DNA of 64,000 nt, taken from the NCBI GenBank assembly GCA_903935205.1, contig CAIZQU010000057.1, forward strand, positions 1 through 64,000. The letters are read 5' to 3'. The notes beneath the pieces are model-generated. The model ran no database searches. It had not been told where the DNA came from and saw only the letters and a program-made list of their open reading frames with translations. The stretch comes from an uncultured cyanobacterium. Lineage in GTDB: Bacteria; Cyanobacteriota; Cyanobacteriia; PCC-6307; Cyanobiaceae. Below, one piece after another: positions 1-64,000 of the stretch. The translations under genes were made by a program, and so were the position numbers. Positions within the stretch are counted from its first letter, which is position 1. Each line of letters opens with the position of its first letter.

Positions 1-732
1 GCCAGCGGTCGATGGCCTCTCCTGATGGCTCTGCCCCCCGTCCGCAGCGCCTGCCAGCGCCGCTGGTTCGCTCTGTCGATCGCCTGCCAGGTGGCTCACT
101 TTTCGTGTCGCCTCTGGCTCAGTTTTCGATGTCGCCTGACAGCCTTTTCCCCGGCGGCTGGCGGGGCAGGCCACAAAGCGAACGCCCTCATGGCGGAACA
201 CCGCCGGCGCATCGGACGGCACCACGCAGACCGCCGGGAAGCCCTGGCGCACTAAGGCCGCCGCCGCGCCGCGGGATTCAGTGGAGGCATTGACCACCAG
301 CCCCTTGGCGGCTGCCTGCCGCACAGCCGCCTGATTCTCAGGGCCCATCGGGAAGTGGGTGAATGACCAGGCTGCCCGCAGATGCCGGGTGGCCCGGGCC
401 AGCTGCAGCAACAGGGCCTGATCGATGCGCAGCGGATCGGCCGCATCGGGCCATTGATCGCCGGCCACGCAATGGCGGAACAGGATCCCGGCCGGCAGCG
501 CCAGCACCTGCTTGATGAAGGCCGCCGCCGGCAGGCCGCTCTCGCCCCGGCTGAGCCGATCCCAGTGCAACCGGGTGTGGAAGCCAGCCTCGGCGTAGCA
601 GCCCTGATCGCCCGCCAGGGGGCAGCTGGAGGGGCAGGTGCGACGGCTGGTGCTGGAGACAGCGATCGGACCGGTTTTGCCGTTGTCCGACGGGAAGGAC
701 AGGGAGGCACGGTGGGACTCGGCAGCAGCCAC
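1..732 (-). CDS. DUF7227-like phage/plasmid protein, partial (runs off left edge)
   Basis: An open minus-strand frame runs from about 888 to the window edge without a stop, so the C-terminus is missing. It is the only frame here that reads as a real protein. It has a Cys-rich start (KTGPIAVSSTSRRTCPSSCP), then GCYAEAGFHTRLHWDRL, FRHCVAGDQWP, FTHFPMGPENQAAV, GLVVNASTESRGAA and FVACPA. From memory this layout matches the DUF7227 family of phages and plasmids, whose function is unknown. The start is unresolved: GTG at 732 is the most economical choice, with TTG 819 and GTG 789 as alternatives and no good ribosome site at any. It is the last gene of the minus-strand island and supports a mobile origin. 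The family usually has more cysteines after the CPA motif; here that stretch is replaced by a polar tail, so the end may be altered. Confidence 0.6.
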   Translation of the reverse strand, partial: MAAAESHRASLSFPSDNGKTGPIAVSSTSRRTCPSSCPLAGDQGCYAEAGFHTRLHWDRLSRGESGLPAAAFIKQVLALPAGILFRHCVAGDQWPDAADPLRIDQALLLQLARATRHLRAAWSFTHFPMGPENQAAVRQAAAKGLVVNASTESRGAAAALVRQGFPAVCVVPSDAPAVFRHEGVRFVACPASRRGKGCQATSKTEPEATRKVSHLAGDRQSEPAALAGAADGGQSHQERPSTAG

Positions 733-964
733 AGGAGGGGTGACGCAGGACCCGCCCTGCAGCCGCGCCGCCAGGCAAGGGCCAGCCACCAGCGAATGGC
801 GCAGCGCAGCGGAGCCCAACGTCCAGCCCGGCTGGCTGGTGAAACCCTTGCCAAGGCGCGGAGCATGGAAGGGCCTGCGGCACCGATCTCAAAACGAAGT
901 TTGTAGCTCTGACCTGCAAGCCAAGCAAGCTGTAACCAGGGCCATAAAACTTCGCGCACCCAAG

Positions 965-3277
965 CTAATCAGACAATTCGTCCCAATCCTGCTCTTGCTC
1001 AGCATTTTCAAGGCAAAGTTTCTTTTGCTCCACTATTGATCTGTATATTGCGAGAAGTCTTTTGTTTGCCTGAATTAAGGGATCGCCCAGGCGACTGTCT
1101 GCTCTCGCGCGAATGACGACTGGGTCTCCTAACCGACCTAAATATTCGTCTTTGCAAGTGATAGAGGTTCCTTCTGTTGAGTCAGTCTCGTTGCTAATAA
1201 AAATATCAGCAATGGCATCAATGCTCTGATCGGAATCTATGTAAGGCAAAAGCAAGTGCGAAATCTGCTCATGTCCTTCTTGCAGCAGCAAAAGAGTCCT
1301 TACTATAATCCATTTATCGGCAACCTCCTGGAAGGTTAGGCCGCGAAGAATGCCCACAATTGTATCAAGCCATTGCTTGAGGATTGGTTCATCTGATGCT
1401 GGGATGAGAGTCTCTGTGGACGTGACTTCACTCTGCTGTGGACTATCTTCTCTTTTGGCGAGGAGTCTCGCCAAGAGATGGGTAGTCAACGATGGAATTG
1501 AAGGGTTCGAGACAAAGTCACCGAGAATAGACAGCTCACCTACATTATTGGCCGAACTCGCCAATACGGCTTCAGAAAGTCGTATGATCTTATCAATTGT
1601 GGTCATGTAAAACAATGATTGGAATCCCTGGAAGCGGCTGTTAATCTTTTGTTCCTCGACAAGCTTTCCTAGGAAAACGATCAAGTCAGTCCTATCGGGA
1701 ACCTTGGATGGATCAATCTTCTGCAATGTGACCTCAAGAAAGCGATCCAGTAAGTTTCTGGCAAGGACTCTGCTAATTACGTCATCCCTGCTTGCTGGGT
1801 TGCAGCAGAATAATTCAATATCATTCTGCGATACTTCATCAGACGGCAAATCATAAGTGAGCGCTATTCGTAGTCTGTCGCTGGCTGCAATCCTTCTGGT
1901 TTTTGAAAACTCCTGTTGGCTAAGCTTTTCGTAAGAGTAGTTACGCAACAATGGAAACAGATCTTCCAGTAGTTTCTGGGCTTGAATTCTTGTTTTGGGT
2001 GGCAAGGATTTCAATGCATTTGCACGCTCATCCGCAAACTCATTCACGTGGTCTTGATGGCTAACACGCTGATAGGAGCTGGCCATATCGACACCTGTGT
2101 AAGCGCCTGGATTCTGCATAATGTGCCTGAAGACATCCGGCAGCATTATTGCAATCGTTTGCAGTCCCAGCAGATCACCCCAGCAAACCTCGCTGCCACA
2201 CCTTGGCTCTATATACAGAAATCGATTGAGGACCCGAATAACATCTCTAGGCGTCTGAATAAGTGGCTTTACTCCCAACAGCCAGATCTGGCTGAGGCAT
2301 TTTTGCTCGTCACGAAAGCGGTCTTTCTGCAAGGGAGAGAGGGCCTGCCATAGCCGGTTCTCAAAATACAATTCAATGTCAGCCTTATTGACTTGCGGAA
2401 GAAATAATCGTAGCTGAACAATCTTGTCAAGATATTGTCCAGGATTCTCGAAGCCGGCAGCCGTCTGAAGTGCTTTTTCTGCATAGAGAGGATCTAAGGC
2501 GATGACGAAAGAACATCGTGGCAAATCGGAAACTGCCTGAATAGCCCGCACAATCTGGAATACCTCTGCAGGTGGCAATCTGTCGATGTCATCGATAAAG
2601 ACAATGATGTTGCGGCCCAGCTCGAGCAATGTTTTCTTTAGAGCGTCCCTCTGTTCGCTGATATTAAGCTTGTGAAGATCGCTGACTTTCTTCACTCCTT
2701 GCCCAGTTTTTTCAACTACTCCTTTTACGATCGAGGTCCAAGGCTCTGCGCCTGGGACCCATTTCAGCGGTTCTAGCAGTTGTGCGTATGCGATAAGCCG
2801 CTGAGCAGCTTCAGCCGCTTTGGCATTTTGGTTGACCTGTCCAAGTTCGGATGCGATTTGAGCCATGAAGGCTTGAATTATATGATCTGCGGCACCAACT
2901 AGCCAAGGATTGAATTCAACGAGAATCGAAGTGCGGTCTTCCAGGTCAAGATGGCGCTTACGTCGATGCCTCCGAAGCCACCGCTTAAACCTACCTGATA
3001 TCGCAAGAACTCCCAAGGATTCGGAGGACAGTACCTGCGCATGCATATTTAAAAAGGACTTTATCATAGCTAGTGCGGAAGACTTGCCAGATCCCCATTC
3101 TCCTTCGATGGAAATTGTTATGCCGTCGGGGCTTTTGTGCTCTTGAAGTAGGCTGCCAACCCGGTTGCAGAATTGCTGTCGATTAAGCTCATCTCTCCAT
3201 TCTCCAAAACCCTCTAAAGCCTTGTCTGTGAATGGAAAGGCTTTGGTGGCTATGTTATCGCCTGGAGTGTTAGTCAT
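965..3277 (-). CDS. KAP-family P-loop NTPase
   Basis: A 770-aa protein. Residues 59-66 are GEWGSGKS (Walker A) and 226-233 VFIDDIDR (Walker B); EFNPWLVGAADHII around residue 120 and a following CSFVIALDP strand are typical of KAP NTPases. The long helical C-terminal half has no domain I recognise. ATG 3277 is chosen because GGAAAGGA lies just upstream; a TTG at 3313 would add 12 residues. KAP NTPases are often membrane-associated and are frequent in defense islands and on plasmids, where they are thought to act as phage sensors or effectors. I see no clear membrane hairpin in this one. It lies 126 bases downstream of the helicase gene on the same strand and is more AT-rich than it, so it may be a separately acquired defense gene. 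Confidence 0.85.
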   Translation of the reverse strand: MTNTPGDNIATKAFPFTDKALEGFGEWRDELNRQQFCNRVGSLLQEHKSPDGITISIEGEWGSGKSSALAMIKSFLNMHAQVLSSESLGVLAISGRFKRWLRRHRRKRHLDLEDRTSILVEFNPWLVGAADHIIQAFMAQIASELGQVNQNAKAAEAAQRLIAYAQLLEPLKWVPGAEPWTSIVKGVVEKTGQGVKKVSDLHKLNISEQRDALKKTLLELGRNIIVFIDDIDRLPPAEVFQIVRAIQAVSDLPRCSFVIALDPLYAEKALQTAAGFENPGQYLDKIVQLRLFLPQVNKADIELYFENRLWQALSPLQKDRFRDEQKCLSQIWLLGVKPLIQTPRDVIRVLNRFLYIEPRCGSEVCWGDLLGLQTIAIMLPDVFRHIMQNPGAYTGVDMASSYQRVSHQDHVNEFADERANALKSLPPKTRIQAQKLLEDLFPLLRNYSYEKLSQQEFSKTRRIAASDRLRIALTYDLPSDEVSQNDIELFCCNPASRDDVISRVLARNLLDRFLEVTLQKIDPSKVPDRTDLIVFLGKLVEEQKINSRFQGFQSLFYMTTIDKIIRLSEAVLASSANNVGELSILGDFVSNPSIPSLTTHLLARLLAKREDSPQQSEVTSTETLIPASDEPILKQWLDTIVGILRGLTFQEVADKWIIVRTLLLLQEGHEQISHLLLPYIDSDQSIDAIADIFISNETDSTEGTSITCKDEYLGRLGDPVVIRARADSRLGDPLIQANKRLLAIYRSIVEQKKLCLENAEQEQDWDELSD

Positions 3278-3403
3278 TGGTCCTTTCCGGGCTGGGAACG
3301 CTTGCGACCGCAAGTAGATCCATCATCTGGCTGTTCGTGAAATAGATGTCAAAAGACATGAGCCTGGGGAGAATAATTTTCATGGAATGTATAGATATGC
3401 CTG

Positions 3404-6400
3404 TCATTTCAAAGCGGAATCAAACTCCTGTCTTGAAGTATACGTAGCAACGGAGTTGCTTAAGCCCTGTATTCGGTCAACGGGAAACAGCGGACTCCCC
3501 GGCACCCACAGCTCACAGCTATCGCTGTTGTCCTCGTAGTAGGAGGCGTTGCAGGTGACGCGCATTTGCTTGTCGAGGCCGGGCTGGGTCCAGGCGAAGT
3601 CATAGGCGCCGATCGAGCGGGCGCTACACCCAGGTGGAAGCAGCGCCGGCTGCCTGAGGATGGCTTCCAGATCAGCCAGGGTGAGCGGTGAGGGCTGCAG
3701 GGTGCTCACCACATCGCGGATGGCATCGAGGTCCTGGAGGACGTCATCAAGGTCCAGGCCCTTGATCTCGGGCTCCTGCTCGACAGCGGCCACGGCGGAT
3801 GCCCGCGCCTTCTCCCGCTGATCACGGCTGACGAGGGTGGCCTGAGAGATGGAACTTGATGCCTTGGCCAGGATCGGCTGGAGCTTGCCCACCACCTGCT
3901 CGAACATCGCGATCCGACCCTTCAGCGCCCGGTACACGTCGGCCTCCACGGTGCCATCGAGATGCAGGTTGACGATCTGCATCTGCTCGTGGGTCTGGCC
4001 GATGCGGTCGATGCGGCCGATGCGCTGCTCCACGCGCATCGGATTCCAGGGCATGTCGTAGTTGATCAGGGCACCGCAGAATTGGAAGTTCAGGCCTTCG
4101 GCTGCCGCATCAGTGCAGAGCAGGATCTCGGCCTTGCCTTCCTTGAAGTCCCGTTTGGTGGCCTCGCGGTTCAGGGCCTTCCATACCCCGCCCTTCTGCA
4201 GGATCTCACCACCGCGACCGGTGAAGGTCATCAGGCTTGTGCGCCCGGCACCGATCAGCAGCTCCTTGAGGGCATCGACCGTGTCGGTGTACTGGGAAAA
4301 GACGATCACCTGCTTGTAGCCCTGGGCCTGGAGTTCATCAATGGCCTCAAGGAACGCCTCACCTTTGCTGTCGTGGCCGACCAGTGGGCGGGCCTGATCC
4401 AGCAGTACGGCGATGGCATCGAGTTCTCCCTGGAGCGAGGCCTCCTGGAAGGCGCTCTGCATACCCTCCAGATCGAAGGTCTGCTCTCCGCTGATGTCGT
4501 CGTCTTCTGCGGCTGCAGCGTCTTCCTCCAGCTGCTGCTGCTGGCCGGCTAGGCGCTTTTCCAGGGTGGAGACCAGGGCGGCCACGCTGCTGGCGAGGCG
4601 GCGGCGGTAGATCGTCATCACGAAGCCCACCGCTGATTTCTTTTGGCCAGAGGCCTGGGCGTACTGGGTGGAGATGAAGTCCTCCACGGCGTCATAGAGC
4701 GCCCGCTCTTGCGAGGTGCTCTCCAGGAAGCGGTCGTCCACATGGCGGGTGCCGATGGCGAGGTCCATCGATCCCTGCTGTTTGTAGGCCCGCAACAGGT
4801 TGCGGCTGTGGCGGGAGATCAGCCCCTGCACTGGGGTCCAGCGTTTTGCCAGGGCCAGCGAGGCCTGGCGGATCTCGATGCCGAGATTGCGGCGGGAAAG
4901 GGGATCGGTGTCGTTAAGGGCCCGCAGGGCCTTGCGCTTGCGCAGCGGCGACTTTCGCAGAGCTTCTGGCATGGCATTGCCCGGTGCCTCGCCAAAGGCC
5001 AACACGCTGCTGCGCCATAGCCCGGCCAGGTACGACAGGGTGGCCTCGTCCGGGTTCTCCTTCTCCACCCACTCGAAAAACCGCTCGAAGGCGTCTTCGG
5101 TCCACTCAGGGGGCATGCCCAGCAGGGCGAGCAGGTCCCACACCTCCAGCTCACTCACCTGCATGGGTGTGGCCGTGAGCAGCAGGAGACCGTTGGTGTG
5201 CTGACGCAAGTGCTGCATGAGCTGCATCAGGGTGTTGGGGCGGAGGCGCTCGCCGCCGCTGCTGTTGTTCTCTCGACGGGTGCGGGCGTGGTGGGCTTCA
5301 TCGAGCACCACCAGGTCGTAAGGATCGGCTTCCAGCAGATCCTTGTGGCGGTCTCGCCGCCGCATCAGGTGGCTGGAGACCAGCACAAAGGGTTCTGAGG
5401 TCCAGCTGCTCCGGTCCACTGTTCGGGAGAGCCCAGCCGGACGAAAGCGGGTGGGCTGCCAGTCGAGCGACCTGCCGCTGTAGATGGGCCAGTCGAGGCC
5501 AAATTTCTCGCGCAGTTCCCGCTGCCACTGCTTGAGCACCGACGCGGGCGCCATCACCAACATGCGGCGGGCTCGGCCGCTCAACCAGGCCTGGCGCAGC
5601 AGCAAGCCCGCCTGCACCGTTTTGCCGAGGCCCACCTCGTCGGCGATCAGCAGCCTGGGCGGCCACTGCTGCCAGAGACGCTGGAAGGCCCGCTGCTGAT
5701 GGGGCCAGGGCGTGACGGCACTGGTGCCTTCACCGACCCGTTCGGCTCCGGGCAGATCGCTGGCGGCGGCCTGGAGCACGTAGCTCCAGACAATGCGGCG
5801 CCGTTCATCGATGTCGGGGACGATCTCAACGACGGGCTCTGGCTCCGGCCCAGGCAGATCCTTCAGGAAGGGTTTGAGGCGACGAGGTACCCCTTCCGTC
5901 GGCTGGAAGATGGCCAGCTGCTGGCGGATTGCCTCGGGAAGGGTGAAGGTGCGGGCGCCGGAGTCTTGGTTTTCCCAGAGCCGCAGGAAGCCAGCCTCCA
6001 GATCATCGATGGCCTCGGCACCACCAGGCTTCCAGGAGCAGAAAGTCTGGATGGTTTCGAAGTTGCTGGTCCAGCCGTTGGGGGTTTCGTTGACGCTGCC
6101 ACTGAAGCCCAATCGCTGCCCGTGGTTGTCTTCGATCACGCCTTCCTTGGCGTGGAAGATGGCGCCGTCGTTGACGATGCGCCCGTCGATGAGCGGCAGC
6201 CCCACGCGGATCTCCAAGTGGCCATGGTTCACCAGCCAGGCCAGGAGCTCAGCCCCCAGCGCAGCAGACCCATGGCCGCCCGGCTCCACGCCCCTGAAGG
6301 GGAAATGGTTGGTGAGGTGATCAGTGAGAACAATCTCGGCGGGGGTTCCGGCTGCGAGGGCGGTGATGTCGGCCTCGCTGAGGAACACACCCGTGATGAG

Positions 6401-6613
6401 CCGCATCTGGCCGTGGCCCAGGCCATCAGGGGAAGCAGCTACCAGGTTTTCCACCCCCTCCAGCACCTGAAGAAGGGAGCGACTGGTGAAGTAGCCAGTG
6501 ATGCGCCAGTAGCGGGTGGCATCCATCAGGGCCGGCCTGTAGAAACCCTCCAGCAGACTCTCGATCGAGCTGCTGAAGCGCCGCTTCCAGGCGTGATCAC
6601 GCAGCTGGGTCAT
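3404..6613 (-). CDS. PLD-like/SNF2 helicase of the methylase-DUF499 defense locus
   Basis: A 1069-aa protein. The N-terminal ~250 residues resemble a phospholipase-D-like nuclease domain, with IFHAKEG (HxK) near residue 152 followed by GFSGSVNE. The rest is a SWI2/SNF2 (HepA/COG0553-type) helicase: DEVGLGKT near residue 328, LDEAHHAR near 438, LLLTATPM, and QRIGRIDRIGQ near 861. It is predicted to be an ATP-driven DNA translocase, with the PLD part possibly cutting or binding DNA. Only one HxK motif is obvious, so nuclease activity would need dimerisation or may be absent. Its start codon overlaps the stop of the upstream HEPN gene by 4 bases, which indicates translational coupling. Helicase-nucleases of this kind are the usual effector in methylase-based anti-phage systems. 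Confidence 0.9.
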   Translation of the reverse strand: MTQLRDHAWKRRFSSSIESLLEGFYRPALMDATRYWRITGYFTSRSLLQVLEGVENLVAASPDGLGHGQMRLITGVFLSEADITALAAGTPAEIVLTDHLTNHFPFRGVEPGGHGSAALGAELLAWLVNHGHLEIRVGLPLIDGRIVNDGAIFHAKEGVIEDNHGQRLGFSGSVNETPNGWTSNFETIQTFCSWKPGGAEAIDDLEAGFLRLWENQDSGARTFTLPEAIRQQLAIFQPTEGVPRRLKPFLKDLPGPEPEPVVEIVPDIDERRRIVWSYVLQAAASDLPGAERVGEGTSAVTPWPHQQRAFQRLWQQWPPRLLIADEVGLGKTVQAGLLLRQAWLSGRARRMLVMAPASVLKQWQRELREKFGLDWPIYSGRSLDWQPTRFRPAGLSRTVDRSSWTSEPFVLVSSHLMRRRDRHKDLLEADPYDLVVLDEAHHARTRRENNSSGGERLRPNTLMQLMQHLRQHTNGLLLLTATPMQVSELEVWDLLALLGMPPEWTEDAFERFFEWVEKENPDEATLSYLAGLWRSSVLAFGEAPGNAMPEALRKSPLRKRKALRALNDTDPLSRRNLGIEIRQASLALAKRWTPVQGLISRHSRNLLRAYKQQGSMDLAIGTRHVDDRFLESTSQERALYDAVEDFISTQYAQASGQKKSAVGFVMTIYRRRLASSVAALVSTLEKRLAGQQQQLEEDAAAAEDDDISGEQTFDLEGMQSAFQEASLQGELDAIAVLLDQARPLVGHDSKGEAFLEAIDELQAQGYKQVIVFSQYTDTVDALKELLIGAGRTSLMTFTGRGGEILQKGGVWKALNREATKRDFKEGKAEILLCTDAAAEGLNFQFCGALINYDMPWNPMRVEQRIGRIDRIGQTHEQMQIVNLHLDGTVEADVYRALKGRIAMFEQVVGKLQPILAKASSSISQATLVSRDQREKARASAVAAVEQEPEIKGLDLDDVLQDLDAIRDVVSTLQPSPLTLADLEAILRQPALLPPGCSARSIGAYDFAWTQPGLDKQMRVTCNASYYEDNSDSCELWVPGSPLFPVDRIQGLSNSVATYTSRQEFDSALK

Positions 6614-6996
6614 GACGTACGCCCTTCGATCCGCCGATCCACCTCATCCAGCAGGGCCTGCACCACCGTGAGCCAGTGCTGGCGATTGAGATCCAGTGGC
6701 TCTGGGTCGTCGTCGTAGCGGAGTTGAACAGCGAACAGGGTGAATTGCGAGAACTGCAGATAGGGAGTGGTCTCGACGCCCTGCTCGCTCAGAATCTGCA
6801 GCAGATCGGCGATGTCGTGGGTGAATGGGGCTCTGAGATCGGAGCTGAGGATCCAGGCTTTGAAGGCCTTCTCAATCGCCTGCTGCATCTGGAACCCCCA
6901 GCTGGCTTCATCGGCCTCGTCCACCGCCAGCAGCCGTGCCGCCCTGAGATCGCGCCTGGCGACGCGAAGCATGGCCTGAGCCTCAGAGCGGGCCAT
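6610..6996 (-). CDS. HEPN-domain protein (COG2250-type), partner of the MNT gene
   Basis: A 128-aa all-helical protein. Helix 1 contains the repeated RVARRDLRAAR; QQAIEKAFKAWIL and FTHDIADLL match the HEPN consensus. The last helix begins AVQLRYDDDPEP, like COG2250 HEPN proteins. The R-x4-6-H ribonuclease motif of HepT toxins is not visible, so RNase activity is doubtful. The gene overlaps the upstream MNT gene by 14 bases and the downstream helicase by 4, so it lies within one tightly packed operon. HEPN-MNT pairs often act as toxin-antitoxin modules in which the nucleotidyltransferase modifies the HEPN protein. Here the pair could regulate the helicase-methylase system or be an added abortive-infection unit. 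Confidence 0.85.
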   Translation of the reverse strand: MARSEAQAMLRVARRDLRAARLLAVDEADEASWGFQMQQAIEKAFKAWILSSDLRAPFTHDIADLLQILSEQGVETTPYLQFSQFTLFAVQLRYDDDPEPLDLNRQHWLTVVQALLDEVDRRIEGRTS

Positions 6997-7333
6997 CCAG
7001 CACCTTCCCTTCTCGATACGCCTGGGCGATCACGTGACTGAGCCAGTGGCGCCGCTCCTCCACCTTGCTCCGGGGATACAGAAGAAGGTCCACAGGAACG
7101 CGATGACGGGCGAGCTTGTTCCAGAGCTGCCCGAGCACCTCAAAGCGGTTGTGACTGGCGTACCAGTCGTCGCTGACGGTGATCATCAGGTCAACATCGG
7201 AGCTGGGCCTGGCGTCGCCCCGAGCATGGGAGCCGAACAGCCGCACCTCGGCCTCTGGGATCTCTGCGCGGATTTCTGCAGCCATCTGCCGCAGCAGGGC
7301 TTCGTTGACGGTGCCGAGAGGCGTTGTGGTCAT
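6983..7333 (-). CDS. MNT-type minimal nucleotidyltransferase (antitoxin-like)
   Basis: A 116-aa protein with the nucleotidyltransferase signature GSHARGDARPSSDVDLMI near residues 34-51 and a third acidic position in RVPVDLLLYP. Size and motifs match minimal nucleotidyltransferases of MntA/HepT-type pairs. In characterised pairs MntA adds AMP to a tyrosine of the HEPN toxin; whether this pair does so is inference. Its stop codon overlaps the next gene (HEPN), and its start lies 17 bases after the methylase stop, so it is cotranscribed with both. All catalytic residues expected of the fold appear present. Confidence 0.9.
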   Translation of the reverse strand: MTTTPLGTVNEALLRQMAAEIRAEIPEAEVRLFGSHARGDARPSSDVDLMITVSDDWYASHNRFEVLGQLWNKLARHRVPVDLLLYPRSKVEERRHWLSHVIAQAYREGKVLDGPL

Positions 7334-7350
7334 GGCTGCACCTCCATCGC

Positions 7351-10332
7351 TCAGGATGCCTCGGCCAGCTCAGCCAGCACCAGCTCCAATTGCTTGGGTG
7401 CCGGCACCTGCTCAGCGAGCGCCAGACGTCGCAAGTTCTCCAGGGCCTCGAAGTCGGAGGCGGCAGGCGCAGCGGCCTTCACTGGATCGAAGCCGGTGTA
7501 GCGGGCGGAGAGGGGAAGCACTTCGAGCACGGCCTCCAGGGCTGTGAGGAAGACGGGGCTGTTGGCCAGACCGTTGTCATCGAGCAACTGCTTGGCGGCG
7601 TTGAGGTCAATGCTGCGGGCACGGTGTGCGCAGTGGTGGATGGCATCGATCCAGGATTTGGTGCCATCGGGGGCGCCGAGTTTGCCCTTGGTGGCGCGGG
7701 TGGAGCTGTCCCAGAGGATCAGGTCGCTGGCCTTCTTCTCGGCCAGTACGCCCACCACCTCCTTATCGAGGTCAAGACCCACGACGCGGGCCAAGCGCAA
7801 GGCTTCGTCGTAGGGGAACTGGGGCGCCTCAAAGGCATCCCACGCGAGCACGAACCACTCGGTGAGAGGATCGAGTTGAGCGCGGCGCGAGCCGGAGGTG
7901 AGTTTCTCCATGCGCCAGGCCTTCACCTCGCGGCGGGCGGCGTCTAGGGCATCTTCTGGGCTCACCGCGTAGGGATCGTCCTGTTCCAACAGCTCCTCCA
8001 AGGTGAGCTGGGCACGTCCGCGCTTCTTGGTTTTCTCTTCGATGGGCTTGGGTTGACCCCGCTTGATCGGCCAGTGCAGGGAGAACTCCTCCAGGGCTGG
8101 ACCGAAACATGAGAGGTAGAGGTCCACGCCACGGATGCCACCGGCCTGGAACTGCTCAATGCGTTGGCGCACAGCAGCTTTCACGCGGGGTTCGAGGTCT
8201 TCCCAGTACTGCACGCCGTCTTCTGGCTTCTGCTCGGGGCGCGGACGGCAGACAAGAAAGATCGTGCTGTTGGCGGCCGACTTGTCCTTGATGTGGAGCG
8301 AGCCCTCGGCCTCGGTGTTGATCGGCCAGGAGGCGGTGATGGCGAAGCCGGCATCAATCAGACCCTTGGTGAGTGCATCCCAGGCCCCGGTTGCCTTGTG
8401 GGTGAACATCAACGTCATCACGCCGTCGTCCTTGAGGACGCGGCGGCACTCCGCGAAGATCTCAGCCATCTTCTGCTGGTAGTCGAGACCAGCCAGAGCC
8501 TTCGCGCCTTTCTTACCCTTGTGCAGCGCGGGGTTGGCGACGGCCTCGTTCTCCTTGTCGGTGAGCGGCGTCATGAACAGCTCGGGGTAGATCAGGCCAG
8601 CAGTTCGCTTAAGCCATACGTAGAAGAAGTCGCTCAGCTCAGCATACATCACGTTGTCGTAGTATGGAGGATCCATCACCACCGCATCCACCGTGCCACT
8701 CTCGATATGAGCGACGGAATCTCCAGACCCACAGCTGATCCCCACAGGAGTCTGAGTCGGCTTACCCCTGACAGCAGGGCTTGCAGAAAACAATGGGCCG
8801 GCGTTGGCGACAGAAACACTGCCTGGATCAATCAGCTCGATCAGCTCTTCGATGCACTTGGCGAACGAAGAGAACACCCAGTCGTATCCCATCCCCGCGA
8901 CTAGTGGTGCCATCTCAGCTGTAGACCACTTGAAAGCAAAGTCATGGCGATCGAAGACAGATCGCATCGTTTGTGCGTAAACATTCCAACTGCTTAACCG
9001 GGCATTCCAATTCAGAAACTTGTCTAGAGCCAGGCCGATGTAACCCAATGCCGCACGCTGCAGATCGCTGAGACTGTCAGATCTGGTTATTTCTTCCTGG
9101 ACTAGCTCGCCGAAGATCTCCACGCTTGTCCCATGACAGAGCAGCTGGCGGGGGGAGAAAAGATCACGCCAGAAGTTCACGCCGTAAACCTTGGAGCGAT
9201 CGGCGAACATCTCCCCATACTCCTCATTCGGCACCAGATCAAGCGCCTCCCACTCCGGCAGCTTGTTGGCCAGAGCCACTTCGATCTCAGCGCTGTTGTC
9301 ATCTTCCAGGCGTGGCGCCCGGAAGCACCGCGCCCATTTATCTTTCTTCGGCTTGCCGGTTTTGGTGTATTCAGTGGGCAGCCTGCGCTTGAAAACCACC
9401 GCAAACAACTGCTCGCCCAAGCCGCCGACCTGGGCCTGGGCTTTCACCTGGTCACCGTCGATCACACGGCCACAGTCTGGATAGGGGCAGGTGGCATCGC
9501 CGCCCTTCACCGTGCCGTCGCTCTGTTCGCGTGCACTGCCCACGATCTTGAAGCTGCAGTGGCGGCTGGCATCACCGGGCCCGTCACCCAGCTGCGGCAA
9601 CACCTTCACACCGGTGCCATCGGGTGCCAGCATCCAGTTTGGCGAGAGCGGGACCTTGCCAGCGCAGTAGGGACAGTGGATGGTGCGAGCCCAGAGGTAG
9701 GTGCAGTCGAGCTCCTCGGGAGCCTTGATCTGAGGGAAGTAGACGGCTAGTCGCTCCTCCAGCCGCTGACGAAATACCGGGACAAGCCGCTGATACTCGT
9801 CCAGCACTGAACAGCCAAACTTTGCCGGCCACTCATAGGTGGCCTTCTGAACCAGCACGGCGACAGGGTTGATGTCATTGGCCAGGGTCTTGCAACCCAG
9901 CCGCAACGCCTCAAAGGGTATCGCCCCACCCCCAGCGGTGGGGTCGAGGACAGTCGGCTGTTCTATGCCGAGCTTCTGAGATTCCTCCAACAGCCAGAAC
10001 TCTTCCTTCTCGCTCGGGCAGTACTGGAAGGCACGGTCATACCCGTAGGGATTGTCGATGCGGATCCCCGTGCGCCTGGCCTTCTCCATGGCCTTCTTAG
10101 CCCCAACCGGATCCCCATGGATCCCAAGCATGTGCAGGAATGTCTTGCGATCGGCATCGGCAGGCAGCAGTGAGGCCAGCACCGCCGCTCGTGAGGCAAC
10201 CAACGGACGCCGCGCCCACCACACATGCAAGCGGTTCGGCGCCGGGAAGGGCGTCATCGGCGTCCGCTCGCGGACACTCTCAATGCCCAGCTCGGCGATC
10301 GGCAGCCACTCTTCGATCAGGCGCTTGGTCAT
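7351..10332 (-). CDS. DUF1156 adenine-specific DNA methyltransferase
   Basis: A 993-aa protein. The N-terminus (LPIAELGIESVRERTP, HVWWARRPL) is the DUF1156 signature. DPTAGGGAIPFEALRLG from residue 130 is the SAM-binding motif, and DPPYYDNVMYAEL from about 554 is the catalytic DPPY motif of amino-methyltransferases. Between them lie cysteine pairs (CPYC, CPYPDCG) that probably bind zinc. The family (COG1743) is known from predicted defense loci that combine it with a DUF499 ATPase and a SNF2 helicase. It probably N6-methylates adenine to mark host DNA; the site is unknown. The middle third, around 8.7-9.1 kb, looks more AT-rich than the rest. The start is ATG 10332. The upstream neighbours are the AT-rich DUF262 and HEPN-like genes. 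Confidence 0.92.
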   Translation of the reverse strand: MTKRLIEEWLPIAELGIESVRERTPMTPFPAPNRLHVWWARRPLVASRAAVLASLLPADADRKTFLHMLGIHGDPVGAKKAMEKARRTGIRIDNPYGYDRAFQYCPSEKEEFWLLEESQKLGIEQPTVLDPTAGGGAIPFEALRLGCKTLANDINPVAVLVQKATYEWPAKFGCSVLDEYQRLVPVFRQRLEERLAVYFPQIKAPEELDCTYLWARTIHCPYCAGKVPLSPNWMLAPDGTGVKVLPQLGDGPGDASRHCSFKIVGSAREQSDGTVKGGDATCPYPDCGRVIDGDQVKAQAQVGGLGEQLFAVVFKRRLPTEYTKTGKPKKDKWARCFRAPRLEDDNSAEIEVALANKLPEWEALDLVPNEEYGEMFADRSKVYGVNFWRDLFSPRQLLCHGTSVEIFGELVQEEITRSDSLSDLQRAALGYIGLALDKFLNWNARLSSWNVYAQTMRSVFDRHDFAFKWSTAEMAPLVAGMGYDWVFSSFAKCIEELIELIDPGSVSVANAGPLFSASPAVRGKPTQTPVGISCGSGDSVAHIESGTVDAVVMDPPYYDNVMYAELSDFFYVWLKRTAGLIYPELFMTPLTDKENEAVANPALHKGKKGAKALAGLDYQQKMAEIFAECRRVLKDDGVMTLMFTHKATGAWDALTKGLIDAGFAITASWPINTEAEGSLHIKDKSAANSTIFLVCRPRPEQKPEDGVQYWEDLEPRVKAAVRQRIEQFQAGGIRGVDLYLSCFGPALEEFSLHWPIKRGQPKPIEEKTKKRGRAQLTLEELLEQDDPYAVSPEDALDAARREVKAWRMEKLTSGSRRAQLDPLTEWFVLAWDAFEAPQFPYDEALRLARVVGLDLDKEVVGVLAEKKASDLILWDSSTRATKGKLGAPDGTKSWIDAIHHCAHRARSIDLNAAKQLLDDNGLANSPVFLTALEAVLEVLPLSARYTGFDPVKAAAPAASDFEALENLRRLALAEQVPAPKQLELVLAELAEAS

Positions 10333-10440
10333 GGAAAGTCACAAGGCAGGATTTTTGAATGCAGCCATCTGCCGCCATAGACGCATTGTAATTTTAATGC
10401 GGAAGGGGCAGGACAAAATCGGGGTTTAGACGCCATATCA

Positions 10441-11079
10441 CTAAATCATCATAGCGAAGGCAATAATGCTCTCAATCCAGTACGAGATTGCAACCCTTCC
10501 CGATCGAATCTCTTGTGAATAAATTAGCTCGCCGGGAGTGAAGCGGCTGGACCTGACAAGATAGTGAGGTGCAAGCATGAGCGTATTTGCCTGAGCACTA
10601 CGGCTAGGGTGAATCTGTGAGTTTCGGATGATTTGAAGATGTGCAATGTTCTGCCCATGAAGCGATGCAGCACTTAGGACATATGACAAGCTCGGGTAGG
10701 CCGAGAGTAGGCCATTGGCAATATCTTGGATTCTTTGAATATCCCCCCAAGTTGCTTCCTGGTGGCTTGAGGATATTGCTCCGTAGCTACCGGCCCTGCG
10801 CTTGCCAGCCAAAACCAGCATCTGATAAATTGCCTCAGCTTCGGATGTCCCAGGATAAGCCCCTCGAATTATAGAGCCTCCAGCATCTCTTCCGCCCTGT
10901 ATGTAGGCAAGCCAATAATATCTCCAAAAACAACACCATGCCTGCCAAAGATGATTTAAGAGGCCAGTGGACCATATTATGCCCTCTGAATTAGTTGGCC
11001 TACCATAGTGATTAAACAGCTCGCCGAGTCTGGAAGCTTCAGATATGAGTCGGGCCCTGCGCTTCCTGAGAGAAATCAT
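10441..11079 (-). CDS. HEPN-like protein with R-x4-H motif, partner of DUF262 gene
   Basis: A 212-aa protein of no family I can name. It is helical and aromatic-rich at residues 43-60. At 150-157 it reads IIRNSQIH, a match to the HEPN ribonuclease motif R-[NDH]-x-x-x-H with the usual Asn after the Arg. I therefore infer a HEPN-type RNase, possibly an abortive-infection effector. It starts 4 bases after the DUF262 stop and forms an AT-rich two-gene unit with it, unlike the GC-rich flanking genes. That points to separate transfer into the methylase operon. The gene sits 108 bases upstream of the methylase start. The family call rests on one motif and on context. Confidence 0.7.
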   Translation of the reverse strand: MISLRKRRARLISEASRLGELFNHYGRPTNSEGIIWSTGLLNHLWQAWCCFWRYYWLAYIQGGRDAGGSIIRGAYPGTSEAEAIYQMLVLAGKRRAGSYGAISSSHQEATWGDIQRIQDIANGLLSAYPSLSYVLSAASLHGQNIAHLQIIRNSQIHPSRSAQANTLMLAPHYLVRSSRFTPGELIYSQEIRSGRVAISYWIESIIAFAMMI

Positions 11080-11083
11080 TTCC

Positions 11084-12142
11084 TTAAGCTGCAGCTTGAA
11101 GTGCTTTGGCTAAAACTCTCAAGCGCGTCAGCCTACTTTTCAGATTGGTTGTAGATATTGAGGCCGACTTAAAGTCGGCAAGCTCAGTTCCCGCTGGATG
11201 TGAGTTTTCGATCGAACCAACGAGCTCGAGGACTCTCTGTGAGGCAAGATGAGGATCATCGCAGTAAACGTGGCTTGTGACAAGCCCACCAGTGCTCTCA
11301 GAATCAAGGCCGATAATGCCATATTTATTGTATACGAGTGCAGAAAATAAGGAATAAAGCATATATGGTTTTATTGCATTGCTGGCCAGGATCTCATTGA
11401 GATCAATCTTGACGAAGTCGAGCACCTCTGTTAGACGTGAGCGGACCACCTCTGCATTTGGAAAGGCTTCATCGTTGGATTCATAGAGTCTCTTCAGCAG
11501 CCTGTTGTCCCTCTTCTTGACGCCCTCGATTAGAATCTGTGCGAGCTCAGTAAGAAGAACTGCGTCGTCCATTCTAGAAACTTGCTTGAGACTGAGAACT
11601 CCGTATGACTCAAGCAAAGGAGAATATAGATCCATCATTTCCTTGATAAACCACTTGAACTCACCTTGGTATGTTGCATGCCGCTTCTCTGCGTCATTCA
11701 GAGGAAGCTGGTAAGAGTTTATTCGCCTAAAGATTTCTAGGACCTCATCATTTGTTGCAGAGACTATGACATCCATCGACACTTCATACGCCAAAAATTT
11801 TGCCTGCACCTCCGGCTCTAGACTTCCGAATTGAGCCCCTGAGTATCCCGAGCTTACCCTGGTCAGCTTGAACTTGTCTTCAATAAAATCTCTGATAACA
11901 GTAAGACGTTGCTGGCCATCGACGATCTCCCGCTTGGACTTCCTGGTGTGGAGATCAACAGTCTGCCTGATTACTACCTTGGGGAAGGGAAATTCATTTA
12001 GGATGCTGTCGATAAAATATGAACGTGCATTCGCAGGCCAAAGGCCTTGGCTTCGTTGATATGTGCGGTTAACTGTCAGCTCTCCGGACTTCATTTGATT
12101 ATACAAATCGGAAACCGGAGCCGTGTTGCGAATGATCTTCAT
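11084..12142 (-). CDS. DUF262-domain protein (GmrS/ParB-like fold)
   Basis: A 352-aa protein. RTYQR (residues 26-30) and EIVDGQQRLTVI (72-83, with the DGQQR core) are the hallmarks of DUF262, a ParB/Srx-like domain that binds or hydrolyses nucleotides in GmrSD, BrxU and SspE restriction factors. The C-terminal HNH (DUF1524) nuclease of those full-length enzymes is absent; the rest is helical and ends near the stop. The next gene encodes a candidate HEPN RNase, so effector activity may be carried in trans. Base composition is clearly lower in GC than the DUF499 and methylase genes. The start is ATG 12142. Confidence 0.88.
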   Translation of the reverse strand: MKIIRNTAPVSDLYNQMKSGELTVNRTYQRSQGLWPANARSYFIDSILNEFPFPKVVIRQTVDLHTRKSKREIVDGQQRLTVIRDFIEDKFKLTRVSSGYSGAQFGSLEPEVQAKFLAYEVSMDVIVSATNDEVLEIFRRINSYQLPLNDAEKRHATYQGEFKWFIKEMMDLYSPLLESYGVLSLKQVSRMDDAVLLTELAQILIEGVKKRDNRLLKRLYESNDEAFPNAEVVRSRLTEVLDFVKIDLNEILASNAIKPYMLYSLFSALVYNKYGIIGLDSESTGGLVTSHVYCDDPHLASQRVLELVGSIENSHPAGTELADFKSASISTTNLKSRLTRLRVLAKALQAAA

Positions 12143-12166
12143 GGATTGAAGGCCTATTGTTTTAGT

Positions 12167-12619
12167 TTAAGTGGCACTTAGCAAGAGCCTTAGAGCCGCC
12201 AGAACTCTTCGAGGGTTTTTGCGGTGCATGGCCATTCCCAGCCAGTAGGCCGCCTCCTCACGGGCCATGGCATCGATGCCACGGGCGCAGTTCTCGATCG
12301 CGGCCACGTTGCGCATCGGGGCCAGCAGCTTGAACAGCAGCCCCATCGCGAGCGCGAGATCCTCCGAGAGGGCGTCCCGCCGGCCCTCCCCTTTCTTGAG
12401 CTTGGCGAGGCCCACCTGCTCGGCCTTGAGCCTCCGCAGCACGGCTCCCTCTACCAGCAGCAGCTTGTGCCCGCCGAGGCCCGCAATGCGCCGGGGCTCT
12501 TTCAGCTCGGGGGTGGCGGTGCTGGGCACCTGCCACACCTCCAGCTCCAGATCACTGGGGCCGCGCTGCCGACTGCGCAGTTCGTAGGCCGGGCGGCCTG
12601 AAGCGATGGCCTGGGTCAT
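12167..12619 (-). CDS. Unknown 150-aa partner of the DUF499 ATPase
   Basis: A 150-aa protein with an N-terminal beta-rich part (YELRSRQRGPSDLELEVWQV), a LGGHKLLLVEGAVLRRLK segment, then a helical C-terminus (LALAMGLLFKLLAPMRN, EEAAYWLGMAMHRKNPRR). I do not recognise the family. Its ATG overlaps the DUF499 stop by 4 bases, so translation is coupled and the two products probably form a complex. GC content matches DUF499, not the AT-rich DUF262 gene downstream. It belongs to the core system rather than to the inserted module. There is no catalytic motif, so a structural or regulatory subunit is likely. Confidence 0.8.
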   Translation of the reverse strand: MTQAIASGRPAYELRSRQRGPSDLELEVWQVPSTATPELKEPRRIAGLGGHKLLLVEGAVLRRLKAEQVGLAKLKKGEGRRDALSEDLALAMGLLFKLLAPMRNVAAIENCARGIDAMAREEAAYWLGMAMHRKNPRRVLAALRLLLSAT

Positions 12620-15600
12620 GCCTGCCCCTCCGCTGCCGCGGTGAGCTCAAGGCGGATGGTGGCGGTCTGAGCGCTGAGGCCAGCCCGGGTGAGGCGAGTG
12701 ATCCAGGCCTCGCCACCGTCATCCCAGCGCAAGGGGGGCTCGTAGCGGAGCTGGTAGGTGATGTCGAGCGACTTCTCCCCACCTCGCCGCCATTGGCCTT
12801 CGATGAAACCCCGCAGGTGGGTGGCCTCCTCGGGTGTGCCGTTGAAGTCGAAGCTCCATTCGGCGCTGCCGTCGCCGCTGCTCCAGCCCCCTTCCATCAT
12901 TTCGACGCGCACCGTGCCGCCAGGCTCGGCCTTGAGCAAGGCCATCGGCAGGAAGCCATCGCCACTGTTCATCCGCCAGGTGAGACCCTTGATCCCCTTG
13001 CCCGTGCTGCTCACCTGCTGGGCCAGCTGGGTGAGGGCTGTCTTCACGTTGTCGGTGCGCTCGATCACCCCAGGGCCTGCGGGCGGCGAAACACCTGCTC
13101 CGCCGCTGCCGGTGCTGGTAGAACCCAGCCCCACCTGAACAGCGGTTCCCGTCTCTCCTGCTCCGGTCACCGGAGTTATCCCGCCGTCACCACCAAACAC
13201 GGTTGGCTGATCCACGCCAGCCTCACCGGCTGGAGCTGAAGTTTTCGGTGGCCAGACGCTCAACTCCAGCGCCTTGTCCATCGTGTAAATCTTGCCGTCT
13301 TCACTGATCGAAAGGGTGCCTGGCGGTAGGCCCTGGCCTTCGAGGCGATCGCCCTCTTTGTAGACGAACAGGCCCTGATCCAGGCCCATGCGCAGGCACT
13401 TCTTGAGCACCTCATCCCCCAGCAGGATCGGCAGGGCCGGATCGCGGTAGTACTCGTTGCGCAGATCCCGCGTGCTCATCACCCCCATGCGTTTCAGGGG
13501 TGTCTTGTCGGCCATGTAGTTCGGGGCCGGCGGCGCATCTTCTGCCATCACCAGCTCGCGGGCTTCGCGCAGCACCCGCTCCACCTGCTTCTGACCCACC
13601 CCCGGCTCGCTGCTGGCATTGGTGACGGTGATGGCGGCATGGGTGAGGGGCACCTCGGGCCACTGGCCCCGCTCGGGATAGAACACATGCCGGTAGCACT
13701 GCTGCACCGCCAGGGCGAAGCCCTGTTGTGCCTGGCCGTAGCGCTCCTTGACCTGATCCTGCTGGTGTGACTGCAAGCTCGCGAATAGATCGCCCTGCTG
13801 CATCTGCTGCAGCGCCAGGTAGGTGCGGGCCTTGCGAAGCATGTCGTCCACCTGCAGGGCATCAGCGCAGACGAACACGAGGTTGTTGCGGTTCAGGCGC
13901 ACATTGGCGTTGTCGCCCTTCTCCTTGAACAGCCGCACCACCAGCTCCGGCAGGTGGATGTTCGTCTGCTCGACCGTGTGGCCTTCCCAATGGATCACCG
14001 CCAGGTAGGGGCCATCCGTGTCATCGGGAATGTCCGCCGGGCTGGACGGGAACAGCACAGGCTCCAGCCGTTGCTTGGCGAAGATCGTGCCGATGCGCCG
14101 GTTCAGCTCCTCACGCACGCTCTCCAGATCGAACTGCCCCTCCCGCTTCCTCACCATCTGGTTGAGGTTGGCGTCGGTGAGGAAGCGCAGCTTGCTCGTG
14201 CCGCTGTCGTCGAGATACTCCGACTCCTCCTGCAGGAGACGCACCGCCTTGTCGACAAAGGCCGGGTCCACCGCCGGGGCATAGAGGCTGTAGTTCAACT
14301 CCAGGCGGCTGAGGCCCTTCAGCGGTTCGTTGAAGGCGAGGGAGTGGAACAGCACTGTGCGCGCCGCCATGGATCCATAGGGCTCCATCTCCGAGAACTC
14401 CTGGGCATCCAGCCTCTGGGCCAGGGCCCTGCCGCCCTCTTCCGGCGTGGTGGACACATCCGCCCGGATCGCCGGGATGAAGGCCTGCAATCCCAGCTTG
14501 GTGGAGAGCTCCAGCCGAATCCGCTCATTGCCCGGATCCACGTGGTGGAGATGGACAGCCGTGACGCCCCGTGGCTGCTCACGCCAGAGCTGGCCCACCG
14601 TCTGGGCCAGTAGCCGCAACATGCCCCGCACCCGCTGGAAGTTCTCCAGGGTGGAGGTCTTCTGCATCAGGGTGTCGATCAGCTCTGGGTGGAGCGGATA
14701 GCCCTTGCGCAGATTGGCAGCGCGATCGTCGCTCTGACCCACCGGCGGCAGGACCTCGGCGGTGCGGCTCCAGATCTCCTGGTAGGCCTGCACCACCTCC
14801 TCCACCCGGCTGCGGTCGATCGACTCGAACAGGCGCCGTGTCAACACCTGCACCGTTTCGTCTTCGCTGGTGGGGGTGAGGGCCGTGATCTGCCGGCCGG
14901 TGACAGATTGCAGTTCAGCAAAGATCCGATCGATCCGCTGGTTTTCCTCCCCATAGGCATCCACCGACTGGCCACCCTTGCCCAGGGCCAGGGTGAACAC
15001 CAGCACCGCCTGGGGGGAGGAGTTCACCGCCTTGATCAGGTCGGTGAGGAAGGGAGTGAGCTGCTCAGCGGCCTGGCCGGCAGCGGGACCCTTGATCTTG
15101 CGCAGGTAGATCGAGAGCTCGTCGATCAGGATCAGCACCGGTCGCTCACCGATCAGCTCTCGCAGGGTTTCGGCCCCTGGAGGTGCAGCGCCAAGCCGGT
15201 CGCTGTTGCGGATGCGCTCGTAGCCCGCAGGGCCGGCCAGCTGCACCGCCAGCTCCCCCCAGGGGGTGAAGGCGAGCACGTTGCCCTCCATGCGCCGGCC
15301 GTTCATCGGGTCGGCGTTCTCCCCGTCGAAAGCCGCCACCGTGACCTTCTGACTGGGCAGGCGGGCTGGATCGATGAACTCCGCCAGGTTCGGGATCTGA
15401 TCGGCGGCCGTCAGGATGTGGTTCAGGCCGATCAGGGCGTGGGTCTTACCGCCGCCGTAGCTGGTGTCGAGCCGCAGGATGCTGCCCAGCTGGCTGCCGG
15501 AGCTGGTGAGCCGGTCCACCACCGCCAGAAACAGGTCGCGCAGGCCCCTGGTGGGGTGCGTGTTCGCGAAGAACAGGGCCGGGTTCTTGTAGAGCTCCGG

Positions 15601-15714
15601 CGCCGTGCCCTTCAGCACCTGGCTGAGGTCCGCCGCAAAGTCCTCGTCCCGGATCCGCCCTTCCAGCACGTCGGCCCGGGGCCGGCAGAGCTCGTAGATG
15701 GTGGGAGGGCTCAT
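12616..15714 (-). CDS. DUF499 (COG1483-type) AAA-like ATPase of the defense locus
   Basis: A 1032-aa protein. Residues 84-91 (TSYGGGKT) form the unusual Walker A typical of DUF499, and VLILIDELSIYLRK around 193-206 is Walker B. The C-terminal ~200 residues follow a Gly/Pro-rich linker (about 820-880) and may be a separate beta-rich domain. DUF499 ATPases are known next to DUF1156 methylases and SNF2 helicases in predicted anti-phage loci; their mechanism is not established. This is the first gene of the locus in transcription order, after a 345-base gap, so the operon promoter probably lies there. The start is ATG 15714. Confidence 0.92.
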   Translation of the reverse strand: MSPPTIYELCRPRADVLEGRIRDEDFAADLSQVLKGTAPELYKNPALFFANTHPTRGLRDLFLAVVDRLTSSGSQLGSILRLDTSYGGGKTHALIGLNHILTAADQIPNLAEFIDPARLPSQKVTVAAFDGENADPMNGRRMEGNVLAFTPWGELAVQLAGPAGYERIRNSDRLGAAPPGAETLRELIGERPVLILIDELSIYLRKIKGPAAGQAAEQLTPFLTDLIKAVNSSPQAVLVFTLALGKGGQSVDAYGEENQRIDRIFAELQSVTGRQITALTPTSEDETVQVLTRRLFESIDRSRVEEVVQAYQEIWSRTAEVLPPVGQSDDRAANLRKGYPLHPELIDTLMQKTSTLENFQRVRGMLRLLAQTVGQLWREQPRGVTAVHLHHVDPGNERIRLELSTKLGLQAFIPAIRADVSTTPEEGGRALAQRLDAQEFSEMEPYGSMAARTVLFHSLAFNEPLKGLSRLELNYSLYAPAVDPAFVDKAVRLLQEESEYLDDSGTSKLRFLTDANLNQMVRKREGQFDLESVREELNRRIGTIFAKQRLEPVLFPSSPADIPDDTDGPYLAVIHWEGHTVEQTNIHLPELVVRLFKEKGDNANVRLNRNNLVFVCADALQVDDMLRKARTYLALQQMQQGDLFASLQSHQQDQVKERYGQAQQGFALAVQQCYRHVFYPERGQWPEVPLTHAAITVTNASSEPGVGQKQVERVLREARELVMAEDAPPAPNYMADKTPLKRMGVMSTRDLRNEYYRDPALPILLGDEVLKKCLRMGLDQGLFVYKEGDRLEGQGLPPGTLSISEDGKIYTMDKALELSVWPPKTSAPAGEAGVDQPTVFGGDGGITPVTGAGETGTAVQVGLGSTSTGSGGAGVSPPAGPGVIERTDNVKTALTQLAQQVSSTGKGIKGLTWRMNSGDGFLPMALLKAEPGGTVRVEMMEGGWSSGDGSAEWSFDFNGTPEEATHLRGFIEGQWRRGGEKSLDITYQLRYEPPLRWDDGGEAWITRLTRAGLSAQTATIRLELTAAAEGQA

Positions 15715-16059
15715 GGGGTGGGCGGCACGGCCCTGGCGAGCCAGGGTGCTCGAGGGTGTCGAGCCCCATCCTCGCTGTTGGACGGGCCCAGGTCATCCCC
15801 AAGCCTTCAAGCCGAGACGAGCCGATAAATCGAAGGCAAAACTATGCAGCTGGTGCATAGAAACGCCCTTGAGGGCCTGTCTCAGTCCTGGCGTGCCTGG
15901 TCCTGTTGGTTTCGCTTCACTTATCAGCTTGATGTCGTGAGTTGCGATGGTCATTTATCTCTTGATCCAGATTCGGGTTCGCTCTCATCGCCGCCTGATG
16001 CCTGAGAAAAGCCCGGTGGCGAGGGCCGCCGGGCAGGGCAGTGCTCTCGGGCTGGTGCC
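15715..16059. other. Non-coding gap upstream of the DUF499 operon
   Basis: No convincing gene. It separates the defense operon from the recombination genes and probably holds the operon promoter. The only clear structure is the inverted repeat at 15842-15860. Near 16010-16035 a GC-rich hairpin-like stretch (GCCCGGTGGC...GCCGCCGGGC) could end transcription of the 16060-16299 gene, but there is no clear T-run. Confidence 0.5.
15842..15860. promoter_or_regulatory. Operator-like inverted repeat upstream of DUF499
   Basis: A perfect 7-bp inverted repeat, CTATGCA and TGCATAG, with a 5-base spacer, about 130 bases upstream of the DUF499 start. Position and symmetry suit a repressor or activator site. 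No regulator gene is obvious in the locus, so this is weak inference. Confidence 0.35.
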
Positions 16060-16299
16060 TCAGAGCACCAGCACCCGGGCCTGAGACCCGAGCACCCGCT
16101 GCTGATTGGCGGCCAGGATCAGGGCCTCGCTGCGGGCCATGAGGTGGGGCTGGCCGCTGATGTGCCCCTCGCGATCGAGGAAGAGCACTCGCAGCAGCTG
16201 GCCGGCTGTGCCCAGCAGATGAACGGAAACCACGCGGATCGGGCACTGGCGCTCAATTGACCTGTGGCCTTGCTGAGCGTGGAAGAGAGGGCGAGCCAT
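16060..16299 (-). CDS. Small hypothetical protein, plasmid/island type
   Basis: A 79-aa protein from ATG 16299; a GTG at 16323 would add 8 residues. The C-terminal part (IRVVSVHLLGTAGQLLRVL, then RSEALILAANQQRVLG) reads as a compact alpha/beta protein with good codon usage. I do not recognise the family. It is the last of five minus-strand genes with phage or plasmid character. Confidence 0.55.
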   Translation of the reverse strand: MARPLFHAQQGHRSIERQCPIRVVSVHLLGTAGQLLRVLFLDREGHISGQPHLMARSEALILAANQQRVLGSQARVLVL

Positions 16300-16466
16300 G
16301 GCAGGGAGGGCGAACGACACCACCGCTGCGCCCCGGTGACGCCAGCGCCGCGCAAGGGTCGCGGAACGCAGTGGAGCGACTCGCGTCAGCCCTTGCGCGG
16401 TGCGCGAGCCGGGGCAGGCCGGGTGGCGTGATCGCCAGCCCCCAGGGCTCAGCCGGATCTGAGGGC

Positions 16467-16748
16467 TCAGTAGTCCTCGGGGAACAGCACGGTGGTGATG
16501 GGCCCATCGCCTTCGCCGCGGAGGTCTTCCGTGATCACCCAGATGGTGCCGTGCTCTGGTGTGTCGTAGCTGGAGAAGAGGCGGCCTTCCGCATGGGAGT
16601 GGTCCGAATCGTTGGAGGCTCTGTCCTCCTCGTCGAGCTCCCCCCAGTCGCGGCCCGCGTGACGATCGAGCAGGCCGACGATCACCTCATGGGGGACGGC
16701 AGCCGCGACAGCGGCCGTGGCAACGATTCGTCCGAGGGAATGACGCAT
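16467..16748 (-). CDS. Conserved plasmid-type small protein
   Basis: A 93-aa protein from ATG 16748. It carries LGRIVATAAVAAAVP, HAGRDWGELDEEDRASND, RLFSSYDT and IWVITEDL, and ends TTVLFPEDY. This is the layout of a family usually annotated as plasmid-related protein, common on plasmids and integrated elements; its function is unknown. The in-frame extension to 16886 overlaps the Rad52 gene end and has no family similarity, so it was left out. It follows the Rad52-like gene on the same strand. Confidence 0.75.
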   Translation of the reverse strand: MRHSLGRIVATAAVAAAVPHEVIVGLLDRHAGRDWGELDEEDRASNDSDHSHAEGRLFSSYDTPEHGTIWVITEDLRGEGDGPITTVLFPEDY

Positions 16749-16812
16749 GGGAAGGGGATGGGCCGCAGGGACGGTCCTGCAGCCCAGTGGCAGTGAAGGG
16801 AGTCTGATTAGC

Positions 16813-17796
16813 TCAGGCTTGCTGGGTGCCCGGCTGGTTGGAAGCAGGGGCCTGGTGCTGCACCAGAAACGCCTCGATCCAGTCATGGTGCTGCCGCTGG
16901 CAGATCCGATCGGCGATCGAGGGGGCTTCTTCCGGCACCTGGAAGCGCTTGCGGAACGCCTTGGTGAACCCCGCCAGGAGGGGAGCCGGCAGGGATCGCA
17001 GGGTGGTGTGCAGCTGGCGGATGGTGCTCGGATCCAGTTCGGCCAGGCCGGGGTCGGCTGGAGCCGCTGCTGCTGGAGGCAGGGCCGCTGTGCTTCGGAG
17101 GGGTGGCTGTGCTGACGGTGCCGGCCTGCTGGTGGCGGCAGCCGATTGGAGGGGTCTGGCTTCCGGGCTGCTGACCTCCCGCTGCTGCTTGTCGTACAGA
17201 GCCAGGCCGAAGGGATTCCCGAAGGTCATCAGCGCCCGCTTCATGGCGTCGGTCTCGGCCTCCTTGAGGGCGGATTCATGGGCCTGGCCCAGGTCCACGT
17301 CGATGCCGTGGCCGGCGCCGCTGCCTTCCCTGATCAATGGAGTGCCGCCGTGAACCGCCACCGTGACCCTGACGCGGGCGATGTAGGTGACGCCCCAGCC
17401 AGGCTTCTGCTCTCTGCCGATCAACCGCTCGGCCTGGGCGACGCAGCGGATCACGATGGTCTGCCGCTGCCAGCCATCGAAGCCAAAGATGCGATTGGCT
17501 TCCGCGATCACTTGCCACCCCTCCAGGTAACTCACCCGGCTGCGGCCCTGCTCCCGCTGGCGGACCTTGGCCCGATCCAGGGGGGCGGAGAGAGCGGCGA
17601 GCTGCTCCGGGGAGAAGCCAGGTGGCTGGACCGAGACGGCGGCCGAGGCGGGTTCCGGCGCGGATGGAGGGATCGCCTCGCTCCGATCAGAGGAGCGGAT
17701 CAGCTCCAGCGCCGATGGGGGCCTCTGGGCGGGGCGTGGAGGAGCGGGCCGGCTGGTGGTGCTGACCCCGTTGGCGGAAGGAGCGGCGACGGTCAT
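16813..17796 (-). CDS. Rad52-family single-strand annealing protein
   Basis: A 327-aa protein. After a Pro/Ala-rich N-terminal ~70 residues comes the Rad52/22 core: VSYLEGWQVIAEANRIFGF, DGWQRQTIVIRCV, VTYIARVRVTV, HGIDVDLGQAHESALKEAE, TDAMKRALMTFGNPFGLALY. This fold binds ssDNA and anneals complementary strands. Phage and plasmid versions serve recombination-dependent replication. The C-terminal ~120 residues are low complexity followed by a helical tail. It sits with Gp157-like and SLOG genes, a typical mobile-element early region. Confidence 0.9.
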   Translation of the reverse strand: MTVAAPSANGVSTTSRPAPPRPAQRPPSALELIRSSDRSEAIPPSAPEPASAAVSVQPPGFSPEQLAALSAPLDRAKVRQREQGRSRVSYLEGWQVIAEANRIFGFDGWQRQTIVIRCVAQAERLIGREQKPGWGVTYIARVRVTVAVHGGTPLIREGSGAGHGIDVDLGQAHESALKEAETDAMKRALMTFGNPFGLALYDKQQREVSSPEARPLQSAAATSRPAPSAQPPLRSTAALPPAAAAPADPGLAELDPSTIRQLHTTLRSLPAPLLAGFTKAFRKRFQVPEEAPSIADRICQRQHHDWIEAFLVQHQAPASNQPGTQQA

Positions 17797-17882
17797 GGCG
17801 ATGGGAGCAATGGTGTGAGGAGGAAGGAAAGGGGGCCCCGGCGGCCAAGCCGGAACCCCAGTCGCAAGGGGCCTCTGGCCCC

Positions 17883-18515
17883 TCAGTGGATGCGCCAGGA
17901 GCGGCGGGAGATCAGCTGGGCGCCGGGGATGAGGTGGCCGGCCTTAAGGGCCTCTTTGATGGCGGCCTTGTCCGCCTTGCTGGTGGTGGTGATGGCAAGC
18001 CACTCGGGGGCGAGGGCCTCCTCGTCGTCGATCTCAACGGCCTGGGACTTGCGGGAGGCCAGCTCGTGATTCGGGAACGAGAAGCGGGTGGAGGTGGGCT
18101 TCAGCCGGGTCAGCACCAGCACCAGCGATTCCTCCAGCGCATCGGCCCGAGAGGCATCAGAGCGGGACAGCTCCGTGAGCCGCTTGGCCTGCTGCTGGCG
18201 GTAAGCGGCCTGACCGCGCAAGTGCTCGATCACCCAGCAGATGGCGTCAGCCTTGGCGGCGAGGGCCTGTTTGTTGCCCTCTTCCGCGAGCAGGGCGGCC
18301 TCCAGCTCTGCCAGTGCCTGGGCACGGGACTCCTCGTCATCGGCCTCCAGCTGCTCGGCGAGCTGGCCGATGGCAGCGGTGAGCTCCTGGGCCTCGATGC
18401 CCAGCTGCCAGAGGGAACCGGATCGCTGCAGCGAGCAGACCGGCCCTGTGGGCTCTGCAGGGGCGGCCTCACGGGAGGAGGAATGAGCGATCGGAGCCGG
18501 GGTGAGAACAGGCAT
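17883..18515 (-). CDS. Gp157-like (siphovirus) coiled-coil protein
   Basis: A 210-aa protein from ATG 18515. A helical/coiled-coil region (residues about 40-130, rich in Glu, Ala and Gln) is followed by RFSFPNHELASRKSQAVEIDD, EWLAITTTSKADKAAIKEALKAG and IPGAQLISR. The C-terminal block matches the siphovirus Gp157 family, sometimes described as protecting phage DNA from host nucleases. Its place upstream of the Rad52-like gene supports a role in DNA recombination of a mobile element. The ORF opens further upstream, but that part overlaps the SLOG gene in another frame. Confidence 0.8.
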   Translation of the reverse strand: MPVLTPAPIAHSSSREAAPAEPTGPVCSLQRSGSLWQLGIEAQELTAAIGQLAEQLEADDEESRAQALAELEAALLAEEGNKQALAAKADAICWVIEHLRGQAAYRQQQAKRLTELSRSDASRADALEESLVLVLTRLKPTSTRFSFPNHELASRKSQAVEIDDEEALAPEWLAITTTSKADKAAIKEALKAGHLIPGAQLISRRSWRIH

Positions 18516-18564
18516 GGCGGTGTGGGGGGAATGGATCGGATGGCGCCCAAGGGCGCAGAAGGCT

Positions 18565-19062
18565 TCAGGAGCAGATGGATGCAGCGGGCACGGCCCAGAG
18601 ACCGGCGGCTGGGCTGACCTCCACCACGGCGAGGGGCACCGGAGAGCGGGAGGCCATGCGGCGGGCCTGCTGCACCAGCGATGCAGTGCCAGGGCCGCCG
18701 GGGAAGGCCAGCACCAGCACCGAGGTGGCCGCCAGCGGGGAGGTGTGGGCCATGGCTTCGGCGATGGCCAACTGGAGCAGCTCCCGATTGCGGATCGGCC
18801 CGGCCGCCCGGCCATGGCGCTCCCAGGCGGCAGGCAGAGCAATGGCCGGCCAGCCCAGCTGATGGGCGGCGCGGGCGATAGCTGCATCGGCGCCACGGGC
18901 TCCGCCATGGAACAGCCGATGGACAGACCGGCCGCCGCAGCGTGCGAGGAGCTCAGCGGCAACCCTCTGGTGGGGCCAGGCCAGATCACGGCCGCCGCCG
19001 GCTGCGATCACAAGGGAGCGAGCAAGACCTGGACCTGGCCCAGATGAATGACAAATAACCAT
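18565..19062 (-). CDS. SLOG/DUF2493-type protein
   Basis: A 165-aa protein from ATG 19062; a TTG at 19086 is an alternative. It has IAAGGGRDLA at the N-terminus, LFHGGARGADAAIARAAHQL in the middle, then AAWERHGRAAGPIRNRELL and VLAFPGGPGTASLVQQAR. These are the nucleotide-binding motifs of the YspA/DUF2493 branch of the SLOG superfamily, often found in phages and near conflict systems. Substrate unknown. It is the first gene of the minus-strand island. Confidence 0.82.
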   Translation of the reverse strand: MVICHSSGPGPGLARSLVIAAGGGRDLAWPHQRVAAELLARCGGRSVHRLFHGGARGADAAIARAAHQLGWPAIALPAAWERHGRAAGPIRNRELLQLAIAEAMAHTSPLAATSVLVLAFPGGPGTASLVQQARRMASRSPVPLAVVEVSPAAGLWAVPAASICS

Positions 19063-19590
19063 GGAATCAGTTGCCTTGAGGGACAACCGATCGGGGCATC
19101 AAGCCACTGGAAAGAGTGCATCTATGACGGCGAGATCAGGGGGTGAGGTTGCCGCAGGCGATGGGCTCGGGGCCTTTGGCGCAGCCTTTATTCTACCAGT
19201 ACAAATGCACTTCAAAGAAGTCAGAGCCATTACGCCGCAATGGATCAAAGCAAAGCGGCGCCATCCGCTAGCGGCTCGGCAAGAGATCAGAGCAAGGACC
19301 AGATTCAGTCCGAAATAAACATCCGGCCGCGCAGCCGCGCGCGCAAACTTCTGTCCTCACTCCAGGCCCCTCCCGGCTGAGAGCTGCCGCGCCACCGCAG
19401 CCGCGGGAGAGCAGCCGAGCCCGCCACCCCCATCACCGGCCCCGGAGCGGAGGGCGGCGGCGGCTGGCCGATGCACGCCACGGCGCAGCCGTGGCACGCT
19501 GAAGGACGGCCGTCGTCGACCGGAGCGCGTCGACAACCAAGCCAGGAGCACCGGTCTCACGGTCGTGATGGCAAAGGCTCCGTGGACAGG
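19063..19590. other. Non-coding gap between two gene blocks of the island
   Basis: Divergent spacer between the minus-strand SLOG gene and the plus-strand toxin-antitoxin pair. A short plus ORF at 19061-19318 lacks similarity and ribosome site and was not accepted. The 19.32-19.50 kb stretch is very GC-rich with CGCG runs. I see no tRNA or clear att site here. Confidence 0.5.
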
Positions 19591-19620
19591 GTGTCAGAAA
19601 CTCGTGTAGCCTCCTGACAC
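19591..19620. promoter_or_regulatory. Inverted repeat upstream of the antitoxin gene
   Basis: GTGTCAG at 19591-19597 and CTGACAC at 19614-19620 form a perfect 7-bp inverted repeat, 32 bases before the AbiEi-like start. AbiEi antitoxins autoregulate by binding inverted repeats in their promoter, so this is a candidate operator. Confidence 0.5.
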
Positions 19621-19651
19621 ACCAGGACATAACAGGATCGATCCATTCGTC

Positions 19652-20302
19652 ATGGCTGTTCCGAGCGAGAAGACTGTTCCGAGCGAGAAGACCGTGCTGA
19701 GCGAGCAGATCCTTGAAGCGGCAGGCAAGTGCCCTGAGGGATTCCTGCTGGCTGCCAAGCAGTTCCTGGCGCTGGGCACGCGCGATGCGGTGGACCAGGC
19801 CCTGCGGCGCCTGGCGGCCCGGGGCAAGCTTGTGAAGATCACCCGCGGCCGTTACGCCCTGCCCGTTTGCAGTCGCTTTGGCACCAGACCGCCGGCGCCG
19901 GAGGCGGTGATGGGCTGGCTCAACCAGGAGGGCGTTCAGCAGTTGGTGAGCAGTGGTGCCGCCGCGGCCAATGCCCTTGGCCTCACCACCCAGATGCCCG
20001 TACAGCAGATCTATCTGTCCCGCAGCCGGAGCCAGAAGCTCTATGTCTTCGGCAAGCAGCAGGTCACCATCCGCACGGCAGCCGCCTGGAACTTCCTGCT
20101 GGCCGATCGCCCTGCCGGCCAGGCGATCCGTGCCCTGACCTGGTTCGGCCCTGATCAGGCCTCAGCAGTTCTGCCGAAGGTCCGAACTGTGCTGCCTCCT
20201 GAAGAGTGGGAAGCCCTGCTCTCCGTCAGCGCTGAGCTGCCCTTGTGGCTGGCGGAGCTGCTCAGTGAACAAGATCAGGGACCGCTGGAGGTTCGTGGCT
20301 GA
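19652..20302 (+). CDS. AbiEi-type (DUF6088-like) antitoxin
   Basis: A 216-aa protein. An N-terminal winged-helix-like segment (DAVDQALRRLAARGKLVKITRGRYALP) is followed by a second domain (GVQQLVSSGAAAANALGLTT, VFGKQQVTIR, AIRALTWFG), as in AbiEi-type type IV antitoxins. It probably represses its own operon and counters the AbiEii toxin without direct binding. Residues 2-17 contain a repeated VPSEKT, encoded by an 18-base tandem repeat, before the conserved part. The downstream toxin gene overlaps its end by 38 bases. Confidence 0.85.
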   Translation: MAVPSEKTVPSEKTVLSEQILEAAGKCPEGFLLAAKQFLALGTRDAVDQALRRLAARGKLVKITRGRYALPVCSRFGTRPPAPEAVMGWLNQEGVQQLVSSGAAAANALGLTTQMPVQQIYLSRSRSQKLYVFGKQQVTIRTAAAWNFLLADRPAGQAIRALTWFGPDQASAVLPKVRTVLPPEEWEALLSVSAELPLWLAELLSEQDQGPLEVRG

Positions 20303-21356
20303 GTCCTGGTTCGCTCTTTCCGCAGAGGATCAGATGGAAGCCCTGGCGGTGGCTGCCGCCGAATCCGGCTGGCCGGCCTTTCTGCTTGAGAAGGACATCT
20401 GGGTGGTCTGGGCCCTGCAGATCCTTGGCACAGATCAGCAACTCCTGCAGAGCCTCACCTTCAAGGGCGGCACCTCGCTCTCCAAGGCCCATGGGTTGAT
20501 TGACCGCTTCTCGGAAGACGTCGACCTCACCGTCAACATTCAGCACCTCTGGCCAGATGTCGACCTGGCGCCGGCATTCAACCCGAGCCAGGCCGAAAGG
20601 CGCCGTAAGGCCGCCGACAGCAAGCTCAAGCAATGGGTCAGCGAGATCCCCATGCCACTGCTTCAAGGGGCTGTCTCGGCCGCAGGAATCCCGGTGAAGC
20701 TGACGCTCAAAGCGGCGGAACCAAGGCGCCGGCAGCCACCCACCATCGTTCTCCACTACCCACCGCAGAGCCCGGCGCCTGAGGGCACCTACGGCTACGT
20801 GCGGCCCACGGTGCTGCTGGAGTTCGGTGCCCATTCCACCGGCGAACCGCATGGGCCGGTGCCCATCACCTGCGAGGCAGCGACCCACCTGGCCATGCTC
20901 GATTTCCCGACTGCCAGGCCACTGGTGATGGACCCGAAGCGCACGTTCCTCGAGAAGGCCGCGGCGATCCATGTCTCCTGCCGGAGAGGCCGTTGGGGCA
21001 GCGGTGAGGGCGACCGCTATTCACGCCATTGGTATGACCTCGATCGTCTTGCCCGTGCTGGCATCGCTGAGGCGGCTGTTCGAGACCGCACCCTTGCCGC
21101 AGAGGTGGCTCAGCACAAGGAGGACTTCTGGCGAGCCATGGATGCTGATGAGCAGCCCATCGACTACCTCCATGCTCTCAGCGGCAACCTGCAGCTGGTG
21201 CCGACCGATGCCGCCCGGCAGGCCTTGGAGTCCGACTACACCGCCATGTCTGACTCAGGGATGCTGCGCGGTGAGTTCCCGAGCTTCCCGGAGCTGCTGA
21301 CGCGGATCAGCCAGCTGGAGGAGCAGTGCAATGCCATCGCGCGGTCCCTCGCATGA
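20265..21356 (+). CDS. AbiEii/AbiGii-type nucleotidyltransferase toxin
   Basis: A 363-aa protein starting at GTG 20265. LLEKDIWVVWALQIL, FKGGTSLSKAHGLI and FSEDVDLTV are motif I of AbiEii nucleotidyltransferase toxins; KRTFLEKAAAIH near residue 225 is the conserved C-terminal helix with catalytic Lys and nearby Tyr/Asp (SRHWYDLDRL). Related toxins block translation by adding nucleotides to tRNA acceptor ends. The pair is a type IV toxin-antitoxin module. Its place between the defense island and tRNA-Ala suggests it stabilises the island or acts in abortive infection. Confidence 0.9.
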   Translation: MNKIRDRWRFVAESWFALSAEDQMEALAVAAAESGWPAFLLEKDIWVVWALQILGTDQQLLQSLTFKGGTSLSKAHGLIDRFSEDVDLTVNIQHLWPDVDLAPAFNPSQAERRRKAADSKLKQWVSEIPMPLLQGAVSAAGIPVKLTLKAAEPRRRQPPTIVLHYPPQSPAPEGTYGYVRPTVLLEFGAHSTGEPHGPVPITCEAATHLAMLDFPTARPLVMDPKRTFLEKAAAIHVSCRRGRWGSGEGDRYSRHWYDLDRLARAGIAEAAVRDRTLAAEVAQHKEDFWRAMDADEQPIDYLHALSGNLQLVPTDAARQALESDYTAMSDSGMLRGEFPSFPELLTRISQLEEQCNAIARSLA

Positions 21357-21399
21357 GCAGCCGCGGCCATTCCGATCGGGACCGATTCGGGGCGGACGA

Positions 21400-21421
21400 T
21401 TTTGCGCTAGCTAGCGCAAAA
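21400..21421. repeat. Perfect 22-nt palindrome (half site TTTTGCGCTAG)
   Basis: A perfect self-complementary palindrome without spacer, 43 bases after the toxin stop and 137 bases before the tRNA 3' end. It could be a recombinase or regulator site, or a bidirectional hairpin terminator with a T-run on each strand. The half-site TTTTGCGCT recurs at 21461 and 21473. Confidence 0.7.
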
Positions 21422-21460
21422 CGGGACGAGCCCCTGGGGCGGGGCCGTCGCTTGCCTCAG

Positions 21461-21482
21461 TTTTGCGCTTGATTTTGCGCTT
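21461..21482. repeat. Two direct copies of TTTTGCGCTT
   Basis: TTTTGCGCTT occurs at 21461-21470 and 21473-21482, one helical turn apart and in the same orientation as the left half of the 21400 palindrome. The regular spacing suggests protein-binding sites such as recombinase arm or core sites. Function is inference. Confidence 0.55.
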
Positions 21483-21521
21483 TTTGGCCCCGCCGGGCCT
21501 GCCAGCGACACCCTGACCGAC

Positions 21522-21549
21522 AAAAAGACCCCTTGCGGCGCAAGGAGTC
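21522..21549 (-). terminator. Rho-independent terminator of tRNA-Ala
   Basis: Reading the minus strand after the tRNA, arms CCTTGCG and CGCAAGG (extended by GAC/GTC with one mismatch) form a strong hairpin, followed by a five-T run. Position and strand fit termination of the tRNA transcript. Confidence 0.75.
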
Positions 21550-21557
21550 TGACAGGA

Positions 21558-21630
21558 TGGAGCCAAGCGGACTCGAACCGCTGACCCCCTGCATGCCATG
21601 CAGGTGCTCTACCAGCTGAGCTATGGCCCC
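21558..21630 (-). tRNA. tRNA-Ala (anticodon GGC)
   Basis: A complete cloverleaf: acceptor stem GGGGCCA/TGGCTCC, D-arm AGCTCAGCTGGTAGAGC, anticodon stem CCTGC/GCAGG with loop ATGGCAT (anticodon GGC), and T-arm GCGGTTCGAGTCCGC. CCA is not encoded. The 3' end points to the accessory island on the left, the usual position for site-specific integration. Confidence 0.97.
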
Positions 21631-21771
21631 GTGGGATGCGGCTGGCGACTGCAGCGCTGGTGGGGAGGTCCGCTGGACAACCCTCGCTGCAGCTGGCCCG
21701 GAGGCCTTGCCGTTCGCTCATTGAGCTTACACCGTGGCCTGCCGCCGCGAGCCATGGCGGCGGGTGGTCTG

Positions 21772-22428
21772 TCACACCTGGCGCCAGACCGCCACCAGCC
21801 GGCCCTGGACCAGCACCTCCTCGGCCGGAAGGCAGATCGGGGCATAGGCGGGATTGGCGGCCTCCAGACGCACCTGGGCCCCCTGGCGGTGGAAGTGTTT
21901 GAGGGTGGTGCCGCTGCCGCTGACGGTGGCGCAGACGATCGTTCCCTCCTTCAGGCGGGTGGGGTCGGCCACCGGCTCCATCAGCACCACATCACCATCA
22001 GCGATGTGGGCGTCGACCATCGAGTCGCCGTTGACGCTGAGGGCGAACAGACCGCGTGTCTCGAGGACCGGTGCCAGGTCCAGTCGTTCACGGGCATCAT
22101 CGAAGCTCTCGATCAGGCCGCCGGCGGCCACGGCGCCGAGCACCGGGATGCCGCCGAACCCCGGCCCACCGCCGAGCAGCTGCAGGGTGCGGGCCTGGCC
22201 CTCCTGCCAGGTGATCCAGCCCTTCTGCTGCAGGTGGCGCAGCCGGCTCTGGATCGGCGCCGGTGAGCGCAGGCCCATCGCTTCCATCATCTGGCGGATC
22301 GAGGGGCTGTGGCGATGCTGCTGGATGTAGCGCTCCAGCCAGCCGTAAAGCTCCTGCTGGGCGCTGGTGAGCGGCTCGAGCGGCTGGGCGGAGGCTCCCG
22401 GGAGAGGGGGGCGCGACGGGGCGAACAC
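21772..22428 (-). CDS. lexA: LexA SOS repressor/autoprotease
   Basis: A 218-aa protein from GTG 22428. The N-terminal winged helix (LTSAQQELYGWLERYIQ, SIRQMMEAMGL) is followed by the S24 protease domain. The Ala-Gly cleavage site is in VLGAVAAGG, the catalytic Ser in NGDSMVDAHI and the Lys in TLKHFHRQ, so self-cleavage should be intact. It represses the SOS regulon or, in some cyanobacteria, other genes. A LexA-box-like sequence lies directly upstream. An in-frame extension to 22608 reads into argF and is not protein-like. It ends 141 bases from tRNA-Ala. Confidence 0.93.
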   Translation of the reverse strand: MFAPSRPPLPGASAQPLEPLTSAQQELYGWLERYIQQHRHSPSIRQMMEAMGLRSPAPIQSRLRHLQQKGWITWQEGQARTLQLLGGGPGFGGIPVLGAVAAGGLIESFDDARERLDLAPVLETRGLFALSVNGDSMVDAHIADGDVVLMEPVADPTRLKEGTIVCATVSGSGTTLKHFHRQGAQVRLEAANPAYAPICLPAEEVLVQGRLVAVWRQV

Positions 22429-22432
22429 GAGC

Positions 22433-22446
22433 AGTACGGATGAACC
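22433..22446. promoter_or_regulatory. LexA-box-like site at the lexA start
   Basis: AGTACGGATGAACC matches the reported cyanobacterial SOS consensus RGTACNNNDGTWCB with one mismatch. It sits 4 bases upstream of the chosen lexA start, consistent with autorepression. Confidence 0.45.
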
Positions 22447-22540
22447 AGCTCCGTTCTGCCAGGTTCCGCGGCATTTGTCCAGACCCCCTGCCCCTCGCTG
22501 TCCTGCCGAACCCCTGGACCTTCGGCAGGAGATGGACGGC

Positions 22541-23521
22541 TCAGAGGGCCCCGAGCAGCGTCGCCAGCAGGGCCTGCTGGGCATGCAGCCTGTTCTCCGC
22601 CTGGTCAAACACCCTGCTGGCGCTGCCTTCGATCACCCCGGCGCTGATCTCCTCCCCCCGGTGGGCCGGCAGACAGTGGAGCACGATCGCCCGGGGATCG
22701 GCTTCGCTGAGCAGCGCCTCATCAAGGCACCAGCCGGCGAAGGCCCGCTCCCTGGCGTCCTGCTCCTCCTCCTGACCCATCGAGGCCCAGACATCGGTGT
22801 AGACGGCCTGGGCCCCCCTCACAGCCTCTACCGGATCATGGACGACGGTGACCGTCGCGCCGTGTTGCGCCAGGGATCTGGCCTGATCCAGGACCTTGGG
22901 ATCGGGGGCAAAACCCGCCGGAGTGCCGATGCTCACAGTCACCCCGAGCAGGGCGCCGCAGAGCATCAGGGAGTGGGCCACGTTATTGCCATCACCCACG
23001 TAGGCCAGGCGCAGGCCCTGCAGCCGCTCCAGGGCCAGGCCGCCCCCGTCGGTGGCGGCGAAGGCCTCGGCCATGGTGAGGTAATCGGCCAGGGCCTGGC
23101 AGGGATGTTCGCGATCGGTGAGGGCGTTGATCACCGGGATCGTGGCCCAGTGGGCGTAGGCCTCCAGATCCGTCTGGGCGAAGGTGCGGATCGCCAGGGC
23201 ATCGCAATAACGGCTCAGCACCCGCGCCGTATCCGCCACCGGTTCACCCCGGCCCACCTGCGTCACCGTGGGCAGCAGATCGATCGTCTGCCCCCCGAGC
23301 CGGGCCATCGCCACGCTGAAGCTCACCCGGGTGCGGGTGGACGCCTTGCTGAAGATCAACCCGAGGATGCGCCCCTGCTGAGGCCCGGGGCCGCGGCCCG
23401 CCTTCAGATCCGCAGCCAGCTCCAGCAGGGCCCGGGTCTGCTCGGGGCTGAGATCGGCCGATGAAAGCAGATCGCTGCCCCTGAGACTTGAGAGCACGGA
23501 GCGATCGGCAGGGCGTGCCAT
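22541..23521 (-). CDS. argF: Ornithine carbamoyltransferase
   Basis: A 326-aa protein, normal family length. The carbamoyl-phosphate loop STRTRVSFSVAM (residues ~61-72), the HPCQALADYLT motif and HCLPAHRGEEIS near the C-terminus are all present. It makes citrulline from ornithine and carbamoyl phosphate in arginine synthesis, in the cytosol. The gene lies upstream of lexA on the same strand with a ~110-base gap that carries the LexA-box-like site, so lexA has its own control. Confidence 0.97.
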   Translation of the reverse strand: MARPADRSVLSSLRGSDLLSSADLSPEQTRALLELAADLKAGRGPGPQQGRILGLIFSKASTRTRVSFSVAMARLGGQTIDLLPTVTQVGRGEPVADTARVLSRYCDALAIRTFAQTDLEAYAHWATIPVINALTDREHPCQALADYLTMAEAFAATDGGGLALERLQGLRLAYVGDGNNVAHSLMLCGALLGVTVSIGTPAGFAPDPKVLDQARSLAQHGATVTVVHDPVEAVRGAQAVYTDVWASMGQEEEQDARERAFAGWCLDEALLSEADPRAIVLHCLPAHRGEEISAGVIEGSASRVFDQAENRLHAQQALLATLLGAL

Positions 23522-23542
23522 CGGTGCGGCGCCAAAGATCCC

Positions 23543-25351
23543 TTATCGGAGATCGGCTGGCCTGTCGTCAAGGGGCCGGGGTGGGCCGAACAGGTAGCCC
23601 TGCCCGAAGTCGCAGTCGAGGGCGACCAGCCGTTGCTTCTGGGCCTCGGTTTCAATCCCTTCGGCGATCACGCTCAGGCCCAGTTCCCGGCAGAGCCTGG
23701 TGATCGCCTGGATCACCACGGTGCGGCTGCGATCCAGGCCGAGGGCTCCGGTGAAGCTGCGGTCGATCTTGATGCCATCGAGCGGCAGCTCGCTGAGCAG
23801 AGAGAGGCTTGAGTAACCGGTCCCGAAGTCGTCGAGATGGATGCACACGCCAGCCCGACGCAGGATGCTGAGGGTTTCGGCGGTGACGCTGGGCTGGGTG
23901 ATGATCGCCGTCTCGGTGATCTCCAGCTGCAGCCGGCTCGGATCGATGTCGGTCCTGGCGCAGGCCTCCAGCACCCGGCTGGCGTACCCGGGTTCGGCCA
24001 GCTCCAGCGGACTGACGTTGACGGCCATGGTCAGGCCCAGTCCCTGGGCATCGTGGACCTTCAGGCTGCTGAGAGCCTGCTCCAGAACCTGATGGCCGAG
24101 CTGACCGATCAGGCGGCTGCGCTCGGCCTGACTGATGAAATGATCGGGGCTGAGCAGCACGCCATCGAGGCCTGGCAGGCGCACCAGGGCTTCGTGGCCT
24201 CGAACGGCGCCGCTGCGCAGCTCCACGATCGGCTGCAGGTGAAGGGTGAGCTCGCGCCGGGCCAACGCCTGACGCAGGGCCAACAGCACGCGGTTGGTCT
24301 GCTCCTGCCGACGGGCAAGCGATTCGTCGTAGATCTTGCCCCGCAACAGATTGGCACCCTTGGCGGCATACATGGCCTGATCGGCGCGGCGAATCAGCTC
24401 CTGGGCGCTGAGCCTGGTGGTGCCGATCCCGACATCGGCGTTGGCCAGGGCGATGCCGATGCTGAGGCTGGGATGGATGATCTCGTCCCCGACCGTCCAG
24501 GCCTGGCCGACGGCACGCTGGAGGCGCTCGGCGATGTCCTGGGCCTGGCTGATCTGCTGGAGGTTGTGGCTGACGATCACAAATTCATCCCCGCCCAGCC
24601 GAGAGACCATGTCGTCTTCGCGGGTGGCGTCGCGCAGACGTTTGCTGATTTCAATCAGCAGCTCGTCGCCGGCATCATGCCCATGCACATCATTCACCTC
24701 CTTGAAGCGGTTGAGATCGCAGAACATCACGGCAATCGTGCCGCTGCTCTCAGGATCTTCAGCCAGCGCTGACTCCAGATGCTCCATCAGGCCGCGGCGG
24801 TTCGGCAGGCCTGTGACGGGACATTCGCGCACCTGGGACGCCAGATGCTGCTGGGTGCGGCGGAGCCGATCATTGAGATGTTCAATCTCCCGACTGCGCT
24901 GCTGCAATGATTCGCTGCGAGCCCAGAGTTCCTGGTAGGAGATCAAGGTGCTGATGTCGCGTACGCAGAACACCAGGGCCGGTGGATCTTCGTCGGGGAT
25001 CGGATCCCATTGCAACTCGATCACCTGCAGCGGATCCTGGCTCAACATCGAGATTTTTGATCCGGTGTGGGCCGCAAGCTCCTGATCGCATTGCACAGGG
25101 ATCAGGGTTCCGCCATCGAGGGGTTGCGGCAGGAGGGAGGTGATCGAACGGCCCAGACATTCAAGACGTTTCTTGCCGCAGAGCAGCAGGAAGGGCTCAT
25201 TGCACCACAACAGACGACCGCGGCCATCACTGATGGCCAAGGCGTCATGAATGGCGGCCATCGCCGCTTCCATTCGCCCCAGGGTGCGTCGCAGTTGCTG
25301 GATCAGTGTTGTCTCCTTTTCCATGGAAATTGCCATGGTGGTGATTGCCAT
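23543..25351 (-). CDS. PAS-GGDEF-EAL cyclic-di-GMP enzyme
   Basis: A 602-aa protein. An N-terminal helix and PAS-like domain (residues ~25-150) are followed by GGDEF (RLGGDEFVIVSH, ~250) and EAL (GHEALVRLPG, AVNVSPLEL, LEITETAI, LDDFGTGYSS, IKIDRSF). Both signature motifs look intact, so the protein could make and break c-di-GMP, with the PAS domain choosing. No membrane segment is seen, so it is probably cytosolic. A short PAS protein is encoded just upstream on the same strand, 59 bases away, and may be a partner. Starts at 25336 and 25324 are possible. Confidence 0.92.
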   Translation of the reverse strand: MAITTMAISMEKETTLIQQLRRTLGRMEAAMAAIHDALAISDGRGRLLWCNEPFLLLCGKKRLECLGRSITSLLPQPLDGGTLIPVQCDQELAAHTGSKISMLSQDPLQVIELQWDPIPDEDPPALVFCVRDISTLISYQELWARSESLQQRSREIEHLNDRLRRTQQHLASQVRECPVTGLPNRRGLMEHLESALAEDPESSGTIAVMFCDLNRFKEVNDVHGHDAGDELLIEISKRLRDATREDDMVSRLGGDEFVIVSHNLQQISQAQDIAERLQRAVGQAWTVGDEIIHPSLSIGIALANADVGIGTTRLSAQELIRRADQAMYAAKGANLLRGKIYDESLARRQEQTNRVLLALRQALARRELTLHLQPIVELRSGAVRGHEALVRLPGLDGVLLSPDHFISQAERSRLIGQLGHQVLEQALSSLKVHDAQGLGLTMAVNVSPLELAEPGYASRVLEACARTDIDPSRLQLEITETAIITQPSVTAETLSILRRAGVCIHLDDFGTGYSSLSLLSELPLDGIKIDRSFTGALGLDRSRTVVIQAITRLCRELGLSVIAEGIETEAQKQRLVALDCDFGQGYLFGPPRPLDDRPADLR

Positions 25352-25410
25352 GGGCCTGGGACATGGACAGGGGATATCATCCCCGATGTTGCAGCGATGC
25401 CGCCGAGGAA

Positions 25411-25797
25411 TCAGCTGATCGCGGCATTGGCCTCACCCCCATCTACCAGGGGGGTGAGGGTGGCACCAAACAGCCAGCCCTCATCACTGGACTCAGCAAT
25501 AATAAAATGCTCGGACATGAGTTCGCGCCCGTCCCTGCAGACCGTGTAAAGGCGTAAGGGATGGCCGAGAACGGTGGATTTATGGGTCGATTGATAGCGG
25601 GAGAATCCAAGAACATGGGACATCCTGAATGATTCTGGCAGGATCAGGGTGACCGGCTGGCCTATCAGTTCCTGTTGCGTCCAACCATAAACATTCTCGA
25701 ATGGCCCATTGATCGCCAGGATGTTGCCATTGTGATCGGCGAGCACAAAGGGGGCATCACCTTCCTGGAGATCCCTGATCGAGGGAGTAGCCGTCAA
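25411..25797 (-). CDS. Stand-alone PAS-domain protein
   Basis: A 128-aa protein that is essentially one PAS domain: PFVLADHNGNILAINGPFENVYGWTQ, ELIGQPVTLILPE, FRMSHVLGFSR, TVCRDGRELMSEHF and WLFGATLTPL. The start is TTG 25797, the only candidate that keeps the whole domain. It has no output domain, and the next gene is a PAS-GGDEF-EAL enzyme on the same strand, so it probably modulates that enzyme. Ligand unknown. Confidence 0.75.
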   Translation of the reverse strand: MTATPSIRDLQEGDAPFVLADHNGNILAINGPFENVYGWTQQELIGQPVTLILPESFRMSHVLGFSRYQSTHKSTVLGHPLRLYTVCRDGRELMSEHFIIAESSDEGWLFGATLTPLVDGGEANAAIS

Positions 25798-25928
25798 CGG
25801 AGGTTCGGATCTGTTCGCGCGACTCTAGGGCTCGATCGGTGTGCTCACGCCAAACACGTAGGAAAAAAATCCGGTCGCCGCGATGTCCACCAAGGGAGAT
25901 GCCGCTCTGGCAGACCGCCGGGTGATCC

Positions 25929-27809
25929 TCAGGCTGGAGCCCCGATCTCCTCAGGCATGACGCTGGCGGCCAGCAGGTCGCGGAGCTCATCGCCCTCGAT
26001 CACCTCCTTCTCCAGAATCCTGGCGGCGATGCCGTCGAGCAGCTCCCGGTTGCGGCGCAGAATCGACAGGGCGCGATCGTGGGCCCGATCCACCAGGGAG
26101 CGCACCTCCCGATCGATCGCCTGGGCGGTGGCGTCGCTCACCACCCGACGGGGGTTGTTGCCACCGCCGAGGAAGCGGCCGCCACCCTGCTTGTCGTAGG
26201 CCAGCGGGCCGAGCACATCGCTCATCCCATAGGTGCCGACCATCTGTTCGGCGATATCGGTGGCGCGTTGCAGGTCGTTGGCGGCGCCGGTTGTGACTTC
26301 GCCGAAGACGATTTCCTCAGCGCTGCGGCCTCCCAGCAGAGTGGCGATCTGACCTTCAAGGTCGTCCTTCGAGTTGAGAAAGCGCTCCTCGGTAGGCAGC
26401 TGCAGCGTGTATCCCAGGGCAGCCATGCCCCGGGGCACGATCGAGATCTTGGCCACCTTGCTGCCACCGGGCATCAGGTGGCCGACGATGGCATGACCCA
26501 CCTCATGGAAGGCCACCACCCTTTTCTCATCGTCCTGAAGCACACGGCTGCGCTTCTCCAGGCCGGCCACCACCCGTTCGATCGCTTCGTTCAGATCGCC
26601 CTGCTCGACGGCGGTGCGCTTGGCCCGCGCCGCCAGCAGCGCCGCCTCATTGACCAGGTTCGCCAGGTCGGCACCGGCAAAGCCGCTGGTGGCCTGGGCG
26701 ATGCGGTCGAGATCGACCCCCTCCGCCAGCTTCACCTTTTTGGCATAAATGCCGAGGATCGTGCGGCGACCGGAAAGATCAGGGCGATCGACCAGCACCT
26801 GGCGGTCGAAGCGACCCGGCCGGAGCAGGGCCGGGTCGAGCACCTCCGGTTGGTTGGTTGCGGCCAGCACGATCACCGGTTTGTCCTTGGCGGCGAAGCC
26901 ATCCATTTCGGTGAGCAGCTGATTGAGGGTCTGCTCGCGCTCATCGTTGCCGCCGACGACACCCATTGAGCCAGCGCGGCTCTTGCCGATGGCATCGAGT
27001 TCGTCGATGAAGATGATGCAGGGTGCCTTTTTCTTGGCTTCATCGAACAGGTCGCGCACCCGGGCGGCACCGGCGCCGACGAACAACTCCACAAATTCCG
27101 AGCCACTGATGATGAAGAACGGCACACCGGCTTCGCCGGCGACGGCCTTCGACAGCAGGGTCTTGCCCGTTCCCGGAGGGCCCACCAGCAGCACGCCCTT
27201 GGGAATGCGGGCGCCGATCGCCACATATCGCTCGGGGGTCTTGAGAAAATCGACGATCTCGGTCAGCTCGGTCTTGGCCTCATCAACGCCGGCCACATCG
27301 GCAAAGGTGACCCGCGATTCCTCATCGGGCACATAGACCCTGGCCTTGCTCTTGGTGAAACTCAAGGCTCCCTGGGCTCCGCCCATGCCGCTGCGGCGTG
27401 CAAAGAACTGAAGCACCCCGATGAAGATCAGCGGCGGCACCACCCAGCTGAGCAGAGTTGTGAAGAAGCTGGGCTTGCGCGGCGGGGCAGCGGCAAACTC
27501 CACGCCATGCTGTTCGAGCCGCTGCGGCAGTTCCATGTCGAAGATCGGCGTGGTGGCCAGCACGGTCGGTGCCCCTTCAGCGGGGGCCTTGATCAACTCG
27601 TAGCGGATCTGGTCGGAGGTGATGTAGGCGCGCTTGACGTTATCGGCATTCACCTGATCGATGAACAACGAATAGGGAACCCGCGGCACCTGCGTGGCCG
27701 GGTTGGGCAGGAAGTTGCTGAACAGCAGCAGCACGCCAAAACCGATCAGCAACAGATTGATCAGGCCAAAGCGCCTGCTGGGTCGGTTGTCGTCCTGGCG
27801 GATGGCCAT
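25929..27809 (-). CDS. ftsH: FtsH ATP-dependent zinc metalloprotease
   Basis: A 626-aa protein from ATG 27809. Two N-terminal membrane segments flank a lumenal/periplasmic domain ([14 protein letters not shown]). The AAA domain has [22 protein letters not shown] and RPGRFDRQV; the protease site is HEVGHAIVG, with Val replacing the usual Ala of HEAGH but HExxH intact. In cyanobacteria FtsH hexamers degrade damaged photosystem proteins and membrane proteins. Length is normal. The ORF extends upstream to 27932 but that part overlaps the divergent promoter region. Confidence 0.96.
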
Positions 27810-27906
27810 CGAGCATCGGGCGGTATGGGGCCAGGCTAGGCGCAGCCTCACCGGGCGCGGGACCTGGCCCCGCCGGGTTCCCCGCCCCCCCCAGCCCCAC
27901 GCCCCC

Positions 27907-28731
27907 ATGTGCGGCCGCTTTTCCCTGACCACCTCCCTCGATGCCCTGCTGCCCCGGCTGAGGGGCGAGCTGCCGGCCGGCCTGGCCGACCACTACGCTC
28001 CACGGCCCCAGGTGCGTCCCGGGGAACCGGTGCTGCTGCAGCGCCAGGACCAGGGGAGGGTGGCGGTGGGCCTGGCGCTCTGGGGTCTGGTGCCCGAGTG
28101 GTCCAAGGATCCCCGCGGCCTGCGTCGACCGATCAACGCCCGCGCCGAGACGGTCGCGGCCAGACCCTTCTTCCGCGGACCCTGGCGACATCGCCGCGCC
28201 CTGCTGCCGGCCGACGGTTTTTACGAGTGGCAGAGCCGCATCGATCCGTCCAGCGGCCGAACCTGGAAGCAGCCCTGGCTGTTCCGCCGCCGCGACCGCG
28301 CACCCTTCTGGCTCGGCGGCCTCTGGGAGCGCTGGTGCGGCGCCGACGGCGGCGAGCTGGAGACCGCCGTGATCCTGACCACCGCCCCCAACGATCTGCT
28401 CCGGCGCGTCCATGACCGGATGCCGGTTCTGATCCCCGACGGGCTGGAGGAGGCCTGGCTGGAGGCCGTCGATGGCCCTGGCCTGAGGGCTCTGGAGCCC
28501 CTGATGGCCCCCTGGGATCCGGCGGCCTGGGAGGCGGTGAAGCTGGAGCCGGCGGGATCCGCCCCCACCCCCCGGTCGCCGGACCAGGCCCGGGCCCGGG
28601 GGTGTGGGGCACCGGCCTCCGGCCGGCAACGCGGCGCCTCGGCCGATCCGCAGCAGCTGGAGCTGCTGGCCGGGCCTGAGGGCTGGACTCCGCTAGACCG
28701 TGACCAGCCGCTCGCCGCCGATGAGTCTTGA
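27907..28731 (+). CDS. SRAP (YedK/HMCES-type) abasic-site shield protein
   Basis: A 274-aa protein from ATG 27907, giving MCGRFS with the catalytic Cys2. NARAETVAARPFF, LLPADGFYEWQ and HDRMPVLIP are the other family motifs. SRAP proteins covalently cap abasic sites in ssDNA through Cys2. The C-terminal ~55 residues are a Pro/Arg/Gly-rich tail not typical of YedK. It is divergent from ftsH, and overlaps the Nif11-like gene by 11 bases. An in-frame upstream start at 27694 would bury the Cys and was rejected. Confidence 0.93.
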   Translation: MCGRFSLTTSLDALLPRLRGELPAGLADHYAPRPQVRPGEPVLLQRQDQGRVAVGLALWGLVPEWSKDPRGLRRPINARAETVAARPFFRGPWRHRRALLPADGFYEWQSRIDPSSGRTWKQPWLFRRRDRAPFWLGGLWERWCGADGGELETAVILTTAPNDLLRRVHDRMPVLIPDGLEEAWLEAVDGPGLRALEPLMAPWDPAAWEAVKLEPAGSAPTPRSPDQARARGCGAPASGRQRGASADPQQLELLAGPEGWTPLDRDQPLAADES

Positions 28732-28975
28732 GCAACTGGATGCCTTTCTCGCCCAGGCCCGCCTCGATCCCGACCTCGACCAGCGCCTGCATGATCCCTC
28801 CGACCCCCTGGATCTGGAGGCCTTTCTCGCCCTGGCCCGCGGGCGCGGTTTTGCTGTGGAGGAGGCGGATGTGATCGCCGCCCAGATCCGCGCCGAGGAG
28901 GCCCTCAGCGATGCCGAGCTGCAGCGCCGCGCCGGCGAGGAGGCCCGTCGGCTGCGCCACTTCATCCTGGGCTGA
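28721..28975 (+). CDS. Nif11-like domain protein
   Basis: An 84-aa protein from ATG 28721. MSLEQLDAFLAQARLDPDL is the typical Nif11 start, followed by DLEAFLALARGRGFAVEEAD. Nif11-type leaders often precede modified peptides, but here there is no double-Gly cleavage site and no Cys/Ser/Thr-rich core, and no modifying enzyme nearby. It is more likely a free-standing Nif11 protein of unknown role. It overlaps the SRAP gene and is probably translated with it. Confidence 0.78.
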   Translation: MSLEQLDAFLAQARLDPDLDQRLHDPSDPLDLEAFLALARGRGFAVEEADVIAAQIRAEEALSDAELQRRAGEEARRLRHFILG

Positions 28976-28996
28976 ACGGCCGGGGCGGCAGCGGTT

Positions 28997-30052
28997 TCAG
29001 AGGGTCTGCTCCAGAAAGGCCGCCACCTGGTCCAGCGCAACGGTCACCGCCCCCCCCGGCGCCGCGACGGGACAGACGGCATGGCGGTAGTCGAGGCCAT
29101 GGATCATCGCCAGTTGAAAGAAGTCCGGCCGCACGCCGTGGTCCTCCTGAAACAGCTCCAACACCCTGGCTGAGTGGCTGTGGAGCAGGTTGGTGAGGCT
29201 GGCGCCATGGGGGGCCACGATGTGGCTGGCGCCGCGGAACAGTGCGATCTGATCGATGAGGCTGAGGCGCTCGCTCTGCACCGCCACGAAACCGTGGGGT
29301 TCGAGCAGGGCCAGCACCGCTTCCTCATTGGCCACCTGCCGCGTCGTCACGCCCCTCCGGGAGAGGTAGAGCCGCCGCGGTGGTGTCAGCCTGGGGGGCG
29401 GCGTTGCCTGGCTGAGTCGGTCGGCCAGCCAGCGGACCGCCCATGGCGATGCCGCATCAAAGGGTGCTCCCCCGAGCCGCTGCCAGCGGTGGGCCACGTA
29501 GGCGATCAGCCGCTCCACCGCCAACCCGCCCCGGCGTACCGGTCGATGGCTGATCATCTGCTCGGCGGGCAGGCCGAGCAGGGCCAGGGATTGTCGTTGC
29601 CAGGTGTTCAGGGTGGCAGGCACGATCACCCGGGTGATCTCACCGCTGCGGCGGCTGTGGTCCTCCGCCGCGATCAGGCGGGGCAGGCCATCGAGGAACC
29701 AGTGGTAGTAGCTGCCGCACCACTGGCGACTGTCCACCAGGGAGCACACCGCCCCGGCGAGCCGTTCCTGGGCCGGCAGGAGCGAGCGCAAGCGCAGGGA
29801 ACGGCGCAGGCGGAGCTCGATTTCCTTGTGGTGGAGCGTCTCCTCCACGATCCGGCGGTTGCGGGCCACACCCACAAGATTGCCGCTCACCAGCCGCGCC
29901 CCGCGTTCCAGCCGGTAGGCCTGGGGATCGAGAAGAATCGGCTGGAGAAATTCGGCGATGCGGCCCAGGGGCTGGTCCGCGGGGTTGGTCAGGCGGTAGT
30001 GGCAACGCTGGCGGCCGTGAAGCTCGACGACCGTCGGATCGGCAGGCGTCAT
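28997..30052 (-). CDS. GT61-type (DUF563) glycosyltransferase
   Basis: A 351-aa protein. The C-terminal half has the GT61 signature: SLIDQIALFRGASHIVAPHG, ASLTNLLHS, RVLELFQ. The mid part has SYYHWFLDGLPRL, also typical. It probably transfers a sugar in exopolysaccharide or glycoprotein synthesis; donor unknown. No signal peptide is apparent. The start overlaps the ribD stop by 4 bases, so the two are cotranscribed, although their functions are unrelated. Confidence 0.85.
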   Translation of the reverse strand: MTPADPTVVELHGRQRCHYRLTNPADQPLGRIAEFLQPILLDPQAYRLERGARLVSGNLVGVARNRRIVEETLHHKEIELRLRRSLRLRSLLPAQERLAGAVCSLVDSRQWCGSYYHWFLDGLPRLIAAEDHSRRSGEITRVIVPATLNTWQRQSLALLGLPAEQMISHRPVRRGGLAVERLIAYVAHRWQRLGGAPFDAASPWAVRWLADRLSQATPPPRLTPPRRLYLSRRGVTTRQVANEEAVLALLEPHGFVAVQSERLSLIDQIALFRGASHIVAPHGASLTNLLHSHSARVLELFQEDHGVRPDFFQLAMIHGLDYRHAVCPVAAPGGAVTVALDQVAAFLEQTL

Positions 30053-31275
30053 GGGTCCTCTGCCGGCGGGCCATCCGGAGCCGCATCGCCGGGATCATCG
30101 GCCAGGGGGGCATCGCTGGCGTGATGCGGATGCTCCAGCTGCCAGAGCAGATCGATGCCCAGCTGCGAGGTTCGGGCTCCATGCCAGATCGGCGCCTGAT
30201 CGACCCTGGCGAGTCCAAGGTCGGCGAGGGGCGTGCGGGCCGGCATGCCACCCAGCAGTTTCGGGGCCACCACCACCGCGACCTCCTGCACACAACCCTG
30301 GCGCAGCGCTGCCGCCGCCAGCTCCGCCCCACATTCCCACAGCACCTGGTTGCAGCCCCGGCTCGCCAGGGCCTGAAGGAGCTCGACCGGTTCGCAGGCA
30401 GGAAGCTCCAGCCGTTCCACCCCCAGCCGATCGAGCCGGGCACGGGTTCTGTCAGCGGCTGATGGCGCAGGGCCCTGGGCCGCCGCTGGGCTGGGGCCGT
30501 GGGCCACCAGGGTGGTCGCCAAGCCCTGATCCCAGAGTCGGGCCTGCTCCGGTAGATCGAGGCTGCGGCTCATCACCACCCGCAGGGGTTCGGGCCGGCG
30601 CTGGCCCCGGCTGGTGAGCAGGGGGTCATCGGCACGCAGCGTGCCACCGCCCACGATCACCGCATCGCAGCCCGCCCTCAGCCGATGCACCCAGGCCCGG
30701 GCCGCCGGACCGCTGATCCACTGGCTGTGGCCATTCGGCAGGGCGGTGCGTCCATCCAGGCTCATCGCCCATTTCAGGATCCCCAGGGGACGACCGCTGC
30801 GAACGCGGTGGATGAAGGCCCGGTTCAGCCTCAGGGCGTCGCTCCGGCCCACCGCTTCGACCACGTCAACACCTGCGGCCCGGAGCCTGGCGATGCCCCC
30901 ACCGGCCACCCTCGGGTCGGGGTCCTCCATGGCCACCACGACCCGCTGAACTCCCGCGGCGATCACCGCCTCGGTGCAGGGGGGGGTGCGGCCGTGGTGG
31001 CAGCAGGGCTCCAGGGTGACCACCAGGGTGCCACCCCGGGCCCTCTCTCCGGCCTGGGCGAGGGCCCCGACCTCGGCGTGGGGATCACCGGCCCGGGCGT
31101 GGAAGCCTTCGCCCACCAGCTGACCCGCGGGATCCAGCACCACGGCGCCCACCATGGGGTTGGGACTGGTCCGGCCAGCGCCCAGGGCCGCCAGGGCCAG
31201 GGCGCGGCGCATCGGCAGCAGCCAGGGGCTGGCCGTTGCGGTAGCGGTGGCGTGGGACAGGGTGGTGGTGGTCAT
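30049..31275 (-). CDS. ribD: Bifunctional riboflavin deaminase/reductase RibD
   Basis: A 408-aa protein. The N-terminal deaminase domain has RTSPNPMVGAVVLD, DPHAEVGAL and the zinc motif EPCCHHGRTPPC. The C-terminal reductase domain starts at about RPLGILKWAMSLDG and includes VGGGTLRADDPLLTSR. It performs the second and third steps of riboflavin synthesis. The C-terminal ~40 residues beyond the usual end are acidic and Pro/Ala-rich. It is the upstream partner of the GT61 gene. Confidence 0.95.
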   Translation of the reverse strand: MTTTTLSHATATATASPWLLPMRRALALAALGAGRTSPNPMVGAVVLDPAGQLVGEGFHARAGDPHAEVGALAQAGERARGGTLVVTLEPCCHHGRTPPCTEAVIAAGVQRVVVAMEDPDPRVAGGGIARLRAAGVDVVEAVGRSDALRLNRAFIHRVRSGRPLGILKWAMSLDGRTALPNGHSQWISGPAARAWVHRLRAGCDAVIVGGGTLRADDPLLTSRGQRRPEPLRVVMSRSLDLPEQARLWDQGLATTLVAHGPSPAAAQGPAPSAADRTRARLDRLGVERLELPACEPVELLQALASRGCNQVLWECGAELAAAALRQGCVQEVAVVVAPKLLGGMPARTPLADLGLARVDQAPIWHGARTSQLGIDLLWQLEHPHHASDAPLADDPGDAAPDGPPAEDP

Positions 31276-31388
31276 CGGCGCGGTTCCGGGGCACGGGTCG
31301 TACCACTGCCGGGCTGGCTGGCAAGGCGAAGGCTGGCGTTGATCGACGCCTGCGCCTCAGCTCCTCTCCCGCCGGGCATGGGCTCCAT

Positions 31389-32030
31389 TCAGCCCGGGTT
31401 GGCCATGGGCAGGCTTCGCCACTCCTCCACCACATAGGGCGGCACCGGCAGCTCGGTGAACACCCCGGGAAGCTCCAGTCGCAGGGGGCGATTGGTCTGC
31501 AGATCGGCCAGCAGGGGAGTGAGGTCGAATTCGGCCGCCGCCGCTCGTCCATCAGCGGCCAGCTTGGGGCTGGTCAGGGTGGTGTCGGCCAGCTCCCACA
31601 GGCGACGACCCGCGGTGATCAGCAGGGGTGTGGGATGGTCCAGCCGCACCCGGCCGGGATAGCCCACGATCCGCAGGGTGATGGTTGCCTCCGGGTTGGC
31701 CGGACCTTCGCGGTAGGCCACCACCTGCCAGCTCTGATAATCGAGATCGCGCAGGCTCTCCAGGCTCCTGACCACCCCGGTGGCGGTGCTCTCATCGGGA
31801 TGGGCGTGGATCATGGCCCAGGCGGGATGGGCAGGCAGCAGGGCTGCCAGAAGGATCAGCAGCACCTGACCGGTCAGCAGCAGGAGCTCCTGGCCTGTCG
31901 CTCTCCAGGCCCTCCCTGGCCGCGGGAGCGCTCCGCTCTTGGAGGCCGGATGGGGGAGCGGAACCCTCCGCCGGGTTCGATGGCCAGCGGCAGCGGGCTT
32001 GCGCTGGTGGGGATTGGGGTCCTTGCTCAT
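31389..32030 (-). CDS. DUF3122 exported cyanobacterial protein
   Basis: A 213-aa protein from ATG 32030, which overlaps the stop of the GH116 gene by one base (TGATG), so translation is coupled. A basic N-terminus is followed by a hydrophobic segment (LLLLTGQVLLILLAALLPAH), probably a signal peptide or anchor. The rest is the DUF3122 domain (HAHPDESTATGVVRSLESL, SWQVVAYREG, LRLELPGVFTELP). Function unknown; found in cyanobacteria. Confidence 0.82.
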   Translation of the reverse strand: MSKDPNPHQRKPAAAGHRTRRRVPLPHPASKSGALPRPGRAWRATGQELLLLTGQVLLILLAALLPAHPAWAMIHAHPDESTATGVVRSLESLRDLDYQSWQVVAYREGPANPEATITLRIVGYPGRVRLDHPTPLLITAGRRLWELADTTLTSPKLAADGRAAAAEFDLTPLLADLQTNRPLRLELPGVFTELPVPPYVVEEWRSLPMANPG

Positions 32031-34549
32031 CACGCCTCGCCGCTCAGGGGGTGCCGCTCCGCCCCGGGGATCGGCTGCCAGCCGGTATGGGTGGCCCACA
32101 GGGCCCAGATCGCCATCGCCCGCAGATAGTGGCAGGCCCGGAAGGTGGTCACGGCGGTGATCGCCTCGGGGGTGCGGAACTGTAAGCCTCCCGCATACAC
32201 CTGCTGCACCACCGCCGAGCAGATGGCCAGGGCCGTATCGCTGTCACCCATCAGGCGGTAGTAGGCGGCCAGACCGAAGTTGATGCCGGTCCACACCTCC
32301 AGGGGATGGGTGCCATTGGGGTCGAGGGGGGTGCCATCGCGACGCAGGCCGTTGGCCACCCCGAGCCGGCCGCCCTGGAAACCCTCGAAGCAGGCCTCCT
32401 TGATCGCCTGCAGGGAGGAGAGGGCGCGATTCTCAGCCACCACAGGCGGCAGGCCGAGCAGGCGGGCGTAGAAGTCGCCGCAGAGCTGGTCGGCCATCAC
32501 CACCGGCGTGCCGCTCTCGGCATCGATGTTGTAGTACTCGCCATTCCAGAGCAGGGTGTCGAAGTGGGCGCGGCTCTGCTCCAGCCAGCCTCCGAACTCC
32601 CGCTGCTCGGCGCTGGTGTCGAGCCCCAGCTCCAGCTGCAGCCGTTGGCCCATCGCCAGGGCCGCCTCCAGGGCGGCGATCCAGAGGGCGCCGCAGTAGG
32701 CGCTCACCCCCTGCAGGGGCCAGTCATCAAAGGTCTGGTCCGGGGCACCGCCGTTGTCGGGCAGACCGTCGCCGTTGGCATCAAACCGCTTCAGATAGCG
32801 CAGGGCCGTCACGGCGGCAGGCCAGCAGTCGGCCAGAAAGCGCAGGTCCTCGCCCGAGGGTGCCAGGCGGAAGGTGCGCCAGACCTGCAGCACGAAATCG
32901 CTGGCCAGATCCTTCCAGAGGTTGCAGTCCTGGTAGGCGGTGTAGTTGGTGGCCTCGAACGGGCGTTCGTTGGGGGCGCCCAGATCGTGCGGGGTGGCGC
33001 CGGCCACCTTGCGGGCCGCCTCCACCCGGCCGCGCCCCTGGGTGAAGTACCAGCCGATCGGCCGGGGGGAGGGATCGGCGGCGGGGATGGCCCGCGCAAA
33101 GTCGCGCAGCACCGCCTTGTCGAGCTCCGGCCAGAGCTGCAGCAGGGCGAAGGATCCATAGAGCCGCACATCGAGGCTCTCGTACCAGGCGTAGTCGAGG
33201 CACTCCAGAACGCCGAAGTGGCCGACCGGTGCGGTGGGGCTGGCGGCGGTCCAGAGGCTGCCGCCGCTGGCCAGGTCGTAGAGCTCGTTGAGCAGGGCCA
33301 TCCGCAGGGCCTCGGGCAGGTCGTCGCGGCCGACCACCGGGGACTGCCAGGTCTCGATCGCCTCGCGCCAGCCTCGCCAGTCCCGCAGGGCCTCGGCGGC
33401 GATCGCCGCGGCGTTGTCCCCGGAAGTGCCGAAGAAGTCCGTGTAGCGGCGAAGGGCGCGGGCCCCCGTGGCAAAGCCGGTGACCGGCAGGTCCCAGCTG
33501 ATCACCACCGGCAGCTCCAGACTCTGCCCCGGTTCCAGGCGGAAGCGCACCGCCAGGGCCGCACTGGCCGGGTCGTCGTCAGCGCTGTGGCGGTCGTTGT
33601 TGCTCTCGGGAATGGAACCGTCCCGAGCGAAGGGAGTCCACAGTTCGGCGCCGTTGCCGGCGGGGTTCCAGCGGCTGCAGCGAAAGATCTGAACGCCGGG
33701 GTGATTCAGGAGCTCGTGATCGGGCACCGCCAGGCACCACTGGCCCTGACCTTCCGCCAGCGGCTCGCTGCGCTCGCCCTCCAGCAGCAGCCCCCTGAGC
33801 CCTGGGCGATCGACCGGGCGGTTGCGCTGGCCCCGGCTGCGGCCGATGGCCGGCACATAGGCGTGTTCCGGACTGCCATCGTCGCGGAAGTGCACGGCGG
33901 CGGCGGGGTCGGTGTTGGTGAACCAGCCGACGGTGTTGCGCCAGCTCAGCAGCAGCGACAGGTCGAGGGGCTGGTCGGTGGGGTTGTGAAAGCTCCAGCG
34001 GAACACCGCCACGGGGTAGCTGCTGCGGCGGTAATCGCCGGGAAGGATCGGACTGAAGGCCTCGGCCAGCACCTCGGCGGCGAAGATCCCGTCGTAGCGA
34101 GTCCAGCTCAGGGGGTAGCGGGCGGCATAGGTGCCGCTGGCCCTCTCGGTGGTGCTGGCGGGGTACCAGCTCCAGGCCTCCAGCGGGGTGGCTGCCCCGG
34201 AACGGGAGGCATCGCTGGCCGGCTGCACCGCCAGGGCATGGGCGCGGCTGCCGCGACCATCGGCCTCGAACAGGGCGAACTGGCAGTCCGGGAGGGTGCC
34301 AAACCAGTGTTCACCGCCGTCGAGATGCCAGAGGTTGAACGTGCCATCGGGGGCCCTGCCGATGCAGCCAGCCCCGAAGCCGCCCAGGGGCATGCCGTGG
34401 TTGGGGCCATCGTCGAGGTTGCTGGCGTAGCGCACCGTGTAGGGCTCCGACCAGGGCAGGCCGAAGGGGCGACTCCAGCAGGCCTGCGGGCTTTCCGAAC
34501 CGGGCCTGGGGCGGCGTCGGAGGGGGAGACCGGGAAGGCCGAAGGGCAT
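32030..34549 (-). CDS. GH116 glucosidase (GBA2/DUF608-like)
   Basis: An 839-aa protein. The N-terminal beta-sandwich has GGFGAGCIGRAPDGTFNLWH; the alpha/alpha barrel holds YAWYESLDVRLYGS, where the Glu matches the GH116 nucleophile, and TFDDWPLQG, where the first Asp matches the acid/base. It probably hydrolyses beta-glucosides or glucosylated lipids. No signal peptide is visible, so it is likely cytosolic. The downstream DUF3122 gene is coupled by a one-base overlap. Length fits the family. Confidence 0.93.
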   Translation of the reverse strand: MPFGLPGLPLRRRPRPGSESPQACWSRPFGLPWSEPYTVRYASNLDDGPNHGMPLGGFGAGCIGRAPDGTFNLWHLDGGEHWFGTLPDCQFALFEADGRGSRAHALAVQPASDASRSGAATPLEAWSWYPASTTERASGTYAARYPLSWTRYDGIFAAEVLAEAFSPILPGDYRRSSYPVAVFRWSFHNPTDQPLDLSLLLSWRNTVGWFTNTDPAAAVHFRDDGSPEHAYVPAIGRSRGQRNRPVDRPGLRGLLLEGERSEPLAEGQGQWCLAVPDHELLNHPGVQIFRCSRWNPAGNGAELWTPFARDGSIPESNNDRHSADDDPASAALAVRFRLEPGQSLELPVVISWDLPVTGFATGARALRRYTDFFGTSGDNAAAIAAEALRDWRGWREAIETWQSPVVGRDDLPEALRMALLNELYDLASGGSLWTAASPTAPVGHFGVLECLDYAWYESLDVRLYGSFALLQLWPELDKAVLRDFARAIPAADPSPRPIGWYFTQGRGRVEAARKVAGATPHDLGAPNERPFEATNYTAYQDCNLWKDLASDFVLQVWRTFRLAPSGEDLRFLADCWPAAVTALRYLKRFDANGDGLPDNGGAPDQTFDDWPLQGVSAYCGALWIAALEAALAMGQRLQLELGLDTSAEQREFGGWLEQSRAHFDTLLWNGEYYNIDAESGTPVVMADQLCGDFYARLLGLPPVVAENRALSSLQAIKEACFEGFQGGRLGVANGLRRDGTPLDPNGTHPLEVWTGINFGLAAYYRLMGDSDTALAICSAVVQQVYAGGLQFRTPEAITAVTTFRACHYLRAMAIWALWATHTGWQPIPGAERHPLSGEA

Positions 34550-35192
34550 GGGGAGGGCGTCGATCGGCTCAGCTTGTCAGAAGTGGGCTGGGGGTGGCTG
34601 CAGGCTCAGTCCCGGTGGCCAGGACCGCCCGGCTCCGGGCCGGGGCCGCGGGCGCTGCGGCGGCACGCAGGGACAGGCCATCGGTCATGGCTTCGGTCAT
34701 GGCTTCGCACGGGGCTTCCGAGGGGGTGGGCTGCGGAACGGTTGGGCCTGGTAGCCCGTCGCCCGAAGCCCCAGCCCGAGCCAACCGCGCCAGAGAGGGA
34801 CAGGATCGGGCCAGGTTCCGAGAGGGGCCGTGGTTCTGACCGGGATCAGGCGAGGTGTTCAGGCTGGATCGGCCCGCCACCTGGCCCTGGACAGACAAGC
34901 CCGCGTACTGAAGGGCCAGGGCGATCGACCAGGAACGATCCTGCTTCGCTGTGGAAGAATGACCGCCGGTGGGCCTCAGGCGCAGCAGCGGAGCGGTTCG
35001 TGGCGAACCAGGTAACAGGTAAAATGAAAGTCCAGATCGATTGGCCCCCAGGTTGCTGGATGCCATTGTTCTGGATTTCGACGCTGGCTACGGGTGGTGG
35101 GCTTCTGCCTGGCCAGGATGCCGTGCAGCGCCAAGAATCGACTGTAAAAACATAAGGATGAAAACGAAAGCAAATATTGAGGTGAATGCACA
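34550..35192. other. Intergenic region before the acyltransferase
   Basis: A spacer between divergent genes. The left part is GC-rich with a doubled TCGGTCATGGCT near 34680. A minus-strand open frame (stop at 34569) has GC-rich codons and a Pro/Ser/Ala-rich sequence but no motif or start signal, so a real gene there is doubtful. The right part (35020-35190) is AT-rich and should hold the acyltransferase promoter; GAGGTGA at 35179-35185 is its ribosome site. Confidence 0.45.
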
Positions 35193-37361
35193 ATGAACGG
35201 GATTCGCCATGGTCCCACCCACGGTCTGGATGGAACCGTTTTGCCTCTGACCGGACTGCGCACGATCGTGAGGTGGTTGCTGAGCCCTTTGCTCTCAGCA
35301 CCCCAACGGGGCAAGTCCTATCGCCCCGAGATCGACGGCTTGAGAGCGCTGGCGGTGCTGGCTGTGCTGGCCAACCATCTGCATGAAGGGTGGGCGCAGG
35401 CCGGTTTTTTGGGTGTCGATATCTTTTTCGTGGTCTCCGGTTATGTGGTGACGTCATCGCTGCTGTCTCAGCAACAGCTCGGGCCACTGCCTTTTCTTGC
35501 TGCCTTCTATGGGCGGAGGTTCAAGCGGTTGCTGCCGGCATTGATCGTCATGGTTCTGGTGGTGAGCTTCCTATTTTCAGGGATCGTCTCCGCTGCAGAA
35601 GATTTATTTCAGCCGTCGCTGAGAACGGGATTGGCGGCCCTGGCTGGCATGTCAAATCTCTATCTCCTCAAGCAGGGAGCAAACTATTTTGCGATAGACA
35701 CATCCTTTCAGCCATTCCTACACACATGGTCCCTGGGCGTCGAAGAGCAATTTTATCTCGTCTGGCCCCTGCTGCTGCTGGCTTGTCGGATCGGCTGCGA
35801 CGGCCATCCTCACACCTTTAGGCGCCGGCTTGCGATCCTGAATTTATTGTTATTAGGAGCCTCTCTTGGCGCCTATATCACGATGAGCATTCAGGGGAAG
35901 GTTAATCAGGCTTTTTATTTAATGACCAGCCGTTTCTGGGAGCTTGCTTTGGGATGTGCTGCCTATCTTCTGCACCAGGGTGGCGGCAGTTCTCTGGATT
36001 CTGGCATGCGTCTGCCCTGGGAGCGTCATCACCCTGGAGGGGCAACGGCCATTCTGCTGACGATCGCATGGTTGCTTGTGATGCCCATGCCGCGGGCATT
36101 TTGGGGCAACATCACCATCACGGTCTTGACAGCTTTGCTTTTGATGTTGATGCAGACCGGCAGGGGTCCGGCGGCCACACTCCTTGGCCGTCGCTGGATT
36201 GTTGCCGTTGGCTTGCTTTCCTATTCCCTCTATCTCTGGCACTGGCCCTTGATCGTGCTTGCGCGCTGGAGCGTTGGCGTCAATGGCCTGACACTGGCGC
36301 CACTCCTGGCATTGATCCTTATTTTTTCTTTGCTTTCCTATCGGATTGAACTGTTCTTTCGCTACCAAATCACAACCTCAGCCTGGTCATTCAACCCCTT
36401 GCTTGTGTTCCCATTCTGGAGTCTGGTGGCAGCGGCCATTGTGGCTGGGCTGCAGGGACCTCTGCGAGGCTGGTTGTACAGCGGTCAAAGGGGAGATGGG
36501 GTGACCGTGCTTTCCAACAACAAAAAGATTCAAGGCACCACCATCAATTCGGCCGAATGCTTTCTGGAGCCCACCGCTCCTATCGCCAAGTCGTCCGCCA
36601 CTGGCCGATGCCTGGCGACTGGGGATCCACGGCGACCGACGCTTTATTTTGAAGGAGATAGTCACAGCCATGCCCTGATGGCGTTGGCTGACAAGATTCA
36701 TGCCAGCGGGTCGCACAACATCTCCCTGGTGGCACGCGGAGGCTGTCCGGCTCCCTACTTCTCACCATGGCCAGGGAATAGACAGGCAAGCGAACAATAC
36801 AGGCTGTGTGAACGTCATTATCTTGCTCGATCGAATGCCTTGGCGGCGGCGGTGAAGCCGGGCGACAGCGTTATCCTTGTCTCGTTTATCTCAGGACCAT
36901 TTCAATCTGCCGAATCGGTGTTGAGCTATCGCCAGGCCGTTCTCAATCTGGCCCGTGATCTTGGGCGTCGAAAAGCGAGGCTGATCTTATTTGCTTCAAC
37001 ACCAGTATTTCCGTCTACTGTCAAAAGGGAATTCCCTGCAAGCTTATGCCAGAAGGAATGGTTCCGGCCTGCCTGGTCATTGCCTGCAGCCTGCCGTCCA
37101 TCCACGGCCAGCCGCAAGATTCAACTGTCAAACACCGACTCTTTCAGGCAACTTCTATATCAGCTATCGCTCGAATCGCCTGAGGTGAAGGTGTTCGACC
37201 CATTCCCGATCCTCTGTCCAAAGAATCAAAGTCTCTGCAGTGATCGAATTGATAGCCAGATTATTTTCCAGGACTCCAATCATCTCAGCGACCGTGGCGC
37301 CCTGCTCCTCTACCCATACTTCCGAGATTTTCTTGATAAAGTTGAGGCTCAGTCGCACTAA
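35193..37361 (+). CDS. OafA-type acyltransferase-3/SGNH protein
   Basis: A 722-aa protein from ATG 35193, with GAGGTGA 7 bases upstream. YRPEIDGLRALAVLAVLANH and GFLGVDIFFVVSGYVV are the acyltransferase-3 signature, followed by about ten membrane helices to residue ~430. The C-terminal part is an SGNH domain: YFEGDSHSHALM (GDSH block) and FQDSNHLSDRGA (DxxH block). Such proteins O-acetylate surface polysaccharides, the membrane part supplying acetyl groups and the SGNH part transferring them. GC is lower than the neighbours and it stands alone, which suggests transfer. Confidence 0.93.
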   Translation: MNGIRHGPTHGLDGTVLPLTGLRTIVRWLLSPLLSAPQRGKSYRPEIDGLRALAVLAVLANHLHEGWAQAGFLGVDIFFVVSGYVVTSSLLSQQQLGPLPFLAAFYGRRFKRLLPALIVMVLVVSFLFSGIVSAAEDLFQPSLRTGLAALAGMSNLYLLKQGANYFAIDTSFQPFLHTWSLGVEEQFYLVWPLLLLACRIGCDGHPHTFRRRLAILNLLLLGASLGAYITMSIQGKVNQAFYLMTSRFWELALGCAAYLLHQGGGSSLDSGMRLPWERHHPGGATAILLTIAWLLVMPMPRAFWGNITITVLTALLLMLMQTGRGPAATLLGRRWIVAVGLLSYSLYLWHWPLIVLARWSVGVNGLTLAPLLALILIFSLLSYRIELFFRYQITTSAWSFNPLLVFPFWSLVAAAIVAGLQGPLRGWLYSGQRGDGVTVLSNNKKIQGTTINSAECFLEPTAPIAKSSATGRCLATGDPRRPTLYFEGDSHSHALMALADKIHASGSHNISLVARGGCPAPYFSPWPGNRQASEQYRLCERHYLARSNALAAAVKPGDSVILVSFISGPFQSAESVLSYRQAVLNLARDLGRRKARLILFASTPVFPSTVKREFPASLCQKEWFRPAWSLPAACRPSTASRKIQLSNTDSFRQLLYQLSLESPEVKVFDPFPILCPKNQSLCSDRIDSQIIFQDSNHLSDRGALLLYPYFRDFLDKVEAQSH

Positions 37362-37660
37362 TCCTGATCGTCTTTCTTTGCCGTCCCATCATTCAAGCCA
37401 CGATCGCCACCCTCCTGTTGCAGTTGATCGAGGCCGATCTCCTGTTCGATCAGGGCATCGATCGTCACCGCTGTCCGGACCAGCGCCTGATACCGCTGCA
37501 CCAGCCGTTGGTTGCGTTCCAGCCAACCGCCCCGACGGCCTGAAGACTCCAGCGGATGGCCGAGCCTGATCCCCTGCTCCTCCTCCAGCAGTCCGAGGTC
37601 GGGCTGGGCGCCCAGCAGGGCGATCACCAGCTCGTGGATGCGCCCACGGCGGTCACGCAT
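37358..37660 (-). CDS. Small conserved-looking acidic protein
   Basis: A 100-aa protein from ATG 37660. It begins MRDRRGRIHELVIALLGAQP, continues helically (LERNQRLVQRYQALVRTAV) and ends with a charged tail. A longer open frame to 38437 runs antisense through cobL and is rejected. Function is unknown; the sequence reads like the short charged proteins common in picocyanobacteria. It converges with the acyltransferase gene (4-base overlap) and diverges from cobL. Confidence 0.65.
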   Translation of the reverse strand: MRDRRGRIHELVIALLGAQPDLGLLEEEQGIRLGHPLESSGRRGGWLERNQRLVQRYQALVRTAVTIDALIEQEIGLDQLQQEGGDRGLNDGTAKKDDQD

Positions 37661-37708
37661 GGTTGGGATGGAAGCGGGCCGCTGAAGGCGGAGCCAGGCT
37701 TGATCATC

Positions 37709-39100
37709 ATGAACACCCCTGCGGAGAAGGCACTGGCGGTTGGAATCCTCGATGTGGTCGGCACCGATGCCAGCGGCCTGGACGGCCTGGCCCTGCCCTG
37801 GCTCCAGCAGCTGCGGCAGGTGGACCTGGTGGCGGCACCCCAGCGCCTCCTCGATGCCCTGGGCCGTTGGTATGGCCAGACGGAAGCCCCCCAGGCCCCT
37901 GGTTCCCTGACCCCCGAGGGACAACCGACCGGGGTCCGGCGGCCCATGGGCCAGCCGCCGATTCCCGACCTGATCGCCAGCGACCGGCCTGATGAGTTGC
38001 TCGCCCGGCTGCGCCCAGCCCTGGCGGCGGGCCAGCGGGTGGTGCTGCTGGCCAGCGGTGATCCCCTCTGGTTCGGCATCGGCCGCCTGCTGCTTCAGGC
38101 CTTCCCCCCCGAACAGCTGCGCTTTCATCCCGCCCCCACCAGCCTGCAGCTCGCCTTCGCCCGCCTGGGGCGCCCCTGGCAGGATGCCGCCTGGGTGAGC
38201 CTGCACGGCCGCGACCCCGAACCCCTGGCGGTGGCCCTGCAGCGGCGCCCTGCAGCCCTGGCGGTGCTCTGTGATCCCGGCGCCGGAGGGGCGGAGGCGG
38301 TGCGCCGGCTGCTGCGGGCTTCGGGGTTGGAGGCGGCCTACGCCTTCTGGATCTGCGAGAGACTCGGCCATCCCCAGGAGCGGGTGCTGCGGCTCGGGCC
38401 CGCCGAGCCCCTGCCGCTGGATCTCGATCCCCTCCACCTGGCGGTGCTGCTGGCCGAACCCTCCCCAGCCCCGGATCCGGCCCGGTTACCCCTGTTCGGA
38501 CTGGCCGATGGCCTCTGGCTGCAGCATCCCGACCAGCCGGGCCTGATGACCAAGCGGGAGGTGCGCATCCAGCTGCTGGCCGACCTCGACCTGCCGGCTG
38601 AAGGGGTGCTCTGGGACATCGGCGCCGGCGTGGGGTCGGTGGGGCTGGAGGCGCTGCGGCTGCGGCCGGACCTGCGTCTCTGGGCGGTGGAGCGGCGGGC
38701 CGGGGCCGCGGCTTTGCTGGCCGCCAACGCCCAGCGTCTCGGGGTGGAGCCGGCGGGCCTGGTGGAAGGGGAGGCGCCGGCGGTGCTGGTCCGGTTGCCC
38801 GATCCGGACCGGGTGCTGATCGGCGGCGGCGGACGGGACCGGGCTGCCCTTCTGGGGGCGGTGTTGGAGCGTCTGCGGCCCGGGGGAAGGGTGGTGATCC
38901 CCCTGGCGACCGTGGAGGCCCTGGCCGAACTGCGCCCCCTGCTGGAGGCGGCCGGCCTGGCGGTGGAGGTGAGCCAGCTTCAGGCCTGGCGCGGCGCACC
39001 GCTGGCCGATGGCACCCGATTGGTGCCACTCAATCCGGTGCTGGTGGTGAAGGGCTCAAAGCCTGCCTCCGTCGCCGGTACGGGGCTAGCTGCAAGCTGA
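37709..39100 (+). CDS. cobL: CobL/CbiET precorrin methyltransferase-decarboxylase
   Basis: A 463-aa protein from ATG 37709. The N-terminal CbiE-like part has VGILDVVGTDASG, RVVLLASGDPLWFGIG and FHPAPTSLQLAFARLG. The C-terminal CbiT-like part has LMTKREVRIQLLADL, WDIGAGVGSVGLEAL and RVLIGGGGRDRAAL. It methylates the corrin ring at C5 and C15 and removes the acetate side chain in cobalamin synthesis. No other cob genes or B12 riboswitch are visible nearby. The unrelated 51-residue N-terminal extension of the longer ORF was not used. Confidence 0.93.
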   Translation: MNTPAEKALAVGILDVVGTDASGLDGLALPWLQQLRQVDLVAAPQRLLDALGRWYGQTEAPQAPGSLTPEGQPTGVRRPMGQPPIPDLIASDRPDELLARLRPALAAGQRVVLLASGDPLWFGIGRLLLQAFPPEQLRFHPAPTSLQLAFARLGRPWQDAAWVSLHGRDPEPLAVALQRRPAALAVLCDPGAGGAEAVRRLLRASGLEAAYAFWICERLGHPQERVLRLGPAEPLPLDLDPLHLAVLLAEPSPAPDPARLPLFGLADGLWLQHPDQPGLMTKREVRIQLLADLDLPAEGVLWDIGAGVGSVGLEALRLRPDLRLWAVERRAGAAALLAANAQRLGVEPAGLVEGEAPAVLVRLPDPDRVLIGGGGRDRAALLGAVLERLRPGGRVVIPLATVEALAELRPLLEAAGLAVEVSQLQAWRGAPLADGTRLVPLNPVLVVKGSKPASVAGTGLAAS

Positions 39101-39138
39101 GCGCAGAGGTCAAGATGGTGCCCCGAAGGGTTCAGGGA

Positions 39139-39517
39139 CCTGTTGCACGTAGGTCGACAGGCCAGGCCCCGAACAAAGAAGACACGATCGGGCGCCGATC
39201 ACGGCCTCATCCCAAGACACGGGGATCAAGAACACCGCAGCATCTTCATCGCAAGATCCCATGCAGCGCAGTCATTCGGCCCATTGGCACGGCGCCACAA
39301 TCTCGATGCCGCTGCGATCCATGGGAGATCCTGATTCGTTCCATGGCGGCATCTCCCCACCTGATCAGGCAGCAAGCTCCGCAGGGTGCCATTGCGCCTC
39401 GATTGGGTCGCCGCAAAAGCCTTTGCCAGCCTTGGGACTGGGTGGTCCCGAGATCCGCTGCGGAGCTTTCTGCCTAATCAAGTCTCCCCATGGATTGAAA
39501 GCCAATACGACTAGGCA
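39139..39517. repeat. Repeat element copy A
   Basis: Begins CCTGTTGCACGTAGGTCGAC and shares with copy B, in the same order, a CAGGCC..GAACAA block, GGCGCCGATC, CGGCCTCATCC, ATCGCAAGATC, GGCACGGCGCC, CATGGGAGATCCTG and CTCCCCA. It has an extra ~115 bases before a second CTCCCCA and right-end-like segment (39483-39514). It is directly followed by copy B. Confidence 0.7.
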
Positions 39518-39774
39518 CCTGTTGCGCGTAGGTCGACAGACCAGGCCCTGAACAATGACGGACCCGAAGCGGCGCCGATCGCGGCCTCATCCTGAGGCAA
39601 AGGGCATCAAGGACATCTCTGCACCGTCATCGCAAGATCTGCTGCCGTGCCATCCATCTGCCCTTTGCCACGGCGCCGCAATCGCAATGGCGACGAAATC
39701 CATGGGAGATCCTGTTCCGTTGTGTCGCGGGATCTCCCCAGGGATTTGGAGCCACTGCGGCTACGCGCAACAGG
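39518..39774. mobile_element. Repeat element copy B, MITE-like
   Basis: A 257-base unit bounded by perfect 14-bp inverted ends, CCTGTTGCGCGTAG (39518-39531) and CTACGCGCAACAGG (39761-39774). It is a diverged direct repeat of copy A. Size, inverted ends and lack of a gene fit a non-autonomous transposable element. No transposase in this window has these ends. Confidence 0.6.
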
Positions 39775-39946
39775 CTCCTATCCCTGCCGATGGCTCCTGC
39801 GGATTCGGCGGAAGATCACCACGGCTTATGTTCTGATTTTTCTGCTGAGTACATCGTGAATTCGCGGCTCGACTCGCCGCTCGATTCGCCGCTCACGACC
39901 CGTGGCACTGACCTGTAGGGATTGATGGCCATGGCAATCCTTCGGT

Positions 39947-40462
39947 TCAGCGCCTGCCCTCAATCGGCGCGATCGCTGCCGACATGCCCACCACAATTCT
40001 GAGCCGCTCCGCCTCCCCTGCTGCCAGCTCAACAACGCCGTCAGAGTTTTGGTCAGGGCCATAGCTGCGGCAGGGAAGGTGAGGGCAGGGAATGGCATTG
40101 GCCTCGATCGCAATCACCCGTTTTTCACGCAGGAATATCATATCCAAAGGCTCCGGGGTTCGATGCATCCAGAACCGCAGCACCTGAGGCTCTGAATAGG
40201 GAAACCACATCCCCCGTAACGGCGCCAGTCGGCTGCGAAGCTGGAGACCAAGGATCTTTTCCCTGGGCTCATCGGCCACTTCCAGCAGGATGCAATCTCC
40301 CTGCGGCAGGCACCAGCGTGATTCCACCGGCAGCTGCTGGGGGGGCTGGCGGACTGGAGGCTTGGCGCAGGTTGGCTGCGGCACGGCTGCGAGGCCGAAG
40401 GTCAGCAAGCCCATCAGGCCTGCAGAGCTTCTGAGCAGGGGAGGGAAGCGATGCGACGTCAT
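39947..40462 (-). CDS. DUF192 exported protein
   Basis: A 171-aa protein. A signal peptide (SAGLMGLLTFGLAAVPQPTCA) is followed by the DUF192 domain: ILGLQLRSRLAPLRGMWFPYS, RFWMHRTPEPLDMIFL, VIAIEANAIPCP. The family is widespread in cyanobacteria, with no settled function. It follows the OmpR-family regulator on the same strand with a 25-base gap. Confidence 0.88.
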   Translation of the reverse strand: MTSHRFPPLLRSSAGLMGLLTFGLAAVPQPTCAKPPVRQPPQQLPVESRWCLPQGDCILLEVADEPREKILGLQLRSRLAPLRGMWFPYSEPQVLRFWMHRTPEPLDMIFLREKRVIAIEANAIPCPHLPCRSYGPDQNSDGVVELAAGEAERLRIVVGMSAAIAPIEGRR

Positions 40463-40487
40463 GGGGAACGGGGATCAGGGGCTGGGG

Positions 40488-41246
40488 TCAGCCCTGGGCA
40501 GGGGTCTCGCCAAGGCAGTAGCCGCGGCCCCTCACCGTATGGAGCAGGCGCCGCTCGCCGCCCTGCTCCAGCTTCTGGCGCAGATAGCGCACATACACCT
40601 CAATCACATTGCTGGCCGCTGGCCGCTCCTCCTGCCAGATCGCCCCCAGGATTCGCTCCCGGCTCACCACGCTGCCACTGTGCTCCAGGAGCAGCAGCAG
40701 CAGGTCGTATTCACGGGCGGTCAGGGTCAGCTGGCGCGGGCCGCGGCGCACCTCCCGGGTCAGGGGGTCGACGCAGAGGTCGGCCACCCGCAGGGGCGGC
40801 GCCGCAGCGGGTCTGGGGGCCGCCGTCACAGCCGCGATGCGCGACCGTTGGCCCCGCCCCAGATGCAGCCGCAGCCTGGTCAGCAGGTCGCTGGGACCGA
40901 TGGCGGTGATCCAGAAGTCGTCGGCACCGGAGGCCAGGCAGCGCACCCGCCCCTCGAGGCTGTCGCTGCCGATGCCCAGCAGCAGGGGAACACCGGGATA
41001 GCGCTGGCGCAGGGCCGGGACCAGGCCCTCGGCCTCCGCCGCCAGGATCACGGCCCCCGGGGCTGGGATGCAGACCTCCAACGGGTCGTCGGGGCAGTGG
41101 GGGCGGTAGCCGGAGAGGGCAAGTCTCGAGGCCAGGTTCCCGGCGCCCTCGCCGACCAGCAGCACCGTGGCTGGCCCATCCCCCTGGGGCTCGGTGCGCC
41201 GATCCAACGGAGGCCCCTCGGGGCCGGAGCGCTTCACGGCGGTCAT
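40488..41246 (-). CDS. OmpR-family regulator with degenerate receiver
   Basis: A 252-aa protein from ATG 41246. The C-terminal winged helix is normal ([45 protein letters not shown]). The receiver lacks the residues for phosphorylation: the acidic pair after strand 1 is GEG, the expected Asp strand reads [10 protein letters not shown], and the Lys motif reads ITAIGP. GADDFW survives. It therefore probably does not respond to a histidine kinase by phosphorylation, like other atypical regulators. Its start overlaps the NAD kinase stop by 4 bases, so the two are cotranscribed. Targets unknown. Confidence 0.88.
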
Positions 41247-42214
41247 GGCCCGATCGGCAGATCCGCCGTGCCGATGGGCTCCAGGCCATTGCCCGGTTTG
41301 GCCACATGGGGCAATCCCCAGCCGAGCTTGTTGCGCAGCACCTGGAAAAACTCGTGGTTCGCCAACCGCACGAACCGCACCGGATGCTCGCAGCGCCGGA
41401 TCAGCACCCGATCCTCCGGCCATACGTAACAACCGGCGCTGCCATCCACCACCATCATCAACCGCTCGGGCGTGGCCGGAAACACCGTCACCGGCTCCCG
41501 GTCGCTGAACACCAGGGCCCGGGAGGCCAGGGAGTGGGCGGCGATCGGGGTGAGCTGCAACACCGGGCAGTCGGGGGTGATCACCGGCCCGCCGGCGCTG
41601 AGGGCGTAGGCGGTGGAGCCCGTGGGACTGGAGAGGATCACCCCGTCGGCGGCGATGTCCACCGGCGCATGGCGACCGATCGCGATCTCGAAGTGGCACA
41701 TGCTCGTCAGCGGCTCGCGGTGCAGGGCCATCTCGTTCAGGCAGAGCACCTCCCAGCGCCGCTGTTCGCCCCGCATCACGCTCACCACCAGCATGGTGCG
41801 CTCCTCCACCGTCCAATCGCCCGCCACCACCTGCTCCAGCACCCGGTCGAGGTCGCGCAGGTAGGCCTCGGCCAGAAAGCCGAGATGTCCGGTGTTGATC
41901 GTCAGGATCGGCACCCCGATCGGAGCGGTCTGTCGCGCGGCCGAGAGCACGGTGCCATCGCCGCCGAGAACCAGGGCCAGGGGCATGGCCCCATCGAAGG
42001 AAGGCGGAACGCAGGCGTTGTAACCGCGGCTGCGCAGGTGCTGGTCGGGGTTGGCGAAGCCCACCACGCCGCCGGCACTGCTGACCCGCACGACCTCCAG
42101 ACCGGCCTCGGCCAGCCGTGCCTCGATGGCGGCGGCAGTGGCCAGGGCCAGCTCCTTGCCATCGTTGACGATCAGGCCGACACGGGTCACCGATGCGGCG
42201 GAGGAGAGCCCCAT
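41243..42214 (-). CDS. nadK: NAD kinase
   Basis: A 323-aa protein from ATG 42214. [12 protein letters not shown] at the N-terminus, [16 protein letters not shown] (GGDGT) and [30 protein letters not shown]. It phosphorylates NAD to NADP. The longer ORF to 42430 enters pheS. It lies 17 bases after the pheS stop and is coupled to the downstream regulator gene. Confidence 0.96.
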
Positions 42215-42231
42215 GAGTGTATGGGGGCCGA

Positions 42232-43254
42232 TCAGAACTGCTCCAGGAAGCGCAGATCGCTGCTGTACAGCCGGCGGATGTCGTCGATGCCGTGGCGCAC
42301 CATGCAGAACCGCTCCACCCCAAGACCGGCGGCGAAGCCGCTCCAGCGCTCCGGGTCGATCCCCAGACCCTCCAGCACCGCCGGATCGACCATGCCGCAG
42401 CCCATCACCTCCAGCCAGCGGCCACGCCACTGCACATCGACCTCGGCCGAGGGTTCGGTGAAGGGGAAATAGCTGGCACGGAATCGCACCGGCAGATCGC
42501 CGAAGAAGCGCTCCAGAAAGGTGGTCACCGTGCCGCGCAGGTGGCTGAAATCCAGACCCTCATCGAGAGCCAGCACCTCCACCTGATGGAACACCGGCGA
42601 ATGGGTGGCATCGACCGCGTCGCGGCGGAAGACGCGGCCCGGAGCAACGATCCGAACCGGCGGCGGGTTGGCTTCCAGATGGCGGATCTGCACAGGGGAG
42701 GTATGGGTGCGCAGCAGGCGCTCGCTGCCATCGGGTCCGGGGGCCAGGTAAAAGGTGTCCTGCATGTCCCGCGCCGGGTGGTGGGGCGGAATGTTGAGGG
42801 CGGTGAAGTTGTAGTGGTCGCTCTCCACCTCGGGACCTTCGGCGACCCGATAGCCCAGGCCCGCGAAAATGTCGAGAATTTCCTCCACTGTCGCCTGCAG
42901 CGGATGGCGATGGCCGGGCGGCCCGTAGCGGCAGGGGGCGGTCACGTCGAGGGATTCGCGGGCGATCCGCTCGGCCATGGCCGCGGAGCGCAGCTGCTCA
43001 AGGCGGGCGCCCAGCCGCTGCTGCACCTGCTCTTTGAGCACGTTGGCCCGTTGGCCCAGCTGGGGGCGCTCGTCCCCGGGCAGGCGGCCCATGGCGCCGA
43101 GCACGGCGGAGAGGCGCCCCTTCTTGCCGAGCAGATCCACCCGCAGCTGCTCGAGATCGGCGGGCCCTGGGGCGGCCTCGATCGCCGCGGCGGCCTCGGC
43201 CTCCAGGGCCTCCAGCTGGTCGGTGAGCTGCTGCAGAGAGATCGTGGCGCTCAC
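42232..43254 (-). CDS. pheS: Phenylalanyl-tRNA synthetase alpha subunit
   Basis: A 340-aa protein, normal length, from GTG 43254; the longer open frame is antisense to surE. An N-terminal coiled coil ([20 protein letters not shown]) is followed by the class II core: [72 protein letters not shown] and [18 protein letters not shown]. It charges tRNA-Phe with PheT. It heads a minus-strand unit with nadK and the regulator. Confidence 0.96.
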
Positions 43255-43461
43255 GGCGACGGGGCTGGGCTGGGGGCGGGTCTCGACTGTAGGCAGTGCC
43301 GGGCCCGGGACCGGCTCGGCAGGGCAGCGGCCAGCGCCCTGACACCCCCCTTGGTTGCCTGGCATCCGCCCGTCGCCTCCATGATCCCCACAGGCTGGGT
43401 CCCGTGGACACGCGCGATGCCGCGACCCCGTGGCAGCCTGGCGGCCCAAGCCCCAGGTGCC

Positions 43462-44280
43462 ATGGCCCCGCTCCGGATCCTGATCAGCAACGACGACGGA
43501 GTCTTTGCGGCGGGCATCCAGACCCTCGCCGCCGAAGCCGCAGCCCGAGGCCATCAGGTCACCGTGGTCTGCCCCGATCAGGAGCGCTCCGCCACCGGCC
43601 ATGGCCTCACCCTCCAGACCCCCCTGCGGGCTGAGCGAGCCGACCAGCTGTTCGCCCCCGGTGTCACCGCCTGGGCCTGCAGCGGCACCCCCTCCGATTG
43701 CGTCAAGCTGGCCCTGTTCCGGCTGCTGGAGGAGCCACCGCAGCTGGTGCTCTCCGGCATCAATCACGGTCCCAACCTGGGCACCGATGTCCTCTATTCC
43801 GGCACCGTCAGCGCCGCCATGGAGGGCACGATCGAGGGCTTCCCGGCCCTGGCCGTGAGCAGCGCGGATTTCCACTGGCGCGAGTTCGGTCCCGCTGCCC
43901 GCATCGCCCTGGATGTGGCCGAAGCGATGCTCACCAGCGGCTGGAGGGAGGGGCTGCTGCTCAACCTCAATATCCCGCCACGGCCCGCCGAGGCGATCGG
44001 CCCGCTGCGCTGGTGCCGACCGGCGGTGCGCCGCTATCGCGACCAGTTCGACCGCCGCGTCGACCCCCGGGGCCGCACCTACTTCTGGTTGGCGGGGGAG
44101 GCGGTCGACGAGCTGGAGGCCGCCGTGGCCTCTCCCGCCGACTGGCCCAGCGATGTGGCCTGGATCGCCGACGGTGGCGTCTCCCTCTCCCCGCTGCAGC
44201 CGGAACTCTTCTGGCGCGGCGACACGGCCACCCTGCCGACGCCCCAGGCCCTGCCGATCCAGCCGATCCCGGGGCACTGA
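43462..44280 (+). CDS. surE: 5'/3'-nucleotidase SurE
   Basis: A 272-aa protein from ATG 43462. [49 protein letters not shown] and [20 protein letters not shown] carry the metal-binding Asp pair, Ser and Asn of the family. It dephosphorylates nucleoside monophosphates and possibly polyphosphate. It diverges from pheS; the intervening ~200 bases are promoter space. In-frame upstream starts are rejected because the family begins at this ATG. Confidence 0.95.
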
Positions 44281-44334
44281 CCCCCGCGCCCCCTCCACCA
44301 GGCTCAACCGCGCCGGGCCGATGGCAGCACCGAC

Positions 44335-44913
44335 TCAGGCCCGGCGGAAGATCCGCTGCAGCATCCACAGGGAAAAGGCGAGGCCGAGCAGATGGGCGAA
44401 CAGCACCTGGGTGTTGCTGAGCACCGAGAGCATCTCGATTGAGGTGATCGGGTAGGTGCTGATCGGCGATTGGCCGCCGCCCGGATAGGCCATCGGTCCG
44501 AACAGGCCGGGGGCCTGCATCGAGGCCTGCAGAAAGAGGCTTCCCGCCAACGCCTGGTATCCCACCGCCGCGACCGTCAGGCCGGCCAGATCGACCAGCA
44601 GGCCCCGCTTGATCAGCCGGCTCGTCTCCCCTCGCGAGGGTGGCGCGGCGCTGGCCAGGGCCCGGCCGCAGCGGATCACCTGCCAGCACTGCCAGAGGCT
44701 CCAGGCCAGCAGCAGAAACGAGAGGGTCGTGAACGAGAGGCCGGGCCCGAGGCCGAGGGCGCGCTGGGCGTTGGCCGCCACCCGGGTGCCGACATTGTTG
44801 AACAGCAGCACGCCCACCACCACCACCGACAGGGCCAGCTGGGTCCAGAAGCGCACCCAGCCGATCAGGCGCAGGGCGTTGGCGATGCGTGGCAGATCCG
44901 GCGGCACGGCCAT
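44335..44913 (-). CDS. DUF3611 membrane protein
   Basis: A 192-aa protein from ATG 44913 with four hydrophobic helices (FWTQLALSVVVVGVLLF; TTLSFLLLAWSLWQCWQV; GLLVDLAGLTVAAVGYQALA; VLFAHLLGLAFSLWMLQ). The pattern and SIEMLSVLSNTQVLFAHL fit DUF3611, found in cyanobacteria and plastids. Function unknown. It converges with surE and diverges from ribF. Confidence 0.85.
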   Translation of the reverse strand: MAVPPDLPRIANALRLIGWVRFWTQLALSVVVVGVLLFNNVGTRVAANAQRALGLGPGLSFTTLSFLLLAWSLWQCWQVIRCGRALASAAPPSRGETSRLIKRGLLVDLAGLTVAAVGYQALAGSLFLQASMQAPGLFGPMAYPGGGQSPISTYPITSIEMLSVLSNTQVLFAHLLGLAFSLWMLQRIFRRA

Positions 44914-44977
44914 GGTGCGTTTGCCTGGCAGGCCCCCAAACTTGGCATGGGAGGATCGCCGTGGCGAGCGCCTGGCG

Positions 44978-46024
44978 TTGAACCCCCTGTCGATTCCGCT
45001 TCTCAGCCCCGACCAGGCCCTCGGACCCACCGCCATCGCCCTGGGCAGTTTCGATGGCCTGCACCGCGGCCATCGCCGGGTGATCGCCGCGGTCACGGCG
45101 GAGGCGGCCCGGAACCAGGACGGGGGCGACGCGGCGGTGCCGAGCGTGGTGAGTTTCTGGCCCCACCCGCGCGAGGTGCTCCATGGCGAGACCCGCCTGC
45201 GGCTCGATCTGCCCGAGGAGAAGCTCGACCTGTTGGCGCCGCTCGGAATCCGCCAGCTGGTGCTGATTCCCTTCACCCTCGACCTGGCCGCCCTCAGCCC
45301 GGAGGCCTTCGTGCGCACCGTTCTGATCGACCAGCTCCAGGCCCGCCTGGTGGCGGTGGGGGAGAACTTCCGCTTCGGGGCAGGCAGGAGCGGTTCAGCC
45401 GCCGACCTGGCCCGGATCGGTGCCGATGGCGGCATCGCCGTGCGGGTGTTGCCGATGCTCTGGGACGGCGCCGAGAGGGTCAGCAGCAGCCGCATCCGCC
45501 GCGCCCTGGTCGGCGGCGACCTGGAGGAGGCGGCCCGGCTGCTGGAGCGCCCCTATCGCTTCGCCGGTCGGGTGGTGCCGGGCAAGGGGCTGGGGCGCCA
45601 GTTGGGTTGGCCCACGGCGAACCTGCTGGTCGACGGCCGCAAGTTTCTGCCCGCCGAGGGGGTCTATGCCGTGTGGGTGCGCCAGGCGGGCAATCCGGGC
45701 CTGCCCCAGCCCGGGGTGATGAATCTCGGTCCCCAACCCACCATCGATCCCGAGTCGCCATCGGCGGTGGAGGTGCATCTCCTCGCGGGCGCCACCGACA
45801 CGGCGGGGGGGCGGGTTGCGGTCGATGGCGGCGCGGCTGAACAGACCAGCGTCCCCGATCTCCGGGGCGCCCTGCTCAACGTGGAGCCCGTGCGCCTGCT
45901 GCGGCAGCAGCGGCGCTTCTCCGGCCTGGAGGAGCTCAAGACCGCGATCGCGGCGGATGCGGCCGCAGCCCGGAGAATCCTGGCCGCGGCGGCGGCAGCG
46001 GGGCCGCTTCAGCCGCCGGCGTAG
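44978..46024 (+). CDS. ribF: Riboflavin kinase/FAD synthetase RibF
   Basis: About 348 aa. ALGSFDGLHRGHRRVI is the FAD synthetase nucleotide-binding motif, GRVVPGKGLGRQLGWPTANL the riboflavin kinase motif. It makes FMN and FAD. The start is uncertain: TTG 44978 gives a normal N-terminus, TTG 44942 adds 12 residues, and no in-frame ATG or GTG is well placed. The C-terminal ~40 residues are Ala-rich. Its end overlaps a tiny minus-strand membrane protein gene by 16 bases. Confidence 0.93.
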   Translation: MNPLSIPLLSPDQALGPTAIALGSFDGLHRGHRRVIAAVTAEAARNQDGGDAAVPSVVSFWPHPREVLHGETRLRLDLPEEKLDLLAPLGIRQLVLIPFTLDLAALSPEAFVRTVLIDQLQARLVAVGENFRFGAGRSGSAADLARIGADGGIAVRVLPMLWDGAERVSSSRIRRALVGGDLEEAARLLERPYRFAGRVVPGKGLGRQLGWPTANLLVDGRKFLPAEGVYAVWVRQAGNPGLPQPGVMNLGPQPTIDPESPSAVEVHLLAGATDTAGGRVAVDGGAAEQTSVPDLRGALLNVEPVRLLRQQRRFSGLEELKTAIAADAAAARRILAAAAAAGPLQPPA

Positions 46025-46134
46025 GCGTGGCTGAGGCCCCAGCTGATGAAGAGAGCGATCGCCCCCATCAGCAGGATGCCGGAGAGGAGGGGCAGCACAG
46101 GGTTATCCTCGCCGCCACCTGGCTCATCAACCAT
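46009..46134 (-). CDS. 41-aa single-span membrane protein
   Basis: ATG 46134 to TGA 46009. After an acidic, Gly-rich start (MVDEPGGGEDNP) comes one clear membrane span, VLPLLSGILLMGAIALFISW, and a short tail (GLSHAYAGG). Codons match the genome and the hydrophobic pattern is too clean for chance. Cyanobacteria carry many such small subunits of photosynthetic and respiratory complexes, but I cannot assign this one. It is convergent with ribF and divergent from thiE. Confidence 0.65.
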   Translation of the reverse strand: MVDEPGGGEDNPVLPLLSGILLMGAIALFISWGLSHAYAGG

Positions 46135-46172
46135 GGGTTCTCCAGGGGGCCCCTCAGCCTAGGGACCTCACC

Positions 46173-47330
46173 ATGACCTGCGCCAGCGTGTCCGACGCCC
46201 CGACCCCTTCAGCCCAGCTCAGATCCGCCGCCAACCCAGGAGCGACGGCTCCGGCGCCGGTGGCCCGACTGCTGGACGCCAACCTCGATCGCGCCCGTGA
46301 AGGTCTTCGGGTGCTGGAGGACTGGGCCCGGTTCGGCCTCGACCGCCCCGACCTGGTGGCCCGCTGCAAGGATCTGCGCCAGCGGCTGGGGCTGATCCAC
46401 CGCGAGCCCTACAAATGGGCCCGCCACACGGCCAGCGACGCTGCCGCCGGTCTCGGCCATCCCGCCCAGGCGGAACGCCAGGAGCCCAGCGCCGTGGTGG
46501 CGGCCAACGCGGCCCGGGTTCAGGAGGCCCTGCGGGTGCTTGAGGAGTTCGGCCGCCCCCACGACCCCGAACTCGCCGCCGAAGCCGCGCGGGCGCGATA
46601 CGCGCTCTACGACCTGGAGGTGGCCCTGTTGCGCGCCCATGGCAGCGGTGCCGCCCGCCGCACCCTGCTGGACCGTTGCCGCCTCTACCTGATCATCGGC
46701 AGCGGAGCCCGGGCGACGGCGGAAGCTGCGCTCCAGGCCGGGGTGCGGATCCTCCAGTACCGCCCCAAGGGAGAGGAGGGGCGCCACGATCTTGAGCTGT
46801 TGGAGGAGGCCCGCCAGCTGCGGCTGCTCTGCCAGCAGCATGGAGCGTTGTTCCTGGTCAATGACCGGATCGACCTGGCCCTGGCGGCGGAGGCCGATGG
46901 GGTCCATCTGGGCCAGACCGATCTGCCCGTGGCGGTGGCCCGCCGGCTCCTGGGACCCGACCGGTTGATCGGCCGCAGCACCCATGCCCCGGACCAGCTG
47001 GAGCAGGCGCTGGCCGAAGGCTGCGACTACGTCGGTGTCGGCCCCGTCAACGCCACACCCACCAAGCCCGGGAAGGAACCCGTCGGCCTGGCCTACGTGG
47101 AGGCGGCGGCGGCCCGCTGCCCCATTCCCTTCTTCGCCATCGGCAGCATCGATGCAACCAACCTGCCGGCCGTGATCGCCGCTGGCGCCTCCCGGGTGGC
47201 GGTGGTGCGGGCCATCGGCGCTGCGGCCGATCCGGGCGCTGCGACCGCCGCTCTGCTCGCCGGGCTTGGGCAGGTCAGCGATCGGCAGGGCGGCCCGCAG
47301 GCGCAGGGTGGGGGCCATGACGATGGCTGA
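46173..47330 (+). CDS. thiE: Thiamine-phosphate synthase ThiE with N-terminal extension
   Basis: A 385-aa protein. The C-terminal ~200 residues are a standard ThiE: ILQYRPKGEEG, LFLVNDRIDLALAAEADGVHLGQ, LIGRSTHAP, DYVGVGPVNATPTKPG, FFAIGSI. The N-terminal ~150 residues (LDANLDRAREGLRVLEDWARF, SAVVAANAARVQEALRVLEEF) form a repeated helical domain seen in cyanobacterial ThiE. It joins the HMP and thiazole units of thiamine. No TPP riboswitch is visible upstream. thiS overlaps its end by 14 bases. Confidence 0.95.
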   Translation: MTCASVSDAPTPSAQLRSAANPGATAPAPVARLLDANLDRAREGLRVLEDWARFGLDRPDLVARCKDLRQRLGLIHREPYKWARHTASDAAAGLGHPAQAERQEPSAVVAANAARVQEALRVLEEFGRPHDPELAAEAARARYALYDLEVALLRAHGSGAARRTLLDRCRLYLIIGSGARATAEAALQAGVRILQYRPKGEEGRHDLELLEEARQLRLLCQQHGALFLVNDRIDLALAAEADGVHLGQTDLPVAVARRLLGPDRLIGRSTHAPDQLEQALAEGCDYVGVGPVNATPTKPGKEPVGLAYVEAAAARCPIPFFAIGSIDATNLPAVIAAGASRVAVVRAIGAAADPGAATAALLAGLGQVSDRQGGPQAQGGGHDDG

Positions 47331-47535
47331 AATCCGCATCCGGCTGAATGGGGAGCCCCGCGGCTGCCGCTCCGGTCTGAACCTGCAGGAGCTGCTGATG
47401 GAGCTGGGCTATCAGCCGCGGCTGGTCGTGGTCGAGTACAACGGCGCGATCCTGGCGCGTCAGGCCTGGCCCGAACAGGTGGTGATGGAATCCGACGTGA
47501 TCGAGGTGGTCACCATCGTGGGGGGGGGTTCCTAG
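47317..47535 (+). CDS. thiS: Sulfur carrier protein ThiS
   Basis: A 72-aa ubiquitin-like protein from ATG 47317; ATG 47323 is equally possible. IRLNGEPRGCRSGLNLQELL, LVVVEYNGAIL and SDVIEVVTIVGGGS. ThiS normally ends in Gly-Gly, which is thiocarboxylated to donate sulfur for the thiazole ring. Here Gly-Ser follows the Gly pair, so activation may need trimming or may use the preceding Gly-Gly. It overlaps thiE. Confidence 0.92.
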   Translation: MTMAEIRIRLNGEPRGCRSGLNLQELLMELGYQPRLVVVEYNGAILARQAWPEQVVMESDVIEVVTIVGGGS

Positions 47536-47562
47536 ATTCCGATCGATTCTGACGAGCCAGTC

Positions 47563-48579
47563 ATGGCCCACCGACCGCAGCGCCGCCTCCCGGCCCTGGT
47601 CTCCTCGCTTCTGGTGCCGATGCTGGTGATCAGCCTGCTCCTGGTCTCCCCGGCCCCGAGCCAGGCGGCCAGCGGAGGCCGCATCGGCGGCGGCAGCTTC
47701 CGTTCCGCCCCCTCGGCCCCCCGCACCTACCGCGGCGGTGGATCCGGAGGCACCTATCGGGGCGGCACGCCAGGTGGCTATCGGGGTGGCTACGGCGGCG
47801 GTTACTACGGCGGTTACGGCGGCTATGGGGGTGGCTACTACGGCGGTGGCGGCGGCCTCGGCTTCCCGTTCGTGGTGCCGATGTTCGGCTTCGGTGGAGG
47901 CCTGCTCGGCCTGCTGGTGCTGATGGCGGTGGTCGGCCTGATGCTCAACGCCCTGCGCGGTGCCGCCCCCGGCATCGAGGGTGGCGGTCGCGATGCCCTG
48001 GGGGGTTCCGTCGATGGGCCGGTGTCGATCGCCGAGCTCCAGGTGGGTCTGCTCGCTTCAGCCCGGGAGCTGCAGGCCGATCTGCGTCGCCTGGCCGCCT
48101 CGGCGGACACCGGATCCAGCGCTGGTCTGCAGCGGGTGCTCCAGGAAACCTGCCTGTCCCTGCTGCGCAACCCCGAGCTCTGGGTCTACGCCAACGGCGA
48201 GGTCGGCCAGGTACCCTTCGCCAGCGCCGAGGCCACCTTCAACCGTTTATCGGTGCGCGAGCGCAGCAAGCTGGAGCGTGAGCTCACCACCAACGTGGCG
48301 GGTGTGCGCAGCGGTGGCAGTTCGATCGGGCTGCAGCCAGGCCATAGCGATGCCACCAGCGACTACATCGCCGTGACCCTGCTGATCGCCAGCCGCCGTG
48401 CCCTGAGCCTGCGCGGTACCGACACCGCGGAGGAACTGCGCGAAACCCTGCAGCAGCTTGGTGGCATCGGCGCCGACCAGCTTCTGGCCCTGGAGGTGAT
48501 CTGGCAGCCCGAGGGCGTGGGCGAGGTGCTGAGCGCCGACCAGCTGCTGACCGCCTATCCCCAGCTCCAGCACCTCTGA
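47563..48579 (+). CDS. DUF1517 membrane protein with Gly/Tyr-rich region
   Basis: A 338-aa protein. A signal peptide (LVPMLVISLLLVSPAPSQAA) is followed by ~65 residues of Gly/Tyr/Arg repeats (YRGGYGGGYYGGYGG), then a membrane helix (GFGGGLLGLLVLMAVVGLML) and the conserved DUF1517 domain (VSIAELQVGLLASAREL to SDYIAVTLLIASRRAL). The family is common in cyanobacteria and plants, with no proven function. It follows thiS by 27 bases. Confidence 0.9.
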   Translation: MAHRPQRRLPALVSSLLVPMLVISLLLVSPAPSQAASGGRIGGGSFRSAPSAPRTYRGGGSGGTYRGGTPGGYRGGYGGGYYGGYGGYGGGYYGGGGGLGFPFVVPMFGFGGGLLGLLVLMAVVGLMLNALRGAAPGIEGGGRDALGGSVDGPVSIAELQVGLLASARELQADLRRLAASADTGSSAGLQRVLQETCLSLLRNPELWVYANGEVGQVPFASAEATFNRLSVRERSKLERELTTNVAGVRSGGSSIGLQPGHSDATSDYIAVTLLIASRRALSLRGTDTAEELRETLQQLGGIGADQLLALEVIWQPEGVGEVLSADQLLTAYPQLQHL

Positions 48580-48692
48580 TCGTCGCCCCCTGGGCAGGGC
48601 TGGGGCCAGCTCGCGGCTGGCGCCTTGCCGATCCCCGGCGCTTTGGCCACCTTGGGCTACGCCGCTATCGCCCCGATGGCTTCAGCCGAGCC
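48580..48692. other. Spacer before possible small gene
   Basis: Together with 48693-48869 it fills the gap between the DUF1517 and larB genes. The GC-rich frame of the small gene stays open through it, so a longer form from a non-standard start cannot be excluded. Confidence 0.3.
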
Positions 48693-48869
48693 GTGCCGAC
48701 AGCCCCCGGGATCCCTCCCGGGGGCACCGTTGATCCGCCCGGGCCGCTCCTGGGTCAACACCCGGTATTGGTCGAGGCGATGGAGCGGCTGGAGCAGGGG
48801 CGGCTCGCCAGGCCCCTGGCGCTCTGGCTGGCCTCCCTGCTGGAGTTGGAACCGGATCAGCGGCGGTGA
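48693..48869 (+). CDS. Possible 58-aa protein
   Basis: From GTG 48693 to TGA 48869. The last 40 residues form a convincing amphipathic segment (HPVLVEAMERLEQGRL, then ARPLALWLASLLELEPD) with GC-rich third positions. There is no clear ribosome site, and the N-terminus is Pro/Gly-rich. It converges with larB. Function unknown. Confidence 0.4.
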   Translation: MPTAPGIPPGGTVDPPGPLLGQHPVLVEAMERLEQGRLARPLALWLASLLELEPDQRR

Positions 48870-48883
48870 GCCGTCTCCCAGCT

Positions 48884-49630
48884 TCAGGCTGAAGAATGCC
48901 CGGCCCCTCCGGCCGCGGAACCGCGCAGGATGCGCAGGGCAGCCATGGCGGCGCCGTAGCCGTTGTCGATGTTGACCACGCACAGCCCGGGGGCGCAGCT
49001 GGCCAACATGCCCTGCAGGGCCGCCTGGCCGCCGGCGCTCACCCCATACCCCACCGATACCGGAACGCCGATCACAGGCTGGGGCAGCAGACCCGCCACC
49101 ACCGTCGGCAGGGCTCCCTCCATGCCGGCACAGGCGATCAGCAGCGGAGCCCGGCGCAGGGTCTCCAGCTGGTCCAGCAGGCGATGCAGGCCAGCCACCC
49201 CCACATCCAGCAACAGCTCGGCCGCGACCCCATGGCAGGCCAGCGCCAGCCGCGCCTCGGCAGCCACCGTCAGGTCGCTGCTGCCCCCCGCCAGGATCAG
49301 CAGGGGTTCCTGGCCAGGGTCGGGGGTCGGCAGTGGATCGCTCGCCAGGCAGCGGGCATCGCCGTGGTGGCGGTAGTGGGCCGGGTCAAGCCCATGGGAC
49401 GGCAGGGCCTCCAGCAGGGGGGCCAGCCGCTCCGGGGCCAGGCGGGTCACCAGCGCCGTTTCCCCCCCGCGCCGCAGGCCGCGGAGGGCGGCGATGATTT
49501 GATCCTGGCTCTTGTGCTCCCCCCAGATCGCTTCGACCATGCCGATCCGGGCGCGGCGGCCCAGATCGAGCCGCAGATCATGCGGCCCCTCGGGGAGGGG
49601 CATGGCGGCGGCGCTCGGATCGGTGGCCAT
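48884..49630 (-). CDS. larB: LarB-type nickel-pincer cofactor protein
   Basis: A 248-aa protein from ATG 49630. ARIGMVEAIWGEHKSQDQI at the N-terminus and a PurE-like C-terminal domain (LILAGGSSDLTVAAEARLAL, LLIACAGMEGALPTVVAGL, PVIGVPVSVGYGVSAGG, VVNIDNGYGAAMAAL). LarB carboxylates and hydrolyses nicotinic acid adenine dinucleotide in pincer-cofactor synthesis. LarC and LarE are not in the window. It is the last gene of the era operon, 5 bases after the TIGR03792 gene. Confidence 0.9.
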   Translation of the reverse strand: MATDPSAAAMPLPEGPHDLRLDLGRRARIGMVEAIWGEHKSQDQIIAALRGLRRGGETALVTRLAPERLAPLLEALPSHGLDPAHYRHHGDARCLASDPLPTPDPGQEPLLILAGGSSDLTVAAEARLALACHGVAAELLLDVGVAGLHRLLDQLETLRRAPLLIACAGMEGALPTVVAGLLPQPVIGVPVSVGYGVSAGGQAALQGMLASCAPGLCVVNIDNGYGAAMAALRILRGSAAGGAGHSSA

Positions 49631-49635
49631 CGGGA

Positions 49636-50202
49636 TCAGGCCCGGCCCTGGGGCTGCAGGCTGCCGCTGGAGAGCAGGGGGAAGGGGGATCCACCGCTCC
49701 GGCCCAGGGCCCTGTTGGCGGTCGCGTCGAACTGCCCCTGCACCCGGTCGATCTCCGCCTGGGGGATGGCCTGCCATAACGCGAGTGAGGCCCAGCGGAT
49801 CAGCAGCACCGCCTCCTCTCGCTCCCGATCCCAGAGCAGCTCACGGCCGAGGAAACCGGCCTGCTGCCGCAGCCAGGGGTCCCAGCAATCCCGCTCGGCC
49901 GCCAGCCAGGCCTGGCGCCCCTCGCTGGAGACCCGCAGCCGCAGCATTTCCACCACAGCGCCGGAGTCGGATGGCACCAAGGATGTCGCCGCGTTCCGCA
50001 CCGCGGCTGGGGTGGACGGCTCCGGATCGATGGCCACCGCCGCTGCCGGGGCCGGGTCCGCGCCAGGGGCGGGAGCGACCTGGGGCATCGGCGGCGGCGG
50101 CGGTGGTTGCGCCCCGGCGGCGGTGGGCTGGAACACGATCAGGGTTGTGAGCAGCCCTGCCAGGATGGCTCCGGTTGCCAGGCGGCGGAGGATTCCGTTC
50201 AT
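49636..50202 (-). CDS. TIGR03792-type cyanobacterial protein
   Basis: A 188-aa protein. A signal peptide ([17 protein letters not shown] to AGA) and a Pro/Ala linker precede a ferredoxin-like domain ([60 protein letters not shown]) that resembles monooxygenase-like ABM domains. Function unknown. The start overlaps the ispF stop by 4 bases. Confidence 0.85.
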
Positions 50203-50780
50203 GGCCGCTGCAGCAGGGCCACCGCGTGGCAGGCGATTCCCTCCTCCCGGCCGGTGGGGCCCAGGCCCTCATTGGTGGTGGCCTTGACGCCGACCCGCTC
50301 CGCCTCGATACCGAGGCGCGCCGCGATCGCCGCTCGCATCGCTTCGATATGGGGCCGCAGCTTGGGCCGTTCCGCCACCACCACCGCATCCACGTTCACC
50401 AGCGTCCAGCCCCGCTGCTGCACCAGCTCCACCACCCGCTCCAGCAGGGCGAGGCTGTCGGCCCCCTTCCAGCGGGGATCGTCCGGCGGGAAGTAGCGGC
50501 CGATGTCGCCCAGGCTGAGGGCCCCCAGCAGGGCATCCATCAGGGCATGCACCAGCACATCGGCGTCGCTGTGGCCATCAAGGCCGAGGCCTTCGGGGTG
50601 ATCGAGCCGCTGACCCCCGAGGATCAGGGCCCGGCCTGGCACCAGCCGGTGGATGTCGTAGCCGTTGCCGATCCGCAGCTGGGGCAGCGGCGACCCGGTG
50701 CCGGCGGTGCCCGCCGAGGCCACCGCGGCGGCGGCGGGTGGGGCAGGGCCCTCCCCGGGGCCGTTGCTGGGCTCTGGCAT
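50199..50780 (-). CDS. ispF: 2-C-methyl-D-erythritol 2,4-cyclodiphosphate synthase IspF
   Basis: A 193-aa protein from ATG 50780. The core has [61 protein letters not shown] and [18 protein letters not shown]. It is a zinc enzyme of the MEP isoprenoid pathway. The first ~35 residues are a Pro/Ala/Gly-rich extension beyond the usual ~157-aa protein, so a later start is possible. Translationally coupled to the next gene. Confidence 0.95.
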
Positions 50781-50871
50781 GGGCTCGATCCGGATCGGGG
50801 CTGGACTCACCACAGTCTCCCAGCCGGGGTCCCGGCGGGACCCTGAGGCCGCCCGCCTGGCTCCGGCGAGA

Positions 50872-51606
<735 letters not shown>

Positions 51607-51609
51607 CGT

Positions 51610-52197
51610 TCAGCTGCCCACCGCCGCGGCGCCACGGCTCACCCGCCGGATTTCGGAGGAGAAGCTGGCCCGGGCGGGGCGGCCATCATGGCGCTGCTCG
51701 ATGCTGCTGCGCAGGCGCAGGTTGGGCTTGGTGAACCAGATGCGCTCCCGCACCACGGCCTCGGCGTCGGTGCGAGTCAGCTCCAGGCTGCCGTCCGGCC
51801 AGAACCTCCAGCTGCCGACACTCTGCGATCGCTCCGGCCCCGTCCAGCTGACAAACGCTCCGGCCGCCTGAAACTGCAGGCGGCGGCGTGCGGGCGCGCC
51901 CTCGCCGGCCGCCGGAGGGGTCACCTCCAGCCCCCCGGGATCCCCCTCCTGCTCCGGGCTGAGATACGTCACGGCCAGCTCCCCGCGGCGGGCCCCATGC
52001 CAGGACTCCTCCGGCGCCTCCGGCTCCGCCGGTTCAGCGGTCCCGGCAGCGGTGTCGGCAGCGGCGACCCGATCGGCGGCGTCGAGGGCAAAGCTGCTGC
52101 GCACACTCAGCCAGTCCCCCGCGCAGAACTCCAGAAAGCTGCGCAGATCCTGGGGGGGAAAGTCGCTCACGGCGGGCAGGGAACGGGCCGGGACCAT
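51610..52197 (-). CDS. CpcS/CpeS-type phycobiliprotein lyase
   Basis: A 195-aa protein from ATG 52197; GTG 52170 is possible. It has LRSFLEFCAGDWLSVRSSFAL, a variable Glu/Ala-rich insert, GSWRFWPDGSLELTR, ERIWFTKPNLRLRSSIE and ASFSSEIRRV, the lipocalin-like pattern of S/U-type lyases. It attaches bilin to Cys of phycobiliproteins. This is the clearest sign of a cyanobacterial host. Substrate subunit unclear. It lies 86 bases after era. Confidence 0.87.
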   Translation of the reverse strand: MVPARSLPAVSDFPPQDLRSFLEFCAGDWLSVRSSFALDAADRVAAADTAAGTAEPAEPEAPEESWHGARRGELAVTYLSPEQEGDPGGLEVTPPAAGEGAPARRRLQFQAAGAFVSWTGPERSQSVGSWRFWPDGSLELTRTDAEAVVRERIWFTKPNLRLRSSIEQRHDGRPARASFSSEIRRVSRGAAAVGS

Positions 52198-52283
52198 CCT
52201 CTCAGCCCCCCCCTGGCCAGGGGGGCAACCGACTGGGGCGGAGCATGGGCCTGGGGCGACCGCCGCGGCCCGAATCGGCCCTT

Positions 52284-53228
52284 TCAGGCGCCGTCGTAGC
52301 CCAGTTCCGCCAGCCGGGCCGGTTGGCGCCGCCAGTGGGGAATGACCTTGACGAACAGCTCCAGGTAGACCGGTCCGTCGAAGACCTTCTGCATCTGCAG
52401 CCGCGCCTCCCGCCCGATCTCCCGCAGCATGGCGCCGCCCTTGCCGATCAGGATCGCCTTCTGGCTGGCCCGTTCCACCACCACCGTGGCCAGCACGGCC
52501 GTGCGCGGCCCGTCCTCCACGATCCGCTCCACCCGAACCGCCACCGCGTGGGGCACCTCCTCCCGCGTCTGGTGCAGCACCTGCTCGCGGATCAGCTCCG
52601 CCAGCAGCAGCTGCTCGGGCTGATCGCAGACCGTGTCGGCGGGATAGAGGGCGGGGCCAGGGGGCAGGGCGGCGATCAGGCTGTCCAGCAGGGCGGGGCT
52701 GCCGGCACCGTCGAGGGCGCAGATCGGATGCAGCGGCCAATCCAGGGCAGGTTCACCCTCACCGCCGTCGATCAGGGCCTGATAACTGGCCAGCAGCTCC
52801 TCGGCCTGGCCGGCTGCGATCCGATCCTGCTTGTTGAGGGCAATCCGCACAGGCACGCGCACCTGGCGCAGCAACTGCACGATGAAGGCATCGCCCCGGC
52901 CGGCGGGTTGGCTGCCATCCACAAGCAGCAGCACCACATCCACATCACCGATGGCACTGCGGGCGCTCTGCACCAGGCGTTGCCCGAGCAGATGGTGGGG
53001 CTTGTGGATGCCCGGGGTGTCGAGCAGCACCAGCTGGGCTTCCGCTGTGGTGAGCACGGCCCGGAGCCGGTGACGGGTGGTCTGGGCCACCGGCGAGGTG
53101 ATCGCCACCTTCTGGCCCACCAGCTGGTTCACCAGGGTGCTCTTGCCCACGTTCGGCCGGCCGACCAGGGCGACGAAGCCCGATCGGAAGCCGGCGGGAT
53201 CGGTGGATGGTGGCGCTGGAATCTCCAT
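52284..53228 (-). CDS. era: GTPase Era
   Basis: A 314-aa protein from ATG 53228. GTPase motifs: VALVGRPNVGKSTLVNQLVG, TTRHRLRAV, LVLLDTPGIHKP and ALNKQDRI; the C-terminal KH domain follows (REIGREARLQMQKVFDGPVYLEL). It binds 16S rRNA and helps assemble the 30S subunit. First gene of the minus-strand unit that ends with larB. Confidence 0.96.
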   Translation of the reverse strand: MEIPAPPSTDPAGFRSGFVALVGRPNVGKSTLVNQLVGQKVAITSPVAQTTRHRLRAVLTTAEAQLVLLDTPGIHKPHHLLGQRLVQSARSAIGDVDVVLLLVDGSQPAGRGDAFIVQLLRQVRVPVRIALNKQDRIAAGQAEELLASYQALIDGGEGEPALDWPLHPICALDGAGSPALLDSLIAALPPGPALYPADTVCDQPEQLLLAELIREQVLHQTREEVPHAVAVRVERIVEDGPRTAVLATVVVERASQKAILIGKGGAMLREIGREARLQMQKVFDGPVYLELFVKVIPHWRRQPARLAELGYDGA

Positions 53229-53320
53229 CCCCCAAGCCTGACAGCCCCTGGCCATCCCCGCCCGCCGGCGGTGGCTCTCTCCATAGGCTTGGATCCGTAT
53301 CCGCCGGCATCCGTCGCCCC

Positions 53321-53851
53321 ATGACCGCCGATTCGACCCCGAGCCAACCCAGCTTTCCGCAGGCCATGGAGATCGCCGCCCAGTGGCTCGGGCTCTGGGA
53401 GGCCGCCGAGCTGAGCGATGAGGTGCTCGCCGATCGCGTCGGTTCCCTGGTGGCCAGCCGCGATGGCGCCCGCGGCTTCTTTGTGGTGGCCCTGGCCGGC
53501 GACAGCCCAGTGCTGGATCGCCTGCCGGAGGCCCTGGTCGGCCAGCTGCGGGACGCCGGCGAAGGGGTGGTCGATCTCACCGCCCGCAACCTGGCCATGG
53601 CCACGGCGATGGCTCTGCACCATCGCCGCCAGGGTGACGTCGAGCAGGCGGAGCGTTCCGAGCGGGTGCGGGAGCGCAGCGCCGAGTTGCTGCGCCGTCT
53701 CGATCCGCTGCTGGTCAAGTCCCGGCTGGACACCCTGCTCCTGGCCGCGCGGGATGGGGAGGGTTCCGATCAGAGCTTCCTGGATCGCTGGGGGTACGAC
53801 GACGACCAGCGGCAGGCCATCGCTGAATCGGTTCTGGCCGTTGCTGACTGA
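53321..53851 (+). CDS. Conserved-looking cyanobacterial hypothetical protein
   Basis: A 176-aa mostly helical protein: AAQWLGLWEAAELSDEVLADR, LVASRDGARGFFVVALAG, LTARNLAMATAMALHHRR, DPLLVKSRLDTLLLAA. No catalytic motif. It reads like a conserved protein adjacent to era in picocyanobacteria, but I cannot give a function. It diverges from era with ~90 bases between. Confidence 0.8.
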   Translation: MTADSTPSQPSFPQAMEIAAQWLGLWEAAELSDEVLADRVGSLVASRDGARGFFVVALAGDSPVLDRLPEALVGQLRDAGEGVVDLTARNLAMATAMALHHRRQGDVEQAERSERVRERSAELLRRLDPLLVKSRLDTLLLAARDGEGSDQSFLDRWGYDDDQRQAIAESVLAVAD

Positions 53852-53921
53852 GGGCTGCGGCTCCCGCCTGCAGCCCCTCGGCGCAGCGCCTGGCCAGGGG
53901 CGGTCGAGGGCTTCAGGGAGC

Positions 53922-54248
53922 CTAGGGATCAGGTTGGCGCCACAGGGGGGCGTCGCCCTGGCCCCGACTGCTGGGACTCCAGAGCAATCCCGCTCCCGAG
54001 GGGGCTGGATTCGGCGTCCAGATCGGCTCCCGGGTTGGGGATGTGGAGGTGGGAACCGTCTGCCAGAGGGGGGCCTGGTAAGGGCCCGGAGGGGGCAACG
54101 CTCTGGTCGTCGGCATGGGGGGCCTCGCCGACGACGGCGCGGTCGCGGGCTCGGGGGGTTGGGGGGTGGCCACCGGTTGGGCGGCGCCGGGTAGGCCGAT
54201 CAGAACGGCGGCGAAGGCCGTCAGGGAAAGCCGGGGGGGATGGAGCAC
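53922..54248 (-). CDS. Small exported Pro-rich protein
   Basis: A 108-aa protein from GTG 54248, 7 bases after the stop of the upstream Pro/Ala-rich gene. An N-terminal signal-like segment (LSLTAFAAVLIGLPGAAQP) is followed by a Pro/Thr/Ser-rich chain with Trp (APLWQTVP, EPIWTPNP, APLWRQPDP). The open frame continues upstream to 54407 but overlaps the other gene. Function unknown; an envelope role is likely. Confidence 0.55.
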   Translation of the reverse strand: MLHPPRLSLTAFAAVLIGLPGAAQPVATPQPPEPATAPSSARPPMPTTRALPPPGPYQAPLWQTVPTSTSPTREPIWTPNPAPSGAGLLWSPSSRGQGDAPLWRQPDP

Positions 54249-54255
54249 GGCGCCC

Positions 54256-55434
54256 TCAGGGGGTGGGAATGGCTGCCGACTCGGCAACGGGGGCTGGAGC
54301 AGGAGAGGGGGCTGGAGCAGGCGCTGGCGCTGGTGCTGGTGCTGCGGCGGCGACCGGTTCAGGGGCTGGCTGCGGCGTTGCAGCAGGAGCTGGCGCGGGG
54401 CTCCCATGGGCCACGCTGGGGGCCGCCGCTGCCGGGCTGGGGATCGACGCGGGCTGCTGATTCGCCTGAATCGGAGCGGAGGGTTGGGCCGGAATCTGGG
54501 AGGCCCGGGGGGTGGGGCTCTGGACCGGGGCGGCGGCCGTACGGGGCGGGATCAGAACGCCAGCAGCAGCTGGCATCGGCTCAAGATTCACCAGCGCGGC
54601 CCTCACACCGCTGCCGTCGGCGGCGGTCTGTTTGCGCGACCACTGACGGATCTCGTCGACGACTGCGGGGTCATCGGCGCGACTGAGGATGTCGACACTG
54701 CCATCACCCTGGATGGCCAGAGGCACGGTGGTCGCCCGGCGCACCCGGGTGGAGGGGATGTGGATGACGCGGGCTGACTGGATCCTGGAGACGCCACCCT
54801 GGGGCGCTGGCAGGGACTGAAGGGCCTGGCGCATCGGTTCGCGCCAGAGGGCCGGAAGAGGGGCCAGTGGGTCGGCACTGCTGGCCCAGCGGGCCCGCTC
54901 GGCCAGGGCCAGGGAGGGAGCCGCCGGTTGCTGGAGATCGGCCAGGGTGAGGGCACCACCGAGCAGCTCGGAGCGCCGGAACCCCGAGCTGAGCAGGGCA
55001 GGGGAGGATGGGTTGGAACCGGACCCCAACCCCAGGGGAACGGGACCGTCGGCACGACTCAGCCCGGGCTGGGGTGTCTGAAGGGCCTCAGTGGCGGGTT
55101 CCGCCAGCCTGGCGGCCAGGCTCAGGGCGCCCTGATCGGGCCGGTTGGCATAGCCGGCGGAGGGTGCCGCCGACGGCCTGAGCATCAGGCCGGAGCTGGT
55201 AGGGGTTGGGTGGTTGCTGGGAGGGGTGAGACCGGGGCGGGCGGTCGCCAGGGGAGCCAGGGGGGGGCGGACGGAAGCGGCTGCGGCAGCGATCTCCCGG
55301 GCGTCCTTGACCGACGCCTGCCAGCGGTCATGCAGGTCGATGGCCAGAAGCGGAAGCCAGATGGACTGGCTGAGAAGGGCCCAGGCCACGGGGCGGGAAA
55401 GGCCGTGGAGGCCGCTGAAATCAGGTTGGGCCAT
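54256..55434 (-). CDS. Pro/Ala-rich envelope-associated protein
   Basis: A 392-aa protein. A short hydrophobic N-terminal segment (VAWALLSQSIWLPLLAI) may anchor it. The middle (residues ~220-290) has an ordered part: SARVIHIPSTRVRRATTVPL, DGSVDILSRADDPAVVDEIR. The C-terminal ~90 residues are (Ala-Pro)n repeats such as APAPAPAPAPAPSPAPAP, which could span peptidoglycan. Family unknown. It lies 41 bases after the Wza-like gene on the same strand. Confidence 0.7.
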   Translation of the reverse strand: MAQPDFSGLHGLSRPVAWALLSQSIWLPLLAIDLHDRWQASVKDAREIAAAAASVRPPLAPLATARPGLTPPSNHPTPTSSGLMLRPSAAPSAGYANRPDQGALSLAARLAEPATEALQTPQPGLSRADGPVPLGLGSGSNPSSPALLSSGFRRSELLGGALTLADLQQPAAPSLALAERARWASSADPLAPLPALWREPMRQALQSLPAPQGGVSRIQSARVIHIPSTRVRRATTVPLAIQGDGSVDILSRADDPAVVDEIRQWSRKQTAADGSGVRAALVNLEPMPAAAGVLIPPRTAAAPVQSPTPRASQIPAQPSAPIQANQQPASIPSPAAAAPSVAHGSPAPAPAATPQPAPEPVAAAAPAPAPAPAPAPSPAPAPVAESAAIPTP

Positions 55435-55475
55435 GACGGGGTCGGAGTGTCAAAAAAGAGGAGAAGGGGTTGGGC

Positions 55476-56663
55476 CTAATTGTTCCTGTCGTTCCAGCGA
55501 TAGAAATACCAGGTGTTGTAGATATTCAGCAGACCTGTAGCAGCATTGATGGGAACGGCAAGGTCACCGATGGCGTCTATAACTTGACCGAAGGCTGACT
55601 TGTTCACAATGATCGTATCGCCGTTGCGCAATGGCGGGTTGGAAGCCTGGGAGATATTGTTAAACTGCTTGTATTGATAAGTTTGGCGTAAAACCTTGCC
55701 ATCGCGGCCAAAGCGAACCAGTTGGATCTTGTTGGTCTGAGCGCGCCACTTGATCGGGCCGCCAGCTTTGAAAATGGCCTCGACCATCGGGGTATTGGCC
55801 GCCAGCTGAAGGGTGCCCGGAGATTTGACTTCGCCGATGACGTTAACGTTGATGGCTGAAGGCGAAAGGTTGGAGATGCCGACCTGGAGGATCTCTTCAG
55901 GGATGAAATCAGTTGTTTTGCTGACAATCAATGTGTCACCATCAAAGAGGATCGGGTTCTGCAGCTGATTGCCTTGCAGCAGCACCTGACTCAGATCCAG
56001 GGTGGTCTCCTTCAGGGATCCATCAGGTCCAGCCAGCCGTCTGAGCACCACGCGCCGGATGTCGGAATTGAGGGTGACACCGCCGGCCTGCTGGATCGCC
56101 GTGACCGGCGTGGAAAAGGATGGGAGGGGATAGAGGCCAGGTTTCTCCACCTCACCAATGATCGAAATCTTGGACGGCCTCGGACCGACCAGGGTGAGAT
56201 AGAGCTGGGGCCGGACCAATTGACGGCTGTAGAGCGACGTCAACCAGCGAGTAGCCTGGCCGATGGTGAGGCCGCTGAGCTGTACGGATCCAAGCAGCGG
56301 AAGACTGGCGGTGCCATCGGGCAGGATCCCGAAGCCGCCGCCCACCTCCTTGGCAGCGGGATCGAGAAAGTTGAGCTGGAGAGTATCGCCAGGCCCGAGC
56401 ACATAAAGGTCGCTGTAAACCTCTGTGAGGCTCAGACGCTCACCTCGACCAGGCGCCGTCGGACTTGACATCTGGGGCGATGTCGGGGCCGGCCCAGCGG
56501 CCATCGGTGGCCTGGCGGTCGTGCCCGCCCTCGCTGCGGATCCACCGGGCAGTGGCAACATCGGCAACACCGTCAGAGCGGTGAGCGCCAGAATCGCGGT
56601 TCTGGTCGCAGGGGGCCTGCGTCGGCGCAGGGCTGGATACCAGCGGGTTGCAGGTCTGGTCAT
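55476..56663 (-). CDS. Wza-like polysaccharide export protein (SLBB)
   Basis: A 395-aa protein from ATG 56663; TTG 56675 is possible. A signal/anchor segment (TAILALTALTVLPMLPLPGG) precedes the Poly_export domain (YVLGPGDTLQLNFLDPA, GILPDGTASLPLLGSVQLSG) and two SLBB domains (ISIIGEVEKPGLYPL; VNVIGEVKSPGTLQL). It should form the outer-membrane pore for an exopolysaccharide. It lacks an obvious lipobox Cys. It diverges from the Wzc-like kinase gene, its expected partner. Confidence 0.92.
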   Translation of the reverse strand: MTRPATRWYPALRRRRPPATRTAILALTALTVLPMLPLPGGSAARAGTTARPPMAAGPAPTSPQMSSPTAPGRGERLSLTEVYSDLYVLGPGDTLQLNFLDPAAKEVGGGFGILPDGTASLPLLGSVQLSGLTIGQATRWLTSLYSRQLVRPQLYLTLVGPRPSKISIIGEVEKPGLYPLPSFSTPVTAIQQAGGVTLNSDIRRVVLRRLAGPDGSLKETTLDLSQVLLQGNQLQNPILFDGDTLIVSKTTDFIPEEILQVGISNLSPSAINVNVIGEVKSPGTLQLAANTPMVEAIFKAGGPIKWRAQTNKIQLVRFGRDGKVLRQTYQYKQFNNISQASNPPLRNGDTIIVNKSAFGQVIDAIGDLAVPINAATGLLNIYNTWYFYRWNDRNN

Positions 56664-56978
56664 AGAAGCTGACAACGGCTGGTCTGAGCTCTACCGGCGC
56701 ATCACCATACCCGCAGGAGCCCGGTTCCGTCCCTCCGCTCCAGGAGCCCGCGCGGCGGATTCGCGGCATGCCGGGGCGGGTTTGTTCTGTCCCGGCTTCG
56801 CGCCTCCCTGGGCTGCGGTGCCATGGCGGCATTGACGCTGCGGATCGACGGCGCGGCCAGCGGAGACGCTCCAATCCAGGCAGGAGGCTCTCATCGGGCT
56901 GGCCACCTCCTCCGGAGAAAGCGGAAAAGCCGCTCTAGGATCACGTATCGCCTTGGCCGACAAGGCCGGAGATCGAAC
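56664..56978. other. Divergent promoter region of the export genes
   Basis: Separates the Wza-like and Wzc-like genes. No gene is convincing in either strand. CGGAG at 56967-56971, 7 bases before GTG 56979, is the ribosome site of the kinase gene. A shared regulator could control both sides. Confidence 0.5.
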
Positions 56979-59582
56979 GTGACCACCACGGGTGCCCCAA
57001 CCCAGTCCCCCTACGGGAGCAATGCCTCAGCAGCTGACCCCGGCCTGATTCAGGCCAGCCCCCAGCGATCTGCCACGGTGGACACGCTCCAGGGCATGAA
57101 CTCCCCCCTGGCCGCAAGCGACAGCGGTGCGGACGGTGGTGTCAAGGGATTGATCCGCACGCTGAAGCGTCGCCAGGGCATCTTCTTCTTTACGTTTGCG
57201 GTGGTCACCGGGGCCCTGGCTGCCAACACTCTGCGCCAGCGGATTTTCAACCCCGTCTATGAAGGCGGCTTCCAGATCCAGATCACCAATCCTTTCGAAC
57301 AAGCTGCAGCCACCCTTGGCGCTGAAACCAAACTGGAGACCGTGGCTCGTGCCGCGCCCAAACCGGACGTGCCAAGTCTGATCGTGCTGATGCGCAGCCC
57401 CCTGCTGGTCAAGCCGGTGGCCGACAGGATGGGTGTGCCGATGAAGGACGTCATCGACAATCTTGGCGTGAGCCCTGTCGGCGATGTCGATCAGGTTCTT
57501 TACGTCACGCTTCGCTGGCGCGATCCGGCCAAAGGAAGACAAATATTGAATGAGCTCTCGAAGGACTACACCAAATTTTCCCAGAGTCAGCGGCAGGCAG
57601 CCCTCGATTCCGGCGTTGAATTTCTGAACCAGCAGGCTCCTGACATCAATAATCGCGTTGTGAAGTACGAAGCCGAGCTCAAAGCTTTCCGCGAAAAGTA
57701 TAACATGCTTGACCCTTCATCCCTCGCAGCTGGCATCATCGAAAAGCGCGACAATTTGGTCGCCCAGGTGATGGATTTGCAAATCAAGCAGAGCGAGCTC
57801 TACAGCAAACTCAAGTCTGCAGAGTCCGGCCGGTTGCAGTGGAATCCCAGCGGCACTCCTACCGTTGTTGAACAGATGGGCCGAACCGGCACCATCATTC
57901 CAAGCAAGCTGCAGGGCAACGTGGCTGGATCCGGCCAGCCGGTTCCTTCGAGTGAACTGTTCGAATTTGAGCGCCAGCTGGCCAACGCTAAGGCCGTCTA
58001 TCGCGATGACTCGCCGATTGTGCAGTCGATCAAGGCGCGGCGGGATCAACTCTTGCCACTTGTGCGCAAGCAGGCCACCGATTTGATCAGGGCCGAGCTC
58101 CTGGCAAATGAGTCCCAGCAAGATGAGCTCAATCGTCAGATTCTGTTGCTCAATGAGAACTTCCGCAACAGCCCCACCATGATGCGGCGCTACGAAGACT
58201 TGCAGGGGAAGCTGACCAGCGCACGCTCCAACTACAACGCCTATATCACTGCCCGCGATAATTACCGCCTCCAGCGCGCCCGTGCCACTTCCCCCTGGCA
58301 GGTGATCGCACCCGCTGAATTCGCTGACATACCGGTTGAACCCAATCTCAAGAGCAACCTGATGAGGGCTCTGATGCTCGGCCTGATGGCTGGCGTCGGT
58401 GCCGCCATCCTGAGGGAGCGAACAGATAACGTCTTCCACACTCCAATGGAGACAGAAAGGGATCTGGGTCTACCCGTTCTTGGCCTGATTCCCTATCTAC
58501 CGCTTGAGCCTGGGGTGGAGATATCCACCAGCATCAGCAAGATGAGCGCCAGTGAACGCTTTGCCATCAAGGAATCGCTGCGCAGTTTGTTTACCACATT
58601 TCGTTTGTTGCGGGCCGACCGTGATATTCGCCTGGTCGGTGTTACTTCTTCGACCCAGGGCGAAGGCAAATCCACTGCTGTCACCATTTTCGCCCGAACA
58701 CTTGCTGACCTTGGTCTCAAGGTGCTGGTTGTGGATGCCGACCTTCGCCTGCCGATGCAGACCCGCTATCTCGGTTTGGCCCAGGGCGATGGTTTTTCAT
58801 CCGTGCTGACCGACAACACCCGCGACCTGCGCTCCTTGATTCAGCCCATACAGGACAATCTCGATGTGCTGCCCGCGGGTCCTAAACCGCCCGATCCGGC
58901 CAAGCTCCTCAACTCCTCCAGGGCCCAGGAGGTCGTTAATGACATCAGAGATCTCGACGAATACGACATTGTGTTGTTCGATGCTCCCCCCTGCCTTATG
59001 CTCGCTGACCCGATACTTCTGGGCGAAAAACTCGACGGTATCCTCTTCCTTGTCGGTCTCGGCAAAGTCAGTCGCGAACTGGCGCCCCAGGCCTGCAGGC
59101 GCATCAAGGCCACCGGTGTTGATGTGCTGGGTCTGATCTGCAACCAGGTCAACTTCCCAAGCCGCTTGAACGATTATGGCTATGAATATGGCTATTACTA
59201 TCACTACGCTTACGCCACGGCCAGCACGCCCAGCCGCAACCCAAGCACCTACGGCAAATCTCTGGGCCGCTACGCCCAGGGCTTTGGCAATTACGTGAAA
59301 CGCTACCGCGACTCTTATCTGACTGATCGCTACATCCGCGATGGCAGCAATGCCGCGGTGCAGCGCTATCACGAGCAAGGGGTTTCCCAGGAACTCCGCA
59401 ATAACTCGGCCAAGGGCAATTCCAGTACAAACGGAAGCAAATCCACTCCGACCACCGTCAGTTCCAAACCCCAGACCAGATCCGGGCAGTCAAACAATTC
59501 AAACCGCTCAGACGATGACCATGAAGGCGAAGATAAGGGTGTGTGGAGCCGGATTATGAAAAGGCTACCTTTTAAGCGTTGA
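56979..59582 (+). CDS. Wzc-like tyrosine autokinase/chain-length protein
   Basis: An 867-aa protein from GTG 56979. The N-terminal Wzz part has a membrane helix (GIFFFTFAVVTGALAANTL), a long coiled-coil region and a second helix near residue 465 (LMRALMLGLMAGVGAAIL). The BY-kinase domain has TSSTQGEGKST (556-566), VLVVDADLRLP and DIVLFDAPPCLML. A Tyr cluster (NDYGYEYGYYYHYAYA, ~731-746) is the autophosphorylation target. A Ser/Asn/Lys-rich extension of ~110 residues follows the Tyr cluster, which is unusual because Wzc normally ends there. It controls polymer length and export with the Wza-like protein. Confidence 0.93.
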   Translation: MTTTGAPTQSPYGSNASAADPGLIQASPQRSATVDTLQGMNSPLAASDSGADGGVKGLIRTLKRRQGIFFFTFAVVTGALAANTLRQRIFNPVYEGGFQIQITNPFEQAAATLGAETKLETVARAAPKPDVPSLIVLMRSPLLVKPVADRMGVPMKDVIDNLGVSPVGDVDQVLYVTLRWRDPAKGRQILNELSKDYTKFSQSQRQAALDSGVEFLNQQAPDINNRVVKYEAELKAFREKYNMLDPSSLAAGIIEKRDNLVAQVMDLQIKQSELYSKLKSAESGRLQWNPSGTPTVVEQMGRTGTIIPSKLQGNVAGSGQPVPSSELFEFERQLANAKAVYRDDSPIVQSIKARRDQLLPLVRKQATDLIRAELLANESQQDELNRQILLLNENFRNSPTMMRRYEDLQGKLTSARSNYNAYITARDNYRLQRARATSPWQVIAPAEFADIPVEPNLKSNLMRALMLGLMAGVGAAILRERTDNVFHTPMETERDLGLPVLGLIPYLPLEPGVEISTSISKMSASERFAIKESLRSLFTTFRLLRADRDIRLVGVTSSTQGEGKSTAVTIFARTLADLGLKVLVVDADLRLPMQTRYLGLAQGDGFSSVLTDNTRDLRSLIQPIQDNLDVLPAGPKPPDPAKLLNSSRAQEVVNDIRDLDEYDIVLFDAPPCLMLADPILLGEKLDGILFLVGLGKVSRELAPQACRRIKATGVDVLGLICNQVNFPSRLNDYGYEYGYYYHYAYATASTPSRNPSTYGKSLGRYAQGFGNYVKRYRDSYLTDRYIRDGSNAAVQRYHEQGVSQELRNNSAKGNSSTNGSKSTPTTVSSKPQTRSGQSNNSNRSDDDHEGEDKGVWSRIMKRLPFKR

Positions 59583-59621
59583 AACTGTCCCTCATCGGCC
59601 ACCGCTGAAGGCAGATCCAGG

Positions 59622-59648
59622 CTCTGGGTTTTACCCAGAGTTTTTTTT
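59622..59648 (+). terminator. Rho-independent terminator of the kinase gene
   Basis: CTCTGGG and CCCAGAG pair around a TTTTA loop, followed by eight T. It stands 40 bases after the kinase stop and just before the convergent phosphatase gene end. Confidence 0.9.
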
Positions 59649-60171
59649 ATGCTTCCTTCAACACGGCTTCCAGCACATCGAGGTCGCCGTAGATCGGCAT
59701 GGCACGAGGGTGGCACAGTCGCACCGTGTCGAGAGCTTCAAGCAGATGGATCTTGCGTTCACGGGCGATCAGGCCTGCGGCGAGCAGCGGCGAACGCTCA
59801 ATTCCAGCCATGCAGTGCAGATAGGTTGGTGGTTGCGCCGCCAGGATTTCGGCAGCAAGGTCAAGGGCCTTGCGGAGTCGTTCCGGCCTGAGTTCCTCCT
59901 GACGCCGATGATCGGGAAGACTCACCCTTCCCTGCAGCCAGTGATCGGGTGGTGGGCAGATTTCTTCCTCTGAGTAACAACAGCTGAAGCGGCTCCGAAA
60001 GCCAGCCTCCTCAAGCTGCCGCCAATGGCTTTCGCTTCTAGGCATCGGTCCGATCGCCAGACGACCGCTGATCAGCCAGCTGTAGGAAAGTGCGGGGATC
60101 GGCGCTGGTTGTTGCTTTTGGTCCCCCCTGGCGGTGGCCTTGGGCTTGCGGAAGCGATCGAGCAAACTCAT
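59647..60171 (-). CDS. Dual-specificity/tyrosine-type phosphatase
   Basis: A 174-aa protein. The signature YLHCMAGIERSPLLAAGL contains the Cys-x5-Arg loop, preceded by a likely general-acid region (SLPDHRRQEE). Family members dephosphorylate Tyr/Ser or other phosphates. Its position facing the tyrosine kinase gene suggests it may reverse that kinase, but the usual partner is a low-molecular-weight phosphatase, so this is inference. Confidence 0.85.
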   Translation of the reverse strand: MSLLDRFRKPKATARGDQKQQPAPIPALSYSWLISGRLAIGPMPRSESHWRQLEEAGFRSRFSCCYSEEEICPPPDHWLQGRVSLPDHRRQEELRPERLRKALDLAAEILAAQPPTYLHCMAGIERSPLLAAGLIARERKIHLLEALDTVRLCHPRAMPIYGDLDVLEAVLKEA

Positions 60172-60208
60172 CCTTGAAGTCAGCGTCTACAAAGCCTACG
60201 CCTGCCGC

Positions 60209-60883
60209 TCAATGGCCGGCTGACCGTGGCGCCAGAGCCGGACGGATCCCCTCAAGAAGCTTCTGCCAGCGCTGCTCGTCGATTCCCCCAGCTCCCGCTC
60301 GACCGCCTTTGACGCTGATCAGCACGCACTCGTAGCGTCGGGGCAGTTGGAGGCCGAGCAGCGACCTGAGCCGATCGAGACGATCTGTGGGCAGTTGGTC
60401 GACCAGGGGCAGCAATTGGTCTGTGGTGACTCCGTACCCTCCCATGCCAGCTTTGCCGAGCACCAGACAGGTCTGTCGCATTGATGCGGCCTGGTTCAGA
60501 CCCTGGGCCGATTGGGGAGGTCCGGGCAGGAGTTGACGCTTCTGCAGACGAAGGGACGGATCAGAAGCAGCCAGGAGGCTTGCACTGAAGGACAAACGCT
60601 CGCGGACAATGCCACGGACCAGCCTCAGGGTTTGCCCCTCGCCGATGCCGTAGCCGAGACCCTCCGATGTCGCCCATTCGTAGCGGCGTCGGGATGGGAG
60701 CGAAGCCAACGGCTCAGCGGAGAAGCCATGGCTCTTGAGCTGCTGGCTCACAGCCCTGGCATTGATGGCTGATGCGCTGGGCCAGCGGGGCCAGATGATC
60801 GATTTGAGCGCCAGTAATACGGCGATGGTCGCTAACAGGGCGAAAAAGGATTGTCTGCCTGAGATCGAACGGCTGGCAACCAT
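60209..60883 (-). CDS. Cyanoexosortase A-associated protein
   Basis: A 224-aa protein with an N-terminal membrane helix (FFALLATIAVLLALKSIIW) and an exported domain. It begins one base inside the exosortase stop (TGATG overlap). Position, size and topology fit the cyanoexosortase A system-associated protein, related in role to EpsI. Sequence motifs alone are weak: RRYEWATSEGLGYGIGEG, CLVLGKAGMGGYGVT. Confidence 0.8.
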   Translation of the reverse strand: MVASRSISGRQSFFALLATIAVLLALKSIIWPRWPSASAINARAVSQQLKSHGFSAEPLASLPSRRRYEWATSEGLGYGIGEGQTLRLVRGIVRERLSFSASLLAASDPSLRLQKRQLLPGPPQSAQGLNQAASMRQTCLVLGKAGMGGYGVTTDQLLPLVDQLPTDRLDRLRSLLGLQLPRRYECVLISVKGGRAGAGGIDEQRWQKLLEGIRPALAPRSAGH

Positions 60884-61821
60884 CAGTTGACCCCCTCGCC
60901 CTGGCCATCATTCCTGCCACCACCACCGTCAGCAGCAGGCAGGGGTGGTAATTCGCGTTCTAACAACCGCAGATAGAGGCTGCCGAAAGCAAACACTGCA
61001 ATGCCTGAAAATACCAAGGATCCGATGTCGTCGTGGAAAAAGCGGAACAGGGGCGTACCCTTACCTTGACCGTATGCAACACAAAGAGCGAGTACCGCAA
61101 TCCGAATCGTATTACTGGCCAGGCCGATCAGGGGCGCCGAAATCAAGAGACTGATCCTGCTTAAGCCGGAACGAATAGGAAAGGCAAGAAGGAAGATGAT
61201 GGATACGCCGATGACCTGGGCGATGGTATCAACACCATTGCAAGCCGGCAGCACCTCCACCCCACCAGTTGGCAACATAACGGTGCGATCGCGCACGACA
61301 TTATCGAAGCCAAGGGTGCTCAGCCAAAAACTGGTGAGCCGCGCGGTCAACACACTCATCGGTCGCTCTGGTATCAGCTTCATCAGCAGACCAAAGGCTG
61401 GGATCAGCAGCAGGCAGAGCAAGGAGTCGCGCAGGCGGCCAAGCTGTCGCAGCGGCGTGGAGAGCATCGCCAAAGCCAATCCAGCCAATGGGGCCAGGAT
61501 GTAGAGCATGCCGTCGGAATGGAGCACCATGGCGGTGCGAGCCATCACGACCAAGAGAAGGAGCGAGCCCAGGATCAGACCGATCAGACCCGGCCTGGGA
61601 TCCAGATCCTCGAGTTGATCTTCCATGCAGATCAAGGCACCACCCCAGACCAGCAAGGCGTAAACGGTGATGTGTTCGCTTTGGCTGGTCTGAAACACGC
61701 CAAGATTCTGTGTTGCCACGGCTGCGGCAAGGAGCAGCCACAGGTTGCGGGGCGTGGCCGGAGGAATGGATGGAATCCGGGCCCGGAGGCCAGGAGGTAA
61801 TCGGTCGAGCAGCTCATTCAT
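60883..61821 (-). CDS. crtA: Cyanoexosortase A
   Basis: A 312-aa polytopic membrane protein. The catalytic triad is visible: Cys194 in PACNGVDTI, Arg240 in ASNTIRIAVL, His263 in FFHDDIGSLVF. Exosortases cleave and anchor PEP-CTERM-type proteins, usually alongside exopolysaccharide genes. The symbol crtA follows the cyanoexosortase naming and is not the carotenoid gene. It overlaps the upstream CapD-like gene by 4 bases. No PEP-CTERM substrate was found in the window. Confidence 0.9.
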   Translation of the reverse strand: MNELLDRLPPGLRARIPSIPPATPRNLWLLLAAAVATQNLGVFQTSQSEHITVYALLVWGGALICMEDQLEDLDPRPGLIGLILGSLLLLVVMARTAMVLHSDGMLYILAPLAGLALAMLSTPLRQLGRLRDSLLCLLLIPAFGLLMKLIPERPMSVLTARLTSFWLSTLGFDNVVRDRTVMLPTGGVEVLPACNGVDTIAQVIGVSIIFLLAFPIRSGLSRISLLISAPLIGLASNTIRIAVLALCVAYGQGKGTPLFRFFHDDIGSLVFSGIAVFAFGSLYLRLLERELPPLPAADGGGGRNDGQGEGVN

Positions 61822-63746
61822 GGATTGGGAACACTCTCGCGCTGAAATTCGGGGACAAGCACCTGGAGGGCCTCCATCGTTGCGCCCTCATCCCAGGATT
61901 GGAGTGCGGATTCTAGATTGGCAACCAAAGGGGCCAGTTCTTCGAGGCTGCGACTGGGCTCGCGGGCCCGACGGATCAGGGGATGGTCCGTGGCCTGGTC
62001 CTGGGCGCTGATCAGCAGCTCTTCGTAGAGCTTCTCACCGGGGCGCAGGCCGGTGAAGCTAATGGCGATGTCGCCGTGGGGGTTGGCGGAATCCCTGACT
62101 CTCAATCCTGAGAGCTCGATCATCTGGCGAGCCAGATCTGCGATCCGCACCGGCTCTCCCATGTCAAGCAGAAACAGCTCCCCGCCTTTGGCCATTCCCG
62201 TGGCCTGAAGCACAAGCTGCACGGCTTCTGGGATGGTCATGAAGTAGCGAGTGATCGAAGGGTGGGTCACCGTGATTGGACCTCCCTTGGCGATCTGTTG
62301 ATGGAACAGGGGTATCACAGACCCCGAGGAACCGAGCACATTGCCAAAGCGCACCATCGACAAAATCGGACCTTTGCCACCCGACCTGGCAATCTGATCA
62401 GCGGCGGCCTGCACCAGAAGTTCGCACACCCTCTTGCTGGCCCCCATGGCATTGGTGGGTCGCACAGCCTTGTCGGTGGAGATCAGGGTGAGACGCTCGA
62501 CTGGTGTTTCGAGGGCGGCCTGAATGACCGCCTGGGTGGAGCGTAAATTATTGGAAACTCCAGCACACAGATTGGCTTCAACTAGCGGCACATGCTTGTA
62601 TGCCGCGGCATGAAAAACAGTGTGAACGCCATGGCAGCGAAACAGGTGGACCATCCTTTGCCTGTCACCGGCGTCACCCAGAATTGCCGTTAGCTGGACA
62701 TCGCCGCCGATACTTCTAAGCTCCTTATCAATGGAGTAAAGGCCATATTCGTTTCGATCCATGAGCAGCAGCTTGCGGGCGCCGAGCTTGATCACTTGCC
62801 GGCAGATTTCACTGCCGATTGATCCACCGGCTCCCGTCACCAGAACAATTTTGCCACGAACGCTGATATCGAGAAGGGCTGGATCAGGACGACTCGGCTC
62901 GCGGCCAAGGAGGTCTTCAATCGCCACGGGCTGGAGGTCGGTGACAATTTTGCGGCCGTCGGCCAGCTCGGTCAGGGAGGGAATCGAAAGCACCTCAAGA
63001 CCAAGCCGGGTGAGCTGGTCAACAAGGAGGCGCTTGCGCTGCCTGGGAAGGGAAGGCAGGGCCAGCAGCACCTTGCGAACCCCGTGATGGGAGATCAGGC
63101 GAGGCAGTTGAACGGGGCTGTTAATACGAAGATTCTGGAGGGTACGTCCGTGAAGGATGGTGTCGTCATCGAGAAAGCCGAGGATGCGAAAGCGTTGGTC
63201 ATTGCGCAACGCCTGAAACAGGCTCATGCCGGCATCTCCCGCTCCGTAGATCAGGGTGCAGTTGCGGTCCTGTGGTTCAATGGTGGGAAGATGGCGGCGA
63301 TCCAGATAGCTGACGAGAACATCTCGAAGCATGATGCGACTGGTAATAGCCGCCCCTGAAAACAACAACCAGTAAAGGATCCAGAATGAGCGCGGCGGCT
63401 GCGGACCACCGATCATGGTGCTGATCAGCAGAAGCATCAACGCCATCGCGATTGATCTTGGCAGCAAGCCATAGAGCGAATGGCTACCGGCATAGCGGGT
63501 CAATCCGCGATACCAGCCGGAGAGCAACAACACAGCCAGGCCGCTGAACACAGCCAGTGCCGGCAAATGTTGAAGTGGTGCCATGGCCAGAACCATGCTT
63601 TGCTTCTCTGGCAGCCGCAGGGCAAAAGCACCATAAAATGCCGCCAATATCAACAATCCATCAAAACCAACCAGGGCCAGCCTGCGGGTGATGATTGGAG
63701 CCGAAAAATGCAGAGAGCCGGGCAGACGCCGTTTCCCGATCGCCAT
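61818..63746 (-). CDS. Membrane CapD/PglF-type NDP-sugar dehydratase
   Basis: A 642-aa protein from ATG 63746, with GGAG 4 bases upstream; a TTG at 63878 would add 44 residues without a ribosome site. Four N-terminal membrane helices, a CoA-binding-like domain (LIYGAGDAGMSLFQAL), then an SDR domain: VLVTGAGGSIGSEICRQ near residue 300, DRNEYGLYSID, HAAAYKHVPLVE. It probably converts UDP-GlcNAc-type sugars for the surface polymer. Operon with exosortase and partner. Confidence 0.93.
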   Translation of the reverse strand: MAIGKRRLPGSLHFSAPIITRRLALVGFDGLLILAAFYGAFALRLPEKQSMVLAMAPLQHLPALAVFSGLAVLLLSGWYRGLTRYAGSHSLYGLLPRSIAMALMLLLISTMIGGPQPPRSFWILYWLLFSGAAITSRIMLRDVLVSYLDRRHLPTIEPQDRNCTLIYGAGDAGMSLFQALRNDQRFRILGFLDDDTILHGRTLQNLRINSPVQLPRLISHHGVRKVLLALPSLPRQRKRLLVDQLTRLGLEVLSIPSLTELADGRKIVTDLQPVAIEDLLGREPSRPDPALLDISVRGKIVLVTGAGGSIGSEICRQVIKLGARKLLLMDRNEYGLYSIDKELRSIGGDVQLTAILGDAGDRQRMVHLFRCHGVHTVFHAAAYKHVPLVEANLCAGVSNNLRSTQAVIQAALETPVERLTLISTDKAVRPTNAMGASKRVCELLVQAAADQIARSGGKGPILSMVRFGNVLGSSGSVIPLFHQQIAKGGPITVTHPSITRYFMTIPEAVQLVLQATGMAKGGELFLLDMGEPVRIADLARQMIELSGLRVRDSANPHGDIAISFTGLRPGEKLYEELLISAQDQATDHPLIRRAREPSRSLEELAPLVANLESALQSWDEGATMEALQVLVPEFQRESVPNP

Positions 63747-63889
63747 CAATCTCCGTGGGGAGACGGAATTGAGCCAGCTGATCTGCACGCGTCGATGGTG
63801 GTGTTGAGCCTTCTGAATGGTGCTCAGGGATAGAGGATCTGGGGCCTGGGGTGGTGGTGATGCAATAAAATCTTCCAAGGTTTTTTGTC

Positions 63890-64000
63890 GTGGAACAGCC
63901 AGGCGCAGCGCAGGTTCCCATCACGATTGGCCATGTCAGTCAAGCCATGCACTGGGTCAACGTTGCCTGGCTGACCGATCAAGCCTCAGAACTGCATCAG
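63890..64000 (+). CDS. Possible start of a gene running off the right edge
   Basis: From GTG 63890 the frame stays open to the window end, giving VEQPGAAQVPITIGHVSQAM then HWVNVAWLTDQASELHQ. It diverges from the CapD-like gene with a 143-base gap. Only 37 residues are visible; no family call is possible, and the start is a guess. Confidence 0.35.
   Translation, partial: MEQPGAAQVPITIGHVSQAMHWVNVAWLTDQASELHQ

Follow-up and report, generated by a model that had tools for sequence, protein, structure and literature searches.

The window (the whole stretch of 64,000 nucleotides that was analysed) carries two directly repeated copies, A and B, of a short element. They lie downstream of cbiET (precorrin-6Y methyltransferase) and upstream of a gene for a DUF192 protein. 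Copy B is full length (263 bp, 39515..39777, plus strand); both its limits were set by alignment with the other copies of its own genome. Its perfect 14-bp inverted ends, already described in the earlier note, were recovered by inverted-repeat search (left, 39518..39531, plus strand; right, 39761..39774, minus strand) and sit within 20-nt inverted arms (90%). Copy A (39136..39510, plus strand) was delimited using copy B and the other copies. It opens with the same end (39139..39152, plus strand; 13 of 14 bases identical, so that the single difference noted before holds), is interrupted by a nested element and lacks its last ~18 bp, i.e. the right inverted end. A CTAG (39511..39514) separates the end of copy A from the start of copy B. 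The repeat search aligned A and B in three blocks in the same order (139 nt at 76%, 46 nt at 89% and 44 nt at 77%), which bears out their description as diverged tandem direct copies. A chance origin of this likeness is excluded by the own-genome matches given below. Mechanical open reading frames (ORFs), 63-120 aa long, cover parts of the two copies; as had been claimed, none in the ORF list runs across both. The main element is thus a short sequence with terminal inverted repeats (inverted-repeat search and copy alignment) and without a transposase gene, i.e. a miniature inverted-repeat transposable element (MITE).

The interruption of copy A is a second MITE, unrelated to the main one and of IS1595 type. 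It was identified by repeat search, genome copies, end motif and IS1595 profile (123 bp, 39360..39482, plus strand; arms 88% complementary over 26 nt). Comparison of the flanks showed that it lies between two 8-bp target duplications TCTCCCCA (39352..39359 and 39483..39490, both plus strand). The interruption itself had been recognized in the earlier note, with a length of ~115 bases that has to be corrected to 131 bp (the 123-bp element and one 8-bp duplication). Six other copies at 98-100% identity and one at 77% were found in the same genome. Perfect 8-bp duplications flank all seven near-identical copies, the window's included; the 77% copy is without them. A search for the end motif gave 43 occurrences in this genome, many of them close to contig ends, and hits in 19 of the 42 genomes of the genus. 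In two of these (G183 and G290), ends of this type bracket an ORF and are flanked by 8-bp duplications. The G183 ORF matches the NCBIfam IS1595 model with 189.4 bits (cut-off 75), and an autonomous IS1595 element with the ends of the nested MITE therefore exists. Pieces of IS1595 were located at 25 places in the own genome, mostly at contig ends, as is expected when a repeated IS breaks an assembly; the multi-copy IS1595 probably does so here. IS1595 ends or transposase pieces were seen at the ends of contigs C2, C5, C15, C20, C31, C37, C52, C75, C78, C99, C146, C147 and others.

The main MITE is dispersed in its own genome (3.82 Mb, 169 contigs). With copy B as the query (278 bases including short flanks), at least 43 matches of 70-100% identity were obtained, a minimum since 40 of the 85 first-look candidates were scored. 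Further copies, whose absence the earlier note had regarded as an argument against a transposable element, are therefore numerous. Even the closest of the other copies fall short of full identity to copy B (92-95%), which does not support a recent movement. The end motif gave 86 matches at up to two mismatches, and its reversed control none. Elsewhere, the body of copy B was not found in the 39 other genomes searched (40 including its own), and one of them, G007, matched over 24 bases only. With the window site as the query against 42 genomes of the genus including its own, only the own genome matched inside copy B among the best eight candidates per genome. The exact 22-base left end had no match in a scan of named genomes, among which the own genome was perhaps not included. 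The end motif was present in 56 of 400 genomes of the family, belonging to 15 of 59 genera.

Several copies and end pairs have particular arrangements. Two MITE copies are fused via one shared end (L013/L016, G000:C138:3399-3897), copy two having no left end and starting directly after the right end of copy one. Another copy lies inside a tandem array of 12-base units (L008, G000:C150:25355-25617), and simple tandem repeats (GGGAT-like and CCTGACGG-like units) adjoin a further one (L050, G000:C142:1-1172). A second MITE-like family of the own genome (G000), with IS1182-type ends and a different body, was seen at L094 (G000:C150:1-1500) and L097 (G000:C24:1200-3000). In this family the end is followed by ATTTTTCGTGAGGGCAC..., and on C24 two ends are ~250 bp apart. 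Pairs of IS1182-type ends ~260 bp apart and enclosing other bodies were also found in genomes of the same genus (L060, G007:C22, 5452-5712; L074, L085 and L086 in G306, G022 and G363); these are probably further MITE families.

A candidate partner for the main MITE was found in G007, a genome of the same genus. It is a full IS composed of CTAG, GAGCCTGTTGCGCGTAG, a 522-aa ORF, CTACGAGCAACACGCTC and CTAG, and the 24-base match to the MITE is its end. The 522-aa protein matches the NCBIfam IS1182 model (331.9 bits, cut-off 270) and the Pfam domains DUF772 and DDE_Tnp_1_6. The ~20-bp ends of the MITE begin with GAGCCTGTTGCGCGTAG..., as in this IS. They can be classed as IS1182-type, and their recognition by an IS1182 transposase is suggested by this sequence agreement. 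In the own genome, contig C156 carries a 69% IS1182 relative with two stops and no C-terminus, whose left end is of the same type and reads CTAG followed by GAGCCTGTCGCGCATAGATC, and contig C79 carries a fragment; a search of the 3.82 Mb (169 contigs) turned up no intact IS1182 transposase. The full IS with the same ends that the earlier note had proposed to look for thus exists in a congener, with a decayed relative at home. Relatives of the transposase were located at 57 loci of named genomes, mostly Cyanobium, Synechococcus, Vulcanococcus and other cyanobacterial records, a few being listed under different names. Both ends were recognized in 21 of 24 examined loci with near-complete matches (L187, L219 and L225 were omitted, having no convincing right end). 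CTAG flanks the right side in 21/21 and the left side in 18/21. In a separate list of ends, 23/34 were preceded by CTAG; the motif used there held AG before GAG, so that this context was partly selected, and the 21-locus count is free of that selection.

The MITE itself sits at CTAG or CCAG, sometimes at the stop codons of genes. Flanks were counted for 32 of the 43 matches, after partial, fused and contig-end copies had been dropped. The left flank was CCAG in 10 and CTAG in eight, and the right flank CTAG in 14 and CTGG in five. The CTAG tetramer is scarce in the window (30 observed vs 55, 98 and 206 expected under three simple models). Target duplication is expected of DDE transposons and is usual for MITEs, though not in every family. 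Equal flanking 4-mers were present in only 7/32 copies, with ~4.7 expected by chance from the product of the marginal counts. No fixed 4-bp duplication was found, and the target-site duplication hoped for in the earlier note is not a dependable feature of the main element. A duplication-free insertion (AGGAG...CTCCT placed between CY and AG) would account for the CCAG/CTAG copies with no need for additional mutations. Among 20 copies, eight have a junction at which an ORF of 190 aa or more terminates, vs four of 30 ordinary CTAGs of the window (P = 0.044, post hoc).

Relatives without the main MITE were found for three sites: the window locus and two others, L011 and L022. At the window locus, ~56-59 bp separate the matched parts of the neighbouring genes in G021, G363 and G256, vs 952-955 bp here. 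Because this gap is so short in the relatives, the present lineage has gained the MITE pair together with some additional sequence. In G290 the L011 site carries no MITE, and a lone CTAG marks the point of insertion.

Taken together, the interpretation of the repeat as a small transposable element is supported by the many copies and by the full IS with the same ends. Other origins of the main MITE were weighed. It might have arisen from the IS1182 elements found in this study by simple internal deletion, with the middle lost. The first ~20 bp are indeed common to both (15-19 of 20 bases agree), but the next 40 bases did not outscore shuffled sequences in any of the six comparisons, which took in the elements of G007 and of the own genome only. 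Since similarity stops after ~20 bp, a plain internal deletion of the elements at hand is disfavoured and judged very unlikely. Alternatively, the repeat could be a conserved structured RNA or a regulatory hairpin (e.g. a bidirectional terminator) that is retained because of what it does and has spread only incidentally; such an RNA had been named in the earlier note as the other argument against a transposon. Copy B folds better than shuffled sequences (z = -6.1), and the excess of ORF ends at the junctions could be read in the same way. However, the consensus of 25 aligned copies has a covariation term of just -0.02 kcal/mol, so that the inverted repeats account for the fold. Moreover, no Rfam family matched inside the element at the gathering score (weak and implausible matches only below it), and sites carry or lack the element as one block, its ends being those of a transposon. 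A structured-RNA identity is not supported and seems extremely improbable.

The mode of insertion was considered separately. The same MITE may insert by replacing a palindromic target, as reported for IS1272, a studied member of the IS1182 family, and not by simple insertion at CTAG. This would agree with the undependable duplication. At L022 the MITE fills the entire space between two convergent stop codons, where 12 of 17 relatives (the other five were not parsed) have a spacer of 10-92 bp. These relatives are nevertheless so diverged that the ancestral site may still have had its two stops at a single CTAG, and nothing need be missing at L011, where 16 bp of spacer precede the one CTAG of G290 and 25 bp precede the junction in G000. 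CTAG on both sides of 18/21 full IS1182 relatives also speaks against replacement. Published members of the family point both ways: according to PMC5678879, IS1272 makes no duplication and replaces inverted-repeat targets, whereas one IS1182 member is listed with a 4-bp duplication in PMC3281130. Target replacement was regarded as doubtful. A more specific scheme, in which the IS1182-driven MITE docks on CTAG/CCAG at gene ends without target duplication, sometimes replaces the spacer between convergent genes and supplies new 3' ends through its hairpins, seems unlikely.

Copies A and B very probably belong to a ~263-bp non-autonomous MITE family that is moved in trans by an IS1182 transposase to CTAG-like targets, copy A containing a second MITE moved by an IS1595 transposase. 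According to this model, the IS1182-family DDE enzyme would recognize the ~20-bp MITE ends in trans and place the element at CTAG or CCAG, and the MITE would have multiplied within one picocyanobacterial lineage. Copy B sits at a CTAG, in the place that the lost right end of copy A would have taken. The second MITE would have entered copy A later, through an IS1595-family transposase that makes 8-bp target duplications. The numerous copies, the common ends, the CTAG surroundings, the nested insertion with its duplication and the relatives lacking the insertion are direct observations; we infer the movement in trans by both enzymes, which of A and B came first and the manner in which copy A lost its end. 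Four findings count against the model: the lack of an intact IS1182 transposase in the own genome, the unlike bodies of MITE and IS beyond ~20 bp, the undependable duplication and the identity of only 92-95% between copy B and its closest other copies. The model ties an anonymous repeat to a likely transposase and has two unrelated transposase families each supporting a MITE of its own within a single picocyanobacterium. Whether IS1182-type elements duplicate, retain or replace the target can be tested concretely on the unequal CTAG/CCAG flanks and on the insertions at stop codons.

The main MITE is a new family of a kind of mobile DNA that is already known. The literature search, whose reach did not extend to subscription papers and ISfinder, yielded no description of either element. 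The main MITE shares its terminal ~20 bp and CTAG context with IS1182-family IS (NCBIfam NF033551). It differs from them in being non-coding, in its unrelated body and in its flanks, which often combine CCAG at one end with CTAG at the opposite end. The nested element has the ends and the 8-bp target duplications of IS1595-family IS (NCBIfam NF033547) but is only 123 bp long and without a transposase. Nezha and the ISSoc2-derived MITEs of Synechococcus are likewise small, gene-less cyanobacterial elements, the likeness considered here being one of size and lack of genes. The ISSoc2-derived MITEs are located in intergenic regions or in genes of unknown function, according to PMC10969869.
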